A program made the translations under genes and the position numbers. Positions 1-64,000 of a DNA stretch of 64,000 bases are shown piece by piece. Under the pieces are notes generated by a model. The model did not search any database, was not told where the DNA came from, and saw only the letters and a program-made list of their open reading frames with translations. The first letter of the stretch is position 1. Each line of letters opens with the position of its first letter. Source of the stretch: Neisseriaceae bacterium TC5R-5 (GTDB lineage Bacteria; Pseudomonadota; Gammaproteobacteria; Burkholderiales; Chromobacteriaceae); NCBI GenBank assembly GCA_020830965.2, contig JACCFC020000008.1, positions 31,344 through 95,343 of the forward strand, given 5' to 3'.

Positions 1-75
1 GGCGCCATGGCGATCTGTCACGTCAGCCGTGGTGATGAGCACAGCACGAGGCAGCCCCTGTGCATGATTTATGAG
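1..75 (-). pseudogene. IS5-family transposase remnant (window edge)
   Basis: On the minus strand an open frame running off the left edge reads NHAQGLPRAVLITTADVT followed by DRHGA. This resembles the central part of the DDE domain of IS5-group transposases, where a GLP motif is followed by a TADVxDR motif. The N-terminal half would have to lie to the right, but that space is taken by the end of the PilZ gene, so the transposase is truncated at its 5' side. How far it continues beyond the window is unknown. The call rests on about 25 residues. Confidence 0.45.
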
Positions 76-77
76 AG

Positions 78-1601
78 TTAGTCGATTTTAGCGAGAGTGT
101 CGAAATTACTATTACTGCAATCCTCGTACTCGTGTTGTGGGGCTTTGAGTTGAATTTGGTAAGACTTGCCCTGAGCGGTCAGAATAAGTTTTTTATTTGG
201 GACGGTCAGTTCTTTGGGCATCAGGAACCAGCGTTGGCCTTTGCGTGAGTTAGGCTGGGTGATGTAGATGGCCGTAGCGGCAGCGGTTTCAGGATGCTCT
301 GGATCAAGTAAAGATACGCCTACTGGATTTTGCCCTAAGATTTCTATGCCGACTTTAGTGTCAGTATTTTGTCGCAAAATACGTTTGATGATTCCCAGTA
401 GCAAGGGATGGCTCTCGGTCTTGATGAGAACAATACGGCCAATAGCGAGTTGTTCTACTGCTTTGCCTAAGAAGGTGAGACCCATGCCGGTGCTGCTAAT
501 ATCATTGATACGCCAGTCACCTGGCTTTTCACCATCATTCTCGGTATTGCCAATATTTTGCACTTTGACTTGAAAGGCTACCCGTTCAAACCCAATGTTG
601 ACCCGGGCCACAGAGGTTTGTAGTGCCCGTTCTGATTTGCGCAGCGATTTACCCCCGTCAGTTGACCAACGGATGGCTAGCTTTTCGCACAGCAGTGCCC
701 ACTCCTGATGGTTTAAGCCGGTGTTCATGGCTGTTAATGTGGACGGAATACGTTTGTCCAAGTCAAACATCAGATCGGCTAGTCGACTGCTAATTTTGCT
801 GACAGACCAGTAACGATGCCATTTGCTTGCCATGCCACGTAGCATGGCCTGCGGTGGTTCGGGCATTGATAAGTTGTAAACAAAGATAGGTTCTTCTAAC
901 GGTGCTTGTTTTTCCAGTGGAGTACCTTGGCTGAGGAACATTAATAGTTGATCAACCGCGATGATTTCTCTATGCAGCATATTGTCGGTTTGTGACAAAA
1001 ACAGCATGCCGGCCTGTATCAATAACTGCTCACAGGTAAACTCTTGTTGGCTGCCTGTGTACAACTGGATGGGGGTACGGGCGAAACCGCCGTCTTCCGC
1101 TTGGGAGTAAAAACGGAAGCCATGTTGCCAGGATGAGCCTTCTGGTTTTAAGTAGCGTAGTGAGTTCCAGACGATAAGGCGCATTTGATGATGCAGACCA
1201 CGGATGGTGATCAGTTGTAAGTCGTTTTCCTGTGTGGGATTGCTCGTGCCTTTATGCAGATGCAGGCAAATCTGACAGGCGGTAGACATCTCGTGCCAGT
1301 AGGCAAGGATAGTTGGCAGGTAGCCTTTGCTGCCAGTTTTGGCCTGCAGATAGTCCTGACAAAGCTGTTGATGGATACTATAGGCTTTGTCATCAACATA
1401 AATCAGTGTCTTGATGCGTTCTTTTAATGAGATTTCAGTATCGGCATTAATTTTAGAGACAGCTTTGATGATTTCTACTAATGCGGTGAAATATTCTGCT
1501 TGTGGTAAATCGCGAACTAAGAGCGTAGCCGATTGCGCCACACCCGAAGCTGGCGTGTTCTTGCCGATGAGGGAACTGACTAATGATTTGAAGTCAAACA
1601 T
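78..1601 (-). CDS. PilZ-domain protein of unknown function
   Basis: A 507-residue soluble protein with no signal peptide or membrane segment. The first two thirds match no family I recognise; they look helical and contain a low-hydrophobicity tract rich in Gln and Leu. Around residues 345–435 lies a PilZ-like beta domain, with the DxSxxG signature visible as NDISSTGMGL preceded by a Gly-Asp-Trp-Arg stretch. I do not see a clear RxxxR motif upstream of it, so cyclic di-GMP binding is uncertain. By family knowledge, PilZ proteins transmit cyclic di-GMP signals to motility, pili or polysaccharide systems. The gene is single, about 350 bp from ychF, and abuts a transposase remnant at its 3' end. 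Confidence 0.6.
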   Translation of the reverse strand: MFDFKSLVSSLIGKNTPASGVAQSATLLVRDLPQAEYFTALVEIIKAVSKINADTEISLKERIKTLIYVDDKAYSIHQQLCQDYLQAKTGSKGYLPTILAYWHEMSTACQICLHLHKGTSNPTQENDLQLITIRGLHHQMRLIVWNSLRYLKPEGSSWQHGFRFYSQAEDGGFARTPIQLYTGSQQEFTCEQLLIQAGMLFLSQTDNMLHREIIAVDQLLMFLSQGTPLEKQAPLEEPIFVYNLSMPEPPQAMLRGMASKWHRYWSVSKISSRLADLMFDLDKRIPSTLTAMNTGLNHQEWALLCEKLAIRWSTDGGKSLRKSERALQTSVARVNIGFERVAFQVKVQNIGNTENDGEKPGDWRINDISSTGMGLTFLGKAVEQLAIGRIVLIKTESHPLLLGIIKRILRQNTDTKVGIEILGQNPVGVSLLDPEHPETAAATAIYITQPNSRKGQRWFLMPKELTVPNKKLILTAQGKSYQIQLKAPQHEYEDCSNSNFDTLAKID

Positions 1602-1950
1602 TGCGCCTGGCTTTATCTGTTATGTTCTTATTTATATCACTATATCTTACGTTATGAATAAGTGCTGTTGCAGCGAGCATGGTGACTCTTTAGTTATATG
1701 ATAAAAGGGGGTGGCGTTCTCGCTTCGACTATGTCGGTGGTGTTCGGTTTACATGGCATATATCATTCTAGCTTATGCAGAGGCTAAGTCATTAGCCCTT
1801 ATGTTGTCTACTGTGAATGCTTGTAGTTTAGCTGGCTATTGGCATTTTGGCCGGGGTAGAGGAATTTCGGAGGCTGCTTGATGGCGAAGATGACACTTGG
1901 TGGGTTGATCAGATCTGCCGATCAACCCTGTGACTAATAATTTGACTGTG
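1602..1950. other. Gene-free stretch between PilZ gene and ychF
   Basis: About 350 bp without a convincing gene. Two tiny ORFs on the plus strand (1753–1881 and 1880–1936) overlap at a TGATG, but neither has family resemblance. The right part holds the perfect 9-bp inverted repeat at 1902–1928. Nothing else stands out. Confidence 0.5.
1902..1928. repeat. Perfect inverted repeat downstream of ychF
   Basis: GGGTTGATC and GATCAACCC are separated by 9 bases and form a perfect 9-bp stem, 23 bp beyond the ychF stop codon. There is no T-tract on either side, so it may be a transcript-end hairpin (processing or Rho-dependent end) rather than an intrinsic terminator, or a binding site. Confidence 0.5.
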
Positions 1951-3042
1951 CTAAACGTTAAACAGAAAATTCATTACATCACCGTCTTGCACGATATACT
2001 CTTTGCCCTCGGCTCGCATTTTACCGGCTTCTTTTGCTTTTGCTTCGCCACCATAGTGAATAAAATCAGCATAAGAAATTGTTTGGGCACGGATAAAACC
2101 GCGCTCAAAATCGGTGTGAATGACCCCTGCCGCCTGTGGCGCAGTGTCGCCAATGTGAATTGTCCATGCTCTTACTTCTTTGACGCCAGCGGTAAAGTAG
2201 GTTTGCAAACCAAGCAACTGGTAACCGGCACGAATCAGGCGATCCAGCCCAGGTTCTGCTAGCCCAAGACTTTCGAGAAACTCGATTTTATCGCCATCAT
2301 CCAAATCAGCAATTTCGGCTTCGATAGCGGCACACAGTGCCACCACGGGGGCGCCCTCTTTGGCGGCAAACTCTTCTACGCGGCTGAGCAGGGGATTGTT
2401 ACTGAAGCCATCCTCGGCCACGTTGGCAACATACATGGCTGGTTTGATCGTTAATAAGCATAGTGGTTTGATTAAGGTTTTTTCTTCGCTGCTCAATTCT
2501 AAAGAGCGAACGGGTAAGCCTTGGTTCAGGTGAGGTACCAGCTTTTCCAGTACGGTCAGTAGCGCACGGGCATCTTTGTCGCCGGACTTGGCTTTCTTGC
2601 CATCGCGAATGATGGCTTTTTCGACGGCTGTTAAATCTGCCAGAGCCAATTCGGTGGCGATGGTTTCGATATCACTTAGCGGGTCAACCTTACCCGCTAC
2701 GTGTACGATATTGTCGTCATCAAAGCAGCGGACAACATTCACGATGGCATCGGTTTCACGGATATTAGCCAGAAACTGATTACCCAGACCTTCGCCTTTA
2801 GAGGCACCGGCAACAAGGCCGGCAATGTCGACAAATTCGACGATTGCTGCTTGGATGCGCTGTGGGTTGATGATTTTTGCCAGTTCTGCCAGACGGTGAT
2901 CGGGCACTTCCACGATGCCTACATTGGGCTCGATAGTGCAGAATGGATAGTTGGCTGCTTCAATGCCTGCTTTGGTAAGGGCATTAAATAGAGTGGATTT
3001 GCCGACATTGGGCAAACCGACAATACCGCATTTCAGACTCAT
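1951..3042 (-). CDS. ychF: Redox-regulated ATPase/GTPase YchF (Obg family)
   Basis: A 363-residue P-loop NTPase of the OBG/YchF family. The G1 loop GLPNVGKST sits at the extreme N-terminus, followed by the G3 DIAGLV motif. The C-terminal TGS-like domain ends in the conserved [15 protein letters not shown]-type tail, and the length is normal for the family. YchF proteins bind ribosomes, hydrolyse ATP in preference to GTP, and affect stress responses and translation fidelity. It lies 26 bp downstream of pth, an arrangement conserved in many proteobacteria, and is probably the last gene of the prs–rplY–pth–ychF unit. The ATG at 3042 gives the canonical [14 protein letters not shown] start. Confidence 0.96.
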
Positions 3043-3068
3043 GTCAGCATTCCTTAATAATGGTTCAG

Positions 3069-3656
3069 TTAGTGTTGTTTAGTGACGGTGTGCAGTGTTT
3101 TCATTGCCTGAGACAGATCGCCGGCAATGCCTTGTGGCAACACTTGCAGGCAGCGTGTAATGGCTTCGTCCAGTAGGGTCTGTTCTTCGGCACGCGGTTT
3201 TTTTAGTACAAAATTGACAACTTCATTACGCTCGCCGGGGTGGCCAATACCTAGGCGTAAACGCCAGAATGCCGGGGTGCTGAGGCGGGCCGCAATGTCT
3301 TTTAGGCCATTATGTCCGCCATGTCCACCGCCTTGTTTAAAGCGGGCAATGCCGGGAGCTAAATCCAGCTCATCATGTACAACCAGTATTTCATCCGGCA
3401 GAATCTTGTAAAAGTGAGCAAGAGCCAAAACGGCTTGACCAGATAAGTTCATATAGGTCATCGGCTTGAGCAGCCAGACCTCTTGATTTTCTATGCTGAC
3501 GCGGGCCACTTCTCCGTGGAACTTGGTTTCTGTACGCCAGTTGCCTTTGTATTTCCAGCACAACTCATCCAGCAGCCAGAAGCCAGCATTATGGCGGGTT
3601 TTTTCATAGTCTGTGCCCGGGTTTCCCAGGCCGACAATTAAGCGTATTGCCGACAT
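3069..3656 (-). CDS. pth: Peptidyl-tRNA hydrolase
   Basis: A 195-residue peptidyl-tRNA hydrolase of the bacterial Pth1 family. It cleaves the ester bond of peptidyl-tRNAs that drop off ribosomes and so recycles tRNA. The N-terminal [18 protein letters not shown] motif carries the catalytic His in RHNAG. The PMTYMNLSG and HDELDL motifs contain the conserved Asn and Asp, and GGHGGHNG follows. Length is normal. It lies between rplY (90 bp upstream, with a hairpin terminator between them) and ychF (26 bp downstream). Confidence 0.97.
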
Positions 3657-3670
3657 TTATTCATCCCAAT

Positions 3671-3710
3671 AAAAAAGCTCGCTGCAGGCCGTAAGGCGTA
3701 CAACGAGCTC
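3671..3710 (-). terminator. Hairpin terminator between rplY and pth
   Basis: Read on the minus strand, GAGCTCG and CGAGC pair around a GC-rich loop and are followed by a TTTTTT tract at 3671–3676. It follows rplY by 36 bp and precedes pth, so it should lower expression of pth and ychF relative to rplY. Confidence 0.7.
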
Positions 3711-3745
3711 TTCAATATTACCGTTAGACGGTACAGTGACAAACA

Positions 3746-4033
3746 TTAAGCGCGTGAGAAGTCGATATGCATTACTTGCTGTTTGTAAGGGTGCATTTGA
3801 AAGGCAGCTACTTTTACCTGCTCTTTCTGACCATCAATCACCATTTCTAGCACTGAGTTGTGAAAAGCTTCATTTTTCAGCGCGTAGTATAGTGTGTTGT
3901 GATCCAGCGTAATGGAGACGGCATCTTTGCCACCACCATAAACAACAGCAGGTAGTTTGCCCGCGTGACGCAGGCGGCGGCTCGCACTCGTACCCGACTC
4001 TTCACGCTTTTCGGCTGTTAATTCAATAGACAT
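3746..4033 (-). CDS. rplY: 50S ribosomal protein L25, short form
   Basis: A 95-residue protein equivalent to E. coli L25, which binds 5S rRNA. It contains only the N-terminal 5S-binding domain and lacks the long C-terminal extension found in CTC/TL5 forms. Diagnostic segments are REESGTSASRRLRHAGKLPAVVYG near the N-terminus (residues 10–34) and the C-terminal region ending MHPYKQQVMHIDFSRA. It lies 60 bp downstream of prs and is followed by an intrinsic terminator. The prs–rplY–pth order is widespread in beta- and gammaproteobacteria. Confidence 0.96.
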   Translation of the reverse strand: MSIELTAEKREESGTSASRRLRHAGKLPAVVYGGGKDAVSITLDHNTLYYALKNEAFHNSVLEMVIDGQKEQVKVAAFQMHPYKQQVMHIDFSRA

Positions 4034-4093
4034 AGTAAAACTCCAGTTTTAGATTAAAAGCACTTGCTTCACCGCGACCAGTGAAGCAAATGT

Positions 4094-5077
4094 TTACGGC
4101 AGGCAGGCGCCTGTCGCAACCAGTTCCTCATTGAAGAGGTAAGACACCGACTCTTCGTTATTGATACGCCGTAAAGTCTCGGCCAGTAAACCGGCAATAG
4201 AAACTACCCGGATATTGGGGCAAGCCTTAGCTTCGGCAGTCAACGGAATAGTATCGGTAACGACAACCATGTCGATGTCAGAATTTTTAATGCGATCAGC
4301 TGCTTGGCCAGAAAAAATAGGGTGAGTGGCATAAGCCAGAACCCTTTCTGCTCCACGCTCTTTCAGTGCAGAAGCCGCCTTACATAGAGTGTTGGCGGTA
4401 TCAATCATGTCGTCCACGATTAAACAGGTTCGTCCAGACACATCGCCAATCACATTCATTACTTCGGCGACATTGGCTTTGGGACGGCGTTTGTCAATGA
4501 TGGCTAGATCGGTATTCAAGGCTTTGGCAACCGCACGTGCTCGTACTACACCTCCAACATCTGGGCTAACAACAATCAAGTCCTCAATACGTTGCGCACG
4601 AATGTCTTTAAGTAGAACCGGGGTGGCGTACACATTATCAACAGGAATATCAAAAAACCCTTGAATTTGATCCGCATGTAGGTCAACTGTCAGCACACGA
4701 TCAACGCCAGCGCTGGTTAGCATATTCGCAACCAGTTTTGCTGATATGGGAACGCGGGCTGAACGGGGGCGTCTATCCTGACGTGCATAGCCGAAATAAG
4801 GTATGGCGGCGGTAATGCGACCGGCTGAGGCACGTTTGAGCGCGTCAGCCATGGTCAGGATTTCCATCAGATTGTCATTGGTGGGGGCGCAGGTGGATTG
4901 CAAGATGAACACATCACGGCCGCGTACATTTTCTAAAAGTTCGATGGCTACTTCGCCGTCGCTGAACTTGCCAACATCAGCACGTCCTAGAGAAATATCG
5001 AGATGTTTGACCACATTATGTGCAAGTTCCGGATTTGCGGTGCCGGTAAATACCATCAAACTGTCGTATGCTGCCAT
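4094..5077 (-). CDS. prs: Ribose-phosphate pyrophosphokinase
   Basis: A 327-residue PRPP synthase that converts ribose 5-phosphate and ATP to PRPP, the shared precursor of purines, pyrimidines, NAD, His and Trp. It shows the [20 protein letters not shown] region, the flexible-loop YARQDRR motif, the divalent-cation site [18 protein letters not shown] and the PRPP-binding loop [13 protein letters not shown]. It is slightly longer than the 315-residue E. coli enzyme because of a C-terminal extension. A bidirectional hairpin terminator separates it from tRNA-Gln upstream, suggesting its own promoter or regulated read-through. Confidence 0.97.
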
Positions 5078-5103
5078 GATTTCTATGCCTTAGCTCTATA
5101 AGG

Positions 5104-5135
5104 AAAAAGCGTGTAAGGGATTCTTACACGCTTTT
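5104..5135. terminator. Bidirectional terminator upstream of prs
   Basis: AAAAAGCGTGTAAG and CTTACACGCTTTTT form a nearly perfect 14-bp palindrome around a four-base loop, with T-tracts on both strands. On the minus strand it lies between tRNA-Gln and prs, so it ends the ispE–tRNA-Gln transcript or acts as an attenuator for prs. Confidence 0.8.
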
Positions 5136-5171
5136 TATATGCCTGCTCTCAAAATTTTTATGAGAAAGTCT

Positions 5172-5246
5172 TGGCTGGGGAGGTAGGGATCGAACCTACG
5201 AATGCCGGAATCAAAATCCGGTGCCTTACCACTTGGCGACTCCCCA
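5172..5246 (-). tRNA. tRNA-Gln (UUG)
   Basis: A 75-nt cloverleaf with 7-bp acceptor stem TGGGGAG/CTCCCCA, discriminator G and an encoded CCA end. The anticodon loop carries TTG and the T-loop is TTCGATC. It closely resembles E. coli tRNA-Gln and sits between ispE and prs on the same strand, so it is probably processed from the ispE transcript. Confidence 0.97.
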
Positions 5247-5264
5247 GTATTTTTTATCATGATG

Positions 5265-6110
5265 TTAGCTAGAAATAGGGTGTGAACTAAGGCCTTGGGC
5301 AAGAAACACACAATATTTATCTAACAACAGATTGTAAATTTTTTTGGCTTCATTTTCTGAGTCTAGTTCTAAAAAAATACAAGAACCTGAGCCAGTCATT
5401 AATGGTGAGCCATATTTTTTTAATTCGTTTAGAGCATTGCTTACTTGGGGGTAAGCACCTAAAACTAAGCTTTGCAAGTCATTGCTGCGTTGCTGCCTCG
5501 TTTTGAGGATTCGCATTATGCCGACCACTCCTAGCTCTGTCAATACGGTTTTTTTAAGTTTTTGAAATATTTTAGCCGTAGATATGTGTACCTGCGGGTG
5601 AACGATCACATACCAGGCGGGGGGGAGTTCGATTGCGCTTAGTTTTTCACCAATGCCCGTTGCGAATGCGTTGCGTCCAAAAATAAAGACTGGTACGTCT
5701 GCGCCCAGTTGTACGCCCAGTGCTTGTAGTTCTTGGCGAGGTAAATGGAGTTGCCAGAGCTGATTCAATGCTAATAGCACAGTGGCGGCATCTGAGCTGC
5801 CGCCTCCTAAACCACCACCCATAGGGATTTTTTTGTCTAGGCGGATGCTGACGCCGAGTTTACATTGTGTGTATGCCTGTAACAGTTTAGCTGCACGCAC
5901 GGTTAAGTCTTGTGTGCTCTCTACGCCTGGAGTGGGGGTTTCTAAAATAATTTGTGCATCTTCTCGTACTGCAAGGTGAACGGTGTCATAGAGACTAATA
6001 AAACGAAATACTGTTTCCAGTAAATGATAACCATCGCTACGTTTTCCGACGATGTGGAGTAGTAGGTTAAGTTTGGCGGGGGCAGGGAAAGCTTGAAAAG
6101 CGAGTGACAT
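5265..6110 (-). CDS. ispE: 4-diphosphocytidyl-2-C-methyl-D-erythritol kinase
   Basis: The fourth enzyme of the MEP isoprenoid pathway; it phosphorylates CDP-methylerythritol with ATP. It belongs to the GHMP kinase family. N-terminal PAPAKLNLLLHI carries the conserved Lys, PMGGGLGGGSSDAATVL is the ATP-binding glycine loop, and TGSGSC lies near the C-terminus. I chose the ATG at 6110 (281 residues) because the family begins just before the PAPAKLN motif; a TTG at 6161 overlapping the lolB stop would add 17 unrelated residues. It follows lolB and precedes tRNA-Gln. The isoprenoid product also feeds the squalene genes hpnCDE in this window. Confidence 0.95.
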   Translation of the reverse strand: MSLAFQAFPAPAKLNLLLHIVGKRSDGYHLLETVFRFISLYDTVHLAVREDAQIILETPTPGVESTQDLTVRAAKLLQAYTQCKLGVSIRLDKKIPMGGGLGGGSSDAATVLLALNQLWQLHLPRQELQALGVQLGADVPVFIFGRNAFATGIGEKLSAIELPPAWYVIVHPQVHISTAKIFQKLKKTVLTELGVVGIMRILKTRQQRSNDLQSLVLGAYPQVSNALNELKKYGSPLMTGSGSCIFLELDSENEAKKIYNLLLDKYCVFLAQGLSSHPISS

Positions 6111-6157
6111 AAGCAGCTGTGTATGAGATTGGTCAAAATATATGGATAAGGAGTCGT

Positions 6158-6697
6158 TCAATTCCAGTTTTGTGGAACCACTCGCACATTAAGATCTTTT
6201 CTGTTCATTTCGATGCGCTTGGGATAGGTTGTCATGCTATCTTCCGCACGGATAAAGCGAATCTGCCATCCCTGCTGGGATAAGGTGCCATCGCTTGCCA
6301 CTTCGTCGTTTTCCCCTGGAACCGCTAGCCCCCTTATCCACCAGCTTAGTCCGGATAAGGGCAGGGGCCAGCCCAGAGTCTGTTGGGTCAAGTTTTCAAT
6401 ATCAGCGGCTTGCCAGGTTTTATCTTCGGTTTCTAGTGTGACCAGAGTATTGGTTCTGACTATTTTGGCGAGAGTGCTACCAAGCGGAGAGTTAATGGCT
6501 AGTTGGTCCTTTTGTAGAGCGTGTTGCCAATCAAAATTGGCGACATAGCCTTTGCCATTCATGTTCACTGATAAGCGGCCTGTTACCGAGAAAGGCTCAT
6601 CAATGCTGGTGGTGATGGGGGCGAATGCCACTTCGCGGGTGGCGCAAGCACTCAATATCAGCATAGAGCAGAGCATTAACCAAGCTGCTAGCCTCAT
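6158..6697 (-). CDS. lolB: Outer-membrane lipoprotein receptor LolB
   Basis: A 179-residue lipoprotein with a type II signal peptide, lipobox LSAC (Cys18), and the LolB fold. Family markers are the FSVTGRLSVNMNGKGY segment and the buried-Trp segment NFDWQHALQKDQLAINSPLG. LolB receives lipoproteins from the periplasmic carrier LolA and inserts them into the outer membrane. The start overlaps the stop of the upstream TPR lipoprotein gene by 4 nt (ATGA), which indicates translational coupling. The next gene is ispE, as in many beta- and gammaproteobacteria. Confidence 0.93.
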   Translation of the reverse strand: MRLAAWLMLCSMLILSACATREVAFAPITTSIDEPFSVTGRLSVNMNGKGYVANFDWQHALQKDQLAINSPLGSTLAKIVRTNTLVTLETEDKTWQAADIENLTQQTLGWPLPLSGLSWWIRGLAVPGENDEVASDGTLSQQGWQIRFIRAEDSMTTYPKRIEMNRKDLNVRVVPQNWN

Positions 6698-8442
6698 GGC
6701 TTGGCACCGAGTCGTTGCATCGTTTCATTTAAGACTTCGTGTGAGTTGTTCTCTGAGAGCGCTTTGTTCCAGATGGCTAATGCCTCTACGGTTTGCCCTT
6801 GCCGCCACAAAACCTCCCCTAGGTGCGCAGCAACCTCAGGGTCAGGCAATAGATCGTATGCTTTTTGCAGAGTTTTACTGGCTGATTCAAATTGACCTAG
6901 TTTAAATTGTGCCCAGCCTTGACTATCTAAAATCATGGGGTTGTTAGGCTCTTGCTTTAAGGCCCTCTCAATATAGCTCAGCCCTTCCCGGTAGCGGTTG
7001 GTCTTGTTTATCAGGGTGTATCCCAAGGCGTTTAGGGCTTGAATGTGATTGGGTTGTTGCTTGAGTAGTAATTTCAAGTCGCGTTCGGCCTGGACTGGTT
7101 GTCCTAGCGAGTCAGAAACTAAAGCTCGTTCATAGAGTAGTTCTGATGATTTTGGCTGTTTTTGTAGTGCTTGGCTTAATAATTTATGGGCTTTGGAGTA
7201 TGCCTTGGCTTCTCGTGCGAGTTGAGATTGGAGCAAGGTTAAAGAAACACGCTCTTCGTCATTGCTAGCTAAGTGATTTAAACGATGAAGCGCTGAATCT
7301 AGCTTTCCATCTGCTGCATCAAGTGTGGCCAAGCGGCTTTGAGCAGTTAAAAATTGGGGGCTTGCTCCAACCCGTTCGTAAAATTTGCGGGCATTTGCCA
7401 AGTCGTGCCGTTCCTCTGCAATTTGGCCAAGGGTGAAATGAATGAAGTTCGTTTCCGGGTGGTTGTTGGCTAGCGCTTGTCGCAGGTATTGATCGGCCTT
7501 GCTCAGATCTTGGCGTTCATAAGCAATCAGTCCTGATGCGTATAGTATCTCAGGATTGTTGGGGTCGGTTTTTAGCAGCATGTCAAACGCGTTACCTGCT
7601 TCGGAGAAGTGTTTGGTGGCTACTAGTAGTCTGGGGTAGGCCATGCGCAGGTCTAGGCTGGCTTTAGGGCGGCGCGCCAGTTCGCGCTGTAGAAAAGTGA
7701 TAGCTTGTTCGGGGTTAGTTTTGTATAAGCGGTCTAGCTGCCACATGACTGGTAGGTCCCAGGTCGGGGCAAGCTGGGCTAAGCGGTCAAACTCGCTGTC
7801 TACAGTCGCTTGTTCCCCCAATTCTGCGGCATATACCAATAGGGCAAAGCGTGCTTCGGGTAAGTTTGAGTAGCGGCTAGTTAATTGTTGGATAAAACTT
7901 GATGCGGTTGATTTATCGGTTTGGCGCGAACTTAGGCGCGCTAGTTGGATAAAGATAGCCGGGGCTCGTTCGGCATCTCGTTGCAGCAAGTTTTCTATTA
8001 GTGTTGTGTTTTCTGTTAGTTTGCCAGCGCGTAATACGGTAATAAAAAGTTGTTCCTGCGCCGGAATAGAGTCGGGTTCCAACTCTAGCCACAAAGCTAA
8101 GGCGTTTGACGTCTCATTGGGCATGCCTGCAAACATCGCAAATTCGGTTGCCCGTTGAGCCATGCGCGGGTCACGGGTTTGTTTGGCAAGCGTTAAGTAG
8201 CTTCTTGCTGCAGCACCGACGGCGCCGCGTTGCGCGGCAATTTCACTGGCAATGATGCTGTAAAATATATCAGGCTCTAAGGAAATTTTGGGTAAGTGGG
8301 CTTCTTGGGGGGTATTTGATGCCACCGCTTCATTGTTGGTGTTGGTTGCGATTTCTGATTCGGGAGCCTTAAGGCTGCTGCATGCGGATAATAATAAAAC
8401 CATCAGCAAAGGAAGTAAGGGCGTCAGCGTTTTCATTCGCAT
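6694..8442 (-). CDS. TPR-repeat lipoprotein
   Basis: A 582-residue protein with a lipoprotein signal peptide (lipobox LSAC, Cys about 21), followed by TPR helices along nearly its whole length. Clear TPR-type segments include NPEILYASGLIAYERQDLSK, a region around residues 440–480, and NPMILDSQGWAQFKLGQFES. It is predicted to be membrane-anchored and exposed to the periplasm, acting as a protein-interaction scaffold; the specific partner is unknown. It overlaps lolB by 4 nt and so heads the operon. Betaproteobacteria often carry a TPR protein at this position. mutM is divergently transcribed from the short gap upstream. Confidence 0.85.
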   Translation of the reverse strand: MRMKTLTPLLPLLMVLLLSACSSLKAPESEIATNTNNEAVASNTPQEAHLPKISLEPDIFYSIIASEIAAQRGAVGAAARSYLTLAKQTRDPRMAQRATEFAMFAGMPNETSNALALWLELEPDSIPAQEQLFITVLRAGKLTENTTLIENLLQRDAERAPAIFIQLARLSSRQTDKSTASSFIQQLTSRYSNLPEARFALLVYAAELGEQATVDSEFDRLAQLAPTWDLPVMWQLDRLYKTNPEQAITFLQRELARRPKASLDLRMAYPRLLVATKHFSEAGNAFDMLLKTDPNNPEILYASGLIAYERQDLSKADQYLRQALANNHPETNFIHFTLGQIAEERHDLANARKFYERVGASPQFLTAQSRLATLDAADGKLDSALHRLNHLASNDEERVSLTLLQSQLAREAKAYSKAHKLLSQALQKQPKSSELLYERALVSDSLGQPVQAERDLKLLLKQQPNHIQALNALGYTLINKTNRYREGLSYIERALKQEPNNPMILDSQGWAQFKLGQFESASKTLQKAYDLLPDPEVAAHLGEVLWRQGQTVEALAIWNKALSENNSHEVLNETMQRLGAKP

Positions 8443-8520
8443 GGAGTAATGACTCTGCTTAAACTTGATTGATTGCGTAGAATAGCATGTCTTGTTTTTA
8501 TCTTCGCGCTAAACCTATCC

Positions 8521-9336
8521 ATGCCAGAGTTACCAGAAGTTGAGATTACTTGTCGGGGTATTGCCCCTTACCTGCAAGATGCAGTCGTGACTGGGGTTGT
8601 CGTACGTGAAGGCCGTTTGCGTTGGCCGGTGCTTGCTAGCTTATCGACCACGCTGGCTGGGCTGACTATACGCAAGGTTGCTCGTCGTGCCAAATATCTG
8701 CTGTTCAGTACCGATGCAGGGACGTTGATGATTCATTTGGGTATGTCTGGTAGTTTGCGTTTTTTGCAGGTAGAGCTTGAACCGGAAAAGCATGATCACA
8801 TCGACATCGTGTTTGGCTCGAATATTTTACGTTATCGTGATCCGCGCCGTTTTGGTGCCGTGTTATGGCATGTTGGTCCAGTCGAATTTCATCCTTTGCT
8901 TGCTTCCTTGGGGCCTGAGCCTCTGTCTGATGAGTTTGGTGGGGAGGTTTTGTATCAGGCCAGCCGCAAGCGAGCTAGTGCGGTGAAACTGATGCTGATG
9001 GATAACCATGTGGTAGTGGGGGTGGGTAATATCTATGCTAATGAGGCGCTGTTTCATGCGGGTATTTGCCCTACCCGTGCAGCCAATCAAATTCAGCGTC
9101 ATGAATATGAGTTGTTGGCAGTTAAGGTTCGTCAAGTGCTACTGAGTGCCATTGAGGCAGGGGGGAGTACTTTGCGCGATTTCGTGGATAGCCGTGGTAA
9201 GCCTGGTTACTTCCAACAAAGCTATAAAGTATATGGACGGCAGGATCAGCCGTGTAGGGAGTGTGGCACGCCGATACGTCATCTTAGGCAAGGGCAGCGC
9301 AGTACCTTCTATTGTCCATTATGTCAGTCATGTTAA
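8521..9336 (+). CDS. mutM: Formamidopyrimidine-DNA glycosylase
   Basis: A 271-residue bifunctional DNA glycosylase/AP lyase that removes 8-oxoguanine and formamidopyrimidines. The start at 8521 gives MPELPEVE, whose Pro2 and Glu3 are the catalytic residues after Met removal; upstream starts would block Pro2 and are rejected. The conserved HLGMSGSL and helix-two-turn-helix NIYANEALF motifs are present. The C-terminal zinc finger has four Cys in CRECG and CPLCQSC. It is divergent from the TPR-lolB operon and followed by plsC. Confidence 0.97.
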   Translation: MPELPEVEITCRGIAPYLQDAVVTGVVVREGRLRWPVLASLSTTLAGLTIRKVARRAKYLLFSTDAGTLMIHLGMSGSLRFLQVELEPEKHDHIDIVFGSNILRYRDPRRFGAVLWHVGPVEFHPLLASLGPEPLSDEFGGEVLYQASRKRASAVKLMLMDNHVVVGVGNIYANEALFHAGICPTRAANQIQRHEYELLAVKVRQVLLSAIEAGGSTLRDFVDSRGKPGYFQQSYKVYGRQDQPCRECGTPIRHLRQGQRSTFYCPLCQSC

Positions 9337-9381
9337 AATTAACAGCCTGATTACTTAATACACAACAAAAGTTATATCGCC

Positions 9382-10209
9382 TTGAAGTCAAACCAAACTA
9401 CCCCCCAGATTACTAGGCTCGTGCGCCTGGTGCGACTATGTATTCACTTATTTGTCGGCCTCCTTATTCTTGTTACCCGTTACCCGCGATTGCTTGAGAC
9501 CGAGCGGGCGATTGTGACTCGGCGCTGGTCATTGCAGGCATTAAAAATTATGGGTATTAGCCTGAATATCTCCGGAGTTAACCCAGGCTTTTATCCACCC
9601 AATACTTTACTGGTAGCAAATCATGTGTCTTGGTTAGATATCTTTGTGCTGAATAGTTGTACGGTTTCTCGGTTTGTGGCTAAAAGTGAAATTCGTGCCT
9701 GGCCGCTTTTCGGCTGGCTAATTCATATTAGTGGAGCGGTTTTTATTGATCGTGGGAGGCGTTCCGACGCAGCTAAGGTCAACAAGACTTTAGCTAAGGC
9801 GATGAAAGATGGTGCATGTATGGCGGTGTTTCCTGAGGCGACCACTTCAGATGGGAGCGGTGTATTGCCATTCAAAGCATCATTATTTGAAGCGCCTTTA
9901 CTGTCGTGTGGAGTGGTGCAGCCTGTGGCTTTGCGTTATTTAGGGGTGGATGGAGCATTGACTAGGGAGCCAGCTTATATAGGCGATGTCACTTTTTGGC
10001 AAAGCATTCGCAAGGTTTTAGCTGTGCCTTCCATGAAAGTGGAGGTTCACTACGGGCAAGCACTAAGAGCGTGGGAAGATGGGCTGGAAACTCGTTTTGT
10101 TCTGGCAAAGCAGGCCTACAGGGATATTGCTAAAGCCCTCAATGTGCCAATAGAGATTGATGAGGGGGCTGTGTCTATCTCGTCTCCTGTTGGTCAAGTC
10201 AACCCATGA
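9382..10209 (+). CDS. plsC: 1-acyl-sn-glycerol-3-phosphate acyltransferase family protein
   Basis: A 275-residue LPLAT-family acyltransferase. The N-terminus has a hydrophobic helix (residues about 19–33) that should anchor it in the inner membrane. The catalytic HX4D motif is NHVSWLD (His81, Asp86), and the substrate motif FPEATTSDG is a variant of the usual FPEGTTS. It probably makes phosphatidic acid from lysophosphatidic acid, although paralogues acylate other lipids such as ornithine lipid. The start is TTG at 9382; no better start is evident. Confidence 0.85.
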   Translation: MKSNQTTPQITRLVRLVRLCIHLFVGLLILVTRYPRLLETERAIVTRRWSLQALKIMGISLNISGVNPGFYPPNTLLVANHVSWLDIFVLNSCTVSRFVAKSEIRAWPLFGWLIHISGAVFIDRGRRSDAAKVNKTLAKAMKDGACMAVFPEATTSDGSGVLPFKASLFEAPLLSCGVVQPVALRYLGVDGALTREPAYIGDVTFWQSIRKVLAVPSMKVEVHYGQALRAWEDGLETRFVLAKQAYRDIAKALNVPIEIDEGAVSISSPVGQVNP

Positions 10210-10248
10210 GCATGGGTTGAGTCTTTGTCTTTAGTGCCGCTGTTGTCT

Positions 10249-11037
10249 CTAAGCGTCGGGAACGTTCAGAGAGTTGATGTTGAATCCCGCGTCTACATAG
10301 GTAATTTCACCCGTGATCCCGGATGCCAAATCGGAGAGTAAAAACGCAGCGGCATTACCAACCTCTTCAGTCGTTACATTGCGCCGTAGGCAGGACTGCG
10401 CTGAGGCCATCGAGAGCAGTTTAGAAAAGCCAGAGATACCCGCTGCAGCTAATGTTTTGATCGGGCCGGCCGAGATGCCGTTTACGCGGATTCCATCTTT
10501 GCCCAGACTGGCGGACATAAAACGTACCGACGCTTCTAGACTGGCTTTTGCTAAACCCATTACGTTGTAATGGGGAATGGCGCGTACGGCACCCAAATAA
10601 GAGAGTGTGAGCAGTGCGGATTGGCGGCCTCGCATCATTGGCCGAGCAGCTTTAGCTAGAGCGGGAAAGCTATAAGCGGAGACATCATGTGCTGTTTGGA
10701 ATGCTTCTCGAGTTAGCGCGTCCAGAAAGTCTCCTTCAAGCGATTCGCGAGGGGCAAAGGCGATGGCATGAACCAGACCATCTAAACCATCCCACTGTTT
10801 GCCTAGATCAATAAATAATTGGTCAATTTCCTCGTCGTTTTGTACGTCGCAACGATACACCAATGTGGAATTGAAGTCGGATGCCATCTCCCGAACCCGT
10901 TCTTCTAGCTTGTCTACCACATAGGTGAAAGCGAGTTCCGCCCCTTGCTTATGGCAGGCTTGAGCAATGCCATAGGCAATAGAACGGTTGGAAATCATAC
11001 CGGTAATCAGAATTTTTTTGCCTTGTAGAAAGCCCAT
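10249..11037 (-). CDS. fabI: Enoyl-[acyl-carrier-protein] reductase (NADH)
   Basis: A 262-residue FabI, the last enzyme of each fatty-acid elongation cycle. The N-terminal nucleotide-binding region is [19 protein letters not shown]. The extended SDR active site has Tyr-x6-Lys in YNVMGLAK, with a preceding Tyr in SYLGA. The C-terminal region [16 protein letters not shown] is typical. Its likely promoter has a perfect TATAAT at 11071–11076. It faces plsC, with only 39 bp between their stop codons. Confidence 0.97.
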
Positions 11038-11070
11038 TTGGCACCCTTTGGTCGGAGTAAATAGCTGGCT

Positions 11071-11099
11071 ATTATACCGGAGCTTATTTCTTGTAACAG
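11071..11099 (-). promoter_or_regulatory. Candidate sigma70 promoter of fabI
   Basis: On the minus strand a perfect -10 hexamer TATAAT occupies 11071–11076, about 34 bp upstream of the fabI start. The -35 region at 11093–11099 (CTGTTAC) matches poorly, so activity may depend on the -10 or on an activator. Confidence 0.45.
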
Positions 11100-11321
11100 T
11101 GGGGATGTGTGTTGCGGCCCTTACTCAAGTGTTGTTGGTGTTGAATTTCTTGGAGTTTATAAGGTGGCGATCACTCACGGGGGATGCTATTGCTTATTTT
11201 AGGTTGAAAGTTGGTGCTCAATTGGTTTAATGTTCACCTTTCCGGTTGCACCTTGAGTGGCGCTTGGCACCACTAGGGGGTTATGACGGTGCAACAAATA
11301 CAAGATGTTAGAGAGGGTTCT

Positions 11322-11648
11322 ATGAGTGATCTTATTCATCATGTAAGCGATGATTCTTTTGAGCAGGATGTGTTGAAGGCTCAAGGTCCTGTTCTTGTTG
11401 ATTATTGGGCGGAGTGGTGCGGGCCATGTAAGATGATTGCCCCTATTTTAGATGAGGTAGCGAAGGAGTATGAGGGCCGTTTGAAAGTGGTCAAGTTGAA
11501 TATTGATCAGAATGAATTAACCCCTCCCAAGTTTGGTATTCGTGGTATCCCTACCCTGATGATTTTTAAAGATGGTCAGGTCGCGGCGACTAAGGTTGGT
11601 GCTTTGGCAAAGAGTCAGTTAATCGCTTTCGTTGACAGCAACGTATAA
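11322..11648 (+). CDS. trxA: Thioredoxin 1
   Basis: A 108-residue thioredoxin with the active-site motif WCGPCK (Cys33 and Cys36) and the cis-Pro loop GIPTLMIF. It reduces protein disulfides in the cytoplasm using electrons from thioredoxin reductase. The start at 11322 gives the standard length; an upstream in-frame ATG at 11283 adds 13 unrelated residues. It lies upstream of rho, a common proteobacterial pairing, with an intrinsic terminator between them. Confidence 0.97.
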
Positions 11649-11675
11649 AGCGAATATTCTCCAGCAAAATTCTTC

Positions 11676-11720
11676 AAAGCGGGCTATTGTAAGGTTTACA
11701 CTTTTGCCCGCTTCGTCTTT
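11676..11720 (+). terminator. Intrinsic terminator between trxA and rho
   Basis: AAAGCGGGC pairs with GCCCGCTT around a 21-base loop and is followed by CGTCTTT. It separates the trxA transcript from rho. The T-tract is interrupted, so read-through is possible. Confidence 0.6.
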
Positions 11721-11783
11721 ACTTTCATACCTTCGAACAAGCATTCCGCTAATCGTTATCGAGTCGACCTACCTACGGCTGCT

Positions 11784-13040
11784 ATGCACTTATCTGATTT
11801 AAAGCATTTACATGTTTCTGAACTCGTCGAGATGGCTATCTCCTTCGAGATTGATGGGGCTAACCGTCTGCGTAAGCAGGATTTGATTTTTGCCCTTTTG
11901 AAAAATCAAGCTAAAAAAGGCGAGAGCATTTTTGGCGAAGGCACGTTGGAAGTTCTGCCTGACGGTTTTGGCTTTCTGCGCAGCCCTGATACTTCTTATC
12001 TGGCCGGGCCTGATGATATTTATGTCAGCCCTTCCCAAATTCGCCGCTTTAATCTTCATACTGGCGACTCTATTGAAGGTGAGATTCGTACACCCAAAGA
12101 CGGTGAGCGTTATTTTGCGCTGGTGAAGGTCGATAAAGTTAACGGTGAGGCACCGGAGAGTTCTAAGCACAAGATTCTGTTTGAGAATCTGACACCGCTG
12201 TTTCCTACAGAGAAATTTAAGCTAGAGCGGGATATCCGCGCTGAGGAAAATATCACAGGGAGAATTATTGATTTAATTGCTCCTATCGGAAAAGGGCAGC
12301 GTGCTTTATTGGTTGCTCCCCCCAAGACCGGTAAAACAGTAATGTTGCAGCATATTGCTCATGCGATCACGGCGAATCATCCTGAGGCGGTATTGATTGT
12401 GTTGCTGATTGATGAGCGTCCGGAAGAAGTGACCGAAATGCAGCGTTCAGTCCGTGGTGAGGTGGTTTCTTCGACTTTTGATGAGCCAGCTACCCGCCAT
12501 GTGCAAGTGGCTGAAATGGTGATTGAGAAGGCTAAGCGTTTAGTTGAGCATAAAAAAGATGTGGTGATCTTGCTGGATTCCATTACCCGCCTGGCGCGTG
12601 CTTACAATACCGTGGTGCCGGCATCCGGTAAGGTCTTGACGGGTGGTGTGGATGCTAATGCCTTGCAGCGACCTAAGCGCTTTTTTGGGGCAGCACGTAA
12701 TGTGGAAGAGGGCGGCAGCCTCACCATTATCGCGACAGCTTTGGTAGAAACCGGTAGCCGCATGGACGATGTGATCTATGAGGAATTTAAAGGTACCGGT
12801 AACTGTGAAATCCATCTTGAAAGAAGAATGGCGGAAAAACGAATTTTCCCTGCGTTGAACATTAATCGCTCAGGTACGCGGCGTGAAGAGTTGTTGATAC
12901 CGCAAGATCAGCTACAGCGTATCTGGGTGCTGCGTAAATTGCTCTATCCGATGGATGATATGGAGGCAATGGAGTTCTTGCAGGATAAGATCAAGGCGAC
13001 CAAGTCTAATCAACAGTTCTTTGATTCTATGCGCCGTTGA
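11784..13040 (+). CDS. rho: Transcription termination factor Rho
   Basis: A 418-residue hexameric RNA-dependent ATPase. The N-terminal RNA-binding OSB domain contains GFGFLRS (the primary-site RNP motif) and the [10 protein letters not shown] segment. The Walker A loop is APPKTGKT and the Walker B is [14 protein letters not shown]. The Q- and R-loop regions follow in [10 protein letters not shown] and the segment around [15 protein letters not shown]. The length matches E. coli Rho (419). A strong intrinsic terminator follows. Confidence 0.98.
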
Positions 13041-13059
13041 TGTGAGGTGATGTTTACGT

Positions 13060-13096
13060 AAAAATGCCAGGAAATTCATCCTGGCATTTTTGTTTT
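13060..13096 (+). terminator. Intrinsic terminator of rho
   Basis: AAAAATGCCAGGA and TCCTGGCATTTTT form a 13-bp stem around a six-base loop, followed by GTTTT. The A-tract on the opposite side would also let it act toward the convergent fdhE. Confidence 0.88.
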
Positions 13097-13131
13097 GAAG
13101 CGCCATCTTGTGCTGTTTCGGGTGTTTGCCC

Positions 13132-14070
13132 TTAGGCCTTGGGGCCTGGAAACAAAAACGGATTGATCGCAGAGCGTGCAAAGCCTTGCTGCTCTAGCTG
13201 TGCATCCAGTGTCAGGGTAGCCAAGTCATCGGCCACTGCTTCGACCATCAGGTCTTTTTCTTGTGAAAGTATCTTCAGATAGCTGCCGCAGTCGCCGCAA
13301 GACTCCCCCCGAATAGCCGCCTGTTGGCCTTCACCTTGTTCCAGTGACCAGTAGGCAATATCGCGAGTCGATTCACAATTACTGCATTTTACTCGAACCA
13401 TATGCCACTCACTCTCACAGAGGCTGCAATGCAGATAGCGTAGGCCTGCCTCTTTGCCGATATGCAACACACTGCTTACCGGCGAGCTATTGCAAACCGG
13501 GCATAGATGGCGGGCATCGTCTGGCTCTGGAATCGCCGTGATTTTTAGTTGGCTGGCTAGCTGGCTAAAATAAATCGAGAGTGCTGCCCAGATAAATGGG
13601 GCTTGTTCGCTACTGATTTTGTCAAAGTCCCCCTGTAGCAGGCTGCTCGCGCTCTGCTCTAGTTCTTCTGCGGAGAAACTCAGTAATGCTTTAGCCGCCA
13701 TGGCAGGAGTTGTGGCGAGTGAGGGGATTAACGACTCGCAGAGTGTACGCAGCAACTGTTGCCAGGCATGGTCTCTGGGCCACGCCTGAACCCCAAGCGG
13801 TGGTAAGCCGTGCTCTGCACAATCTTGAAAATAGTTGTGGAGTTCAGGTAGTGTGATCGGATGACTGTGTACCAGTTCATGCTGAACCTGAGCAATTTTG
13901 CTGGCAAATTCGAGATAGGCCCCCATAGGGTGGTCTTGCGCCAGCGTTTTTAAGCGCTGTGCTCGATTTAGGTAAACTTCGGCTGGGTTTGGCAATAACA
14001 ACGGCGGGATATCTCCCGCCGCTGCTTGCAAAGAACCCGCCTCGTCCACCGGGACGATGCGTATGCTCAT
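13132..14070 (-). CDS. fdhE: Formate dehydrogenase accessory protein FdhE
   Basis: A 312-residue cytoplasmic accessory protein needed for maturation of the respiratory formate dehydrogenase. It carries paired-cysteine rubredoxin-like motifs, CPVC, CSLC, CSNC and CGDC, in the C-terminal half, typical of FdhE. Its start overlaps the stop of the gamma-subunit gene by 4 nt, so it is the last gene of the fdoGHI-fdhE operon, the same order as in E. coli. Confidence 0.94.
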   Translation of the reverse strand: MSIRIVPVDEAGSLQAAAGDIPPLLLPNPAEVYLNRAQRLKTLAQDHPMGAYLEFASKIAQVQHELVHSHPITLPELHNYFQDCAEHGLPPLGVQAWPRDHAWQQLLRTLCESLIPSLATTPAMAAKALLSFSAEELEQSASSLLQGDFDKISSEQAPFIWAALSIYFSQLASQLKITAIPEPDDARHLCPVCNSSPVSSVLHIGKEAGLRYLHCSLCESEWHMVRVKCSNCESTRDIAYWSLEQGEGQQAAIRGESCGDCGSYLKILSQEKDLMVEAVADDLATLTLDAQLEQQGFARSAINPFLFPGPKA

Positions 14071-14696
14071 GACTTGTTTTTCTCTCCTGTTACTTCACGG
14101 AACCACTTGGGATGATGTTTCTTCGCCCAAGCATAGGTAACCACGCCCTCTACCATCGCCCGAATGGTGCCGCGTACCCAGATGGCGGCATAGATGTGTA
14201 CCACAATACCGGCAATCAGAATCAGCGCACTCCAAGCGTGCACGAGTAGTGCAATCCGAATCACAGGGATAGGAAAGCTGCTGGCAAAGTAAGGCCGCCA
14301 CATGATAAATCCCGTACATAGTAGCGCCAGCATACAGGCGGTCATTAGCCAGAACATGCCTTTTTGGCCGCCATTATATTTGCCGGTGTCTCCAACTTCT
14401 TGGCCAGTGAGCACGCTTTTTACGGCGAGCATCCATTTCACATCCTCTTTATTAACCAGGTTGTGATGCCAGTAACGCAGGAATTGGCGCGCAAAGCCTA
14501 GGAACATGATCACCCCGACAAAAGGGTGAATAATGCGTGCCAGTTGCGGTGTGCCAAATACCCCGGTAAGCCAGAAGAAGGCTGGATAGAAAAATGCCAA
14601 CCCGGAAATGGCTAATAAAATGAAACAAACAGCGACAATCCAGTGATTAATACGTTCTGCCGCGTTATAGCGTTTGATCAGCTTTTCCTTGCTCAT
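14067..14696 (-). CDS. fdoI: Formate dehydrogenase gamma subunit, cytochrome b556
   Basis: A 209-residue integral membrane subunit with four predicted transmembrane helices and haem-ligand His residues (for example in RINHW, RIIHPF and LLVHAW). It passes electrons from the beta subunit to the quinone pool and anchors the enzyme, with catalysis on the periplasmic side. It overlaps both neighbours by 4 nt (fdoH upstream, fdhE downstream), a strong sign of translational coupling. The N-terminal [14 protein letters not shown] is family-typical. Confidence 0.94.
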
Positions 14697-15565
14697 ACCT
14701 TATCCTCCTCTTCTTCTTCGGCCTTGTTTGGGCCAATACCGATATAGTGGAAGAATCCGAACAGTACCGAAGCGGCTAAGCCAATGGTGGAGAGTGGTTT
14801 GAGTATGCCTTTCCACAAACTGACGGTTGGGCTGATATGCGGGTCTTTCGCCAGACCGGAGTACAACTGGGGTTTATCTGCATGATGTAATACATACATC
14901 ACGTGGGTTCCACCTACTCCTTGTGGATCATATAACCCGGCATTGGCATAGCCACGTGTTTTCAGCTCATCCACCCTATCCTGAGCATAGACCTGCATAT
15001 CGTCCTTGGTGCCAAAGCGAATGGCACCAGTGGGACAGGTTTTGACGCAGGCAGGCTCTTGGCCGACCATCACCCGATCAGAGCATAAGGTACATTTGTA
15101 AGCCTTATTGTCTTTCTGGTTGATGCGTGGCACATCAAATGGGCAGCCAGCGATGCAGTAACCACAGCCAATGCAGTGCTCAGACTGAAAGTCCACAATA
15201 CCGTTAGCGTACTGAATAATTGCCCCAGGTGAGGGGCAGGCTTTCAGGCAGCCAGGATCGGCACAATGCATGCAGCCGTCTTTACGTATCAGCCACTCAA
15301 GTTTGCCATTTTCTTCTACTTCGCTGTAACGCATTACCGTCCAGCTATGAGCCGTTAAATCCGCCGGATTGTCGTAGACTCCGACATTAGTGCCCACCTC
15401 ATCGCGGATGTCGTTCCATTCTGAACAGGCTACCTGGCAAGCCTTGCAGCCAATACAGGTGGAGACATCAATCAGCTTGGCTACCTCAGCCTTATGATCA
15501 CGTACGATCGGCGGTTGGGTAGGGCTGGCGGAGCGGCGCAAAATATCTTGCGATTGCAGTGACAT
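14693..15565 (-). CDS. fdoH: Formate dehydrogenase beta subunit, iron-sulfur protein
   Basis: A 290-residue ferredoxin-like subunit with four cysteine clusters for 4Fe-4S centres. The first begins [11 protein letters not shown], followed by [20 protein letters not shown] and CTLCSDR. A single C-terminal transmembrane helix (about residues 255–275, [20 protein letters not shown]) anchors it to the inner membrane. It relays electrons from the alpha subunit to cytochrome b. It starts 9 nt after the fdoG stop and overlaps fdoI by 4 nt. Confidence 0.95.
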
Positions 15566-15574
15566 GGTCGCCCC

Positions 15575-18500
15575 TTACACTTTCTCTAGGTTGACGAGGA
15601 AGGACTTGAATTCCGGTGTCTGAGTGTTAGCGTCCCCAACAAAAGGTGTCAGCGTGTTGGCGCTAAACCCCTTTTTGGCAACACCTTCATATCCCCAGTG
15701 AATCGGAATACCAATGTGGTGTACGGTTTTGCCGTTCACTTGTAGTGCACGGATACGTTTAGTCACCACAGCCTTCGCCTTGATGTAGCCGCGTTTAGAT
15801 GACACTTTTACTGTGTCCCCATTGCTAATGCCTTTTTCCTTGGCCAGTGCTTCGCCAATTTCCACAAATTGCTCTGGCTGAGAAATAGCATTGAGTAATG
15901 CATGCTTGGTCCAGCCATGGAAGTGCTCGGTTAAGCGGTAAGTGGTACCAGCATAAGGGAAGTCCTCGTGCGTGCCCATTTGTGCTAAATCCGCAGCGAA
16001 AACGCGCGCAGCCGGATTGGAGATCACTTTGGGATGCAAAGGATTGGTTCCCAGCGGTGTTTCAAATGGTTCGTAGTGCTCCGGGAATGGGCCTTCTGCC
16101 ATTTTGTCCAAGGCAAACAGACGGCCGAGGCCTTCCTGTTGCATGATAAAGGGTCCCATTGCGGTGCCTGGAGGTTCATCCGCTTTGAAGTCCGGGATGT
16201 CTGCTCCGGTCCATTTTTCACCATTCCATTTGATCAGCGTGCGGCTCTTATCCCATGGAGTTCCATCCGGCTTGCACGAAGCTCGGTTGTACAAAATGCG
16301 GCGGTTTGCTGGCCAAGCCCAGGCCCAACCTAGCGTGTTGCCAAGACCGGACGGATCACTATTGTCGCGGCGAGCCATCTGGTTGCCCGCTTGTGTCCAG
16401 CTTCCAGTGAAGATCCAGCATCCAGCTGCAGTGCTGCCATCGGCTTGTAGTTGAGCAAAGGAAGATAGCTGCTCTCCTTTGCGTGCCAGGAACTGACCAG
16501 GGTTTTTGGGGTCAGGTAAGTCGGCCAAAGCTTTGCCGTTGAGTTCCCGAGCTAATTCACCTGGTTGCGGAGCGTGTGGATCGGTATAAGTCCAGGACAG
16601 GCTTTGAATTGCCTCTGCATTTTTACCCGGCTCTTTGGCGTAGAGTGCTTTTATTTTGAGGAAAATACCGGCCAGGATTTCCGCATCAGGTCGGGCCTCT
16701 CCTGGGCCATCCGCACCTTTCCAATGCCATTGCAACCAGCGACCAGAGTTAACGACGGCACCATCTTCCTCTGCAAAGCAGGTAGTAGGCAAGCGGAAAA
16801 CTTCTGTCTGAATATCTGCGGTTTTTACCTCATTGAACTCACCGTGATTTTTCCAGAAGGTAGATGTGTCTGTAGCCAAAGGATCCATGATCACCAAGTA
16901 TTTGAGCTTGGAGAGGGAGGCGACTATCTTGTTTTTGTCTGGGAATGCCAATACGGGGTTAAAGCCCTGGCAGAAATAACCGTTGACCTTGCCCTGATGC
17001 ATTAGCTCGAAGTATTGCAATACATCGTAGCTTTTGTCCCATTTGGGTAGCCAGTCATAGCCCCACTGGTTGTCCGCCTTGGCATTGTCTCCCCACATCG
17101 ATTTCATTAACGATATGAAGAATTTGGGGTAATTCTGCCAATAGTTCATCTGACCATCGGCCAGCGCTTTAGTGGTGTATTTGTTAAGGTAGACGTCTAA
17201 AGTGGGTTCTTTTTCTGATGGCATAGACATATAGGCAGGTAAACTGGTTGAGAGCAAGCCCAAGTCAGTTAAACCTTGTATATTGGAATGACCACGCAGC
17301 GCATTAATCCCACCACCAGCCATACCCATATTGCCTAGCAGCAGCTGTATCATTGCCATGGTACGGATGTTTTGCGAACCGATAGAATGTTGCGTCCAGC
17401 CTAGTGCGTACAGGAAAGACGTTGTCTTGTTGTCTGCAGCAGTTTCGGCGATATATTCACAGACTTTGAGGAAGGCGTCCTTAGGTGTGCCGCAGATGAT
17501 TTCCACCATTTCCGGTGTGTAACGAGCCACATGCTCACGCATCAAATTGATCACGCAACGTGGATCGCTTAACGTGTCATCACGTTTGGCATAACCTTGC
17601 TGGTCGAGCTGATAACTCCACGTCGATTTGTCGTAATTGCGTTTTTCTGCGTTGTAGCCAGAAAATAAGCCTTCTTCAAATTTAAAATCTGGATTAACCA
17701 ACAAGGCTGCATTGGTATACGCCAGCGTATATTCCTTGTTGTATTGGCCCTTTTCCAGCAGATAGCGAATAACACCGGATAAGAAGGTGATATCCGTTCC
17801 GGTACGGATAGGGGCGTAGTAATCCGCTACCGAGGCCGTACGGGTAAAGCGTGGATCAATTACGATCAAATTGGCTTTGTTGCGGGTTTTGGCTTCAATG
17901 GCCCAGCGGAATCCTACCGGATGCGCTTCGGCTGCATTACCGCCCATTACCACAACAAGATTGGCATTCTTGATGTCAACCCAATGGTTTGTCATCGCGC
18001 CACGACCAAATGTTGGGGCAAGACTTGCCACCGTTGGTCCGTGTCATACGCGTGCTTGGTTGTCGACAGCCAATAAGCCAAGGCTGCGGGTAAATTTGTG
18101 TGTCATCCAGCCTGCTTCATTGCTGGAGGCTGAAGCGGCCAGAAAGCCAGTTGTCAGCCAACGGTTTATTGTTACACCATCGGCTGTTTTTTCTTGAAAG
18201 TTAGCGTCGCGGTCTTTCTTCATATGGGCTGCGATGCGGCTGAGTGCCTCATCCCAACTGATACGTTTGAACTCGTTAGAGCCCGGTTCGCGAACTTCAG
18301 GGAAATGCAGGCGACTGGAACTGTGGATGAAGTCGATTAAGCCTGCGCCTTTCGGGCATAGTGCTCCACGGTTGACCGGGTGATCTGGGTCGCCTTCTAT
18401 ATGAAAAATACTGGCTTTGGCGTTTTTTGCACCATCACCTAGGCTGTACATTAAAATGCCACAGCCAACCGAACAGTATGTACAGGTATTGCGGGTTTCT

Positions 18501-18631
18501 GTCGCGCGCATCAGTTTGTAGCTGCGCACGTCTGCTAAGGCCGTTTCTGGCATGAAACCCAAAGTTGCAATGGTGGTACCTGTCATGCCGCCGGCGCAGA
18601 ATTTAAAAAATTGCCGTCTGCTGACTTGCAT
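15575..18631 (-). CDS. fdoG: Formate dehydrogenase alpha subunit, selenocysteine-containing
   Basis: The catalytic molybdopterin subunit; it oxidises formate to CO2 in the periplasm. The frame is interrupted by one TGA at 18044–18046. It reads DNQARV-Sec-HGPTVASLAP, matching E. coli FdnG/FdoG, so TGA encodes selenocysteine at residue 196 of a 1018-residue protein. The start at 18631 follows an AGGAG ribosome-binding site and gives a twin-arginine signal SRRQFFK. The 4Fe-4S ligands begin at CTYCSVGC. A SECIS-type hairpin follows the TGA. Expression needs selA, selB, selC and selD, which are not in this window. The divergent neighbour is fdhD. Confidence 0.96.
18001..18046 (-). promoter_or_regulatory. 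UGA-Sec codon and bacterial SECIS element in fdoG
   Basis: Immediately after the TGA (18044–18046) the mRNA can fold. A lower stem pairs CAC and GACCAA with TTGGTC and GTG. An upper hairpin, GGUGGCAA-GUC-UUGCCCC at 18015–18032, carries a single bulged U. This matches the SelB-binding apical hairpin of the E. coli formate dehydrogenase genes (bulged U and GU-containing small loop). The fold was worked out by eye. Confidence 0.85.
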
Positions 18632-18798
18632 GGAATATCTCCTGGTTACTGAATTATGCATACCTTCTATCGAAGTAGTTGATATACATGCCTAAAGTAC
18701 ACTCAAAACGCTATTATCGCCCTCTGTCGCGATCTGTACAAATTATTGGCGTGTAGAGCACTTACAAAAATTAATCATAGCTGAGGCGTAGGCAAATA

Positions 18799-19614
18799 AT
18801 GGGCAATACAGATGAAGGTTTGGTTGGCGCTCAACTCCTTACTTTATTGAGCTGCCAAGGTGGTTTGATGCGGGAGCAAAGTGATTTGTTGGCTAGAGAG
18901 GTACCGGTAGCCTTAGTTTATAACGGGCTGTCACATGTGGTGATGATGGCTAGTCCGCAGCAATTGGAGGATTTTGCTTTAGGCTTTAGCCTAGCCGAGG
19001 GAATTGCGCGGCAGCCCAGTGAAATTTATGGTGTGGAAGTTTTGGAAACGAAACAAGGTATTGAACTGCATATTGAATTGGCTAGTGCCCGTTTTCTTGA
19101 GCTAAAGCAGCGTCGTCGTCAAATGGCTGGTCGTACTGGTTGCGGGCTATGCGGCGTGGAGCAGTTAGCGCAAATTCATCGCGACTTACCACCTTTGCCG
19201 TTTACCCAAAAGTTACAATTAAAGACATTGCAAACCGCGTTACCCCTCTTGGAGCAGGAGCAACAACTCTCCAAGGCTACGGCCTGTGCTCATGCGGCAG
19301 CCTGGTTTAATCTTGATGGTGCTTTGCTGCATCTTAGTGAGGACGTTGGACGACATGTGGCACTAGATAAGTTGATTGGCAAGCGTGCCCAACAAGACTG
19401 GCAACAAGGTGTTGCGATTGTGACGAGTCGGGCAAGCTATGAAATGGTACAAAAAGCGGCATCAGCAGGTATTGAAATACTTATTGCCTTGGCGGCGCCT
19501 ACCGGCCTAGCTGTGGAGATGGCCGAGCGCTACCAGCTTACTTTATTGGGTTTTGCCAGAGCAGAGCGTGTCAATTTATATACTTGTCCGCAACGTATCG
19601 TATCAAGTGACTAA
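18799..19614 (+). CDS. fdhD: Formate dehydrogenase accessory sulfurtransferase FdhD
   Basis: A 271-residue protein that transfers sulfur from IscS to the molybdenum cofactor of formate dehydrogenase, which the enzyme needs for activity. The catalytic cysteine loop CGLCG (Cys115 and Cys118) is present, as are the family motifs [18 protein letters not shown] and [14 protein letters not shown]. It is divergent from fdoG across a 167-bp gap, the same arrangement as E. coli fdhD/fdoG. Confidence 0.95.
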
Positions 19615-19745
19615 TAAAGTAATAAGTGATCTAAATAGCTGGGCTGAGTAAATACTGTAAATCAATCTTGCTTTTCTATCTGAAACATGGTCAGAATTCG
19701 TGCTCGAATTTCGATCCCTTTTAATTAAATAGCTAAGAAACAAGC

Positions 19746-20972
19746 ATGGCACTCATTGTACAAAAGTATGGCGGTACCTCGGTGGGTTCGGCTGAGCGTA
19801 TCAAGAACGTGGCTCGTCGTGTCGCCAGATGGAAGGCGCAAGGGCATGATGTAGTAGTAGTGGTGTCAGCGATGAGTGGAGAAACTAATCGCCTCATCGC
19901 TTTGGCTAAGGAAATTCAGGACTATCCCGATCCCCGAGAATTAGATGTCATTGTTTCTACTGGTGAGCAAGTCACTATTGGCTTACTGGCGATGGCGCTT
20001 AAGGAAATTGGTGTATCTGCTAAGAGCTATTGTGGCTGGCAGGTAAAGGTGGTGACCGATAGCGCTCATAACAAGGCCAGGATCCAATCTATTGATGAAT
20101 CACTAATGCGCGCAGATTTAAGTGCAGGTAGTGTCGTTATTGTGGCTGGTTTTCAGGGTATCGATGAGGTTGGCAATATCACTACCTTGGGTCGTGGTGG
20201 TTCGGATACATCAGCGGTAGCGCTGGCTGCTGCGCTAAAGGCGGATGAGTGTCAGATATATACCGATGTTGATGGTGTCTATACGACAGACCCGCGCGTG
20301 GTGCCAGAGGCCCGTCGCCTTAAAACGGTCACGTTTGAAGAAATGATCGAAATGGCATCGCTAGGATCCAAAGTGCTGCAGATCCGCGCGGTAGAATTTG
20401 CGGGAAAATACAAAGTGCGTTTGCGAGTGTTGTCCAGTTTTGAGGACGAAGGCGAAGGTACCCTGATTACGTTTGAGGAAGATGAAAACATGGAAAAGGC
20501 TGTGGTTGCAGGTATTGCATTTGACCGTAACGAAGCGCGTATTAACGTCAAAGGCGTGCCGGACAGGCCTGGAATCGCCTATCAAATATTAGGCCCTATT
20601 GCCGACGCTAATATTGAGGTCGATATGATCATTCAGAATGTTGGCGAAAATGGGACGACTGATTTTTCATTCACAGTGCCACGTGGTGAATACCAACGGG
20701 CGTTGAGTATTTTGCGTGAAGTGCAGGGTCATATCAGTGCTAACAAGGTGGATTCTGACGATAAAGTAGCCAAAATCTCTATTGTTGGCGTAGGAATGCG
20801 CTCTCATTGCGGTATCGCCTCGATGATGTTCCGGACATTGGCAGAAGAAGGAATCAATATCCAGATGATTTCTACGTCGGAAATTAAGGTGTCTGTGCTG
20901 GTGGATGAAAAGTATCTGGAGCTCGCGGTAAGGGTGTTGCATAAGGTATTTGGCCTAGAGTTATCGATGTAA
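19746..20972 (+). CDS. lysC: Aspartate kinase
   Basis: A 408-residue monofunctional aspartokinase that phosphorylates aspartate at the start of Lys, Thr and Met synthesis. The N-terminal KYGGTSVGS motif binds ATP and aspartate, and TLGRGGSDTSAVALAAAL is the substrate loop. Two C-terminal ACT domains (about residues 265–400) suggest allosteric feedback by Lys and/or Thr. Such enzymes commonly carry an internal start making a separate regulatory beta subunit; I did not find a decisive internal ribosome-binding site. Confidence 0.95.
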   Translation: MALIVQKYGGTSVGSAERIKNVARRVARWKAQGHDVVVVVSAMSGETNRLIALAKEIQDYPDPRELDVIVSTGEQVTIGLLAMALKEIGVSAKSYCGWQVKVVTDSAHNKARIQSIDESLMRADLSAGSVVIVAGFQGIDEVGNITTLGRGGSDTSAVALAAALKADECQIYTDVDGVYTTDPRVVPEARRLKTVTFEEMIEMASLGSKVLQIRAVEFAGKYKVRLRVLSSFEDEGEGTLITFEEDENMEKAVVAGIAFDRNEARINVKGVPDRPGIAYQILGPIADANIEVDMIIQNVGENGTTDFSFTVPRGEYQRALSILREVQGHISANKVDSDDKVAKISIVGVGMRSHCGIASMMFRTLAEEGINIQMISTSEIKVSVLVDEKYLELAVRVLHKVFGLELSM

Positions 20973-21007
20973 ATTATTTTTTTAGGTCAGATAATTTTTA
21001 AAGGCTA

Positions 21008-21036
21008 TTGACAGAGTGTATCGCCATAATTATTAT
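21008..21036 (+). promoter_or_regulatory. Near-consensus sigma70 promoter of the tRNA cluster
   Basis: TTGACA (21008–21013), a 17-bp spacer and TATTAT (21031–21036) lie 15 bp upstream of tRNA-Ser. The -35 is perfect and the -10 has one mismatch. The spacer continues into a GC-containing stretch typical of stable-RNA promoters. Confidence 0.85.
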
Positions 21037-21050
21037 GGCGCCCTCTGAAC

Positions 21051-21144
21051 GGAGAAATGGCCGAGAGGTCGAAGGCACTTCCCTGCTAAGGAAGCATACG
21101 GGCTTAAACCTGTATCGAGGGTTCGAATCCCTCTTTCTCCGCCA
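21051..21144 (+). tRNA. tRNA-Ser (GCU)
   Basis: A 94-nt class II tRNA with a long variable arm (ATACGGGCTTAAACCTGTAT region). Its acceptor stem is GGAGAAA/TTTCTCC, the anticodon loop carries GCT, the T-loop is TTCGAAT, and CCA is encoded. It is the first of three tandem tRNAs. Confidence 0.97.
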
Positions 21145-21150
21145 GTCAGT

Positions 21151-21227
21151 GCACCCGTAGCTCAGTTGGATAGAGTATCTGGCTACGAACCAGAGGGTCG
21201 GGCGTTCGAATCGCTCCGGGTGTACCA
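21151..21227 (+). tRNA. tRNA-Arg (ACG)
   Basis: A 77-nt cloverleaf with acceptor stem GCACCCG/CGGGTGT, anticodon loop CTACGAA (ACG, probably edited to ICG by TadA), T-loop TTCGAAT and an encoded CCA. One G·U pair lies in the T-stem. It sits 6 nt after tRNA-Ser and 7 nt before tRNA-Glu. Confidence 0.96.
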
Positions 21228-21234
21228 CAGCTTA

Positions 21235-21309
21235 GTCCCTATAGTTTAGCGGTTAGAACACCGCCCTTTCACGGCGGTAGCCGGGGTTCGATTCCCCGTG
21301 GGGACGCCA
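21235..21309 (+). tRNA. tRNA-Glu (UUC)
   Basis: A 75-nt tRNA with acceptor stem GTCCCTA/TGGGGAC (with mismatch/wobble in the middle), anticodon TTC in loop CTTTCAC, T-loop TTCGATT and encoded CCA. It is followed 6 nt later by a strong terminator. Confidence 0.96.
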
Positions 21310-21315
21310 GGATTT

Positions 21316-21348
21316 AAAGGCCATCACGTTTACGTGATGGCCTTTTTC
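21316..21348 (+). terminator. Intrinsic terminator of the tRNA cluster
   Basis: AAAGGCCATCACG and CGTGATGGCCTTT form a 13-bp stem around TTTA, followed by further Ts. It closes the Ser–Arg–Glu tRNA unit. Confidence 0.9.
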
Positions 21349-21449
21349 CATTTGGAGCATTCTCCTGTTTGTCTAGTGTATATATCTCTAGCTTGAACTA
21401 AACTTGGCTTGCCAAGGCAGCAGCTAACAAAGATAATCGGCGACGTTAT

Positions 21450-21640
21450 GCAGGAGAGTGTGGCGACTGAGCCACCGCCGAAGGCGCAAGTGCACCCGCA
21501 ATCGCTCAGGCAAAAGGACTGTATTATCGAGCTGGCTATCGTCAGCTTGTCAGAATCTGGAGAGCGGCATCCTAATGGATGCCCACCGAAGGGGCTAACG
21601 GCAGGTTTGCCGGAAAATCTCAGGTGCATGGACAGAGGGG
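21450..21640 (+). ncRNA. Tandem glycine riboswitch upstream of gcvT
   Basis: Two glycine aptamers in series. The first (about 21452–21521) has GGAGAGTGTGG, the CCGAAGGCGCAAG core and CTCAGGCAAAAGGACTG. The second (about 21556–21640) has GGAGAGCGGC, the CACCGAAGGGGCTAACGGCAGG core, then TCTCAGGTGCATGGACAGAGG. These are the conserved sequences of the glycine riboswitch class, which usually activates the glycine cleavage genes when glycine is plentiful. gcvT starts about 45 bp downstream, and no clear terminator hairpin intervenes, so control of translation initiation is possible. Confidence 0.95.
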
Positions 21641-21684
21641 TGTGGGATTAGCGTAATAACACACCCTGCAAGGACGCACCATTT

Positions 21685-22773
21685 ATGACCACCCCAAAAC
21701 GTACCCCTTTATTTGAAGCTCATCTTGCTGCTGGAGCGAAGATGGTCGATTTCGCTGGCTGGGATATGCCTATTCATTATGGCTCACAGCTAAAAGAGCA
21801 TGAGATTGTGCGCACCGATGCCGGTGTTTTCGATGTTTCCCACATGACCGTATTGGATATTCGTGGTCCTGATGCCAAAGCCTGGCTGCAAAAATTATTA
21901 GCTAACGATGTTGCCAAGCTGACGGTGTCCGGTAAGGCACTGTACTCCGCCATGCTGTCGGACCAAGGAACGGTGATTGATGACTTAATCGTCTATCTTG
22001 CTGACTATGGTTATCGCATGGTGATTAATGCTGGCACCACCGATAAAGACTTGGCCTGGATGCAAACGCAGACAAGCGGTTTCGATGTTGACATTCAAGT
22101 GCGGCGTGATCTGTCTATTCTGGCCGTGCAAGGCCCACAGGCGATCAGCAAAGTGTGCGCAATCAAAGCAGAACTGGCTACCGATATTCAAGCATTAAAA
22201 GTGTTCCAAGGTATGCCCGTCGATGACTGGTTCTATGCCAGAACAGGCTATACCGGTGAGGATGGCCTGGAAATCATATTACCAGCTAGCGAAACCCTCG
22301 CTTTCTTCCAGCAGTTACTTGCTGTGGGGGTTGTGCCTATTGGCCTAGGTGCGCGCGATACGCTGCGGCTGGAGGCGGGGATGAACCTATATGGCCATGA
22401 TATGGACGAAACGGTATCGCCGCTAGAGGCAGGTATGGGCTGGACGATTGCCTGGGAGCCAAGTGAGCGGCTCTTTAATGGTCGTGAGGCACTGGCAGCG
22501 CAAAAAGCGGCCGGTGTGCAAATGAAGCAGGTCGGCCTGGTACTGGAAGGTCGTGGAGTGTTGCGCGAAGGTCTGCGCGTGGTAGTGGAAGGCGTCGGCG
22601 AGGGGATCATTACCAGTGGCACTTTCTCACCTACACTCAAACATTCTATCGCTATTGCCAGGGTACCCGTGGCCACTGCCGATATCGCGCAAGTTGATTT
22701 ACGTGGCACGCTGACTGCGGTGCGAGTGGTGAAAATGCCATTTGTGCGTAATGGTAAAAAAGTCTTTGTTTAA
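21685..22773 (+). CDS. gcvT: Glycine cleavage system T protein (aminomethyltransferase)
   Basis: A 362-residue tetrahydrofolate-dependent aminomethyltransferase that releases ammonia and forms methylene-THF from the aminomethyl group on GcvH. Visible motifs are the N-terminal [47 protein letters not shown] (with the catalytic Asp earlier in the chain) and the C-terminal [13 protein letters not shown]. It is first in the gcvT-gcvH-gcvP cluster and lies directly under the glycine riboswitch. Confidence 0.97.
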
Positions 22774-22816
22774 TCAATGTAATGGCAAGATTCAGCCTGA
22801 TTTTTTGGAGAAATGC

Positions 22817-23203
22817 ATGAGCAATATTCCTAGCGAACTTAAATATGTCACCAGCCACGAATGGTTGCGTTTAGAAGCAGATGGCACTGTGACCGTTGGT
22901 ATTACCGAACATGCCCAAGAGCTACTGGGCGATATCGTCTTTGTTGAGCTGCCGGCAGTCGGCGCCAAATTGGGGCAGGATGAACAAGCGGGTGTGGTGG
23001 AGTCGGTGAAGGCAGCCTCTGATGTGATGGCGCCGATTGCTGGTGAAGTGTTGGAGGTGAATACCGAGCTGGAAGCCGCCCCAGAACTGGCGAATAGCGA
23101 ACCGTATGAGGCGGGCTGGTTCTTCAAGATTCAGCCAGCTAATCCTGCTGATCTTGATACCTTGCTGGACGCAGCTGCTTACGCCAAAGAAATTGGTGCC
23201 TGA
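22817..23203 (+). CDS. gcvH: Glycine cleavage system H protein
   Basis: A 128-residue lipoyl carrier that shuttles the aminomethyl group between GcvP, GcvT and the L protein. The lipoylated lysine is Lys65 in ESVKAASDV. The start at 22817 follows a GGAG ribosome-binding site and gives [16 protein letters not shown], the family N-terminus. It lies 43 bp after gcvT and is followed by an intrinsic terminator, so gcvP may have a lower or separate supply of transcript. Confidence 0.98.
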
Positions 23204-23213
23204 TATCGTAGAA

Positions 23214-23246
23214 GCCCCTTGTTGCTAACGCCGAGGGGTTTTTTTG
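23214..23246 (+). terminator. Terminator after gcvH
   Basis: CCCCT and AGGGG pair around a 14-base loop and are followed by TTTTTTT. The stem is short, so partial read-through to gcvP is likely. Confidence 0.6.
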
Positions 23247-23367
23247 CGCCACGAAATCCACGTCATTGTCTTAGTAGCGGCTTATCTTCATGGCTCAGGG
23301 CGAAGAGGTATTCAGAATACTTCAGCGTGTCCGTTAGCTTCGTGGCTGAAAAGGAATATTTTTACTT

Positions 23368-26220
23368 ATGTCTCTCTCCGAACTCTTTAATCACCAAGAA
23401 TTCATCTCCCGTCATATCGGCCCTTCAGATGCCGATAGGCAGGCAATGCTGGCTGCGATTGGGGTGAACTCCCTTGATGATCTGGTCGCGCAAACCGTGC
23501 CGGATAATATCCGTTTGCGTCAGCCGCTTGATCTGCCCGCGCCACAGGCTGAAGCGGAAGCGTTGGCGGCGCTGAAAAAAATAGCCAGTAAAAATGTCGT
23601 GAATAAATCGTTTATCGGCCTCGGTTATTATCCGGTGCTGATGCCGGGTGTGATTCTGCGCAATGTGCTGGAAAACCCCGGCTGGTATACCGCCTACACC
23701 CCTTATCAGGCAGAAATCGCACAAGGCCGCTTAGAGGCTTTGCTGAACTACCAGCAAATGGTCATTGACTTGACCGGTTTGGAACTGGCTAATGCCTCCT
23801 TGCTGGATGAGGCTACTGCCGCCGCAGAGGCGATGGCGATGGCGCGCAGTGTGTCAAAGTCTCAGTCCGCGCAATTTTTCGTCGATAACCGTGTACTACC
23901 GCAAACCCTTGATGTGATGCGTACCCGTGCCAAGTATTTTGGTTTTGAGCTGATCGTTGCGCATCCCGAGCAAGTGGCCAATGGCGATTACTTTGGCGCG
24001 CTGTTCCAGTATCCGGGACAGGCGGGTGATCTGCTCGATTTGACGCCATACATCGCTGCGCTCAAAGCCAAGGGCGGGGTGGCGGTAGTGGCTGCCGATA
24101 TTATGGCCCTAGTCGCCTTGAAGTCACCGGGAGAAATGGGTGCCGATATTGCCGTGGGTAATACCCAGCGTTTCGGGGTGCCAATGGGCTTCGGTGGGCC
24201 GCATGCCGCTTACTTTGCCTGCAAGGAAGCCATGAAGCGTGCCGCACCTGGTCGTATTATCGGCGTGTCCATTGATGCAAAGGGTAAAACCGCGCTGCGT
24301 ATGGCCTTGCAGACTCGCGAGCAACACATCCGCCGCGAAAAAGCCAATTCCAATATTTGTACCAGCCAGGTGTTGCTGGCCAATATCGCTGGCATGTATG
24401 CGGTATATCACGGCCCGCATGGGGTAAAGCGCATTGCCCAGCGTATTCATCGTTTGGCGGCTATTTTCGCTCATGCGGTACAGCAGGCTGGTGGCAAGCT
24501 GGTGTTTGACCGTTTCTTTGACACGGTGCAAGTAGAGACGACTCAGGCCGATGCTATCTATCAGGCAGCGCTGGCAGCTGGCTATAATTTGCGTCGAGTG
24601 ACGTCGACGGTATTGGGGGTGGCGTTTCACGAAGACGCCACTGTAGCCGATCTGGCGCAATTGATTGAGCTGTTTACTGCCAAGCCTGCCGATATTGCGG
24701 CTCTGGACCTTGCTGCCCAGGATGCGATTCCGGCCATGCTCAAACGCGAGTCAGCTTTTCTGACTCACCCAGTATTCAACTCGCACCATAGCGAGCATGA
24801 AATGCTGCGTTATCTGAAGAAGCTGGAAAACCGTGACTTGGCAATGAATCATTCGATGATCTCGCTAGGCAGCTGCACAATGAAGTTGAATGCCACTAGC
24901 GAAATGCTGCCGATCACTTGGCCGGAATTTGCCAATATTCACCCGTTTGCACCACGGGATCAGGCGCAGGGTTATCTGGAAATGATTGCCGGGCTGGAAA
25001 CCCAACTGCGGGCGATTACCGGTTTTGACATTATTTCGATGCAGCCAAACTCTGGTGCCCAAGGCGAATACGCCGGCTTGCTGGCGATCCGCCGCTATCA
25101 CGAATCCCGTGGCGACGCTCAGCGCCGTATCTGCCTGATCCCACGCTCAGCACACGGCACCAATCCGGCAACGGCTAATATGCTGAATATGCAGGTAGTG
25201 GTGGTGGAGTGCGATGAGGCCGGTAATGTCGATGTTGCTGACCTTAAAGCCAAAGCCGAACAGCACGCAGCCCATCTGGGTGCGTTGATGATTACTTATC
25301 CGTCGACGCATGGCGTGTTTGAGCCTGCGATCCGTGAGATCTGCGAAGTCATCCACCAGCATGGTGGTCAGGTGTATATGGATGGGGCGAATCTGAATGC
25401 ACAAGTCGGCTTATGTCGCCCGGCCGATATCGGTGCGGATGTTTCGCATATGAATCTGCACAAGACTTTCTGCATCCCGCACGGTGGCGGTGGGCCCGGC
25501 ATGGGGCCGATTGGTTTGCGTGCCCATTTGGCACCATTCATTGCAAATCATGTGCTTGCCGAAGTTCCCGGTGCCTTAGCCGGGCAGACGGCGGTATCTG
25601 CCGCGCCGTTTGGTTCTGCTTCTATCCTGCCGATTTCCTATATGTATATTGCGATGATGGGGGCGGAAGGGATGAAGCAGGCCTCACAGAATGCGCTTTT
25701 GTCAGCCAATTACATCGCGACCCAGTTGGCTGAGCACTTCCCGGTGCTCTACACCGGTAATCATGGTCGAGTAGCGCATGAGTGCATTATTGATTTGCGA
25801 CCACTCAAGGCCGCCAGCGGTGTGACTGAGGTGGATGTGGCCAAACGCTTGATGGACTACGGTTTCCATGCGCCGACTATGAGTTTCCCGGTGCCAGGTA
25901 CCTTGATGATAGAACCGACCGAATCCGAGCCTAAAGCCGAGCTGGATCGCTTTATTGCGGCAATGGTGGCGATTCGTCAGGAGATTGATCAAGTGCAAAA
26001 TGGTGTGTGGCCGGCAGACAATAATCCACTGCGTAATGCGCCGCATAGCAAGGCAGATATTGCTGGAGACTGGGATCGCCCGTATAGCCGCGAGTTGGCA
26101 CTGTTCCCGCTGGCCTATGTACTGGAAAACAAGTTCTGGCCAAGCGTGAACCGTGTGGACGATGTGTATGGTGATCGCAATCTGGTGTGCAGCTGCCCGA
26201 GTATCGACAACTACGGTTAA
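23368..26220 (+). CDS. gcvP: Glycine dehydrogenase (decarboxylating), P protein
   Basis: A 950-residue single-chain PLP enzyme that decarboxylates glycine and loads the aminomethyl group on GcvH. The N-terminal [14 protein letters not shown] segment is typical. The C-terminal half holds the PLP-lysine motif [16 protein letters not shown]. The full length (as in E. coli, about 957) means the N and C halves are fused, unlike the two-subunit P protein of some bacteria. It is 165 bp downstream of gcvH and followed by a terminator. The L protein gene is not in the window. Confidence 0.97.
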
Positions 26221-26246
26221 GCGCTTGTGCGTGTAAACGCCAGACT

Positions 26247-26274
26247 AACCCCGCTGTTGTTTGGCGGGGTTTTA
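26247..26274 (+). terminator. Terminator after gcvP
   Basis: AACCCCGC and GCGGGGTT pair around a 9-base loop, followed by TT. It closes the glycine cleavage cluster before srkA. Confidence 0.75.
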
Positions 26275-26306
26275 TCATGCTGGCTGATGGGACAAAGTAA
26301 CAAAAC

Positions 26307-26334
26307 CTCACAAGGCTGAGCTTCGCCGTATAAT
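26307..26334 (+). promoter_or_regulatory. Candidate srkA promoter giving a leaderless transcript
   Basis: A perfect TATAAT lies at 26329–26334, only 6 bp before the ATG at 26341. With CTCACA (26307–26312) as a weak -35 and a 16-bp spacer, transcription would begin at or next to the start codon. No Shine–Dalgarno motif is visible. Confidence 0.45.
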
Positions 26335-26340
26335 GCGCCG

Positions 26341-27330
26341 ATGATGACCAATCCAGCCCCCCCTTATAGCCGTTTGACCCCCGATACGATTCTGGATGCC
26401 ATCGAAAGCCTGGGCTTGCGCTGTTCTGGCAGCTTGCTGGCGTTGAATAGTTATGAAAATCGTGTCTACCAAGTGGGCGTAGAAGATGCCCCCCCCTTGG
26501 TGGCCAAGTTTTATCGCCCGGAGCGCTGGAGCGAGGCGCAGATTCTGGAAGAGCACGCCTTCTCATTGGAATTGGCTGCACGGGAAATTCCGGTGGTGCC
26601 GCCACTGCTTTTTCAACAGCAAAGTCTGCATCAACACGCGGGTTTTCGCTTTGCGCTATTTGCGCGTCGTGGCGGACGGGTACCTGAATTGGGTGATAGC
26701 CAGACGCTGGAATGGATAGGCCGCTTTCTGGGGCGTATTCATGCGCTGGGTAAAGTGCAGGCCTATCAGACACGTCCGGTATTGGATCAGCTCAGTTTTG
26801 GTGAAGAGCCGGCCAACTACCTAATACAGCATGCTGCAATTCCACCCGAATTGCACGAAGTGATGCGTGGTGTGCTCGCGCAGGCATTGGCGGGTGTACA
26901 GCGTGCATTTGCGCGGGCCGGCGAGTTCGAAAGCCTACGGCTGCATGGCGATTGTCATGCCGGCAATATGTTGTGGACCGACGATGGGCCACATTTTGTT
27001 GATTTTGACGATAGTCGCATGGGGCCGGCGGTGCAGGATTTGTGGATGCTGTTATCCGGCAGTCGCCAGGAGCAGTCGGCACAACTGGGTGATGTGCTGG
27101 CCGGGTATGAAGATTTTTGCGACTTTGACGTGCGAGAACTGCATCTGGTGGAAGCGCTGCGTACCTTGCGTTTGATTCATTACAGTGCTTGGCTGGCGCG
27201 CCGCTGGCATGATCCAGCTTTCCCGGCAGCTTTCCCCTGGTTTAATAGCCAGCGCTACTGGGAAGAACAGATTTTGAGCTTGCGCGAGCAAATAGCCCTA
27301 TTGGATGAGCCGCCGTTATGGTCGGCTTAG
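26341..27330 (+). CDS. srkA: Stress response kinase A (SrkA/YihE family)
   Basis: A 329-residue atypical Ser/Thr protein kinase of the APH/choline kinase fold. The N-lobe includes LALNSYENRVYQVG and the ATP-binding lysine region LVAKFYRPERW. The catalytic motif is HGDCHAGNML (Asp and Asn), and the metal-binding motif is FVDFDDSRMGPAVQDLWML. In E. coli SrkA protects cells against stress-induced death linked to the MazEF toxin system and envelope stress; this role is inferred by family. Its stop codon coincides with the first base of an inverted-repeat element. Confidence 0.92.
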   Translation: MMTNPAPPYSRLTPDTILDAIESLGLRCSGSLLALNSYENRVYQVGVEDAPPLVAKFYRPERWSEAQILEEHAFSLELAAREIPVVPPLLFQQQSLHQHAGFRFALFARRGGRVPELGDSQTLEWIGRFLGRIHALGKVQAYQTRPVLDQLSFGEEPANYLIQHAAIPPELHEVMRGVLAQALAGVQRAFARAGEFESLRLHGDCHAGNMLWTDDGPHFVDFDDSRMGPAVQDLWMLLSGSRQEQSAQLGDVLAGYEDFCDFDVRELHLVEALRTLRLIHYSAWLARRWHDPAFPAAFPWFNSQRYWEEQILSLREQIALLDEPPLWSA

Positions 27331-27432
27331 AGCCGCTACCCCCCCCTGATCCAGCATTGCGCCTTCTTGCCGTACCACTGCTCTGCGTCGGCGCTTTGGC
27401 TCAGGAGCTCTTCGAGCTTTTGTTAGCGGCTT
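27330..27432 (+). repeat. Inverted-repeat element, copy 1
   Basis: A 103-bp copy of the intergenic element family found five times in the window. The left end reads GAGCCGCTA, with its remaining bases replaced by a run of seven Cs. The core shares CTGATCCAGCATTGCGCCT, and the right end reads CTTTTGTTAGCGGC. It begins on the last base of the srkA stop codon and ends 52 bp before queF. Confidence 0.85.
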
Positions 27433-27484
27433 TTAAAACGAGTGCTTATTGATTGATTAACCAGGAAACGTTGAAAGGTGTGTG

Positions 27485-28324
27485 ATGCCAGCACAAAGCA
27501 TGAGCCCGGAACAGTCGCCGTTGGGTAAAGCGGTTAGCTATCAGGATCATTACGATCCCAGCCTGCTCTATCCCATACCCCGCCAGGTAAAGCGTGACGA
27601 AATCGGTATACAGTCAGGCGCTTTGCCATTTAGTGGCGTGGATGTGTGGACTGGTTTCGAGTTATCGTGGCTGAACGCCAAAGGCAAACCACAAGTCGCC
27701 ATTGCCTATTTTTTTATTCCGGCAAGCAGCCCGAATCTGATTGAATCCAAATCGTTCAAACTTTATCTGAACAGCTATAACCAAACCCGCATCAGCGATC
27801 AGGCAACGCTATGCCAACAACTGACCCGCGACCTGAGCCGAGCCGCCGGTGCCTCGGTAACCGTAGAGTTACAATTGCCGCAGGACTTTGCCGGGCAGCA
27901 TATTGCCGAGCTGGCCGGAGAATACCTGGATGATCTTGATATTGAGGTTGATCACTACGCACCTTGCCCCGAAGTGCTGCGGGCAGATGTCGAGCAGGCG
28001 GTATCAGAAACCTTGTGCAGCAATCTGCTGAAGTCGAATTGCCTGGTAACCGGTCAGCCCGACTGGGGTAGCGTTCAGATTCGTTATACGGGCGCGAAAA
28101 TCGACCGCGAAGCCTTATTGCGTTATCTGATTGGTTTTCGCCAGCACAATGAATTTCATGAGCAATGTGTTGAACGTATTTTTACCGATGTGCTACGCTA
28201 TTGCGCCCCGGAAAAACTCACTGTTTATGCGCGCTATACCCGGCGTGGCGGGCTGGATATCAACCCTTTCCGTAGTAATCACGAAAGCTCCCCGCTCAGC
28301 AATAAGCGCACCGCCAGGCAGTAA
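27485..28324 (+). CDS. queF: NADPH-dependent 7-cyano-7-deazaguanine reductase
   Basis: A 279-residue type II (fused two-domain) QueF that reduces preQ0 to preQ1, the last free-base step of queuosine tRNA modification. The catalytic Cys is Cys186 in [13 protein letters not shown] and the acid residue Asp193 follows. The N-terminal [19 protein letters not shown] is typical of the E. coli-like group. I start at ATG 27485; an in-frame GTG lies just before. It is flanked by repeat copies 1 and 2, so it is probably transcribed alone. Confidence 0.95.
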
Positions 28325-28332
28325 GCTCATTT

Positions 28333-28419
28333 AGCGCCGCTAACAAAGCCCCTACGCCTCCTTGCCGTAGCACAGCTACTGTCTGCGTCAGGAACTCTTC
28401 AAGGTTTTGTTAGCGGCTC
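28333..28419 (+). repeat. Inverted-repeat element, copy 2 (deleted form)
   Basis: An 87-bp copy in the same orientation as copy 1. It has CGCCGCTAACAAAGCCCC at the left, the CGCCTCCTTGCCGTAGCAC and ACTGTCTGCGTC core, and GGTTTTGTTAGCGGCTCG at the right. The GATCCAGC stretch and part of the GGCTCAGG segment are missing. It begins 8 bp after queF and precedes the lysis cassette. Confidence 0.85.
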
Positions 28420-28619
28420 GTCTTCTTGGAAGACGCTCGCTATACGTCATGGCGAGCGGATTTTGATATCAGTTCAAATCCGCCAAACATGCGCCACCAG
28501 CCTGATCAATGTGCTGGTGTACATGATGCATTTTCCTAAGTTACTGAATTTATTCAGCTACGTCCCCATTTCCTCCATCGTTAAAATGCCATTAATTTCT
28601 TGCTCACAGGGGGCTTGTT

Positions 28620-29141
28620 ATGCGCATTTTTATTTCTGCTGGTCACAGCAATGACGACCCGGGCGCGGTGGCTAATGGCCAAACCGAAGCAGCTATCGTC
28701 GCGGATTTTCGCAATATGGTGGCCTTCTATCTGCGTGAAGTTGGTCATGAGGTGGTGACAGATGGTGTGGGCACGGTTAATCAAACACTCAGCCAAGCAC
28801 TAAAGCACATTCCGGGTAGTGACTTAGCTGTCGAGTTCCATTGCAATGCGGCAGGGAGTCAAACGGCAAAGGGCGTGGAAAGTATCAGTTTGCCGCCACT
28901 CAAGGGTTTGAGTCAGCGCCTGAGTGCTGCGATTGCTTCCGTGTTAGGCAGCCCGCTACGGGGCGATAAAGGCTGGATTGACCAAAAACAAAGCGCGCGT
29001 GGCAGCCTGGCATTCGTCAATGCCGGTGGTGTGATTGTCGAGTTGTTCTTTTTGAGTAATCCGCAGGAGCTCGCTGTGTACCAGGCCAAGAAGTGGCTGG
29101 TGGCCAAGGCGGTTGCTGCCGTGATGAAAGAGGGTAGGTGA
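28620..29141 (+). CDS. N-acetylmuramoyl-L-alanine amidase (phage-type endolysin)
   Basis: A 173-residue single-domain Amidase_3 enzyme that cleaves the bond between muramic acid and the stem peptide. Zinc ligands are His9 (SAGHS), Glu23 and His74 (EFHCNAAGS), and the catalytic Glu is Glu141 (VIVELFFLSN). There is no signal peptide, no AMIN domain and no cell-wall-binding domain, unlike cellular AmiA/B/C; this suits a cytoplasmic endolysin released by a holin. A strong AGGGGG ribosome-binding site precedes ATG 28620. The i-spanin gene overlaps its stop, so the genes form one lysis unit. Confidence 0.85.
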   Translation: MRIFISAGHSNDDPGAVANGQTEAAIVADFRNMVAFYLREVGHEVVTDGVGTVNQTLSQALKHIPGSDLAVEFHCNAAGSQTAKGVESISLPPLKGLSQRLSAAIASVLGSPLRGDKGWIDQKQSARGSLAFVNAGGVIVELFFLSNPQELAVYQAKKWLVAKAVAAVMKEGR

Positions 29142-29566
29142 TGAGCTTATTACTCAATAGCGGACGTTGGGCAGTAGCGTTGATCGGCTTGGTGCTGTGG
29201 ATTGCTTCGTTGGCGCTAGCCTGGAATCGTGGTGCCGAACAAGTGCGACAGGAGTGGGTACAAGTTAGCAGTCAACAGCAATTCGAGCAGGCGCAGACTG
29301 ATCTGGATGTTTATCGCGAAGAATCACGGCGGCTACATGGCCTATCCACCGTACTGGAGACACAACTGGTACAACTGCGTCAGACCCAACCCAAAATCAT
29401 AGAAAGGTATAACCGTGTTGTTGAGAAACAAGCGCTACCCGTTGATTGCCACCTTGATGCTGACCGCTTGCGCGAACTCAACACCGCCATCATCGCGGCC
29501 AACGCCAGCATTGCCAGCCAATCTGAGCCAAGCAAGCCCAGCCATCGCGCCGCTAGTCAGCGATGA
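29141..29566 (+). CDS. i-spanin (Rz-like inner-membrane lysis protein)
   Basis: A 141-residue protein with an N-terminal transmembrane helix (about residues 8–27, WAVALIGLVLWIASLALAW) followed by a polar coiled-coil periplasmic domain rich in Gln, Glu and Arg. This is the layout of Rz, which together with Rz1 fuses inner and outer membranes at the end of phage lysis. Its ATG shares a TGATG with the amidase stop, and its 3' half is overlapped in another frame by the o-spanin. The sequence itself is too divergent to call by identity; the call rests on topology and gene order. Confidence 0.78.
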   Translation: MSLLLNSGRWAVALIGLVLWIASLALAWNRGAEQVRQEWVQVSSQQQFEQAQTDLDVYREESRRLHGLSTVLETQLVQLRQTQPKIIERYNRVVEKQALPVDCHLDADRLRELNTAIIAANASIASQSEPSKPSHRAASQR

Positions 29567-29663
29567 CTGGGACGCCCTGGCACGTGCCTTTATCCATCTC
29601 AGCGGAGACTATGCCTCATGTGTAGCGCAAAAACAGTTATTGATCAGTGCTGCAACAAAATAA
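29415..29663 (+). CDS. o-spanin (Rz1-like lipoprotein), out-of-frame overlap
   Basis: An 82-residue ORF starting at GTG 29415 inside the i-spanin gene in a different frame, preceded by an AAAGG ribosome-binding site. The short signal peptide ends in the lipobox LTAC (Cys about 19), followed by a Pro-rich stretch (STPPSSRPTPALP), both hallmarks of Rz1. Mature Rz1 lies in the outer membrane and binds the i-spanin coiled coil. The two genes overlap by 152 bp, as the nested or overlapping Rz/Rz1 pairs of many phages do. Confidence 0.8.
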   Translation: MLLRNKRYPLIATLMLTACANSTPPSSRPTPALPANLSQASPAIAPLVSDDWDALARAFIHLSGDYASCVAQKQLLISAATK

Positions 29664-29863
29664 GCCAACACTTGATACCCGAATGGCGCCGTGCCTGGCA
29701 TTTCGCCTCAGTAAAATTGGCTGCTTTGCTGTTTATCTTATCCAGTGCACGTGAGCATCTGCCAGAGCTACAGCACTTGTTACCTGAAGACTGGGCTAAA
29801 TGGGCTGCGCTGGCTATTTTTATCGCTCGCATTGTTCGCCAGGATGAAGAGAAAAAGGAATAG
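29618..29863 (+). CDS. Holin-like small membrane protein
   Basis: An 81-residue protein with one or two hydrophobic segments (about residues 30–43 and 58–72) joined by a short loop containing LPEDWAKWAA, and a charged C-terminus RQDEEKKE. The WRRAWHFASVKLAA start resembles phage holins of the DUF7940 type, in which a Trp-Arg-Ala-Trp motif precedes the first helix. It overlaps the end of the o-spanin by 46 bp in another frame and closes the lysis unit. Confidence 0.68.
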   Translation: MCSAKTVIDQCCNKISQHLIPEWRRAWHFASVKLAALLFILSSAREHLPELQHLLPEDWAKWAALAIFIARIVRQDEEKKE

Positions 29864-30245
29864 CGTGGTAGATTGGTGTGTGACAAACAGCGAAAACCGG
29901 GTCGTGCTGATTCGGTTTTTGTTTTGCAGGGGATAGGTAGTGGTGGCCGTTATTTGTTTTGCTAATAAGGCATGAGGTTTGGCCCGCGCGGACTTAGGTG
30001 GAGAATGAGGTTGCTAAGAGCCGTGAACAAACCCCCTGATCCAGCGTTGCGCCTCCTTGCCGCACCACTGGTACTGTCTTCGTCGGCGTGCCTTGGTTCA
30101 GGTGCTCTTCGAGGTTTTGTTAGCGGTGCTAAGCACAGCTCTGTTTTTGCAGCGTATTTGCATTTTATGGTATGTTGCTTTAGGCAATCGGCAAAAATTA
30201 TTGTTTGCTGGACTAACTAACCATTCAAAATAGATTGATATCAAT
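29864..30245. other. Gene-free stretch with repeat copy 3
   Basis: About 380 bp between the holin-like gene and the transglycosylase. It holds inverted-repeat element copy 3 (30018–30130). No terminator with a clear stem and T-tract was found, although the repeat's own termini can pair. The last 100 bp are AT-rich and probably contain the promoter of the next gene, but no convincing -35/-10 pair is visible. Confidence 0.6.
30018..30130 (+). repeat. Inverted-repeat element, copy 3
   Basis: A 113-bp copy in the same orientation as copies 1 and 2. It has GAGCCGTGAACAAACC at the left, CTGATCCAGCGTTGCGCCTC and CTTGCCGCACCACTGG in the core, and GGTTTTGTTAGCGG at the right. With copy 2 it brackets the lysis cassette as direct repeats. 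Confidence 0.87.
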
Positions 30246-30701
30246 ATGACTAAAGAAGAGATTAATGTGGCGGCGTTTCTAAAGCTGATTCGTTTCGCTG
30301 AACATGGCACAGATAACGATAGCGTGTATTTTTTGTTGTATGGCGGCAAAAAGAGCTTTACTGATGTTACCAAGCACCCGAATAACCCGCAAACAGCATG
30401 GGGGCGTACTTCTACTGCTGCTGGTGCCTATCAGATTCTTGCGCCTACTTGGCAAGAGGCGAAGGAGAGAAGTGTTGTCAGTGATTTTTCGAAGGCTTCA
30501 CAAGATAAGTTAGCTCTTGCTAAGTTACGCAGCCGCGGGGCATTACTATTTGTTCAGCAAGGTGATATTGAGAGTGCCATCACTCGCACAAGTTTACGCA
30601 AAGAGTGGGCATCACTGCCAGGTGCTTCGCAGTCTAATATGACGATGCAAGCTGCGCGTGAACGGTTTAATAAGTATGTTCAAGAGCTGAGCAGGCCATG
30701 A
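30246..30701 (+). CDS. Lambda-R-like lytic transglycosylase (GH104 type)
   Basis: A 151-residue enzyme resembling bacteriophage lambda R endolysin, which cleaves the MurNAc–GlcNAc bond with 1,6-anhydro product. The catalytic Glu19 occurs in FAEHGTDND, at the same position and context as lambda's SEGTDNG. Also shared are STAAGAYQILAPTW and the C-terminal RGALLFVQQGDIESAI and WASLPGA. It lacks a signal peptide. It is 382 bp downstream of the amidase/spanin/holin unit and has a separate 5' region. Its stop codon overlaps the start of a secreted partner, so the pair is probably a module of its own. Confidence 0.8.
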   Translation: MTKEEINVAAFLKLIRFAEHGTDNDSVYFLLYGGKKSFTDVTKHPNNPQTAWGRTSTAAGAYQILAPTWQEAKERSVVSDFSKASQDKLALAKLRSRGALLFVQQGDIESAITRTSLRKEWASLPGASQSNMTMQAARERFNKYVQELSRP

Positions 30702-31249
30702 GAGTGATCTCCTTAATACCGCTGGCCGTCCTAGCGGCCTTATCTGTCATGCGTGTCGAAGCGCAGCCATTCACTGACACTCCCCAAACGTTTACCGCTC
30801 ATCTAAGTTGTGGTCAGGCCAGTTTGCTGGCGAAGACAAGTTATCTGAATGTTGTTGACCAGGATAGGCAGGTCTTATCCCAGAAAATAACCCTTACCCG
30901 AGCAGATCGGCATCGCATGCGGGTATTGCCGCAGGAGGGTAAGCGTTTGCGGCAGCCGTTTTTGAAGAACGTTGCAGTTCTCGATGCGATGGCAACAGGC
31001 TGGGCCTGTTTGCAGGCCACAGATGGGCAAGCTTATGTTTACGTGTTCTATGCCTGTGTCGATAGTCCATTACGTCCAGAGTGTGCGGCCCCTTCTCGCG
31101 AATGGGTACGTCTGTTTAATACAGATGGTAAGCTATTGAATGCCGGTTTCCCACATGAGGGGCCACGCACTCCGGCACTGATGAAAAAGCTGGGCCTAGG
31201 GCATTATCTTGAGGATGGGGTGCAGTTAAGCGCGATTGACGGTAAGTAA
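30698..31249 (+). CDS. Secreted protein of unknown function, coupled to the transglycosylase
   Basis: A 183-residue protein with a Sec signal peptide (hydrophobic residues about 4–18, predicted cleavage after VEA at about residue 22). The mature part has four Cys (in LSCGQ, WACLQ, YACVD and PECAA), suggesting periplasmic disulfides. No family was recognised. Its ATG overlaps the transglycosylase stop (ATGA). A periplasmic protein coupled to a cell-wall hydrolase could be an inhibitor that protects the host wall, but this is inference. Confidence 0.7.
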   Translation: MRVISLIPLAVLAALSVMRVEAQPFTDTPQTFTAHLSCGQASLLAKTSYLNVVDQDRQVLSQKITLTRADRHRMRVLPQEGKRLRQPFLKNVAVLDAMATGWACLQATDGQAYVYVFYACVDSPLRPECAAPSREWVRLFNTDGKLLNAGFPHEGPRTPALMKKLGLGHYLEDGVQLSAIDGK

Positions 31250-31303
31250 GCAGAGTTTGTCGTGTTGCGAGATGAGATAAGCTTTAATTCAAAAAACTGA
31301 TGA

Positions 31304-31337
31304 AAAAAGCCGAATCATGATGATGATTCGGCTTTTT
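31304..31337. terminator. Bidirectional terminator before tRNA-Ala
   Basis: AAAAAAGCCGAATCAT and ATGATTCGGCTTTTT form a long stem with T-tracts on both strands. It serves both the plus-strand secreted-protein transcript and the minus-strand tRNA-Ala. Confidence 0.88.
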
Positions 31338-31343
31338 GTATTT

Positions 31344-31419
<76 letters not shown>

Positions 31420-31538
31420 AAGCAACGCTGTTTTCACAGTGGGGGGCATTGTATTTTGAAGTTTCTGCTTTGTAAAGCGACTGAGTAGAATTTTTTGATA
31501 TGGGCCGTTGTAGGTGACCGATCCGACCCGCTTTGGTA

Positions 31539-31571
31539 TTGGTAGGTGTGTTTTGATGCCTCGGTTATAAT
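31539..31571 (+). promoter_or_regulatory. Candidate promoter of hpnCDE
   Basis: A perfect TATAAT (31566–31571) lies 33 bp upstream of hpnC. TTGGTA (31539–31544) is the best -35, but the 21-bp spacer is longer than optimal. Confidence 0.35.
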
Positions 31572-31604
31572 CACCGCCTTATCAGGCACGAAGAGGCGGG
31601 CAGA

Positions 31605-32417
31605 ATGTCGGTAGGTCACTACGAGAATTTCCCGGTAGGTTCTTTGCTATTGCCGCGCAAAATGCGTAAAGCCGTGCATGCCATTTATTACTTCGCGCGC
31701 TATGCCGATGATGTGGCGGATGAAGGAACAGAGTCGGACGAGGCCAGGCTGGCCGAGCTCTCCCGCCTGGTAGCGGAGCTGGATGCTATTCAGGCTGGTG
31801 TGCTGCCAACCATGCCCTTGATGCAGACTCTGGCCCTGGCGATTGCCGAACATCAATTACCTTTACAGCCGTTTTATGATTTATTGTCTGCCTTCCGTCA
31901 GGATGTACTGGTTAAGCGCTATCAGAGTTTTGCCGAGCTGGTCGACTATTGTCGTCGTTCCGCCAATCCGGTCGGGCGTTTGGTACTGGCGCTGTACGGT
32001 GAGCAGGATAGTCGTAGCCTGGCGATGGCTGATGGAATTTGTACCGCTTTGCAACTGATCAATTTTTTGCAAGATGTAGCAATAGATTGGCAAAAAGATC
32101 GGGTTTATTTGCCGCAGGCTGATTTGCAACGTTTCCGCATCAGTGAAGAGCAGATCGCGGCACAGGATAGCCGTGGTTTGTGGCCGGTCATGATGCGCGA
32201 GCAGATCGAGCGAGCGCGTAAAATGCTGCAGGCCGGTGCGCCTTTGGGCAAGGTGTTGCGGGGTCGTTTGGGCTTGGAGCTACGGATGACCATCATGGGT
32301 GGTGAGCGTATTCTGAAAAAACTGCATGATGCCGATGGAGATGTATTCCGGCAACGGCCGGTGCTGAATTGGCGTGACTGGATGTATATGGCGTGGCGTG
32401 CGCTACGTGCTAAATGA
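31605..32417 (+). CDS. hpnC: Hydroxysqualene synthase HpnC
   Basis: A 270-residue member of the squalene/phytoene synthase family. It has the two Asp-rich regions: YADDVADEG near residues 28–36 and NFLQDVAIDWQKDRVYLP near 145–165. N-terminal HYENFPVGSLLLP is characteristic of HpnC. By family knowledge it converts presqualene diphosphate, made by HpnD, to hydroxysqualene. It heads the hpnC-hpnD-hpnE cluster, with a 22-bp gap before hpnD. Confidence 0.92.
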   Translation: MSVGHYENFPVGSLLLPRKMRKAVHAIYYFARYADDVADEGTESDEARLAELSRLVAELDAIQAGVLPTMPLMQTLALAIAEHQLPLQPFYDLLSAFRQDVLVKRYQSFAELVDYCRRSANPVGRLVLALYGEQDSRSLAMADGICTALQLINFLQDVAIDWQKDRVYLPQADLQRFRISEEQIAAQDSRGLWPVMMREQIERARKMLQAGAPLGKVLRGRLGLELRMTIMGGERILKKLHDADGDVFRQRPVLNWRDWMYMAWRALRAK

Positions 32418-32439
32418 TTGATGGGGAAAGGAGTGGCCG

Positions 32440-33285
32440 GTGACGCCGGATCAATACTGTGAGGATAAGGCTGCGGCGAGCGGTTCCAGTTTTTATTACA
32501 GCTTTCGTTTTTTGCCGGCGCCACGCCGCCGTGCCATTACGGCTTTGTATGCATTCTGCCGTGAAGTCGATGATGTGGTGGATGAGTGCCACGATGTGGA
32601 GGTGGCACGTATCAAACTCGCCTGGTGGCAGCAGCAGGTGCTGGCCCTCTATCAAGGACATGCTGAGCACCCGGTCATGCAGGCTTTGTTGCCGTATCTT
32701 GACGTTTTTGCCCTGCCTCAGGTTTTGTTTGAGGAAATCATCGCCGGTATGGAGATGGATTTGAGCGTAGTGCGTTATCAGCGCTTTGAGGACTTACTAC
32801 TGTACTGCCATCGCGCTGCAGGGGTAGTGGGGCAGTTAGCAGCGAGAATTTTTGGTTATCAGGATGAGCAAACGCTGGCTTACGCCCATGAGTTGGGGAT
32901 AGCGTTTCAGTTGACCAATATTATTCGTGATGTGGGCGAGGATGCGCGGCGTGATCGTATCTATTTGCCGATGGAAGAGTTACAGCGCTTTAACTGCTCC
33001 ACTATGGATATTCTGCATTATGAAGAAAGCCCGGCATTCAAGGAACTGATGTTGTTCCAGATTGAGCGGGCGCAGCAATATTATCAACAGGCATGGGTCT
33101 TATTGCCGGTGTCCGATCGCAAGGCGCAGCGTCCAGGTTTACTGATGGCCGCTATCTACCGCGCGACTCTGGAAGAAATTCGTCTGGATGGTCCCAGCAA
33201 GGTGCTGAATCAGCGCTTATCGCTGACGCCGTTACGAAAATTATGGTTGGCCTGGAAAACCTGGACATTTGGTTATCAGCCATGA
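32440..33285 (+). CDS. hpnD: Presqualene diphosphate synthase HpnD
   Basis: A 281-residue squalene/phytoene synthase family enzyme that condenses two farnesyl diphosphates to presqualene diphosphate. The Asp-rich motifs are REVDDVVDE and NIIRDVGEDARRDRIYLP. The start is GTG 32440, placed by a GGAG ribosome-binding site at 32430. Its stop overlaps the hpnE start by 4 nt (ATGA). Confidence 0.93.
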   Translation: MTPDQYCEDKAAASGSSFYYSFRFLPAPRRRAITALYAFCREVDDVVDECHDVEVARIKLAWWQQQVLALYQGHAEHPVMQALLPYLDVFALPQVLFEEIIAGMEMDLSVVRYQRFEDLLLYCHRAAGVVGQLAARIFGYQDEQTLAYAHELGIAFQLTNIIRDVGEDARRDRIYLPMEELQRFNCSTMDILHYEESPAFKELMLFQIERAQQYYQQAWVLLPVSDRKAQRPGLLMAAIYRATLEEIRLDGPSKVLNQRLSLTPLRKLWLAWKTWTFGYQP

Positions 33286-34556
33286 AGCCACGTGTGGCGG
33301 TGATTGGTGCGGGTTGGGCTGGTTTGGCGGCGGCGGTAGAGTTGGCCGGGCAGGTCGATTTAACGGTGTTTGAGGCTGGTCGCGAACCTGGGGGCCGGGC
33401 GCGCTGTGTGGGTGCAGGCTCACAGCGCGTGGATAATGGCCAGCATATTTTGCTTGGCGCTTATCATGAGTGTTGGCGTTTGATGCGCAAGGTGGGGCTT
33501 GAGCCGGAGCAAGTCATGCAGCGGCTTAGCTTGCGCTGGATGCGGCAGGGTGGCATGCAGATGCAATGCCCACCTTGGCCAGCGCCTTGGCATTTATTGG
33601 CGGGACTACTGACCGCCAAAGGTTTGTCCTGGTTTGCCAAATGGCGTTTATTGCGTGCGCTACAAGTATTACAGCGGCAGAATTGGCAGTTGTCGTCAGA
33701 CTGTTCGGTCTTAAGTTGGCTGTTATCGCAGCAGCAGCCACCGTCCTTGCTTAAGGAGTTTTGGCGGCCGCTGGTGTTATCGGCGCTGAACACCCCGCTG
33801 GAGTTGGCTTCAATGCAAGTGCTGGCGGCGGTATTACGCGATAGTCTGGGGGCCGATCGTGCGGCAAGCGATTTATTGCTTCCCAAAGTGAAGCTCTCGG
33901 CCTTATTCCCTCAGCCCGCGTGGCTGTATCTGCGCGCCCAGGGCGTCACATTGCGTAGCGCTAGTCGAGTGCAGCAACTAGGTGCTAGTGACGGTAAAGT
34001 GATGGTGGATACGGAGTTGTATGATGCAGTGATTGTGGCGGTCGCGCCTTATCATGCGGCGGATTTGCTGGCGGATGAAGTCGTGGTGCGCTTGCTTGCC
34101 GCTTATCGCTACTATCCGATCGCTACTGTGTATTTGCAGTTTGCCCAGTCGCCGCGCTTGCCAGCGGTGATGTGCGGGCGCCGGGATGGGGCTGCGGATT
34201 GGCTGTTTGACCGTGCCGCCCTGACTGACGAGCAGGGTTTGATTGCGGCGGTATTCAGCGCGCCAGCAGAGGATAGCTTAGGGGATAGACAGGCCTTGGT
34301 GCAAAGAGCATTGGCCGATGTACAGGCCTTGGATCCCAGTGTAGGCCCGCTCTTAAATAGTCAGCTTATTGTCGAGAGGCGGGCAACATTTGCCAGTCTG
34401 GTGGATTTGCCCCGGCCAGTATTGTCTGGCTCGCTACCGGGCGTTTTCTTGGCAGGGGATTGGTTGTGTCCTGCTTATCCGGCCACATTGGAAGGGGCCG
34501 TGCGCAGTGGGGTGAGCGCGGCGACAGCACTGATTGATGGTTTCTCAAAAAGATAA
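33282..34556 (+). CDS. hpnE: Hydroxysqualene dehydroxylase HpnE
   Basis: A 424-residue FAD-dependent amine-oxidase-family enzyme that reductively removes the hydroxyl of hydroxysqualene to give squalene. The dinucleotide-binding motif VIGAGWAGLAAAVEL sits at the N-terminus, and the C-terminal FAD-binding region is VFLAGDWLCPAYPATLEGAVRSG. I start at ATG 33282; the frame is open 189 bp further upstream, but that stretch lies wholly within hpnD. Squalene–hopene cyclase is not in this window. Confidence 0.93.
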   Translation: MKPRVAVIGAGWAGLAAAVELAGQVDLTVFEAGREPGGRARCVGAGSQRVDNGQHILLGAYHECWRLMRKVGLEPEQVMQRLSLRWMRQGGMQMQCPPWPAPWHLLAGLLTAKGLSWFAKWRLLRALQVLQRQNWQLSSDCSVLSWLLSQQQPPSLLKEFWRPLVLSALNTPLELASMQVLAAVLRDSLGADRAASDLLLPKVKLSALFPQPAWLYLRAQGVTLRSASRVQQLGASDGKVMVDTELYDAVIVAVAPYHAADLLADEVVVRLLAAYRYYPIATVYLQFAQSPRLPAVMCGRRDGAADWLFDRAALTDEQGLIAAVFSAPAEDSLGDRQALVQRALADVQALDPSVGPLLNSQLIVERRATFASLVDLPRPVLSGSLPGVFLAGDWLCPAYPATLEGAVRSGVSAATALIDGFSKR

Positions 34557-35311
34557 TGAATATGAAAAAAGATTTTTCGCGCGATGCTTTAGCCGGGCGC
34601 GTTATTTTAGTGACGGGTGCTACGCAAGGCATTGGCCGTGAAGCGGCTTTGACCTTTGCCGCCCATGGCGCTGCCGTCGTGTTACTGGCTCGTAGCGTCA
34701 AGGGACTGGAGAAGGTCTATGATGAGGTAATGGCATTAGGCGCACCTGAGCCAGCGGCGATACCCTTGGACTTGTTAACCGCGACGGAAACTGAGTTCAA
34801 CAATCTGGCGATGATGGTAAAGCGTGAGCTTGGTGGTTTGGATGGGATAGTTCACTGTGCATCCCACTTCTATGCGCTATCCCCGCTGGAAAATCAGACG
34901 ATAGAAGAGTGGATGAATCAGTATCGTATTAATACGGTGGCCCCGTTTGCGCTGACACGGGCTTGCCTGCCTCTGTTGAAAGCGGCACCAGATGCTTCGG
35001 TGTTGTTTGTCAGTGAAACGCATGCTTTGCATCCAGGGCCTTTTTGGGGTGGCTTTGGTGCTTCTAATGCTGGTTTGGCTTATCTGACGCAAGTGGCGGC
35101 TAATGAGTGGGACGTTTATCCGAATATACGCATTAATCTATTGGTGCCTGGGCCGGTGAACTCCCCACAGCGTATCCGTACTCATCCGGGAGAGCATAGG
35201 TCAGAACGTGGAAACTTGGCCGATCTGATGCCGCATTTCTTGTATTGGATGGCTGCGGATAGCCAAGGGCGTAGTGGTGAGGTGGTGGAGCTGGATTTAC
35301 GTCAGCGCTAA
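34556..35311 (+). CDS. YciK-like SDR oxidoreductase with altered active site
   Basis: A 251-residue Rossmann-fold protein of the YciK group. The nucleotide-binding motif TGATQGIG is intact and NAG-region equivalents follow, but the usual SDR catalytic YxxxK is replaced: the segment is GGFGASNAG, with Phe for Tyr and Asn for Lys. The preceding catalytic Ser region is VSETHALH. It may bind NAD(P) without standard dehydrogenase activity. It overlaps the hpnE stop by 1 nt, so it is co-transcribed with hpnCDE; whether it acts on squalene or hopanoid lipids is unknown. A second ATG lies at 34562. Confidence 0.85.
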   Translation: MNMKKDFSRDALAGRVILVTGATQGIGREAALTFAAHGAAVVLLARSVKGLEKVYDEVMALGAPEPAAIPLDLLTATETEFNNLAMMVKRELGGLDGIVHCASHFYALSPLENQTIEEWMNQYRINTVAPFALTRACLPLLKAAPDASVLFVSETHALHPGPFWGGFGASNAGLAYLTQVAANEWDVYPNIRINLLVPGPVNSPQRIRTHPGEHRSERGNLADLMPHFLYWMAADSQGRSGEVVELDLRQR

Positions 35312-35336
35312 AGAAGAGGTCACGCACGGAGGGTGC

Positions 35337-35885
35337 ATGCGAGGGTTTTGGATTCTAGTGGTATTGCTAAGCTTGACTGGCTGTAACTGGCTAGGCTCTG
35401 TTACTGGTTTAACCAAGGATGCCAATAAGGCGATTGGGGCAGCCTGCCGTCAAACCGGGCGCTCATTGGAAGAATGCTATTTACGTAACCCGGATGCCGA
35501 TAAAGCTGCTATTTATGGTGGTTGGCGGGAAATGAGTGAGTATATGGTGAAAAATAAATTGCCTGATATGCCTCCCCCCAAAGAGCCAACTGCCGCCTCT
35601 GCTGCGGCAGTGAGCCGCGTCGCGCCGGAGGCCGCCGTGGCTAGCGCTAGCCACGGTATGAGCCCGAATGTGAATCAGCCTTTAAGTAATGAGGAGGCGG
35701 AAAAAGCAGCCAAGACGGACCCAGAGGTACAGGCGGTGCTGGCAGCCATTCGGCAGCGTGACCCCAGTACAGAGAAAGCCCCAGTCAATAGCGCGGGGGA
35801 GCCTGAGCAAAAACGTCTACTAAATGTGATTAATGAGTTGAACAAACCCGGTAGCAGTGCACCGAAGCAAAATGCAACGAACTGA
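35337..35885 (+). CDS. Lipoprotein of unknown function
   Basis: A 182-residue protein with a lipoprotein signal peptide, MRGFWILVVLLSLTGCNW, lipobox LTGC. The start at 35337 is preceded by a GGAGGG ribosome-binding site, and in-frame starts upstream (35274) are rejected. The first 80 mature residues include CRQTGRSLEECYLRNPDADK and an YGGWREMSEYM segment; the rest is Ala-, Pro- and Glu-rich and probably unstructured. No family was recognised. It lies between the SDR gene and radA, 25 bp from each. Confidence 0.7.
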   Translation: MRGFWILVVLLSLTGCNWLGSVTGLTKDANKAIGAACRQTGRSLEECYLRNPDADKAAIYGGWREMSEYMVKNKLPDMPPPKEPTAASAAAVSRVAPEAAVASASHGMSPNVNQPLSNEEAEKAAKTDPEVQAVLAAIRQRDPSTEKAPVNSAGEPEQKRLLNVINELNKPGSSAPKQNATN

Positions 35886-35909
35886 CTGCACCTCGTTTTT
35901 TGGATGCTA

Positions 35910-37271
35910 ATGGCCAAAATCAAAACTGTTTATAGTTGTGCTGATTGTGGTGGGCAAACCAGCAAATGGCAGGGGCAATGTCCGCATTGTCAGGCCTGGA
36001 ATACCTTGTCTGAATCGCTTATTCCCGATATGCCTACCCAGGGCCGTTTTCAATCCTGGTCAGATAGCACTACTCAGGTACTCCGATTATCTGAAGTACA
36101 AACTGCTGAAATGCCGCGAGACCCGTCTGGCATTGATGAGCTGGATAGAGTATTGGGCGGCGGTATTGTGCGCGGTGCCGTGATTCTGATTGGTGGTGAT
36201 CCTGGTATTGGCAAATCCACTTTATTATTACAAGCCTTATCGGAGATGGGGCTACGACGCAAGGTACTGTATGTCTCAGGAGAGGAGTCACCCCAGCAAA
36301 TTGCCCTACGTGCGACACGATTGGATGTGCAGACTGAGCGCGTTAACTTATTGGCTGAGATTCGTCTAGAAACTATTTTACAGATGCTGAAGCAGGAGCG
36401 GCCGGATGTGGCGGTGATCGACTCTATTCAGACGCTGTACACCGATCAAATTAGCTCAGCGCCTGGCTCTGTGTCACAAGTACGTGAGTGTGCCGCGCAA
36501 CTGACTCGGATGGCCAAGCAAAGCGGTACCACGATTCTGCTGGTTGGTCATGTGACGAAAGAAGGCTCTTTGGCCGGGCCGCGTGTGTTAGAGCATATGG
36601 TCGATACCGTGTTGTATTTCGAGGGGGACTCACACTCCAATTATCGAATGATACGGGCTATTAAAAATCGCTTTGGTGCAGTCAATGAGCTAGGCGTGTT
36701 TGCGATGACTGAGCGTGGCTTGAAAGGCGTGTCGAATCCTTCGGCCATTTTCTTGTCTTCTTATCGTGACGATGTGCCTGGCTCTTGTGTGATGGTCACG
36801 CAAGAGGGTAGTCGACCTTTACTAGTGGAAATTCAGGCGCTGGTGGATGATTGCCACGGTCTGCAACCCAAACGGTTAACGGTGGGATTGGAGCAAAACC
36901 GTTTGGCGATGTTGTTGGCGGTATTGCATCGGCACGGTGGTGTTGCCTGCTTCGATCAGGATGTATTTCTGAATGCGGTAGGGGGGGTCAAAATTATTGA
37001 GCCGGCGGCGGATCTGGCGATTATTCTGGCGATGGTTTCTTCATTGCGGAATAAGCCGCTGCCTCCCAAATTAGTTGTCTTTGGGGAGGTGGGGTTAGCT
37101 GGCGAAGTCAGGCCAGTAACGCGAGGCCAAGAACGATTAAGAGAAGCGGCTAAGTTGGGTTTTACTCGGGCGATCGTGCCAACAGCGAACCGACCGCGTC
37201 AGCCAATAGAGGGCTTGGAAATCATGACGGTAGATAGACTTGGGCAGGCGGTGGAGTATTGTCGAACCTGA
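35910..37271 (+). CDS. radA: DNA repair protein RadA
   Basis: A 453-residue RecA-like ATPase that promotes branch migration in recombination. The N-terminal zinc finger has CADCG and CPHC pairs, Walker A is GDPGIGKST, and the RadA KNRFG motif occurs in AIKNRFGAVNELG. The C-terminal Lon-protease-like domain contains LAIILAMVSS and FGEVGLAGEVRPV. I start at ATG 35910 (MAKIKTVYSC), which fits the family; an ATG lies two codons upstream. Confidence 0.96.
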   Translation: MAKIKTVYSCADCGGQTSKWQGQCPHCQAWNTLSESLIPDMPTQGRFQSWSDSTTQVLRLSEVQTAEMPRDPSGIDELDRVLGGGIVRGAVILIGGDPGIGKSTLLLQALSEMGLRRKVLYVSGEESPQQIALRATRLDVQTERVNLLAEIRLETILQMLKQERPDVAVIDSIQTLYTDQISSAPGSVSQVRECAAQLTRMAKQSGTTILLVGHVTKEGSLAGPRVLEHMVDTVLYFEGDSHSNYRMIRAIKNRFGAVNELGVFAMTERGLKGVSNPSAIFLSSYRDDVPGSCVMVTQEGSRPLLVEIQALVDDCHGLQPKRLTVGLEQNRLAMLLAVLHRHGGVACFDQDVFLNAVGGVKIIEPAADLAIILAMVSSLRNKPLPPKLVVFGEVGLAGEVRPVTRGQERLREAAKLGFTRAIVPTANRPRQPIEGLEIMTVDRLGQAVEYCRT

Positions 37272-37322
37272 CCGTGTGCCGGTGATTTTTGCTTCAGTGA
37301 CACTGCGCTATTATCCTGATTC

Positions 37323-38537
37323 CTAGTTAGTGGTATCAACATTATTAGCTAGTGGTGGTACACCTTCGGTTTGTTCAAGCTGTACCTGATTGCGTCCTTG
37401 GTTTTTGGCAAGATACAAAGCCTGGTCGGCACGGGAAATTAATTGTTCCAAAGTCGTACTGCCATTGATTGTACTCGCAATACCACCACTGAATTGAATC
37501 AACTGCCCTGCTGGTAGGTTGCTTTGCTCTCGTAGTTTCTCCGCTAAACGTTGCGCAATATGTTGTGCTGCTTGTGGTTCTGCCGCTATCAGCACACAAA
37601 ACTCCTCTCCTCCATAACGAACCGCTAAGTCATTTGGACGGATGCTGGCCCGTAGCATATTGGCAAAATGTTTCAGCGCTAGGTCACCAGTATCGTGTCC
37701 CCAGGTGTCGTTGATTTGTTTAAAGTAATCCAGATCCAGTAGAAGTAAGCTGAGTGGGGCGTTAGTTTGTTTGGCGGTTGTGAGTGTTTGTGGTGCTGTT
37801 CGAAATAAAAGGTGACGGTTGGCGAGCCCGGTGAGTGGGTCTTCATTGGCCAGTTTGAGATAGGCTGCTTTGGTACGGTCTTGCTGGAACATCAGCCAGG
37901 CGACATTGGCGATTAGTAGTGAGGCAATATTGGCAAGTAGCAGACTTGAGGTAAGCGGAGAAGGGATGGCAATAAGGTGTACCGTTTCTGGAGACTCAAT
38001 GGCTTGAATGATGCGCACTAACAGTGTGATAAAAGCCGTGGCTAGCCCAAATAGCATTAATGAGGCCGAACTGAGCGTGATATGTTGCTGACGATATTTT
38101 ACGATGCAGCGGCAGCAGTAGAATAGTTGGATGCAAAACACGAGTAGAGAGCTAATGTTCTGTCCTGCGGGGGTTTCCAGCCAGAGTATCTGTCCTGTCG
38201 CGACAGTAATTAAAGGTAAGTAGATGATAAGCCTGGAGTTGGGCTGATCAAAAAATTGATTTAATGAGTGCCAGATTAGAGAAAAGCTGAGTGTGATGCT
38301 TAACACCCCAAGTGACATCATTAACCAAGAGTTTGACACCGTCGCTGCTGCCAACAATAACAGCCAAGCGGCAACCTGTGATAAGGCTGCGCCAATCCAA
38401 CTCCATGCTGGAGGGTGCTCTGTTCGAAAGGATGTCCAAAGAAGACTGACAGCCATCACGCCTTGACAGGTGACTATCGCAATCATCAAGGTGGGGATAT
38501 CTGGGATCGCTATTGAAGTCAAAAGGTGGTTAGCCAT
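37323..38537 (-). CDS. Membrane diguanylate cyclase (GGDEF)
   Basis: A 404-residue protein with about seven predicted transmembrane helices in residues 10–215, then a C-terminal GGDEF domain. The active-site loop is RYGGEEF, and five residues before it an RPND matches the RxxD inhibitory I-site, so product feedback is expected. DLDYFKQINDTWGHDTGD is the metal/substrate loop. It should make cyclic di-GMP in response to a signal sensed by the membrane region, which matches no named sensor I recognise. Monocistronic. Confidence 0.9.
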   Translation of the reverse strand: MANHLLTSIAIPDIPTLMIAIVTCQGVMAVSLLWTSFRTEHPPAWSWIGAALSQVAAWLLLLAAATVSNSWLMMSLGVLSITLSFSLIWHSLNQFFDQPNSRLIIYLPLITVATGQILWLETPAGQNISSLLVFCIQLFYCCRCIVKYRQQHITLSSASLMLFGLATAFITLLVRIIQAIESPETVHLIAIPSPLTSSLLLANIASLLIANVAWLMFQQDRTKAAYLKLANEDPLTGLANRHLLFRTAPQTLTTAKQTNAPLSLLLLDLDYFKQINDTWGHDTGDLALKHFANMLRASIRPNDLAVRYGGEEFCVLIAAEPQAAQHIAQRLAEKLREQSNLPAGQLIQFSGGIASTINGSTTLEQLISRADQALYLAKNQGRNQVQLEQTEGVPPLANNVDTTN

Positions 38538-38740
38538 ATTTTATGAGCATATTGAGAGGTGACGGTTAATGGCTAGGCGCATGGTAATTGAGTAGTTCTG
38601 TCTGTGGTGAGGTTGGTTTTAGCTTTGTGCCGTAATGTTTTTAAAAAACTGCAAGGTAGAGCGCTATTAATTTTGGAACAACGTTTTTGGTATAGACATT
38701 TGAGCGAGTGTTTATGCTCGAAGGTTGGTGGGCTTGCTTA

Positions 38741-38850
38741 GAGCTGCTAACAAAACTCCTGGCCCAGCATTGCGCCTCCTCGCCGTACTACTGGCACTGT
38801 CTGCGTCGGCGCACCTCGGCTCAGGGACTCTTCGAGGTTTTGTTAGCGGC
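38741..38850 (+). repeat. Inverted-repeat element, copy 4
   Basis: A 110-bp full-length copy. It has GAGCTGCTAACAAAACTCCT at the left, CCAGCATTGCGCCTCCTCGC and CACTGTCTGCGTCGGCGCAC in the core, and CTCTTCGAGGTTTTGTTAGC at the right. It is the best match to the longest form of the family. Confidence 0.9.
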
Positions 38851-38861
38851 CCTTATTACCA

Positions 38862-38898
38862 AGGCCTCGTCTCAATATTTAGGCGAGGCCTCGATTTT
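38862..38898 (+). terminator. Terminator-like hairpin beyond repeat copy 4
   Basis: AGGCCTCG and CGAGGCCT pair around 14 bases and are followed by CGATTTTTA. It lies just past the 3' end of the permease gene and directs termination for plus-strand transcripts. Confidence 0.6.
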
Positions 38899-38902
38899 TA
38901 CA

Positions 38903-40201
38903 TTAATTAAAAAAAGTTAACTTAAATATCCACAGCCCGGAAATAATAACGACAGCGGGTTTTAGATCGGCAAATCTGCCGGTGAGGATTTTGATGGCAG
39001 TGTAGCTGATAAAACCAAAAGCGATGCCATTGGCTATGGAGAAGGTGAAAGGCATTGCCAATGTTGTCATGACGGCAGGAGCAGACTCAGTTAAGTCATC
39101 CCAGTTGATTTCAGCTAGGCCACGAGTCATCAGCACAGCAACATAGCAAAGAGCGGGTGCTGTTGCATAAGCAGGTACGGTAGCAGCTAGGGGTGAGAGC
39201 CAAAGAGCGGTTAAGAATAATAAAGCGACCACGACGGCGGTTAAACCGGTGCGACCGCCAACTGCGGTGCCTGCTGCCGATTCAACATAAGCTGTTGTTG
39301 AGGAGGTTCCCATAACTGCACCAGCAGTGATCGCGACAGAGTCGGCTAAGAGTGCCCGTTTCAAACGTGGCAACTTGCCATCCTTGTCGAGTAGTCCCGC
39401 TCTGTGTGAAACACCGACTAATGTGCCGGTGGTGTCAAATAGGTCAACGAAGAAAAATACAAAGATTACGCCGACCAAACTAGCTTGTAATGCACCAGCA
39501 ATGTCCATCTGCATAAAAGTAGGGGCCATGCTTGGAATAGGGGCTATGATACCTTTGAACGGTGAGAGCCCTAGCATGATAGATAGCAGAGTAATAATGA
39601 TAATACTGATGATTATTGAACCTGGAACTTTTCGATACTCTAGAGCGACAATAATGAAAAACCCGAAGATGGCTAATAGAGTGGATGGGCTGTGGATATT
39701 GCCTAGAGTTAAGTAGGTTTCTGGATGAGAAGTAATCACGCCAGCGTTTTTTAGCGCGATTATGGCTAAAAACATACCTACGCCAGCAGAAATCGCGAAC
39801 TTTAACGATTGTGGAATAGCATTAACAATCGCTTCACGCACTTTGAACAAACTTACCAGTAAAAATACTACTCCTGAAATAAAGACAGCGCCCAGTGCCG
39901 CCTGCCAACTTAAACCCATGCCTTTTACAACACTAAACGTGAAGTAGGCATTCAAACCCATGCCCGGTGCTAGAGCAATCGGGTAGTTTGCGACTAGTCC
40001 CATGATGGCCGTTCCTAAAGCCGCAGCCAGGCAAGTCGCGACAAACACCGCATTTAAGTCCATGCCGGTAGTCGACAAAATCAGGGGGTTGACCAAGATG
40101 ATGTAAGCCATGGTTAAGAATGTCGTGCAACCAGCAATGACTTCCGTTTTTACCGTGGTGCCGTGCTCTTTTAGTTTGAAGAAGCTTTCGAGAAATTGCA
40201 T
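38903..40201 (-). CDS. NCS2-family purine permease (AzgA-like)
   Basis: A 432-residue inner-membrane transporter with about 12–14 hydrophobic segments. N-terminal GTTVKTEVIAGCTTFLTMAYI and ALAPGMGLNAYF are typical of the AzgA-like branch (adenine, guanine, hypoxanthine–proton symport), and FVDLFDTTGTLVGVS is the conserved substrate-helix region, followed by SSTTAYVESAAG. The exact purine specificity cannot be read from the sequence. No purine riboswitch was seen in its 205-bp upstream gap shared with gmk. Confidence 0.9.
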   Translation of the reverse strand: MQFLESFFKLKEHGTTVKTEVIAGCTTFLTMAYIILVNPLILSTTGMDLNAVFVATCLAAALGTAIMGLVANYPIALAPGMGLNAYFTFSVVKGMGLSWQAALGAVFISGVVFLLVSLFKVREAIVNAIPQSLKFAISAGVGMFLAIIALKNAGVITSHPETYLTLGNIHSPSTLLAIFGFFIIVALEYRKVPGSIIISIIIITLLSIMLGLSPFKGIIAPIPSMAPTFMQMDIAGALQASLVGVIFVFFFVDLFDTTGTLVGVSHRAGLLDKDGKLPRLKRALLADSVAITAGAVMGTSSTTAYVESAAGTAVGGRTGLTAVVVALLFLTALWLSPLAATVPAYATAPALCYVAVLMTRGLAEINWDDLTESAPAVMTTLAMPFTFSIANGIAFGFISYTAIKILTGRFADLKPAVVIISGLWIFKLTFFN

Positions 40202-40406
40202 AGTTGTGGATACTCCAGAACCGATGGATGTTTAAGTGTTGTCGAGAGTGGAAAGATTTTTACGCGCGATCAGTGACTTGCCGTTTTTTGCCAAACCAAC
40301 CCGAAAGACTAGCATAAATATTGCTTTGGAAATATATTCGCGCTTAGCAGTCCGGGGCTTGCTATGGTATTCTGAAACATTAAACTTGGCAGAAAATTTG
40401 TAATTC

Positions 40407-41033
40407 ATGAGTCAACTGGCCGGAAATGTATTTATTGTTGTTGCCCCGTCTGGAGCTGGTAAAACCTCACTGGTGGCTGCGCTGCTTAAGGCGGAGCCAG
40501 CGGTGCAGTTGTCGGTCTCGTATAGTACGCGTCCTGCTCGTAAAGGAGAGATGGACGGGCAGCATTATCATTTTATTAATCGTCAAGCTTTTCAAGCCAT
40601 GATTGAGCAGGGCGATTTTTTAGAGTATGCCGAAGTTTATGGCAATTATTATGGTACTAGTGCCTCCTGGATACGCAGCTGTTTGGCTGAGGGGCGTGAT
40701 GTCCTGTTGGAAATTGACTGGCAGGGGGCTTTGCAGGTACAAAAAGTTTTCCCCGGGGCGATAACTATTTTTATTATGCCCCCCTCTATTGAAGAGTTGG
40801 AGCGTCGTCTGCGTGGCCGTGCAACCGATGGTGAAGACGTGATATGTCGACGGTTGGCTGTTGCCCGTTTGGAAATCGCGAAGATTGCTGAGTGTGACTA
40901 TATCGTGGTGAATGATGATTTTGAGCGAGCCTGTGTTGATTTGATAAGCATAGTTCGTGCTAGTCGCCTAAACAGTAAAACTCAATATCTACGTCTGACC
41001 ACTGTTCTCGCCAAAATGGGTATTGCTGGTTAA
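40407..41033 (+). CDS. gmk: Guanylate kinase
   Basis: A 208-residue kinase that phosphorylates GMP to GDP. The P-loop is APSGAGKTSL, the GMP-binding region is SYSTRPARKGEMDGQHYHFI, and the lid has RLRGRATDGEDVICRRL. It is the first gene of the gmk–rpoZ–spoT cluster found across proteobacteria, which links GTP/ppGpp supply with RNA polymerase. Confidence 0.97.
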   Translation: MSQLAGNVFIVVAPSGAGKTSLVAALLKAEPAVQLSVSYSTRPARKGEMDGQHYHFINRQAFQAMIEQGDFLEYAEVYGNYYGTSASWIRSCLAEGRDVLLEIDWQGALQVQKVFPGAITIFIMPPSIEELERRLRGRATDGEDVICRRLAVARLEIAKIAECDYIVVNDDFERACVDLISIVRASRLNSKTQYLRLTTVLAKMGIAG

Positions 41034-41094
41034 GTAAGCACCCTGATTTTGTCGTTTTTTGTCTATAAACCTACCTTTTATAAGAGAGAGTACC

Positions 41095-41301
41095 ATGGCT
41101 AGAATTACTGTTGATGACTGTCTGGATCGCATACAAAACCGCTTTGACTTGACTTTGGCTGCAGCCTATCGTGCACGCCAAGTTGCCTCAGGTGCAACCC
41201 CTTTCGTTGAAGCGGGGCGCAATAAGCCGACTGTTGTGGCATTGCGTGAAATTGCAGCTGGCCATGTCGGTAAAGCGATATTGAATCGCGGTAAAGCCTG
41301 A
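41095..41301 (+). CDS. rpoZ: RNA polymerase omega subunit
   Basis: A 68-residue omega subunit that aids assembly of RNA polymerase and forms part of a ppGpp-binding site. [29 protein letters not shown] is the conserved N-terminal half (positions 1–29), followed by [14 protein letters not shown]. The start at 41095 follows a GAGAG ribosome-binding site; the in-frame start 36 nt upstream is rejected because omega begins with MARIT. It lies 20 bp before spoT. Confidence 0.97.
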
Positions 41302-41321
41302 AAATCTTAGAGAGGTAATGT

Positions 41322-43478
41322 ATGGCTGCCGGCATAGAGGAAGAGGTTGACTACCAGGCCTTGGTCCAGAACGCTGCCGTGGCATTTTTTGAGGCTGCTG
41401 GAACTTACCTTAAACCAGAAGATGTGCAGTTATTGCGTTCTGTGTTTGAGGTTAGCAAAGACGCTCATCAAGGTCAGATCCGTAAAAGTGGAGAGCCTTA
41501 TATTACCCACCCCCTCGCCGTTGCTACTATGTTGGCAGAGTGGCGATTGGATGTTCAGGGTTTGGCTGCCGCTTTATTGCATGATGTTTTGGAAGATACC
41601 GGCGTCACTAAGCCTGCGCTTATAGAAAAATTTGGTAAGACTATTGCCGACTTAGTTGATGGCCTGTCGAAATTGGAGCGACTAGAGTATCAAACCAGAG
41701 AGACGGCTCAGGCAGAGAGCTTTCGTAAAATGGTACTGGCCATGGCCAGAGACATTCGGGTCATCCTTGTAAAGCTGGCAGATCGTTTGCACAATATGCG
41801 GACGCTAGACTCAATGCGCGAAGCTAAGCGCCAACGTATTGCTTTGGAAACGCTGGAAATATACGCTCCCATAGCTAATAGGATTGGCCTAAACAAGGTT
41901 TATCGTGAATTGCAGGACTTGGCTTTTAGTCATTTGAATCCTCATCGTTATAATGTCTTGTCTAAAGCTGTGCGTGCAGCTCGAGGTAATCGGCGTGAGC
42001 TTGTGACTAAAATTTTACAGTCGGTTAGTCAGAAGCTGGTGCAGGGCAATATTGAAGCAACTATTAAGGGTCGCGAAAAAAATCTTTATAGCATATACAA
42101 GAAAATGCAAGAAAAGCATTTGTCTTTTTCTGAAGTGTTGGACATATATGGCTTTAGAGTTGTAGTTAATGATGTATCAAGTTGTTATCTGGCTTTGGGG
42201 GCCTTGCATAGTTTGTATAAGCCAATCCCCGGTAAATTCAAAGACTACATCGCTATTCCAAAAGGTAATGGCTATCAAAGTCTGCATACTACTTTGTTTG
42301 GGCCATATGGCACGCCTGTTGAGATGCAAATCCGTACCCGGGAAATGAATAGTGTCGCAGAAGCTGGTGTGGCATCGCATTGGATGTATAAAAGTGGTGA
42401 CGGGATCAATACCGCTCAGCAGCGCACTCACCAATGGCTGCAAAAAATTCTTGATATGCAGGAAGAAAGCGACGATCCAGTTGAGTTTCTTGAGCATATC
42501 AAAATTGATCTGTTTCCAGATGAGGTCTATGTTTTTACCCCTAAAGGCAAAATCATGGTTATGCCTCAGGGTGCTACCCCCGTTGATTTCGCCTATGCCG
42601 TGCACACTGATGTTGGGCATCGTTGTATTGCTGCGAGGGTTAACCATGCTCTTGTGCCTTTACGTACGGTATTACGCAATGGTGATACTGTTGAAATTAT
42701 TACCTCTACTCGCGCTAAACCTAATCCCTCATGGCTTACTTTTGTACAGAGTGGGCGAGCCCGTTCCGGTATTCGTAACTACCTGAAAGGACTGCAGCAA
42801 GAAGAGGCTATTGGACTGGGGGAGAAACTACTGAAACAGGCTATGGGCGCGCTGGCAGAGACTTCGCTAGCTTTGAGTGATGCTCTGTGGGTTGAGTATA
42901 TTCAGGCCCATGGTGAGCGCTTGTTGTCTTCTCGCGAGGTGTTGGCTGAGATTGGCGCTGGTAGACTGATGCCGATAGTTGTTGCTCGCCGTTTGCTGGA
43001 GTTGGCTGGCGAGCGTTTGGGTGAAGAGGTTAAAGTTGGGCCGGTGGTTATTCGCGGCAATGAAGGTGGGATGGTGCAATTATCTCCATGCTGTAACCCT
43101 TTGCCCGGTGATGATATTTTGGGCGTGATTATGAAGGGGCAAGGCTTGGTTATCCATCGTGCTTCCTGCGCTAATGCACGAAGAGCGGATCATGATAAAT
43201 TGCTGGAGGTAAATTGGGAGTCTCAGCGTGATCGAATGTTTGGCGTTACTGTGGCTGTTCTGTCACGTAATGAGCGGGGTGCGCTAGCGGATATCGCAGC
43301 GGCGATTTCGGAGGCTTCTGCCAATATCGAAAGTGCAGATACTCAAGAGAGTAGTCGTGATGGGGATGGCTTGTTCAATATTCATTTCCGCTTGCAGGTG
43401 GAGTGCGTTGAGCATTTGGAAAGAGTGTTGTCGGCTATTCGGCGGCTGCCGGTAGTGCAACGAGTGCAACGGAGATGA
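41322..43478 (+). CDS. spoT: Bifunctional (p)ppGpp synthetase/hydrolase SpoT
   Basis: A 718-residue RelA/SpoT homologue. The hydrolase HD motif HDVLEDT is intact (about residues 89–95), followed by the synthetase domain with EVLDIYGFRVVV and KGNGYQSLHT, a TGS domain (about 390–450, VFTPKGKIMVMPQGATPVDFAY) and a C-terminal ACT domain (about 640–715). Both catalytic halves look functional. It synthesises and degrades the stringent-response alarmone. It overlaps thiS by a few bases only if an earlier thiS start is used. Confidence 0.96.
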   Translation: MAAGIEEEVDYQALVQNAAVAFFEAAGTYLKPEDVQLLRSVFEVSKDAHQGQIRKSGEPYITHPLAVATMLAEWRLDVQGLAAALLHDVLEDTGVTKPALIEKFGKTIADLVDGLSKLERLEYQTRETAQAESFRKMVLAMARDIRVILVKLADRLHNMRTLDSMREAKRQRIALETLEIYAPIANRIGLNKVYRELQDLAFSHLNPHRYNVLSKAVRAARGNRRELVTKILQSVSQKLVQGNIEATIKGREKNLYSIYKKMQEKHLSFSEVLDIYGFRVVVNDVSSCYLALGALHSLYKPIPGKFKDYIAIPKGNGYQSLHTTLFGPYGTPVEMQIRTREMNSVAEAGVASHWMYKSGDGINTAQQRTHQWLQKILDMQEESDDPVEFLEHIKIDLFPDEVYVFTPKGKIMVMPQGATPVDFAYAVHTDVGHRCIAARVNHALVPLRTVLRNGDTVEIITSTRAKPNPSWLTFVQSGRARSGIRNYLKGLQQEEAIGLGEKLLKQAMGALAETSLALSDALWVEYIQAHGERLLSSREVLAEIGAGRLMPIVVARRLLELAGERLGEEVKVGPVVIRGNEGGMVQLSPCCNPLPGDDILGVIMKGQGLVIHRASCANARRADHDKLLEVNWESQRDRMFGVTVAVLSRNERGALADIAAAISEASANIESADTQESSRDGDGLFNIHFRLQVECVEHLERVLSAIRRLPVVQRVQRR

Positions 43479-43480
43479 AA

Positions 43481-43681
43481 ATGTTAAGTTTGCTTATTAA
43501 TGGGGAAGATCGTCAATTGGCCGTGGCGAATCTTTTGCAACTGATACAGCTGCTTGATTTAGGTGATAAGCGAGTTGCAGTGGAAAGAAACGGCGAGATT
43601 GTGCCTAAAAGTCAATATGAAATGGTTTGTCTTGAGAGTGGTGATGAATTGGAAATCGTTGTCGCCGTTGGCGGTGGCTGA
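43481..43681 (+). CDS. thiS: Sulfur carrier protein ThiS
   Basis: A 66-residue ubiquitin-like sulfur carrier for thiazole synthesis. It ends in the Gly-Gly tail VAVGGG, which is thiocarboxylated by ThiF. I choose ATG 43481 because ACGGAG sits at the right distance before it; an ATG two codons upstream would overlap the spoT stop. It is followed 24 bp later by thiG, with which it forms the minimal thiazole module. Confidence 0.93.
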   Translation: MLSLLINGEDRQLAVANLLQLIQLLDLGDKRVAVERNGEIVPKSQYEMVCLESGDELEIVVAVGGG

Positions 43682-43705
43682 GTGTTAAGTTATGAGGGCG
43701 AGCAT

Positions 43706-44497
43706 ATGAATCAACTAGTTATAGCCAATGAGGTTTATCGTTCGCGCTTGTTGGTGGGGACGGGTAAGTACCAAAACTTTGACGAGACAGCCAAGGCATT
43801 GGATGCGTCTGGAGCGGAAATAGTTACCGTTGCTATTCGCCGGGTTAATCTTGGGCAAAATGCTAATGAGCCGAATTTGCTGGACTTTTTGCCTAAAAAT
43901 CGGTATAAACTGCTGCCCAATACTGCGGGGTGCTACTCCGCCGAAGAAGCAGTACGTACTCTTCGTTTGGCTCGGGAGTTATTGGATGGCCACAAATTAG
44001 TGAAATTAGAGGTGCTTGGTGATCCGAACACGCTATTTCCTAATGTCAGAGAAACATTAAAAGCAGCTGAGATTTTAGTCGCTGAAGGTTTCGATGTTAT
44101 GGTTTATACATCAGATGATCCTATTGTGGCTCGCGAATTTGAGTCTATGGGCTGCTGCGCTATCATGCCCTTGGCGAGTTTAATTGGTTCTGGGATGGGT
44201 ATACTTAATCCTTGGAATTTGCAACTGATTATAGAGCAGTCGAAGATACCCGTGCTGGTTGATGCTGGCGTAGGTACTGCGTCAGATGCTGTTGTCGCTA
44301 TGGAATTAGGTTGTGATGGGGTTTTGACAAATTCGGCAATCGCAATGGCCAAGCAGCCTGTATTGATGGCTGCTGCCATGAAGCAAGCTGTAGAGGCAGG
44401 TCGGGCAGCATATGTTGCTGGACGGATGCCAAAGCGTTTTTATAGTGCGGTGCCAAGTTCTCCTAGTGAGGGGGTGATTTCTTCTGGTCGGCTATGA
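43706..44497 (+). CDS. thiG: Thiazole synthase ThiG
   Basis: A 263-residue TIM-barrel enzyme that assembles the thiamine thiazole ring from DXP, dehydroglycine and sulfur on ThiS. Visible motifs are [44 protein letters not shown] (with [14 protein letters not shown] after it) and [22 protein letters not shown] start at ATG 43706; a GTG at 43682 would add 8 residues. No TPP riboswitch precedes thiS, so this pair probably rides on the spoT transcript. Confidence 0.96.
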
Positions 44498-44591
44498 GTG
44501 AGTTGTTATATAGGGCAATTTGCTAGATTGATGTCTGCTGGAAATATTTTAGGTTTTAAAGCAACAAAATCTGTTACAACACCATTTTTTA

Positions 44592-44613
44592 GCGCCCCTA
44601 TGTATTTGGGCGC
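44592..44613 (+). promoter_or_regulatory. Hairpin in the rpsU leader
   Basis: GCGCCC and GGGCGC pair around a ten-base loop, 23 bp before the rpsU start codon. No T-tract follows on the plus strand, so it is more likely a leader structure than a terminator. Confidence 0.35.
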
Positions 44614-44636
44614 AAAAGCTAAGGATACCTGAGTAA

Positions 44637-44849
44637 ATGCCGAATATTCGTGTAAAAGAGAATGAGCCGTTTGAAGTTGCTATGCGTCGCTTTAAGCGCG
44701 CAGTTGAGAAAACCGGTCTATTGACTGAGTTGCGAGCACGCGAGTTTTATGAAAAACCAACTGCGGAACGTAAGCGTAAACATGCTGCTGCGGTGAAGCG
44801 TCACTATAAGCGTATTCGTAGCCAGATGTTGCCACCAAAGTTCTTCTAA
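44637..44849 (+). CDS. rpsU: 30S ribosomal protein S21
   Basis: A 70-residue basic protein of the small subunit that helps initiation by aiding base-pairing with mRNA leaders. The sequence [20 protein letters not shown] and the KRHYKR C-terminal region are typical. It is the first gene of the macromolecular synthesis operon (rpsU, yqeY, dnaG, rpoD) and is followed by its own terminator, which uncouples its high expression from the rest. Confidence 0.97.
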
Positions 44850-44887
44850 GCAAGCACACTTTATATATCATTCATGATGATAGAGGG

Positions 44888-44912
44888 ACCGCAGGCATGC
44901 CTGCGGTTTTGC
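44888..44912 (+). terminator. Terminator after rpsU
   Basis: ACCGCAGGC and GCCTGCGGT form a self-complementary stem (the AT centre is the loop), followed by TTTG. It lies between rpsU and yqeY, comparable to the attenuator in the E. coli operon. Confidence 0.75.
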
Positions 44913-45054
44913 TGTTTGTAAAATATAAACTGCGGAATGAGTGAGCTGACCATCTTTTTTGTAGTGGTGTTCGCCTATCAGAAGATATCAAAGCGACTCT
45001 GCTATGCTTCCTCTAGTCAGTTTCATATTCTGTAGTTGGTCTATGAGTATAACG

Positions 45055-45501
45055 ATGACTCTGAAACTCCGTATCAGTGAAGATATGAAAGCCTCAATGA
45101 AGGCTAAGGCAAGCGATAAGCTTGCTGCTATTCGTTTATTACTTGCTGCGATTAAGCAAAAAGAAGTAGATGAACGTATTGAGTTGGATGATGCTGCAGT
45201 CGTTGTAGTAATTGATAAAATGCTCAAGCAGCGCCGCGACTCGATCAGTCAATACGAGGCGGCACAGCGACAGGATTTGGCAGATAGAGAGCAATTCGAA
45301 ATGGATGTGCTACTGACTTATCTGCCCAAGCAGCTGTCCATTGAAGAGATTGACCAGCTAATTGTTCAGGCAGTCGCGGACAGTGGTGCCGCTAGCATGC
45401 AGGATATGGGTAAGGTTATGGCTCTGCTGCGTCCCAAGCTGGCTGGGCGTGCCGATATGGCGCAAGTGTCTGCTCATATTAAGCTTAAGTTAAACGCTTA
45501 A
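45055..45501 (+). CDS. yqeY: GatB/YqeY domain-containing protein
   Basis: A 148-residue protein of the GatB/YqeY family. It shares the tail domain of the GatB subunit of tRNA amidotransferase, which contacts tRNA, but has no catalytic domain. The opening ISEDMKASMKAKASDKLAAIRLLLAAIKQKEVD and LPKQLSIEEI are typical. I start at ATG 45055 (MTLKLRISED), as in related proteins; an in-frame ATG at 45043 adds four residues. It sits between rpsU and dnaG, its common location. The molecular function is unproven. Confidence 0.9.
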   Translation: MTLKLRISEDMKASMKAKASDKLAAIRLLLAAIKQKEVDERIELDDAAVVVVIDKMLKQRRDSISQYEAAQRQDLADREQFEMDVLLTYLPKQLSIEEIDQLIVQAVADSGAASMQDMGKVMALLRPKLAGRADMAQVSAHIKLKLNA

Positions 45502-45547
45502 TGTCGACTACGGTTGGCTGTTTTAACGCATATGTTGTGATACTGCA

Positions 45548-47332
45548 GTGATTCCACAGGATTTTGTTGATCAGCTATTGTCGCGCGTTGATATAGTCGA
45601 CGTGATTGATCGTTATGTTCCCTTAAAAAAAGGAGGACAGAACTACTTAGCCTGCTGCCCCTTTCATAAGGAGAAATCACCCTCATTTACAGTGAGTCAG
45701 TCCAAGCAGTTTTATCATTGTTTTGGATGTGGAGCTCATGGTACTGCTATTGGTTTTATCATAGAGTATCAGGGGGTTGGCTTTGTTGATGCGATAAAAT
45801 TGTTGGCTGAAGCGGTTGGGATGCAGTTGCCTGAGCATCAGTTTGGTGTTGCTGAGCAAACCAATCGTGAAATTAAGGAGCGCAAGCTTTCACTCGAACA
45901 GATATTGCTTGCTGCTGCTGCATATTACAAAAGCCAATTGAAATTAAGCCCTGATGCTATTCATTACTTTAAGCAGCGAGGCCTGAATGGGGAGATCGCT
46001 GCTCGCTTTGGCTTAGGTTATGCGCCGGATGAGTGGCAGAATTTAGCTGCTATTATTCCTGATTATCAAGATGATAGGCTGCTTGATGCCGGTTTGGTGA
46101 TTGTCAAGGAGGGTACAGGGCAGCGCTATGACCGCTTTCGAGGCCGGGCGATGTTTCCTATTCGCAACCAGCGCGGTGCCGTTATTGGTTTCGGGGGACG
46201 GGTACTTGGCCAAGGTGAGCCGAAGTATTTGAACTCACCTGAAACACCATTGTTTGAAAAAAGCCGTGAGCTATATGGCTTGTACGAAGCGCGTCAAGTT
46301 ATTCGTGAGAAAAACCGAGTGCTCGTGGTTGAGGGGTATATGGATGTGGTGGCATTGGCTCAGTTTGGTATCGCCTATGCTGTTGCCACCTTGGGTACTG
46401 CAACAACTGGTGAGCATATTAAAAAGCTGATACGGCATGCCGATCAGGTTTATTTCTGTTTTGATGGTGATAAGGCTGGTCAGAAAGCCGCTTGGCGCGC
46501 CTTAGAAAATAGCTTGTCACATTTGGCTGATGGCAAGACGCTAAATTTTTTGTTTTTACCGCAAGAGCATGATCCGGATAGCTATATTCGCGAGTTTGGT
46601 AGTGCTGCTTTTGAAAAATGCTTGGAAGAGGATAGCTTGCCTCTTTCAGTTTACTTTACTCGAGAGTTGTGCCGAGAAGTAGACCTGAGTACGCCAGAAG
46701 GGAAGGCTGATCTGATTCGTCGGGCGGCTCCCCTTTTAGCGCAGATTGTGGCTCCGGCTTTAGGCTTTATCATTAAAAAGAGACTGGCAGAATTGGCTGG
46801 TGTGGATATCGACGAATTCGATATGTTGATGATGGGGCAAAAAAAACCGGGGAACAAGGGTAGGCGAGAATATCGTTTGCCTGATTTGTCATATCGCCAA
46901 GTTAACACTTCTATTGTCAGACGTCTGATTAAATGGTTGCTGATGAATCCGCAGTGGGCTAGCGATGTGCGCTTGCCGGATAGCTTACCGCTATCCGATG
47001 AGTTAGCCTGTTTTGCTATGTTGGCCGAGAGTGTGCAGGGGCACAACCAGCCGCCGAATACGGCACAATTGATGGAGAGCCTGCGTGGCACTCCTTACGA
47101 AGCGCTGGCGGATAGTGTGCTGCAACAGGCCATGCAAGACCCAGATGAGTTTGCTGATCCGAGTGAAGAAGATAGACAGCAGTTTCAGGATGGCAATGCC
47201 AAACTTTCGAAGTTGCTGCATTTAACTCAGGTTGAAAGACTTAAACAAAAAGATCGGAGCGAAGGGCTGGCTCCGGAAGAGATTAGGTTACTTGGGGAAC
47301 TGCTAAAGGAATTGTCCTTCCCTGCCACTTAA
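45548..47332 (+). CDS. dnaG: DNA primase
   Basis: A 594-residue primase that makes RNA primers at the replication fork. The N-terminal CHC2 zinc-binding domain is visible as CCPFHKEKSPSFTV and YHCFGCGAHG, then the Toprim core with VVEGYMDVVALAQFG and CFDGDKAGQKAA. The C-terminal helicase-binding domain is shorter and divergent, as is usual. The start is GTG 45548, giving IPQDFVDQLLSRVDIV, which aligns with the E. coli N-terminus. Confidence 0.97.
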   Translation: MIPQDFVDQLLSRVDIVDVIDRYVPLKKGGQNYLACCPFHKEKSPSFTVSQSKQFYHCFGCGAHGTAIGFIIEYQGVGFVDAIKLLAEAVGMQLPEHQFGVAEQTNREIKERKLSLEQILLAAAAYYKSQLKLSPDAIHYFKQRGLNGEIAARFGLGYAPDEWQNLAAIIPDYQDDRLLDAGLVIVKEGTGQRYDRFRGRAMFPIRNQRGAVIGFGGRVLGQGEPKYLNSPETPLFEKSRELYGLYEARQVIREKNRVLVVEGYMDVVALAQFGIAYAVATLGTATTGEHIKKLIRHADQVYFCFDGDKAGQKAAWRALENSLSHLADGKTLNFLFLPQEHDPDSYIREFGSAAFEKCLEEDSLPLSVYFTRELCREVDLSTPEGKADLIRRAAPLLAQIVAPALGFIIKKRLAELAGVDIDEFDMLMMGQKKPGNKGRREYRLPDLSYRQVNTSIVRRLIKWLLMNPQWASDVRLPDSLPLSDELACFAMLAESVQGHNQPPNTAQLMESLRGTPYEALADSVLQQAMQDPDEFADPSEEDRQQFQDGNAKLSKLLHLTQVERLKQKDRSEGLAPEEIRLLGELLKELSFPAT

Positions 47333-47405
47333 GGTGGCTTAGGCAGATATCACGTGGTTGTATTTAATCAACTGTTTTTTCGGCTTATTTCAAGCAGGAA
47401 GCGAA

Positions 47406-49331
47406 ATGGCGACCTCTCCCGACAATCAAGAAGACGTACAAAATAATGAACAGGATATAGTAATCAGTTTAGATGATCAGCGTAAGCGCTTACGTCAACT
47501 GATTGCCCTGGGCAAAGAGCGTGGATATTTAACCTACGCAGAAATTAATGACCATCTACCGGAAGATGTGTCCGATGCTGAGCAGATAGAAAACATTGTT
47601 ACGATGATTTCTGGCTTAGGCATTCAGGTCTCTGATGAGGCTCCCGATGCCGATGCTTTGCTGATGTCGGATGCCACTCCGCCTGTTGCTGATGAGGATG
47701 CAGTAGAGGAGGCCGAGGCTGCACTGTCTTCGGTCGATTCTGAGTTTGGCCGTACGACCGATCCTGTGCGCATGTATATGCGTGAAATGGGTTCGGTCGA
47801 GTTGCTGACTCGGGAAGGCGAGATTGAAATTGCCAAGCGGATCGAGGATGGGCTCAAGTACATGATTCAGGCTATCTCAGTTTGTCCAGGGACAATTGCT
47901 GAGGTTTTAGAGTTGCTTGAGCGAGTCAGTCGTGATGAGTTGCGTATTGATGAGGTGTTGGACGGCTTCATCGATTTAAGTGAGCCTGCTGAGCCAGAAG
48001 CGCCCTTTGTCGAGCCGGAGATCGATGAGTTACTCGACGAAGACGACGAAGATGACGTAGAAGAAGAGGAAGTTGATGCAGAGGCTGAGTCAGCGGCTAA
48101 CTTGGAGGAGCTCAAGCAAAAAGCATTAGAGCATTTTGCTGGCGTGCGCATGCTGTTCGACAAAATGTGCAAAGTGCTACATGGTAAGGGTGCGCAAAGT
48201 AAAGAGTATTTGGCTTTGCAGGATGCCATCACTACTGAGTTTATGCTGGTGCGGTTTGCTACTCGTCAGGTGGAAAGTCTTTGTGATTCCTTACGTTCCC
48301 GCGTGAATGAAGTGCGCACGCATGAGCGTAGTATTCAGGATATCTGTGTTAGCCGTGTTCGTATGGATCGTGCCTATTTTATCAAAGTGTTCCCTGGCAA
48401 CGAGACCAATCTAGAATGGGTCGAGGATGAAATCCATGCCGGGCAGCCTTGGAGTGAAGCGCTAACCCGCTTTAAATATGCCATCATTGAAAAGCAGAGC
48501 AAGCTGTTTGAATTGCAGAACAATGCGATGCTACCGATCAAGGCGCTGAAAGAAATTAATCGTCAGATGTCTTCCGGCGAATCCAAAGCGCGGCGGGCCA
48601 AGAAGGAAATGATTGAGGCTAACCTGCGCCTGGTTATCTCCATCGCCAAGAAATATACCAATCGTGGTTTGCAGTTCTTGGACTTGATTCAGGAAGGCAA
48701 TATTGGTTTGATGAAGGCGGTGGATAAGTTTGAGTATCGTCGAGGCTATAAGTTTTCAACTTATGCTACTTGGTGGATACGGCAGGCAATTACCCGTTCT
48801 ATTGCAGATCAGGCACGCACTATCCGCATCCCGGTGCACATGATCGAAACCATCAATAAGATGAATCGTATCAGTCGCCAAATTTTGCAAGAAACAGGGC
48901 ATGAACCTGATCCGGCGGAATTGGCGGAAAAAATGGAGATGCCGGAAGACAAGATCCGTAAAATCATGAAGATTTCCAAAGAGCCTATCTCTATGGAAAC
49001 GCCTATTGGTGACGATGATGACTCCCACTTGGGGGACTTCATTGAGGATCAGAATAATCTGGCCCCTTCTGAAGCGGCAATGTATTCCAGCTTGAAAGAT
49101 GCTACCAAAGAAGTGCTGGATACGCTCACGCCAAGAGAGGCCAAGGTATTGCGTATGCGTTTTGGTATTGATATGAACACAGACCATACCTTGGAGGAAG
49201 TGGGTAAGCAGTTTGATGTGACGCGTGAGCGCATTCGGCAGATTGAGGCGAAGGCATTACGTAAGTTGCGACATCCCACGCGTTCTGAGCGTCTGCGTAG
49301 TTTCTTGGATAACGAGCCTAGTACTCCTTAG
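47406..49331 (+). CDS. rpoD: RNA polymerase sigma factor RpoD (sigma70)
   Basis: The housekeeping sigma factor, 641 residues. Region 1.1 opens with [26 protein letters not shown]. An acidic linker ([17 protein letters not shown], about residues 206–222) lies in the non-conserved region. Region 2 has [20 protein letters not shown], region 3 has [14 protein letters not shown], and region 4 ends in [19 protein letters not shown]. The start at 47406 follows AGGAAG. It ends the macromolecular synthesis operon. Confidence 0.98.
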
Positions 49332-49349
49332 GTCGTTTAATGCCTTATT

Positions 49350-49391
49350 CCCAGGCAGCTTGTAAAAGTGCTTGGGGTTTCGTTTTTTTTT
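49350..49391 (+). terminator. Terminator of rpoD
   Basis: CCCAGGCA and TGCTTGGG pair (one mismatch) around an 11-base loop, followed by GTTTCG and then ten Ts. The T-tract overlaps the probable promoter spacer of tRNA-Ile. Confidence 0.75.
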
Positions 49392-49400
49392 TGCTATGAT
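49372..49400 (+). promoter_or_regulatory. Candidate promoter of tRNA-Ile
   Basis: TTGGGG (49372–49377), a 17-bp spacer and TATGAT (49395–49400) lie 11 bp before the tRNA. The -10 has one mismatch, the -35 is weak. It overlaps the rpoD terminator. Confidence 0.5.
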
Positions 49401-49411
49401 TGCCGACTTTC

Positions 49412-49694
49412 GGGCCTCTAGCTCATGCTTGGTTAGAGCAGCGGACTCATAAAAATTGTGCCTTATGTTTGGAAACTGCATAAGGGATGGTGTCAAATTC
49501 GGTGAAACCTAAGCACAGAGATGTGTATGGCAATGCCGAGCCAAGCTTCAGTGGAACAATACTGTTGAAGGTGTAGAGACTAGACGGCACCCACCTAAGG
49601 CAATAGCTAAGGTGAAGGCATAGTCCAGGGAGTGATGAAAGTCACACAAACCAGAATCCGTTGGTGCCGAGTTCGACTCTCGGGGGGCCCACCA
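49412..49694 (+). tRNA. tRNA-Ile (CAU) interrupted by a group I intron
   Basis: Exon 1 is 49412–49450 and exon 2 is 49655–49694. Joined, they form a 79-nt tRNA with acceptor stem GGGCCTC/GGGGCCC (one G·U), anticodon loop CTCATAA with CAT, T-arm CCGAG-TTCGACT-CTCGG and an encoded CCA. CAT in this context is the minor tRNA-Ile whose anticodon C is modified to lysidine by TilS and reads AUA. Without intron removal the anticodon loop is not formed. Confidence 0.93.
49451..49654 (+). ncRNA. Azoarcus-type group I intron in tRNA-Ile(CAU)
   Basis: A 204-nt self-splicing intron candidate. The 5' site follows the anticodon CAT, whose bases pair with the internal guide GTG at 49458–49460 with the required U·G at the splice site. 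Conserved core pieces match the 205-nt Azoarcus tRNA-Ile intron (subgroup IC3): GGGATGGTGTCAAATTCGG, GAAACCTAAGC, AGAGACTAGACGGCACCCAC and CATAGTCCAGGGAGTG, with the 3' end CACAAACCAG ending in the terminal G. P2 (CCTTATG/CATAAGG) and other peripheral stems differ in sequence but keep pairing. No endonuclease ORF is present. Confidence 0.95.
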
Positions 49695-49702
49695 AGTTTA
49701 TA

Positions 49703-49735
49703 AAAAGCCAACCTTATTTAAGGTTGGCTTTTGTT
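49703..49735. terminator. Bidirectional terminator after tRNA-Ile
   Basis: AAAAGCCAACCTTA and TAAGGTTGGCTTTT form a 14-bp stem around a short loop. It separates tRNA-Ile from the convergent chemotaxis receptor. Confidence 0.88.
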
Positions 49736-49756
49736 TGTCTAAGTTTTATTTATTGC

Positions 49757-51235
49757 TTAATTCTGCGTTGTATTGGGTAATTTGAAATAATCTATTCTGT
49801 TAGCTAATTCCTCGGCTTGCTCGCTCATATTTTGCGCTGTCGCAGACAATTGCTCGGTTGCGATAGCATTAGCTTGCATTGATCGGCTAATTTCACTGAC
49901 ATTTTGATTAATCTGTTCTACTTGCAATGCTTGCTGAGTCGATGACTTGTTAATTTCTTGAATAAAACTCGTGGTATTTTGAATAATGGGTAGCATCTGA
50001 TTGAACAGTAGGCCGGAGTCTTCTGCTACTTTGACGCTGCGCTGAGTGAGTTGTCCGATTTCCTTGGCGGCTGTCTGACTGTGTGCGGCAAGTTTGCGCA
50101 CCTCATTGGCTACAACAGCAAAACCTTTGCCATGTATACCGGCCCGTGCGGCCTCAATAGCTGCATTTAATGCCAGTAGATTGGTTTGGTAGGCAATGTC
50201 ATCAATAATCGAGATTTTTTTGGCAATGTCTCGCATGGCTACCATGGTTTCTGCTGCGGCTTGGTTGCCATTTTCTGCGTGTTGCTGGCTATTGGCTGCC
50301 ATTTTCTCTGTGCTATTGGCGTACTCACGATTTTTCCAAACAAAAGTGGAAATATGTTCCAAATTAACGCTGGTGGTGTCGATATTATGGGCTTGTTCAT
50401 TGGTTTGTTGGCTGATATTGGATACTGCATTGCTGATTTGACTGGCAGCATTGGCCAAATCAAATGAAAAGTAATTAATGTGCTCGATGATGTCGGCAAG
50501 CTTGCATACTTGTTGGCGTGTTGCCTCCGCTAGATCTCCCAATTCGTCATTGCTGTGAAATTGTGGTGGTGCTGTTAAATCTCCATTCGCAATCGCCTGC
50601 ACTGCTAAGCTAATCTCTCCAATTGGTATGCCCACTAAGCGGCGTACCAGTATCGATAGAATAACTAGAATCAATGCATCCAGTACAGCGACCTGTATCA
50701 AGGTGGTCAGTAGGATATTTTTCAGTTTCGCCTTAATGTCAGCATTAGAAAACTGTAGATTGGCTGTGCCTATAGCATGGGAAACACCATCGTTTAAATA
50801 GAATAATGTGATGGTGGCTTGTAGATCGTCTTGCTTAAGCGTGTTGCTGCTTATTAGCTGGCCATCGGGGGTGCGGTGAATGCCAATTATGGGCTTGCCT
50901 TTGGTGTTAGTAACATAAATGCCGCTCGTAAATACGTTTTGCAGCTCTGACTCTAGTACTCGCTGTGCCTGCTGATTGTCAAAGTTCCAGAGCGGATTAG
51001 AAAGATTGGTGATGAGTCGTTGCTTGATATTGGCAATTTCTTTTGATCTGGCTTGTAATAATTCTGTGTGGGTCTGCTGGTAATTAAACGCACCAGAAGT
51101 GGCTAGCAGGCTGGACACTACAACCATAAAAATCAGGTTGAGTTTCTGGCTGATGCTAGTCCGTGGCATAGGCCGCTTGTCCTTGGGTGTTTGCTGAGTC
51201 AGCTGTTTCACTGCACCGAGAAGCCAAGTAAGCAT
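49757..51235 (-). CDS. Methyl-accepting chemotaxis protein
   Basis: A 492-residue receptor. A first transmembrane helix (about residues 32–47) and a second (about 182–205) flank a periplasmic sensor of about 135 residues, followed by a HAMP domain ([15 protein letters not shown] onward) and a cytoplasmic signalling domain. The conserved hairpin tip is [20 protein letters not shown] followed by [20 protein letters not shown], the CheA/CheW contact. The sensor matches no named ligand class I recognise. No CheW-binding pentapeptide for CheR is evident at the C-terminus (LPNTTQN). Monocistronic. Confidence 0.93.
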
Positions 51236-51627
51236 CGTTCAGTGCTCAGTCCGGCCTATCATGGGTGGTGATGAGTTTTTGACCATGAATGATGTCCCCA
51301 TTTGAGATGCTTGAGTCGGGGGCTCTATCATTATTCATAGCACTTACTATCACATAGAGTGAATTTATAAATCAGTAAAATTTGTTATCTATGACACAAA
51401 ATGCTTTGGCGTAATAAGTGCTACAAACAAAGCTTTTGTTGCTGTATTACGCTAGAGAGCCACTCTGTCATGTGTCTTGCTGCAGGGGTATTGCTGGGAT
51501 TTGTTCGCAACCGCAGAGTAAGAGATGGGGTTCGCTATTAAGAGCCGCTAACAAAAGCTCAAAGAGTCCCTGAGTCGAGGCGCAACGCTGGATCAGGAGT
51601 TTTGTTAGCGGCTCTAAATTGAGCAGA
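51236..51627. other. Gene-free stretch with repeat copy 5
   Basis: About 390 bp upstream of the chemotaxis receptor and downstream of xseA. It holds the inverted-repeat copy 5 (51542–51614). The left 300 bp are AT-rich and carry the receptor's promoter region; a weak sigma28-like sequence is discussed under rejected items. No terminator other than the repeat itself lies after xseA. Confidence 0.6.
51542..51614 (-). repeat. Inverted-repeat element, copy 5 (minimal form)
   Basis: A 73-bp copy in the opposite orientation to copies 1–4. Its ends are the most perfect of the set: GAGCCGCTAACAAAAGCTC and GAGTTTTGTTAGCGGCTC. The middle of the long form is missing, leaving CTGATCCAGCGTTGCGCCTC joined to GACTCAGGGACTC when read on the minus strand. 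It sits 13 bp past the xseA stop. Confidence 0.9.
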
Positions 51628-52983
51628 TTAAAATGGTAGCTGGCTTTGTCCACCTTGTGGATAGTCAATAAGTGCTTCGGCAACACCTGCAGCCAGTTGT
51701 AAGCGGACACGCTCATGTTGACGCAGTTGCTCAGGTGCTTTTACTACTTCACCATTCTGTTTTTGTACGATGGCATAGCCGCGAGTGAGCACGGCCTGTG
51801 GGTTAAGGGCTTCGAGAGTGGCGGCCAGTGTACTCAGGTGTTGTTGTTGGTGGTTGAGCCGTTTCGATTGTGCTTGTTGTAGCCGCAGGCGCCATTTCTC
51901 AAGAGTTTGTGCACTTTGTTGCATATTAGGGCGGTGATATTGCAGCTGCTTGCCGAGTAGTTGTAGCTTCCAGCGACGCTGTTCAAATAGCGCACGCAAT
52001 TGCCGTTGTAACCGTTCTTGCTGCTTGTTCAGCAGTACCTGCTGATGCCGCAGCTTTTCGCCGGGATGGTTTAATCGGTTAGCCAGATAGTCTAATTTTT
52101 GTGTTTTATTGCCTAGTTGGCGCATTAAAGCACGTTCTAGAGTTTGTTTATGCGTGCTTAGTTGGCCCAGTAGTTGTTCCCGGCTTGGGGATGCCAGTTC
52201 TGCGGCTGCTGTGGGGGTGGCTGCCCGTACATCTGCAACGAAATCACAAATGGTGAAATCGGTTTCGTGACCGATACCACTAATGGTGGGAATCGGACAC
52301 TTGGCGAGCGCCCGAGCAACTATTTCTTCATTAAATGACCATAAGTCCTCAATGCTGCCCCCGCCACGGCATAAGATAAGGACATCCACCTCCTTACGTT
52401 GCGCTGCTTGTTGAATGGCGGCAGCAATCTGCGAAGCGGCTTCACTCCCTTGGACAAGTGTTGGGTAGAGAATGATAGGGATAGTCGGCATGCGTCGTTG
52501 CAGTGTGCTCAGGACATCGCGTAAAGCTGCTGCAGCGAGTGAGGTGACGATGCCGATTGCACGCGGATAAAGAGGAAGAGGGCGCTTACGTGCTTGTTCG
52601 AACAGACCTTCCGCTTGTAATTGAGCTTTGAGCTTTTCAAAGGCCTCATATAGCCGACCTAAACCAGCAGAACGCATCTGCTCGACATTGATTTGAAACT
52701 CCCCGCGTGCTTCATACAAAGTCACCAGTCCCTTTAGTTCCACCTGCATGCCTTCGCAAAGGCGGAAGGGCAGTGCGGCAAGCTTATGGCGAAACATCAC
52801 ACAGCGAATCTGTGCACCGGCATCTTTCAGTGAAAAGTAGCCATGGCCGGAACTGGCCAGGGTGAGGTTAGATAGTTCACCACCAATCCACATCGGAGGC
52901 AGATTACTCTCCAGTAATTGACGTGCCAGTTGGTTTAGCGACGAAACGCTAATAACATCACTACCGGTTAGGTTGAAGTTCAT
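51628..52983 (-). CDS. xseA: Exodeoxyribonuclease VII large subunit
   Basis: A 451-residue subunit of the single-strand-specific exonuclease VII. The N-terminal OB-fold has LPPMWIGGELSNLTLASSGH and FSLKDAGAQIRCVMFR. The catalytic domain includes GIVTSLAAAALRDVLSTL, LILCRGGGSIEDLWSFNEE and SGIGHETDFTICDFVAD. A long coiled coil (about residues 265–390) follows. I start at ATG 52983 (MNFNLTGSDVISV); the frame is open 60 nt further upstream. Repeat copy 5 lies directly downstream. Confidence 0.95.
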   Translation of the reverse strand: MNFNLTGSDVISVSSLNQLARQLLESNLPPMWIGGELSNLTLASSGHGYFSLKDAGAQIRCVMFRHKLAALPFRLCEGMQVELKGLVTLYEARGEFQINVEQMRSAGLGRLYEAFEKLKAQLQAEGLFEQARKRPLPLYPRAIGIVTSLAAAALRDVLSTLQRRMPTIPIILYPTLVQGSEAASQIAAAIQQAAQRKEVDVLILCRGGGSIEDLWSFNEEIVARALAKCPIPTISGIGHETDFTICDFVADVRAATPTAAAELASPSREQLLGQLSTHKQTLERALMRQLGNKTQKLDYLANRLNHPGEKLRHQQVLLNKQQERLQRQLRALFEQRRWKLQLLGKQLQYHRPNMQQSAQTLEKWRLRLQQAQSKRLNHQQQHLSTLAATLEALNPQAVLTRGYAIVQKQNGEVVKAPEQLRQHERVRLQLAAGVAEALIDYPQGGQSQLPF

Positions 52984-53052
52984 TTTGTCAAGTGATCCAC
53001 AGCATTTTTCGCGCCACATAACATTGCTGAAATGGTTTGGCAAGTAGTTGGT

Positions 53053-53096
53053 TTAAAACCACACATTTTTATTTTTCTCAATAAAATCATGTGGTT
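53053..53096 (-). terminator. Terminator after mfd
   Basis: On the minus strand AACCACA and TGTGGTT enclose an inner AT-rich stem (ATTTTATT with an A-rich partner) and are followed by TTAAA. The stem is partly AT-only, so strength is uncertain. Confidence 0.5.
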
Positions 53097-53170
53097 ATTG
53101 TTTTTTTGTTTTTTTGGCTATGGTGAGTAGGGCGGTGTTTGAAGAAGTTTATCGAGAGGCTGTTCAGGTT

Positions 53171-53191
53171 CTATCCACAAACTTATCCACA
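53171..53191 (+). promoter_or_regulatory. Two DnaA-box-like sequences
   Basis: CTATCCACA (53171–53179, one mismatch) and TTATCCACA (53183–53191, perfect) match the DnaA-box consensus and lie in the same orientation with a 3-bp gap, next to an AT-rich tract at 53060–53120. They sit between the xseA start and the mfd stop. Confidence 0.5.
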
Positions 53192-53239
53192 GCCATTTCT
53201 CTTGACAACTTCATGGCAAAAATGCTTCTTCGCTAGTGC

Positions 53240-56200
53240 CTAACTGAGTTCTTTCAGTAGCTCCTTGACCCGAACCACGCGCAAAGCCACGTTTTCCAAG
53301 GTGGATTCCACCCGGAGTTTATCCTGACCTACCAGTTTATAATGACGTTTTGATTGGATGAGCTGAATAATTTTCATCGGATCAATGGGTGGATTTTTAA
53401 CAAAATGCAGTTGTATAGCTACTTCGCTGGCGTCCAGTTTTTGGATACCCAGTACTTTGGCCAGTAGCCGCAGGCGATGGCTATCCACCAGGGTTTTAAC
53501 TGTCTGTGGTGGCAGGCCAAAGCGGTCAATTAGCTCTTCGTAAATATCATCTAGTTCGGTTTCGGTTTCGCAACTGGCCAGCCGTTTATACAGAACTAGG
53601 CGCTCATGGACGTCGGGACAGTAGCTATCCGGCAACAGTGCTGGGCTGTGCAGGTTGATATCGGTGGTCACGCCGAGTGGGGCGTCCAGGTCAGGAGTAC
53701 GGCCTTTTTTGAGATCGTTCACAGCTCGCTTGAGCATTTCGGTAAACAGCGTAAAGCCGACTTCCTGCATTTCGCCGGATTGGCCTTCACCGAGGACTTC
53801 ACCTGCCCCGCGAATTTCCAGGTCATGCATCGCCAGATAAAAGCCGGAGCCTAGCTCTTCTGACATCTGGATAGCTTCCAATCGTTTAACGGCATCCTTG
53901 GTCATACCATCAGGCGTCAGCAAATAGGCGTAGGCCTGATGGTGACTGCGCCCAACCCGGCCGCGTAACTGGTGCAACTGCGCCAGACCGAATTTGTCTG
54001 CGCGATGAATCAGGATGGTGTTGGCATTGGGGATATCGATGCCGGTTTCAATAATGGTGGAGCAAATGAGTACATTGAAACGCTGTTGCAGAAAGTCGCG
54101 CATCACCTGTTCTAGTTCACGCTCCCGTAACTGACCATGAGCAACGGCAATGCGCGCTTCGGGAATCAGTTCCGTCAGTTTGTCGCGCATATTCTCGATG
54201 GTATCGACCTCGTTATGCAGGAAAAATACCTGGCCGCCGCGTTTGAGCTCACGCAATATCGCTTCACGAATAACACCATGGCTAAATGGGCTGACAAAGG
54301 TCTTTACCGACAAGCGACGATTCGGCGCGGTGGCGATGACGGAAAAATCGCGCAGTCCTTCCAGTGCCATCGATAAGGTACGTGGAATAGGGGTGGCGGT
54401 GAGGGTCAGCACATCAACATTCGCGCGTAAGCGCTTGAGCTGCTCCTTTTGGCGTACGCCGAAGCGGTGCTCTTCATCAATAATGACCAGTCCCAGGTTT
54501 TTGAACTGCATATCAGGTTGCACCAGCTTGTGGGTGCCGATAACGATATCGACCTTACCCTCACTGAGAGCTTGCAGCGTGATTTTGCTTTCCTTCGCAC
54601 TGCGAAAGCGTGACAGCTCGGCTACCTGAATGGGCCAATCAGCAAAACGGTCGGAAAAGTTCTGAAAGTGCTGCTCGGCCAGCAAGGTAGTGGGCACCAG
54701 CACAGCCACTTGTTTGCCACCCATCACGGCGACAAAAGCCGCGCGTAGCGCCACTTCTGTTTTGCCAAAACCCACATCACCACATACCAGTCTGTCCATA
54801 GGCTGACCCGAACACATATCTTGGATGACGGCCTCAATGGCGCTGGCCTGATCTGGCGTTTCTTCGAATGGAAAGCCGGCAGCAAAGGCTGCGTAATCAT
54901 GATGAGATAGGCTAAAGCTGTGTCCCTCACGCGCAGCACGCTGTGCGTAAAGATTGAGTAGTTCGGCTGCCGTGTCGCGTGCTTTTTCAGCAGCGCGCTG
55001 CTTGGCTTTTTCCCAAGCCGGGCTACCCAGCCGATGCAAGCGTAGCTCATCGGTAGCACCGCCGGCATAACGGGAGATCAGGTGTAATTGGCTGACCGGC
55101 ACATACAAGGTAGCGCCTTCGGCATACTCCAGCTGCATCAGCTCGGTTTCACCCTCGCCTAAGTCCATGGAGATCAGGCCGATATAGCGGGCAATACCGT
55201 GTTGCTCGTGCACTACCGGGTCACCGGACTTAATCTCGGCCAAGTCCCGCAACATAGCATCCGAACTGGCACGGCTATGCTTGCGTCTAGTCTGACTTCG
55301 CGCGACATGGCGATAGAGTTCTGATTCGGTCACCACGGCGATGGCGGGCTCACTCAGCGCAAAGCCCGAATACAGTGGCGCAACGGTGAGGGCCAAGGTT
55401 TGGTTACCCTTGATAAAATCTGCCCAGTTATCTAATAGTGCTGGTTTGATGTTGTGATCAAGCAGCAGTTGTTGAATGGTTTCCCGTCGTCCCAGGCTTT
55501 CGGCCAGTAATAGCACGCGCTGTCCGGGCTGGGCGATAAAGTCGGCCAGGCGGTATAGGGGATTATCGCTACGCCGCTCTACTGCCAGATCCGGTAATAG
55601 CTGATAGCCAGCTTCCAGCTCGCCGCTGCCTGCTAGCTCAATGCGGGCATAAGGCTTGAGTTTGCCCATCAACTCGTCGTTGCGCAGAAACAGCTCATTG
55701 GGTGCCAGCACGGGGCGTTCGCTATCGCCGCCCGCCATCTGATAGCGGTTTTGCACATCCTGCCAGAAGCCCTCGGCACTGGCTGCGATGTCATGATGTA
55801 GTACCAATAGTGCATCGGGGCCGAGATAATCGAATAGGGTGGCGGTTTCTGAGAAGAAAAGTGGCAAGTAATATTCGATACCGGCTGGCCAGAGGCCGGC
55901 GGACACATCTTTGTAAATACGGCTTTTGCTCGGATCGCCCTCTATCCGTTCGCGGAACTGTTGGCGAAAAGAGGTGATGCCCGACTCGTCTGTTGGGTAT
56001 TCGCGTGCAGGTAGCAGGCGAATTTCCGGCACCGGGTACAAGGTACGCTGACTGTCCGGATCGAAAGTGCGCAGGCTGTCGATTTCGTTATCAAACAAAT
56101 CAATCCGGTAAGGCAAGGTTGAGCCCATCGGAAACAGATCAATCAGGCTGCCGCGAATCGAAAACTCTCCAGGTGCCATGACTTGGCTGACATGCTGGTA

Positions 56201-56638
56201 ACCCGCTATGACCATATCGCTGCGTAACTTTTCTGCATCCAGTGCTTGCTTTAACTGCAGCGAAAAAGTACGTCCCAACAGATAACTGACTGGCGCGAGC
56301 CGTGTCATTGCAGTGGTGACCGGCGCGATGACGATATCGCACGATTGTTGCTGTATCTGCCATAAGGTCGCCAGCCGCTCGCTCACTAGCTCCCCATGTG
56401 GTGAAAAATGGTCATAGGGCAACGTTTCCCAGTCGGGCAGCAGGACGACACGTAAATGTGGCGCAAAGAACGGAATTTCCTGCTGTAGACGCTGGGCACT
56501 TTGTGCGTCAATGGTGAGAACCAAGATTGGCCGTTGAGTTTCAGCCAAACGTGCGATGACACTGCTGTCCACACCGGAAGGCAATTGACCGCAACGGGTT
56601 CTCTGGGCGCTAGGAGGAATGCTTGGGAGCTGGTTCAA
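53240..56638 (-). CDS. mfd: Transcription-repair coupling factor Mfd
   Basis: A roughly 1130-residue translocase that removes RNA polymerase stalled at DNA lesions and recruits UvrA. It has an N-terminal UvrB-like module, a CarD-type RNAP-interacting domain with SGDPVVHEQHGIARY, and a RecG-like motor with CGDVGFGKTEVALRAAF (Walker A), IIDEEHRFGVRQKE (DEEH box) and TLTATPIPRTLSMAL. A TRCF C-terminal domain follows. No ATG lies at the expected N-terminus. I place the start at TTG 56638, just before LPSIPPSAQ, where relatives begin; another TTG at 56752 would add 38 residues. The start is therefore uncertain. Confidence 0.93.
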   Translation of the reverse strand: MNQLPSIPPSAQRTRCGQLPSGVDSSVIARLAETQRPILVLTIDAQSAQRLQQEIPFFAPHLRVVLLPDWETLPYDHFSPHGELVSERLATLWQIQQQSCDIVIAPVTTAMTRLAPVSYLLGRTFSLQLKQALDAEKLRSDMVIAGYQHVSQVMAPGEFSIRGSLIDLFPMGSTLPYRIDLFDNEIDSLRTFDPDSQRTLYPVPEIRLLPAREYPTDESGITSFRQQFRERIEGDPSKSRIYKDVSAGLWPAGIEYYLPLFFSETATLFDYLGPDALLVLHHDIAASAEGFWQDVQNRYQMAGGDSERPVLAPNELFLRNDELMGKLKPYARIELAGSGELEAGYQLLPDLAVERRSDNPLYRLADFIAQPGQRVLLLAESLGRRETIQQLLLDHNIKPALLDNWADFIKGNQTLALTVAPLYSGFALSEPAIAVVTESELYRHVARSQTRRKHSRASSDAMLRDLAEIKSGDPVVHEQHGIARYIGLISMDLGEGETELMQLEYAEGATLYVPVSQLHLISRYAGGATDELRLHRLGSPAWEKAKQRAAEKARDTAAELLNLYAQRAAREGHSFSLSHHDYAAFAAGFPFEETPDQASAIEAVIQDMCSGQPMDRLVCGDVGFGKTEVALRAAFVAVMGGKQVAVLVPTTLLAEQHFQNFSDRFADWPIQVAELSRFRSAKESKITLQALSEGKVDIVIGTHKLVQPDMQFKNLGLVIIDEEHRFGVRQKEQLKRLRANVDVLTLTATPIPRTLSMALEGLRDFSVIATAPNRRLSVKTFVSPFSHGVIREAILRELKRGGQVFFLHNEVDTIENMRDKLTELIPEARIAVAHGQLRERELEQVMRDFLQQRFNVLICSTIIETGIDIPNANTILIHRADKFGLAQLHQLRGRVGRSHHQAYAYLLTPDGMTKDAVKRLEAIQMSEELGSGFYLAMHDLEIRGAGEVLGEGQSGEMQEVGFTLFTEMLKRAVNDLKKGRTPDLDAPLGVTTDINLHSPALLPDSYCPDVHERLVLYKRLASCETETELDDIYEELIDRFGLPPQTVKTLVDSHRLRLLAKVLGIQKLDASEVAIQLHFVKNPPIDPMKIIQLIQSKRHYKLVGQDKLRVESTLENVALRVVRVKELLKELS

Positions 56639-56838
56639 GATTGAGGGCTTTGCTGTGTAGAACTTGGGCGGCAGTATAGCAGTGCTCGAGCAGGGCTGCG
56701 AAGCGCCAGGGCGATATGCCAGTTTTGGAGCGTTAGGATAGGTTTGTTGCAAGGCAATGTTGCGCTAAACGCAAGCTTTGGTTGGGGTTTACCCATGGCT
56801 TGGCTTAAAATGGCGGCCTTCACTTTTGAGATGCCGCC

Positions 56839-57582
56839 ATGAGCAATAAACGCCTGATCCACGGTTTTCACGCCATCAATGCCCGCCTGTGGCAAAACCC
56901 CAAGAGCTTGCTTGAACTATGGCTGGCCGGTGGTCGGCATGACGCGCGGGCCAAAGCGGTGATAGATAAGGCGGCCAGCGAAAACATCAAACTGCATATT
57001 ATCGACAAGGAGCGGCTAGATAGCATGACCGGCAAGGCCCGTCACCAGGGGGTGGTGGCGATGATTGATGCCAGTCGGCAGTTTGTTGATCTGGACGATG
57101 TGCTTGAGAACCTGTCTGAGCCGGCCTTGCTGCTGATTCTGGACGGCATCACCGACCCGCATAATCTGGGCGCCTGTTTACGGGTGGCCGATGCTATGGG
57201 GGTGCATGCGGTGATTGCGCCTAAAGACCGTTCCGCTACCTTGAATGCGACAGTATCAAAAGTGGCTTGTGGCGCTGCGGAAGTGGTTCCCTATATCACA
57301 GTCACTAATCTGGCACGGACTTTGCGAGAATTAAAAGATGCGGGTATTTGGATTGCTGGTACCACCATGGAGGCTGAGACAGATTTATACCACTGCAGTG
57401 CCGCCGGGTCGCTGGCCTGGGTGTTGGGGGCCGAAGGCGAGGGCATGCGTCGTTTAACGCGCGAACATTGTGATGTGTTGGTGTCTATTCCGATGTTTGG
57501 CACTGTAGAAAGCCTGAACGTATCGGTTTCAGCAGGCATGGTACTAGCAGAAAGCCGTCGTCAGCGAGTGCTGACAGGCTAG
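56839..57582 (+). CDS. rlmB: 23S rRNA (guanosine(2251)-2'-O)-methyltransferase RlmB
   Basis: A 247-residue SPOUT (TrmH-type) methyltransferase that methylates G2251 in the peptidyl-transferase P-loop using S-adenosylmethionine. The N-terminal substrate-binding domain begins [15 protein letters not shown]. The knotted domain has [32 protein letters not shown] and [18 protein letters not shown]. It is divergent from mfd and convergent with hemN, 5 bp apart at their stops. Confidence 0.96.
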
Positions 57583-57587
57583 TGCCC

Positions 57588-59006
57588 TCATCGGGTTTTA
57601 AGGAGGATGGTCTGTCGTGTTTTGGTTTGTTCGTGTTGATAACGATCAAAAATGGCCAAGATATGGCGAATCAAGAATCGGCCTTTCGGTGTGATGCTTA
57701 AGTACTCATCATCCAGCGACAATAAACCCATGCGTTGAAATTGCTCGATTTCTCCGAGTTCTGCCGCAAAGTAATCGGCAAAGACTACATCGTGAGTTTC
57801 CTCCAGAGAGCTGAGCGACAGATGAGAGCGGCAGAGTAATTCCTGCATGATATTGCGGCGCAAGATGTCATCTTCATTCACGATCATGCCGCGAGCGATG
57901 GGTAGTCTATCGTTATCCAGGGCGCTGTAATAGCTGTACAAGTCCTTGGTGTTTTTGCTGTAACACTGGCCTACTTTGCCAAAGGCAGATACGCCAAGAC
58001 CGATCATGTCGCAGTCGGCATGGGTAGCATAGCCCTGAAAATTGTACTGTAAACGGCCTTCCTGCATCGCCTGTGCTAGGGGGGGTTCCGCTTTGACAAA
58101 CTGGTTCATGCCCAGCAGCAAATAACCGGCATTACTCAGCAGATGTACTGAGTCTTGCATGATATCCAGCACGGTTTCCTGTGACGGCAACTCAAGTTTA
58201 TTCATCTTGCGTTGTGCTGCAAACATATCCGGTTGGTGGTAGTACTGGTAGAGCGTAATGCGGGTGGGGGCAAAAGAGATGGCTTTTTTTAAGGTGCGCC
58301 GAAAGCTGCTTTGGGTTTGTAATGGTAGCCCATACAGTAACTCGGCTTGAATCGTGCTGAACCCCGCACTATTAGCGGCTTTAAAGCTTGCCAACGTTTC
58401 GGTGTCTGATTGAATACGATTACTGGCCTGCTGTACCCGCCAGTCAAGATCCTGTACTCCTAGGCTGATACGATTGAAGCCCAGTTTAGCTAAATGCAGA
58501 ATAGTGTCTGCTGATATCCTGCGCGGATCAATTTCAACAAAACAATCCGCTTCTTTGAGAAAATGAAAATAACTGTGTAGCAAAGTCATCAATTGCGTAA
58601 ATTGTTGTTTACTGAGAAAACTTGGAGATCCACCGCCCAAATGTAATTGAATGACTTGCTCGCGCCGCCCCAGAGCCTGGCTAATTAAGCTAATTTCTTT
58701 TTCTAAATAATTTAAATAAATAGCGGCTTTTTCAGTATCATCAGTAATGATCTTGTTGTGAGCACAATAATGGCAAGTTGTATTGCAGAATGGAATATGT
58801 ATGTATAGAGATAAAGGCTTTGGCGGTGTTTCAAGCTTCAGTTGTTGTAATTGGATTAGGTATTTCTGAGCGTCAAAGTCAATGCTTAATTTATTCGATA
58901 TAGGATAAAACAAATAGTTTGGAGTAGGCTTGTCCAGGCGACTTGTTAAATCGCGGTCAAATTCAAATGGCAGGTAAGGCGGTATCGGATTAATCGTCAT
59001 GATCAT
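57588..59006 (-). CDS. hemN: Oxygen-independent coproporphyrinogen III oxidase
   Basis: A 472-residue radical SAM enzyme that converts coproporphyrinogen III to protoporphyrinogen IX in haem synthesis without oxygen. The 4Fe-4S cluster motif CxxxCxxC is CNTTCHYC (Cys74, Cys78, Cys81), followed by GGGSPSFL. The full length and N-terminal FEFDRDLTSRLDKPTPNY-type segment match HemN rather than the shorter HemW. ATG 59006 and ATG 59000 are both possible starts. It is divergent from fnr, which probably regulates it, but I found no clear FNR box in the 102-bp gap. Confidence 0.95.
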   Translation of the reverse strand: MIMTINPIPPYLPFEFDRDLTSRLDKPTPNYLFYPISNKLSIDFDAQKYLIQLQQLKLETPPKPLSLYIHIPFCNTTCHYCAHNKIITDDTEKAAIYLNYLEKEISLISQALGRREQVIQLHLGGGSPSFLSKQQFTQLMTLLHSYFHFLKEADCFVEIDPRRISADTILHLAKLGFNRISLGVQDLDWRVQQASNRIQSDTETLASFKAANSAGFSTIQAELLYGLPLQTQSSFRRTLKKAISFAPTRITLYQYYHQPDMFAAQRKMNKLELPSQETVLDIMQDSVHLLSNAGYLLLGMNQFVKAEPPLAQAMQEGRLQYNFQGYATHADCDMIGLGVSAFGKVGQCYSKNTKDLYSYYSALDNDRLPIARGMIVNEDDILRRNIMQELLCRSHLSLSSLEETHDVVFADYFAAELGEIEQFQRMGLLSLDDEYLSITPKGRFLIRHILAIFDRYQHEQTKTRQTILLKTR

Positions 59007-59108
59007 ATTCTAATATGCTGCCTAAGTTATTGTTTAACTTGTTTATTTAAATTTGCCTGTTGTATGGATGATAGGAAAGTTCCTACAAAACACTAGTAAA
59101 AATATTTT

Positions 59109-59846
59109 ATGACTAATAAACGTAATGCCTTATTGCCTAGTTTGAGAGAAGCCTGCTCCAATTGCAGTTTGAAGGAGTTGTGCTTGCCAATCGGCTTGAG
59201 TGATACAGAAATGGCTTTACTGGATGATGTGATTCGCCAGGGACACAAGCTAAAGCGTGGCGATTACTTATTCCGTAGTGGCGATGCTTTCAAATCGCTA
59301 TTTGCGGTGCGCACGGGTTTTTTTAAAACCAGCGTGAGTAGTCAGGATGGTCGTGAACAGGTGACGGGTTTCCACATGTCTGGCGAGTTGATGGGTTTGG
59401 ATGGCATCGCCGATAGCGTGTACGGTTGTGATGCGATGGCCTTGGAGGATAGCGAAGTGTGCGAACTGCCATTCGGTCGCATGGAAAGCTTGGGACGTGA
59501 AATTCCTAGCCTGCAACATCATTTTTTTCGGCTGATGAGTCGTGAAATTGTGCATGACCAGGGCCTGATGTTATTGCTGGGCAATATGAAAGCAGAGGAG
59601 CGCCTAGCCGCTTTCTTGCTGAATCTGTCACAGCGCTTGGCTTATCGTGGCTTTGCCGCCAATGATTTTATCTTGCGTATGAGCCGAGAGCAGATTGGTA
59701 GTTTCCTTGGCCTGAAGTTGGAGACAGTAAGTCGTACCCTGTCCAAATTCCATCAACAGGGCTGGATAAGTGTCGATCACAAGCATATTCAACTATTGGC
59801 GGTGAGTGAGCTAAAAGCACTGATTTCGCCTTGTGCCCATAGCTAA
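59109..59846 (+). CDS. fnr: FNR-type oxygen-sensing transcription regulator
   Basis: A 245-residue CRP/FNR-family regulator. The 4Fe-4S ligands are Cys16, Cys19 and Cys25 (CSNCSLKELC) and Cys118 (SEVCELPF), the same pattern and spacing as E. coli FNR, with the whole chain four residues shorter at the N-terminus. The C-terminal helix-turn-helix is MSREQIGSFLGLKLETVSRTLSKF, whose ExxSR recognition pattern predicts binding to TTGAT-N4-ATCAA sites. It switches on anaerobic genes; hemN next door and the formate dehydrogenase are candidates. Confidence 0.96.
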   Translation: MTNKRNALLPSLREACSNCSLKELCLPIGLSDTEMALLDDVIRQGHKLKRGDYLFRSGDAFKSLFAVRTGFFKTSVSSQDGREQVTGFHMSGELMGLDGIADSVYGCDAMALEDSEVCELPFGRMESLGREIPSLQHHFFRLMSREIVHDQGLMLLLGNMKAEERLAAFLLNLSQRLAYRGFAANDFILRMSREQIGSFLGLKLETVSRTLSKFHQQGWISVDHKHIQLLAVSELKALISPCAHS

Positions 59847-59867
59847 GCTAGGGTGGCTGCTGGGTGA

Positions 59868-60782
59868 TTAAACTATGCTGTCTATGCGCTGTAACAATGG
59901 CAGCAAGGCTGCCTCTTTGGGCCAAGCGGCAGGTAGCGCGAAGCTGCGGCTGATCTCCTGCCAGTAGCCATCTGATTGTTCCTGTAACTCCACCACTAAT
60001 TGCGGGTGATCTGCCTGGGCCAGCTGCGAGCGTAGCTCAGCTTCGCTAAAGGTATGCTGGTATGGCAGGTGCGCCGGTGCCAGCCAGCGTAGCTTGGGTA
60101 GCCAGGCCCAGCGTGAACCAGGCTGCTGCGTGGGCCAAGGGGGGCTTACTGGCCAGTAGCTACCCGTCAACGCTGTGGCCAATGGTGCCGCAGTTACCGG
60201 GTTTGCTGTGGCCTGAAATAGCCAGCCGGTCTGCCGACTGCCGATGTGGCAGTCGGCAAAGCCGTTCGGTAGCACCGTTTGAGCTGCTGGGTGGCGTGAT
60301 AGCTGCAGTTGTTGTTGTAGCTTATGCGCTTTTAAGACCCAGGCATCACGCAGGCTGGGGCCAACCAGCGTGTCGGCCGTATGGCCTAGTTGTAGGTAGA
60401 ACTTGCTGGTCACTTCCAAGTGATAAGCTTGCCCGTCAATGCGCAGCAGGAAATCGAACTCACCGATGGTGCGTTGCTGTGGGTCACGTACTGCCAGATT
60501 TTGCGCAACCAGCTCGATATGTGGCATTTGCTGGAACCAGAAACCTAGCAATTGCTCCGCGTACTGACCTAGTCTGCGGGCTGGCTGCTGTGCCAGCCAA
60601 AGCTGCAATGGTGCGGCTTGTTCGTCCCATTGTTGTAATCGGGCTTCGCCGTGCTCACCTAGCAGCAGTGATGATGAGATATCAACACCGCTGTGCCAGC
60701 ATGGTGGTGAGCACAGTAAAAATGCCAGATCGCGTACTACAGTGTGGCGATAGGGCAGCGAGTAGCCGGTTTTATTGCTCAT
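59868..60782 (-). CDS. DUF1853 family protein
   Basis: A 304-residue cytoplasmic protein of the DUF1853 family. The start at 60782 gives YRHTVVRDLAFLLCSPPCW, the family N-terminus; the longer frame to 60896 runs inside trmJ and is rejected. Other conserved-looking segments are LGQYAEQLLGFWFQQ and FDFLLRIDGQAYHLEVTSKF, whose Glu and Lys in the DFLL…EVxxKF pattern resemble a PD-(D/E)XK nuclease core. The family function is unknown. It overlaps the trmJ stop by 11 bp, so the two are probably co-transcribed. Confidence 0.85.
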   Translation of the reverse strand: MSNKTGYSLPYRHTVVRDLAFLLCSPPCWHSGVDISSSLLLGEHGEARLQQWDEQAAPLQLWLAQQPARRLGQYAEQLLGFWFQQMPHIELVAQNLAVRDPQQRTIGEFDFLLRIDGQAYHLEVTSKFYLQLGHTADTLVGPSLRDAWVLKAHKLQQQLQLSRHPAAQTVLPNGFADCHIGSRQTGWLFQATANPVTAAPLATALTGSYWPVSPPWPTQQPGSRWAWLPKLRWLAPAHLPYQHTFSEAELRSQLAQADHPQLVVELQEQSDGYWQEISRSFALPAAWPKEAALLPLLQRIDSIV

Positions 60783-61548
60783 TAAGCGGCGGCTTGGGCG
60801 GTAGCTCGCCGTCGGCGGCGCGTTGAGCTTGTTTGAAGAAGCCGCGCAAAATGTCGATTTCCTCGCGCAGCATGCCGGCCCGGTTAAACAGCGCACGCAT
60901 GCGCCGCATCATGCGCTCATTGTTACGTCGTCGAAAATAACCGAGCTTATCCATCGTTTGCTGCAGATGGCCACAAAAGCTCTCAATTTCGCCTAAAGAG
61001 GCACTGTCGCCGTCGCTGCGTAAATAGTCGACTCCGACAGCGGTATGACTGAATAGCTCGTAAGTCATGATCTGCACGGCCATCGCCAGATTGAGCGAAA
61101 AATAATCCGGGTTGCCGGGGATAGTGAGCAAGCGATTACATAGCTCTACTTCTTCTATGGACAAACCAAAAGTTTCATTACCAAAGACCAAGGCCACCTG
61201 TTCACCAGCACGAGCACGCGCCACCAGCTCTGGCGTGGTTTCGCGCGGCGTGGACAGTGGAGCCGTCAATTCTCGACGGCGACTGGTCAGCGCACAGGCG
61301 ACGGTAACGTCCTCTAGTGCGGCGCTGAGTGTGGCTACTACCACTGCCTGCTCAAGGACATCTACCGCGCCGGAGGCCAGTGTATTGGCCTCGTCACTGG
61401 GGAAGGTTTTAGGCGCGACCAGATATAAGCGGCTTAGCCCCATGGTTTTCATTGCGCGTGCGGCCGAGCCAATATTGCCAGGATGACTGGGCCGGGCCAG
61501 CACGATACGAATGTTTTGCAAAAAATCAGGTAGTTGGGGTTTATTCAT
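60772..61548 (-). CDS. trmJ: tRNA (cytidine/uridine-2'-O-)-methyltransferase TrmJ
   Basis: A 258-residue SPOUT methyltransferase that methylates the ribose of residue 32 in several tRNAs. Motifs are IVLARPSHPGNIGSAARAMK, ALVFGNETFGLS and LLTIPGNPDYFSLNLAMAVQ. The C-terminal extension (about residues 170–258) is typical of TrmJ. I start at ATG 61548 (MNKPQLPDFLQ); an in-frame GTG lies four codons upstream. It is divergent from suhB. Confidence 0.94.
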   Translation of the reverse strand: MNKPQLPDFLQNIRIVLARPSHPGNIGSAARAMKTMGLSRLYLVAPKTFPSDEANTLASGAVDVLEQAVVVATLSAALEDVTVACALTSRRRELTAPLSTPRETTPELVARARAGEQVALVFGNETFGLSIEEVELCNRLLTIPGNPDYFSLNLAMAVQIMTYELFSHTAVGVDYLRSDGDSASLGEIESFCGHLQQTMDKLGYFRRRNNERMMRRMRALFNRAGMLREEIDILRGFFKQAQRAADGELPPKPPLNEQ

Positions 61549-61684
61549 GAGTCGTTTCACATTAGAATCGCGGGCTTAATTAAAAAGCACACAGCTTTTT
61601 ATTGTTCCTTAACCCCGATTGTTACTCGCAGTTGCCGCCATTGCTGGTGTGCCGCTGTTATGGTTGAAAGTATAGAGGCTGTCA

Positions 61685-62473
61685 ATGCATCCGATGCTCA
61701 ATGTCGCGGTAAAAGCCGCTCGCCGTGCTGGCAGCGTTATCCAGCGTGCGTCGCTTAATCTCGATACCATTCGTGTCGAGAATAAAAAACACAATGACTT
61801 TGTTACCGATGTCGATCGCGCGGCAGAGGAGGCCATCATCGCCACGGTACTGGAGGCCTATCCGAAGCACGCGATTCTAGCAGAAGAGTCCGGTGCCAAA
61901 GGCGTTGGTCATTCCGAGTATGAATGGATTATTGATCCGATTGACGGTACCACTAACTTCCTACATGGCCATACGCAATATGCGGTTTCCATTGCACTGG
62001 CCCATAAAGGCCTGGTGCAGCAGGCGGTGGTTTATGACCCTAGCCGTAATGATCTGTTTACCGCCTCACGTGGTGTCGGGGCTTTTCTGAATGATCGCCG
62101 TATCCGCGTTTCCAAACGCATTCAATTGAACCAGTGTCTAATTGCCACAGGTTTCCCGGTGACCGATCAAAGCTATATCGATCAATACCTAGGCATGTTG
62201 AAAGACATCCTAGCTAAAACAGCTGGCGTGCGTCGTGAAGGTGCGGCTTCGCTTGATTTGTGTAATGTGGCTTGTGGCCGGGTAGAAGGCTACTGGGAAA
62301 AAAATTTGCAACCTTGGGACATCGCTGCCGGCAGCCTGATCGTGCAGGAAGCAGGCGGTATGGTGACCGATTTGTCGGGCGAGCAAAACTGGATGGAATC
62401 CGGTGACATCGTTGCTGCCAGCCCTAAAGTATTGGCGCAGCTGTTACAGATGCTGGCACCGCATTTAAGCTAG
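61685..62473 (+). CDS. suhB: Inositol-1-monophosphatase family protein SuhB
   Basis: A 262-residue Mg-dependent phosphatase. The metal sites are ILAEESG, WIIDPIDGTTNFLHG and WDIAAGSLIVQEAGG. It hydrolyses inositol monophosphate in vitro. In E. coli SuhB mainly binds NusA/RNA polymerase as part of the rRNA antitermination complex, and that role is likely here because trmJ–suhB adjacency is conserved. Its stop overlaps the end of the convergent response-regulator gene by 4 nt. Confidence 0.95.
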   Translation: MHPMLNVAVKAARRAGSVIQRASLNLDTIRVENKKHNDFVTDVDRAAEEAIIATVLEAYPKHAILAEESGAKGVGHSEYEWIIDPIDGTTNFLHGHTQYAVSIALAHKGLVQQAVVYDPSRNDLFTASRGVGAFLNDRRIRVSKRIQLNQCLIATGFPVTDQSYIDQYLGMLKDILAKTAGVRREGAASLDLCNVACGRVEGYWEKNLQPWDIAAGSLIVQEAGGMVTDLSGEQNWMESGDIVAASPKVLAQLLQMLAPHLS

Positions 62474-63684
62474 CCCTCGCAAATCTGATTGCGGCCGTTT
62501 TGCTTGGCGTGATACAGCCGCTCGTCGGCGAGTTTGAGCAGGCGGCTGATTTCCGGTAAGTCGGCTGCCGCCATGCCCATGCTGACCGTATAGCGCAAAC
62601 TTCCCTTGGTTGTCACAATCACACAAGACTCTATCGCCTGACGTAAATCTTCCAGGCGCTGACGCATATCCTTTTCCATCGGGTTGGGGCTGAGAATCAC
62701 AAACTCCTCACCACCAAAACGCGCGACGACACCCTCCGGGAAAAACTGCTCCATCAGTCTGGCGGTATTGCAGATCACATGATCGCCAACATCATGGCCG
62801 TACTGATCATTCACATTTTTGAAAAAATCGATATCCAACACCGCCAAGCTATAGCCATCTTTCAGTTGCATCACCTGCTCAAAGAAATAACGGCGGTTCG
62901 CCAGGCCGGTTAAGGGGTCTCGGTCGGCACTGTCCTTCAAGGCGGCCAGGTTTTCGACAAATTCCACATTGCGGGTTACCCGGCAAAAAAACTCCTCAAA
63001 ATTAAAGGGTTTCTGCAGATAATCATCGGCCCCGGCCTTAATGAAACGAGTCGTCATGGTCGGGTCGGCGTTGCTGGAAATACCAATGATGGCCAGCCGG
63101 TCGTGATCCAGAAAACGACGTATGGTGCTGGTCATACGAATGCCATCCATGCCGGGCATATCATTATCGGTCAGCACCAGCTTGATGCTTTTCTCCTGAT
63201 GCAGACACTCCAAGGCCTGCTTGGCATTGCTGGCCTCTAGCACCTGATACAAATGCCGTTCCAGATGCTCGCGCAAAAAAGCGCGGAAGGACGTTGAGTC
63301 ATCGACAATCAGCACCTTGATAGACGGGTTTTTATGAATGCGGATCAGCATACGCATCACATAATCAAAGGCGGCTGGGCTTTCCTTGGTCACGTAGTCC
63401 ACTACCGGCAATTGCAGAATGCGCTCCCGCATCTCCACATCCGAGCGCGAGGTCAACACAATGGTCGGAATAGCGACCTGGAACAACTCGGCTAAATGCT
63501 CACCATTTAGCGCATCTGGCAGGCTGTAATCGGCAATGGCGGCGACGAATTTTGGCTCTTGTGCCATTCGCAGGCGCATCTCCGCCAGCGAATGTACCGG
63601 ACAGGCTTCAAAGCCTATCTCTTCTACCATACGGCACAGCGGACGAATCAACACTAAACTGTCTTCAATGACCAATACACGCAT
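62470..63684 (-). CDS. REC-REC-GGDEF response regulator (diguanylate cyclase)
   Basis: A 404-residue protein with two receiver domains and a GGDEF domain, the PleD-like layout. Receiver 1 (1–118) has an acidic residue at Asp8, a probable phospho-site Asp in IADYSLPD, and Lys in VTKES. Receiver 2 (122–240) has the full set: VDDS, LTDNDMPGMDG and QKPF. The cyclase (about 268–404) has LDIDFFKNVNDQYGHDVGD and RFGGEEF. No RxxD inhibitory site precedes GGEEF (the residues there are PEGVVA). It should make cyclic di-GMP when phosphorylated; the cognate kinase is not adjacent. Confidence 0.93.
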   Translation of the reverse strand: MRVLVIEDSLVLIRPLCRMVEEIGFEACPVHSLAEMRLRMAQEPKFVAAIADYSLPDALNGEHLAELFQVAIPTIVLTSRSDVEMRERILQLPVVDYVTKESPAAFDYVMRMLIRIHKNPSIKVLIVDDSTSFRAFLREHLERHLYQVLEASNAKQALECLHQEKSIKLVLTDNDMPGMDGIRMTSTIRRFLDHDRLAIIGISSNADPTMTTRFIKAGADDYLQKPFNFEEFFCRVTRNVEFVENLAALKDSADRDPLTGLANRRYFFEQVMQLKDGYSLAVLDIDFFKNVNDQYGHDVGDHVICNTARLMEQFFPEGVVARFGGEEFVILSPNPMEKDMRQRLEDLRQAIESCVIVTTKGSLRYTVSMGMAAADLPEISRLLKLADERLYHAKQNGRNQICEG

Positions 63685-63739
63685 CGCTGCCGCTCCCGTG
63701 CTTGCAAATCGTTTTGGGTCTAGCCGTCTGGCCCTGTTG

Positions 63740-63768
63740 TTCGGGGGCCAGATAAAAGTCGGTATAAT
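63740..63768 (+). promoter_or_regulatory. Candidate valS promoter
   Basis: A perfect TATAAT at 63763–63768 lies 41 bp before valS. The -35 in register is TTCGGG (63740–63745), a weak match with a 17-bp spacer. Confidence 0.5.
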
Positions 63769-63809
63769 CGAGCCATTTTTATATTCTAGAAGAACAGCGA
63801 ATTATCACC

Positions 63810-64000
63810 ATGGAACTTGCAAAAAGTTTTGAGCCAGCCGAGATTGAACGCCGCTGGTATCAGCAATGGGAACAAGCAGGCTACTTCCAGCCGCATATGG
63901 ACAGCACCCAACCCTCTTTCGCCATTCAGCTCCCCCCGCCCAATGTCACCGGCACGCTGCATATGGGGCATGCGTTTAACCAAACCATTATGGATGGCCT
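63810..64000 (+). CDS. valS: Valyl-tRNA synthetase (5' part, cut by window end)
   Basis: The first 63 residues of valyl-tRNA synthetase, running off the right edge. The N-terminal [20 protein letters not shown] and the segment [20 protein letters not shown], which includes the class I HMGH (HIGH-type) ATP-binding motif, identify it. The start is ATG 63810. The enzyme charges tRNA-Val in the cytoplasm. Confidence 0.94.

Follow-up and report, generated by a model that had tools for sequence, protein, structure and literature searches.

A tRNA-Ile(CAU) gene of Neisseriaceae bacterium TC5R-5 is interrupted by 204 nt within its anticodon loop. The locus raises the questions of what kind of insert this is, whether the organism needs its removal to read AUA codons, and why an insert should stand at this place in a tRNA. 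The gene lies in the window, by which we mean the whole 64,000-nt stretch of contig JACCFC020000008.1 that was analysed.

A group I intron splits the tRNA-Ile(CAU) gene

An earlier note, made from the sequence alone, had described two tRNA halves that join into a tRNA-Ile(CAU) once 204 nt are removed, and had placed the gene between rpoD and a chemotaxis gene. The borders of the halves proved exact, and the locus contains the following features.

47358..49331, + strand: rpoD, upstream neighbour (start from the list of open reading frames; name from the translation)
49412..49450, + strand: 5′ exon of tRNA-Ile(CAU), 39 nt, ending in CAT (ARAGORN on the joined exons)
49451..49654, + strand: group I intron of the Azoarcus type, 204 nt (RF00028 at 64.5 bits, covariation in 26 sequences, alignment with the Azoarcus ribozyme)
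49655..49694, + strand: 3′ exon of tRNA-Ile(CAU) with CCA, 40 nt (ARAGORN on the joined exons)
49703..49732, + strand: terminator-like hairpin with a T-rich tail (one found versus a mean of 0.4 in shuffled sequences, weak when taken alone)
49757-51235, − strand: chemotaxis-receptor-like gene, downstream neighbour (open reading frame; name from the translation)

The joined exons form a complete cloverleaf in ARAGORN, with the intron located between U36 and A37, directly after the CAU anticodon. The default ARAGORN search did not report the split tRNA of the window; with introns allowed the program called a tRNA(cat) with a 204-nt intron at this locus. The 5′ exon is the same as the 5′ half of the gene in most intronless members of the genus, and the sequence 3′ of the tRNA differs among the eight genus mates viewed. 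The position between the two protein genes agrees with the open reading frames, both gene names coming from reading of the translations. A scan for consensus promoters found none at the locus, and the genes downstream of the tRNA were not found in the other loci compared, whose 3′ flanks extend over about 1.4 kb at most.

The group I core suggested in the earlier note was recovered by a covariance search, in which the intron scored 64.5 bits with the Rfam model RF00028 (E 9.1e-16 in the stretch searched), above the gathering threshold of 50. This was the only match to the model in the genome (3.53 Mb searched). The list of open reading frames contains none of at least 100 aa that overlaps the intron, and 204 nt is too short for an endonuclease gene, as had also been claimed.

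Covariation supports the intron structure

For the comparative analysis 26 distinct introns were aligned together with 10 nt of each exon; besides the intron of the window the set comprises 25 sequences that are 74 to 89% identical to it. The structure was written by hand, with a pseudoknot, and runs from P1 to P9 with P9.0; the register of P3 and P5 was set on the alignment before the pairs were counted. Its elements in the window are these.

49458..49460, + strand: internal guide sequence GTG, forming P1 with 49448-49450 (CAT), with a U.G pair at the 5′ splice site; invariant in 26/26
49461..49485, + strand: P2 stem with a GAAA loop, 49461-49467 paired with 49479-49485; five pairs doubly changed
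49489..49494, + strand: 5′ strand of P3, partner 49586-49591; six pairs, 100% paired, invariant
49499..49572, + strand: P4-P5-P6-P6a domain; C-G to G-C switch in P6 in 9/26
49578..49625, + strand: P7 (49578-49582 with 49621-49625), enclosing the 3′ strand of P3 (49586-49591) and P8
49628..49652, + strand: P9.0 (49628-49629 with 49651-49652) and P9 (GAAA loop); both P9.0 pairs covary
49654..49654, + strand: terminal (omega) G at the 3′ splice site; invariant in 26/26

Standard pairs were present in 97.4% of 1443 cells across the 26 introns, and pairing fell to 22.6-39.7% when the partners were slid against each other. The value of 97.4% leans towards the structure because the structure was fitted to the same 26 sequences. 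The double-sided changes therefore weigh more as support: they occurred in 23 of the 56 pairs, as compared to a mean of 12.1 after shuffling, and none of the 500 shuffles reached this number. The most telling of them are in both pairs of P9.0, which are the pairs that set the 3′ splice site, in P7, where an A-U pair switches to U-A in 6/26 introns, and in P6. The compensating changes proposed earlier for P2 and P6a were also recovered, as five and three doubly changed pairs, respectively. P4 varies on one side only, while P3 never varies, which is no proof of its pairing; hence, both helices are consistent with the structure rather than proven by covariation.

The splice signals named in the earlier note, which were a guide GTG that pairs with the CAT of the anticodon and a terminal G, are present and invariant in all 26 introns. 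Together with the core found by the covariance model, the U.G pair, guide sequence, P9.0 and terminal G, each invariant or covarying in 26/26, place the insert among the group I introns. The intron of the window has an A as the P8 base before GG, where the other introns of the set have T (19), C (5) or G (1), and as judged by eye it has a U.U mismatch beside the closing pair in L2, which is common to several relatives. Both are located outside the catalytic core.

The intron is a close relative of the Azoarcus ribozyme

Alignment with the Azoarcus ribozyme, in the form printed in PMC8890501, showed 154 of 188 comparable bases to be identical, after seven randomised positions and four gap columns had been set aside. 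This is in agreement with the near-identity of the core pieces noted before. The Azoarcus BH72 intron (IC3) resides in the precursor of the same tRNA-Ile(CAU), with the same GUG guide and the same core, and it differs from that of the window mostly in P2, P5, P6a, L8 and P9. It is inserted at the same site, after U36, and is 205 nt long. The subgroup name IC3 is that used in the title of a reference; it is the insertion after U36 of tRNA-Ile(CAU) together with the sequence relation that assigns the window's intron to the Azoarcus type. Cyanobacterial tRNA-Leu(UAA) genes also contain group I introns of subgroup IC3 in the anticodon loop, in another tRNA and at another position than in the window. 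These data confirm the intron as an unexceptional representative of a well-known type. It adds a natural variant, backed by covariation, to the smallest well-studied self-splicing intron.

The split gene is the only tRNA-Ile(CAU) gene detected

In the genome of the window (G000) 51 tRNA matches were found, of which five are in the window, 36 others were typed, and 10 with lengths of 82-90 nt (class II size) were left untyped. The other tRNAs with a CAU anticodon are one elongator Met tRNA and two initiators, and the genome has a TilS gene that scored above the curated cut-off. The reading of the split gene as a tRNA-Met was rejected on account of these separate elongator and initiator tRNAs. 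The CAU anticodon, the separate Met tRNAs and TilS support its identity as the lysidine type of tRNA-Ile, which the earlier note had given. The determinants of TilS are the acceptor pairs C4-G69 and C5-G68.

No intact tRNA-Ile(CAU) gene was found in this genome either by two sequence patterns or by typing of the tRNAs, in an assembly of 148 contigs and with patterns that would both overlook a copy if its anticodon stem differed. Among the genomes sampled from the order, an intact pattern was present in 311/398, a count that misses genes with other stems, part of the anticodon stem being prescribed in the pattern. It was absent from all 10 genomes of the order with a near-full-length match to the window's intron (G000, G023, G090, G243, G263, G284, G289, G296, G437 and G442).

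Since no second tRNA-Ile(CAU) was found, splicing is very probably essential for reading AUA in this organism. The sequence of events we infer from general knowledge of group I introns and of TilS. After transcription the pre-tRNA would fold into the P3-P7 pseudoknot, P4-P6 and P9, the GUG guide would pair with CAU, and guanosine would attack after U36. In the second step the 3′-OH of the exon would attack after the terminal G, joining the exons and so forming a CUCAUAA loop, in which TilS would convert C34 to lysidine, so that the tRNA could read AUA.

A different explanation is that a dead intron lies in a pseudogene and that AUA is read by another tRNA. The gaps of the assembly leave some room for it, and no evidence in its favour was found. 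It is opposed by the intact core and splice signals, by the match of the 5′ exon to intronless genus mates and by the failure to find another tRNA-Ile(CAU) in the genome, which together make it very improbable. Hence, the insert is almost certainly a self-splicing IC3 intron of the Azoarcus type, which splits the only tRNA-Ile(CAU) gene detected in this genome.

Occurrence in relatives and a second intron in the same loop

The intron was absent from all 18 other genomes of the genus that were sampled, in which the rpoD-linked tRNA with the same type of D loop is present. In the window's family the same intron was found in G023, and the 21 named genome loci with the intron motif belong mostly to betaproteobacterial groups. 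The insertion after U36 was found at the same site in different tRNA backgrounds. A tree of the introns left 19 of 28 inner branches open, with copies from elements and copies outside elements mixed; the use of this tree to separate element-borne from resident copies was rejected because of the open branches.

The same insertion site in different tRNA backgrounds, the mixing of copies in the poorly resolved tree and the lack of the intron in 18/18 genus mates are in line with the intron being a plain passenger. According to this explanation, it is a neutral insertion without an endonuclease, made through reverse splicing or recombination, and the integrative elements described below copied intron-bearing tRNAs of their hosts. 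We regard this as a serious possibility, if one falling somewhat short of an even chance. By itself it predicts neither the enrichment of broken tRNA halves nor the second type of intron in the same role, both of which are presented below.

This second, group-I-like intron of different sequence is inserted between U33 and C34 of tRNA-Ile(CAU) in seven genomes of the family (G020, G029, G032, G036, G041, G053 and G055; loci L060, L061, L034, L036, L069, L086 and L091), with further copies at L138 and L173. RF00028 reported it only in G032 and G036, with 30 and 28.6 bits, below the cut-off, and in the other five genomes it was recognised by its sequence. Thus, a single anticodon loop has received two introns, which differ in sequence and in insertion site.

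Broken tRNA halves precede many intron-bearing tRNAs

Upstream of many intron-bearing tRNAs there is a broken 5′ half of tRNA-Ile that ends in CTCATAA, followed by a spacer of 143-212 nt, with TACACAC repeats in 9/13 cases, and then by the complete tRNA with its intron. The broken half was found before 14/32 tRNAs with the U36 intron as compared to 2/30 intronless controls (p=0.001), and in the sample of the order alone before 4/10 as compared to 2/30 (p=0.026). The count of 14/32 combines 13/29 scored by pattern with three loci scored by eye (L130, L134 and L136, one of the three with a broken half), which do not have the exact motif used in the pattern count. Loci L008 (contig end), L013 (little upstream sequence), L015 (a duplicate of L002) and L194 (short upstream sequence) were left out. 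The controls were the first 30 loci listed from the 311 genomes with the intact pattern, and they come partly from different samples than the intron loci. A narrower pattern gave 13/28 as compared to 1/12 (p=0.03). In a smaller control, where L171 and L174 came from the integrase search and the pattern dropped tRNAs with TTCGAGCC, the broken half was present in 2/26 intronless loci (L108 and L174). All these p values are indicative only, because the samples are uneven in taxa. The broken half also precedes 2/9 tRNAs with the U33 intron, which are L138 and L173, the latter found through the integrase search.

The missing 3′ halves were searched for by pattern in 20 genomes, of which 11 gave matches. 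In 13 of the 20 the intron follows a broken 5′ half, and for seven of these 13 the search located the lone 3′ half at a distant place (G090, G442, G447, G448, G449, G452 and G455), and the pattern search did not find it in six (G023, G450, G451, G453, G454 and G456); the match in G453 was an empty site, and that in G456 belonged to another tRNA. In G457 a 3′ half stands alone, and no broken 5′ half lies close to the intron. In all seven attL/attR pairs the shared att core is 7 to 10 bp long and contains CTCATAA, which is the whole anticodon loop. Brought together, the two halves of each tRNA have acceptor strands that pair at 7/7 positions in six cases and at 6/7 in one. The metagenome-assembled genome G453 has a 1.6-kb contig with an uninterrupted tRNA. 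This contig begins with 69 bases, 38 of which precede the tRNA, that stand unchanged upstream of the break in L009; this is an empty site beside an occupied one in a single such genome. At L173 two broken 5′ halves of tRNA-Ile stand in tandem before the tRNA with the U33 intron, and the second of them resembles a tRNA that one element had brought and another then broke. Upstream of the window's tRNA there is no broken half, and the pattern search of its genome found no lone CATAATC 3′ half.

Probable integrative elements with a replacement tRNA

These layouts look like the work of integrative elements that would break tRNA-Ile(CAU) on entry and supply a replacement, and in relatives of the window they support a link of the intron family to elements attacking the anticodon loop. 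Two such elements were delimited, one of about 10.1 kb in Limnohabitans sp. B9-3 (L012; G449:C17 169.4-179.5 kb) and one of about 32.6 kb in G090 (C1 1303.5-1336.1 kb). Near the tRNA both encode an integrase-like protein of 450-473 aa, which in Limnohabitans matches PF00589 (1.6e-7) and in G090 has no Pfam match and is 56% identical to the Limnohabitans protein. Both also have a second, recombinase-like gene of 190 aa, assigned by PF00589 (7.5e-24) in Limnohabitans and by eye in G090. The Limnohabitans element carries a DUF6641 gene, and the G090 element carries Zorya genes (PADLOC: ZorA 1.7e-214, ZorB 1e-83, ZorC 8.8e-102). No phage was recognised in either element, and a phage origin of the integrase was rejected since no relative was found in IMG/VR (search for close relatives) or among 50,697 phage records. 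Relatives of the integrase at E 1e-40 were found in 13/399 genomes of the order; they adjoin tRNA-Ile, tRNA-Lys, tRNA-Phe or no tRNA, and thus not every member targets tRNA-Ile.

At the window neither att halves nor an adjoining integrase, the marks of a tRNA-dependent element, were found, and at E 1e-40 its genome has no relative of the L012 integrase, a search that covered this integrase family only. With no broken half, lone 3′ half or such integrase, the possibility that the window's copy is still inside an element was not supported.

A similar arrangement is known from phages. Their tRNA-dependent lysogeny likewise involves a tyrosine integrase and a core of about 10 bp at a tRNA gene, and the host tRNA is not rebuilt and the phage brings a tRNA of the same isotype, as is seen here; tRNA-Ile2-CAT is among the reported targets (Guerrero-Bustamante and Hatfull 2024; PMC10865867). 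Unlike those phages, the carriers described here are integrative elements, in mostly betaproteobacterial genomes, and a group I intron often interrupts their replacement tRNA. The word "intron" occurs once in that text as consulted, in the title of a reference, and the same authors speculate that a plasmid-borne tRNA gene may serve as a second attB.

The intron as a possible lock of the attachment site

An explanation we consider as likely to be right as wrong is that the intron disguises the att site, interrupting the 7-bp CTCATAA core in the DNA of a replacement or resident tRNA, with splicing restoring the tRNA. An element that destroys an essential tRNA must replace it, and the loop of the replacement could be hit again. 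An intron at U36/A37 or U33/C34 would split the core in the DNA, and its splicing would restore the loop in the RNA. As tRNA-targeting elements use the loop for their attachment core, an intron placed there would keep the tRNA and remove the target.

This explanation is favored by the excess of broken halves (14/32 versus 2/30), by the presence of CTCATAA in all seven attL/attR cores, by the empty and occupied sites in G453 and by the integrase genes that adjoin the tRNA. It also fits the U33/C34 intron, which stands in the same loop and in the same layout at L138 and L173, and the resemblance of L173 to an element-borne tRNA hit again, as well as an intron-split tRNA-Lys beside the int gene of phage Daredevil, described below. 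On the other hand, the broken half is absent in 18/32 intron carriers, including the window, the lone 3′ half was not found in 6/13 genomes with a broken half, the excess is weaker in the order sample alone (4/10 versus 2/30, p=0.026), and G000 lacks a relative of the L012 integrase at E 1e-40. Moreover, L214 is an intronless replacement with an unchanged stem.

The last case bears on the stems of the replacements. The stem of the replacement equals that of the broken half in 10/13 intron-bearing cases as compared to 1/6 intronless ones, the latter read by eye (p=0.04), which are too few cases to rest on. The generalization that the stem is changed whenever a replacement lacks the intron was rejected by L214. 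The five intronless replacements with changed stems show that the intron is not the only way, and like L214 they speak against a strict rule.

A comparable role was proposed for archaeal tRNA introns: further integration would be blocked by an intron within the att site, also where the element itself had introduced it (Sugahara et al. 2012, PMC3293823; Randau and Soll 2008, as cited in later work). The archaeal introns are spliced by proteins, while the intron studied here is a self-splicing ribozyme in bacteria. Among the matches listed, no open-access paper was found that connects the group I introns of bacteria to elements of this kind, and the word "intron" was not found in the main texts of PMC12429752 and PMC11476347, as far as these were consulted. 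That group I introns in the anticodon loops of bacterial tRNAs act in general as att-site locks, with the window's copy a settled descendant, seems to us an evenly balanced proposition. This protective function is put forward as a hypothesis, drawn from comparison of genomes. If it is true, the lock would block further integration, and it could explain the spread of endonuclease-free tRNA introns such as that of Azoarcus. The wider finding bears on the old question of how introns without a homing endonuclease spread among tRNA genes, and why they are located in anticodon loops.

Intron-like inserts in phage and plasmid tRNA genes

A blastn search with the window's intron matched Gordonia phage Daredevil (L189; NC_048021.1, about 41860-42097) with E 8e-6 and 75.2% identity over half the query. 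The match lies in an unannotated gap beside the integrase gene, where ARAGORN with introns allowed reported a tRNA-Lys(ttt) interrupted by 238 nt, and this insert is group-I-like. The insert scored 15.4 bits with RF00028 (E 0.13), which is not significant, and the case is based on blastn, ARAGORN with introns allowed and the position beside int. Upstream of the split tRNA-Lys the phage has CGGACTTTTAATCCGC, and CGGACTTTTAATCCGC is likely its attP core. According to PMC10865867, Daredevil integrates at tRNA-Lys-TTT and its plaques are clear; it is reported to lack a replacement tRNA, which only its relative Mollymur encodes. The T loop of the Daredevil tRNA-Lys, ATCGAAA, is unusual, and thus this tRNA may not work, which would fit the clear plaques. 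Split tRNAs of this kind escape a default tRNA search, as was the case in the window, in the betaproteobacterial elements and, as it seems, in Daredevil.

Three further loci were observed on plasmids and on a viral contig. Plasmid pB1A of Comamonas aquatica (L191) contains near 100460-100529 a degraded 3′ part of the intron with tRNA sequence, between an IS3 transposase gene and a restriction-modification gene. A plasmid of Tritonibacter mobilis (L192) has near 65320 a group I intron that scored 34.1 bits with RF00028, below the cut-off, in a tRNA called Ile(tat) by ARAGORN, an anticodon assignment that is doubtful. On the viral contig L024 a PP-loop gene is located just upstream of an intron-bearing tRNA-Ile(CAU); its open reading frame, from -704 to -59 relative to the intron, matches ATP_bind_3 in its first 60 aa (E 6.4e-7) and appears TilS-like by eye.
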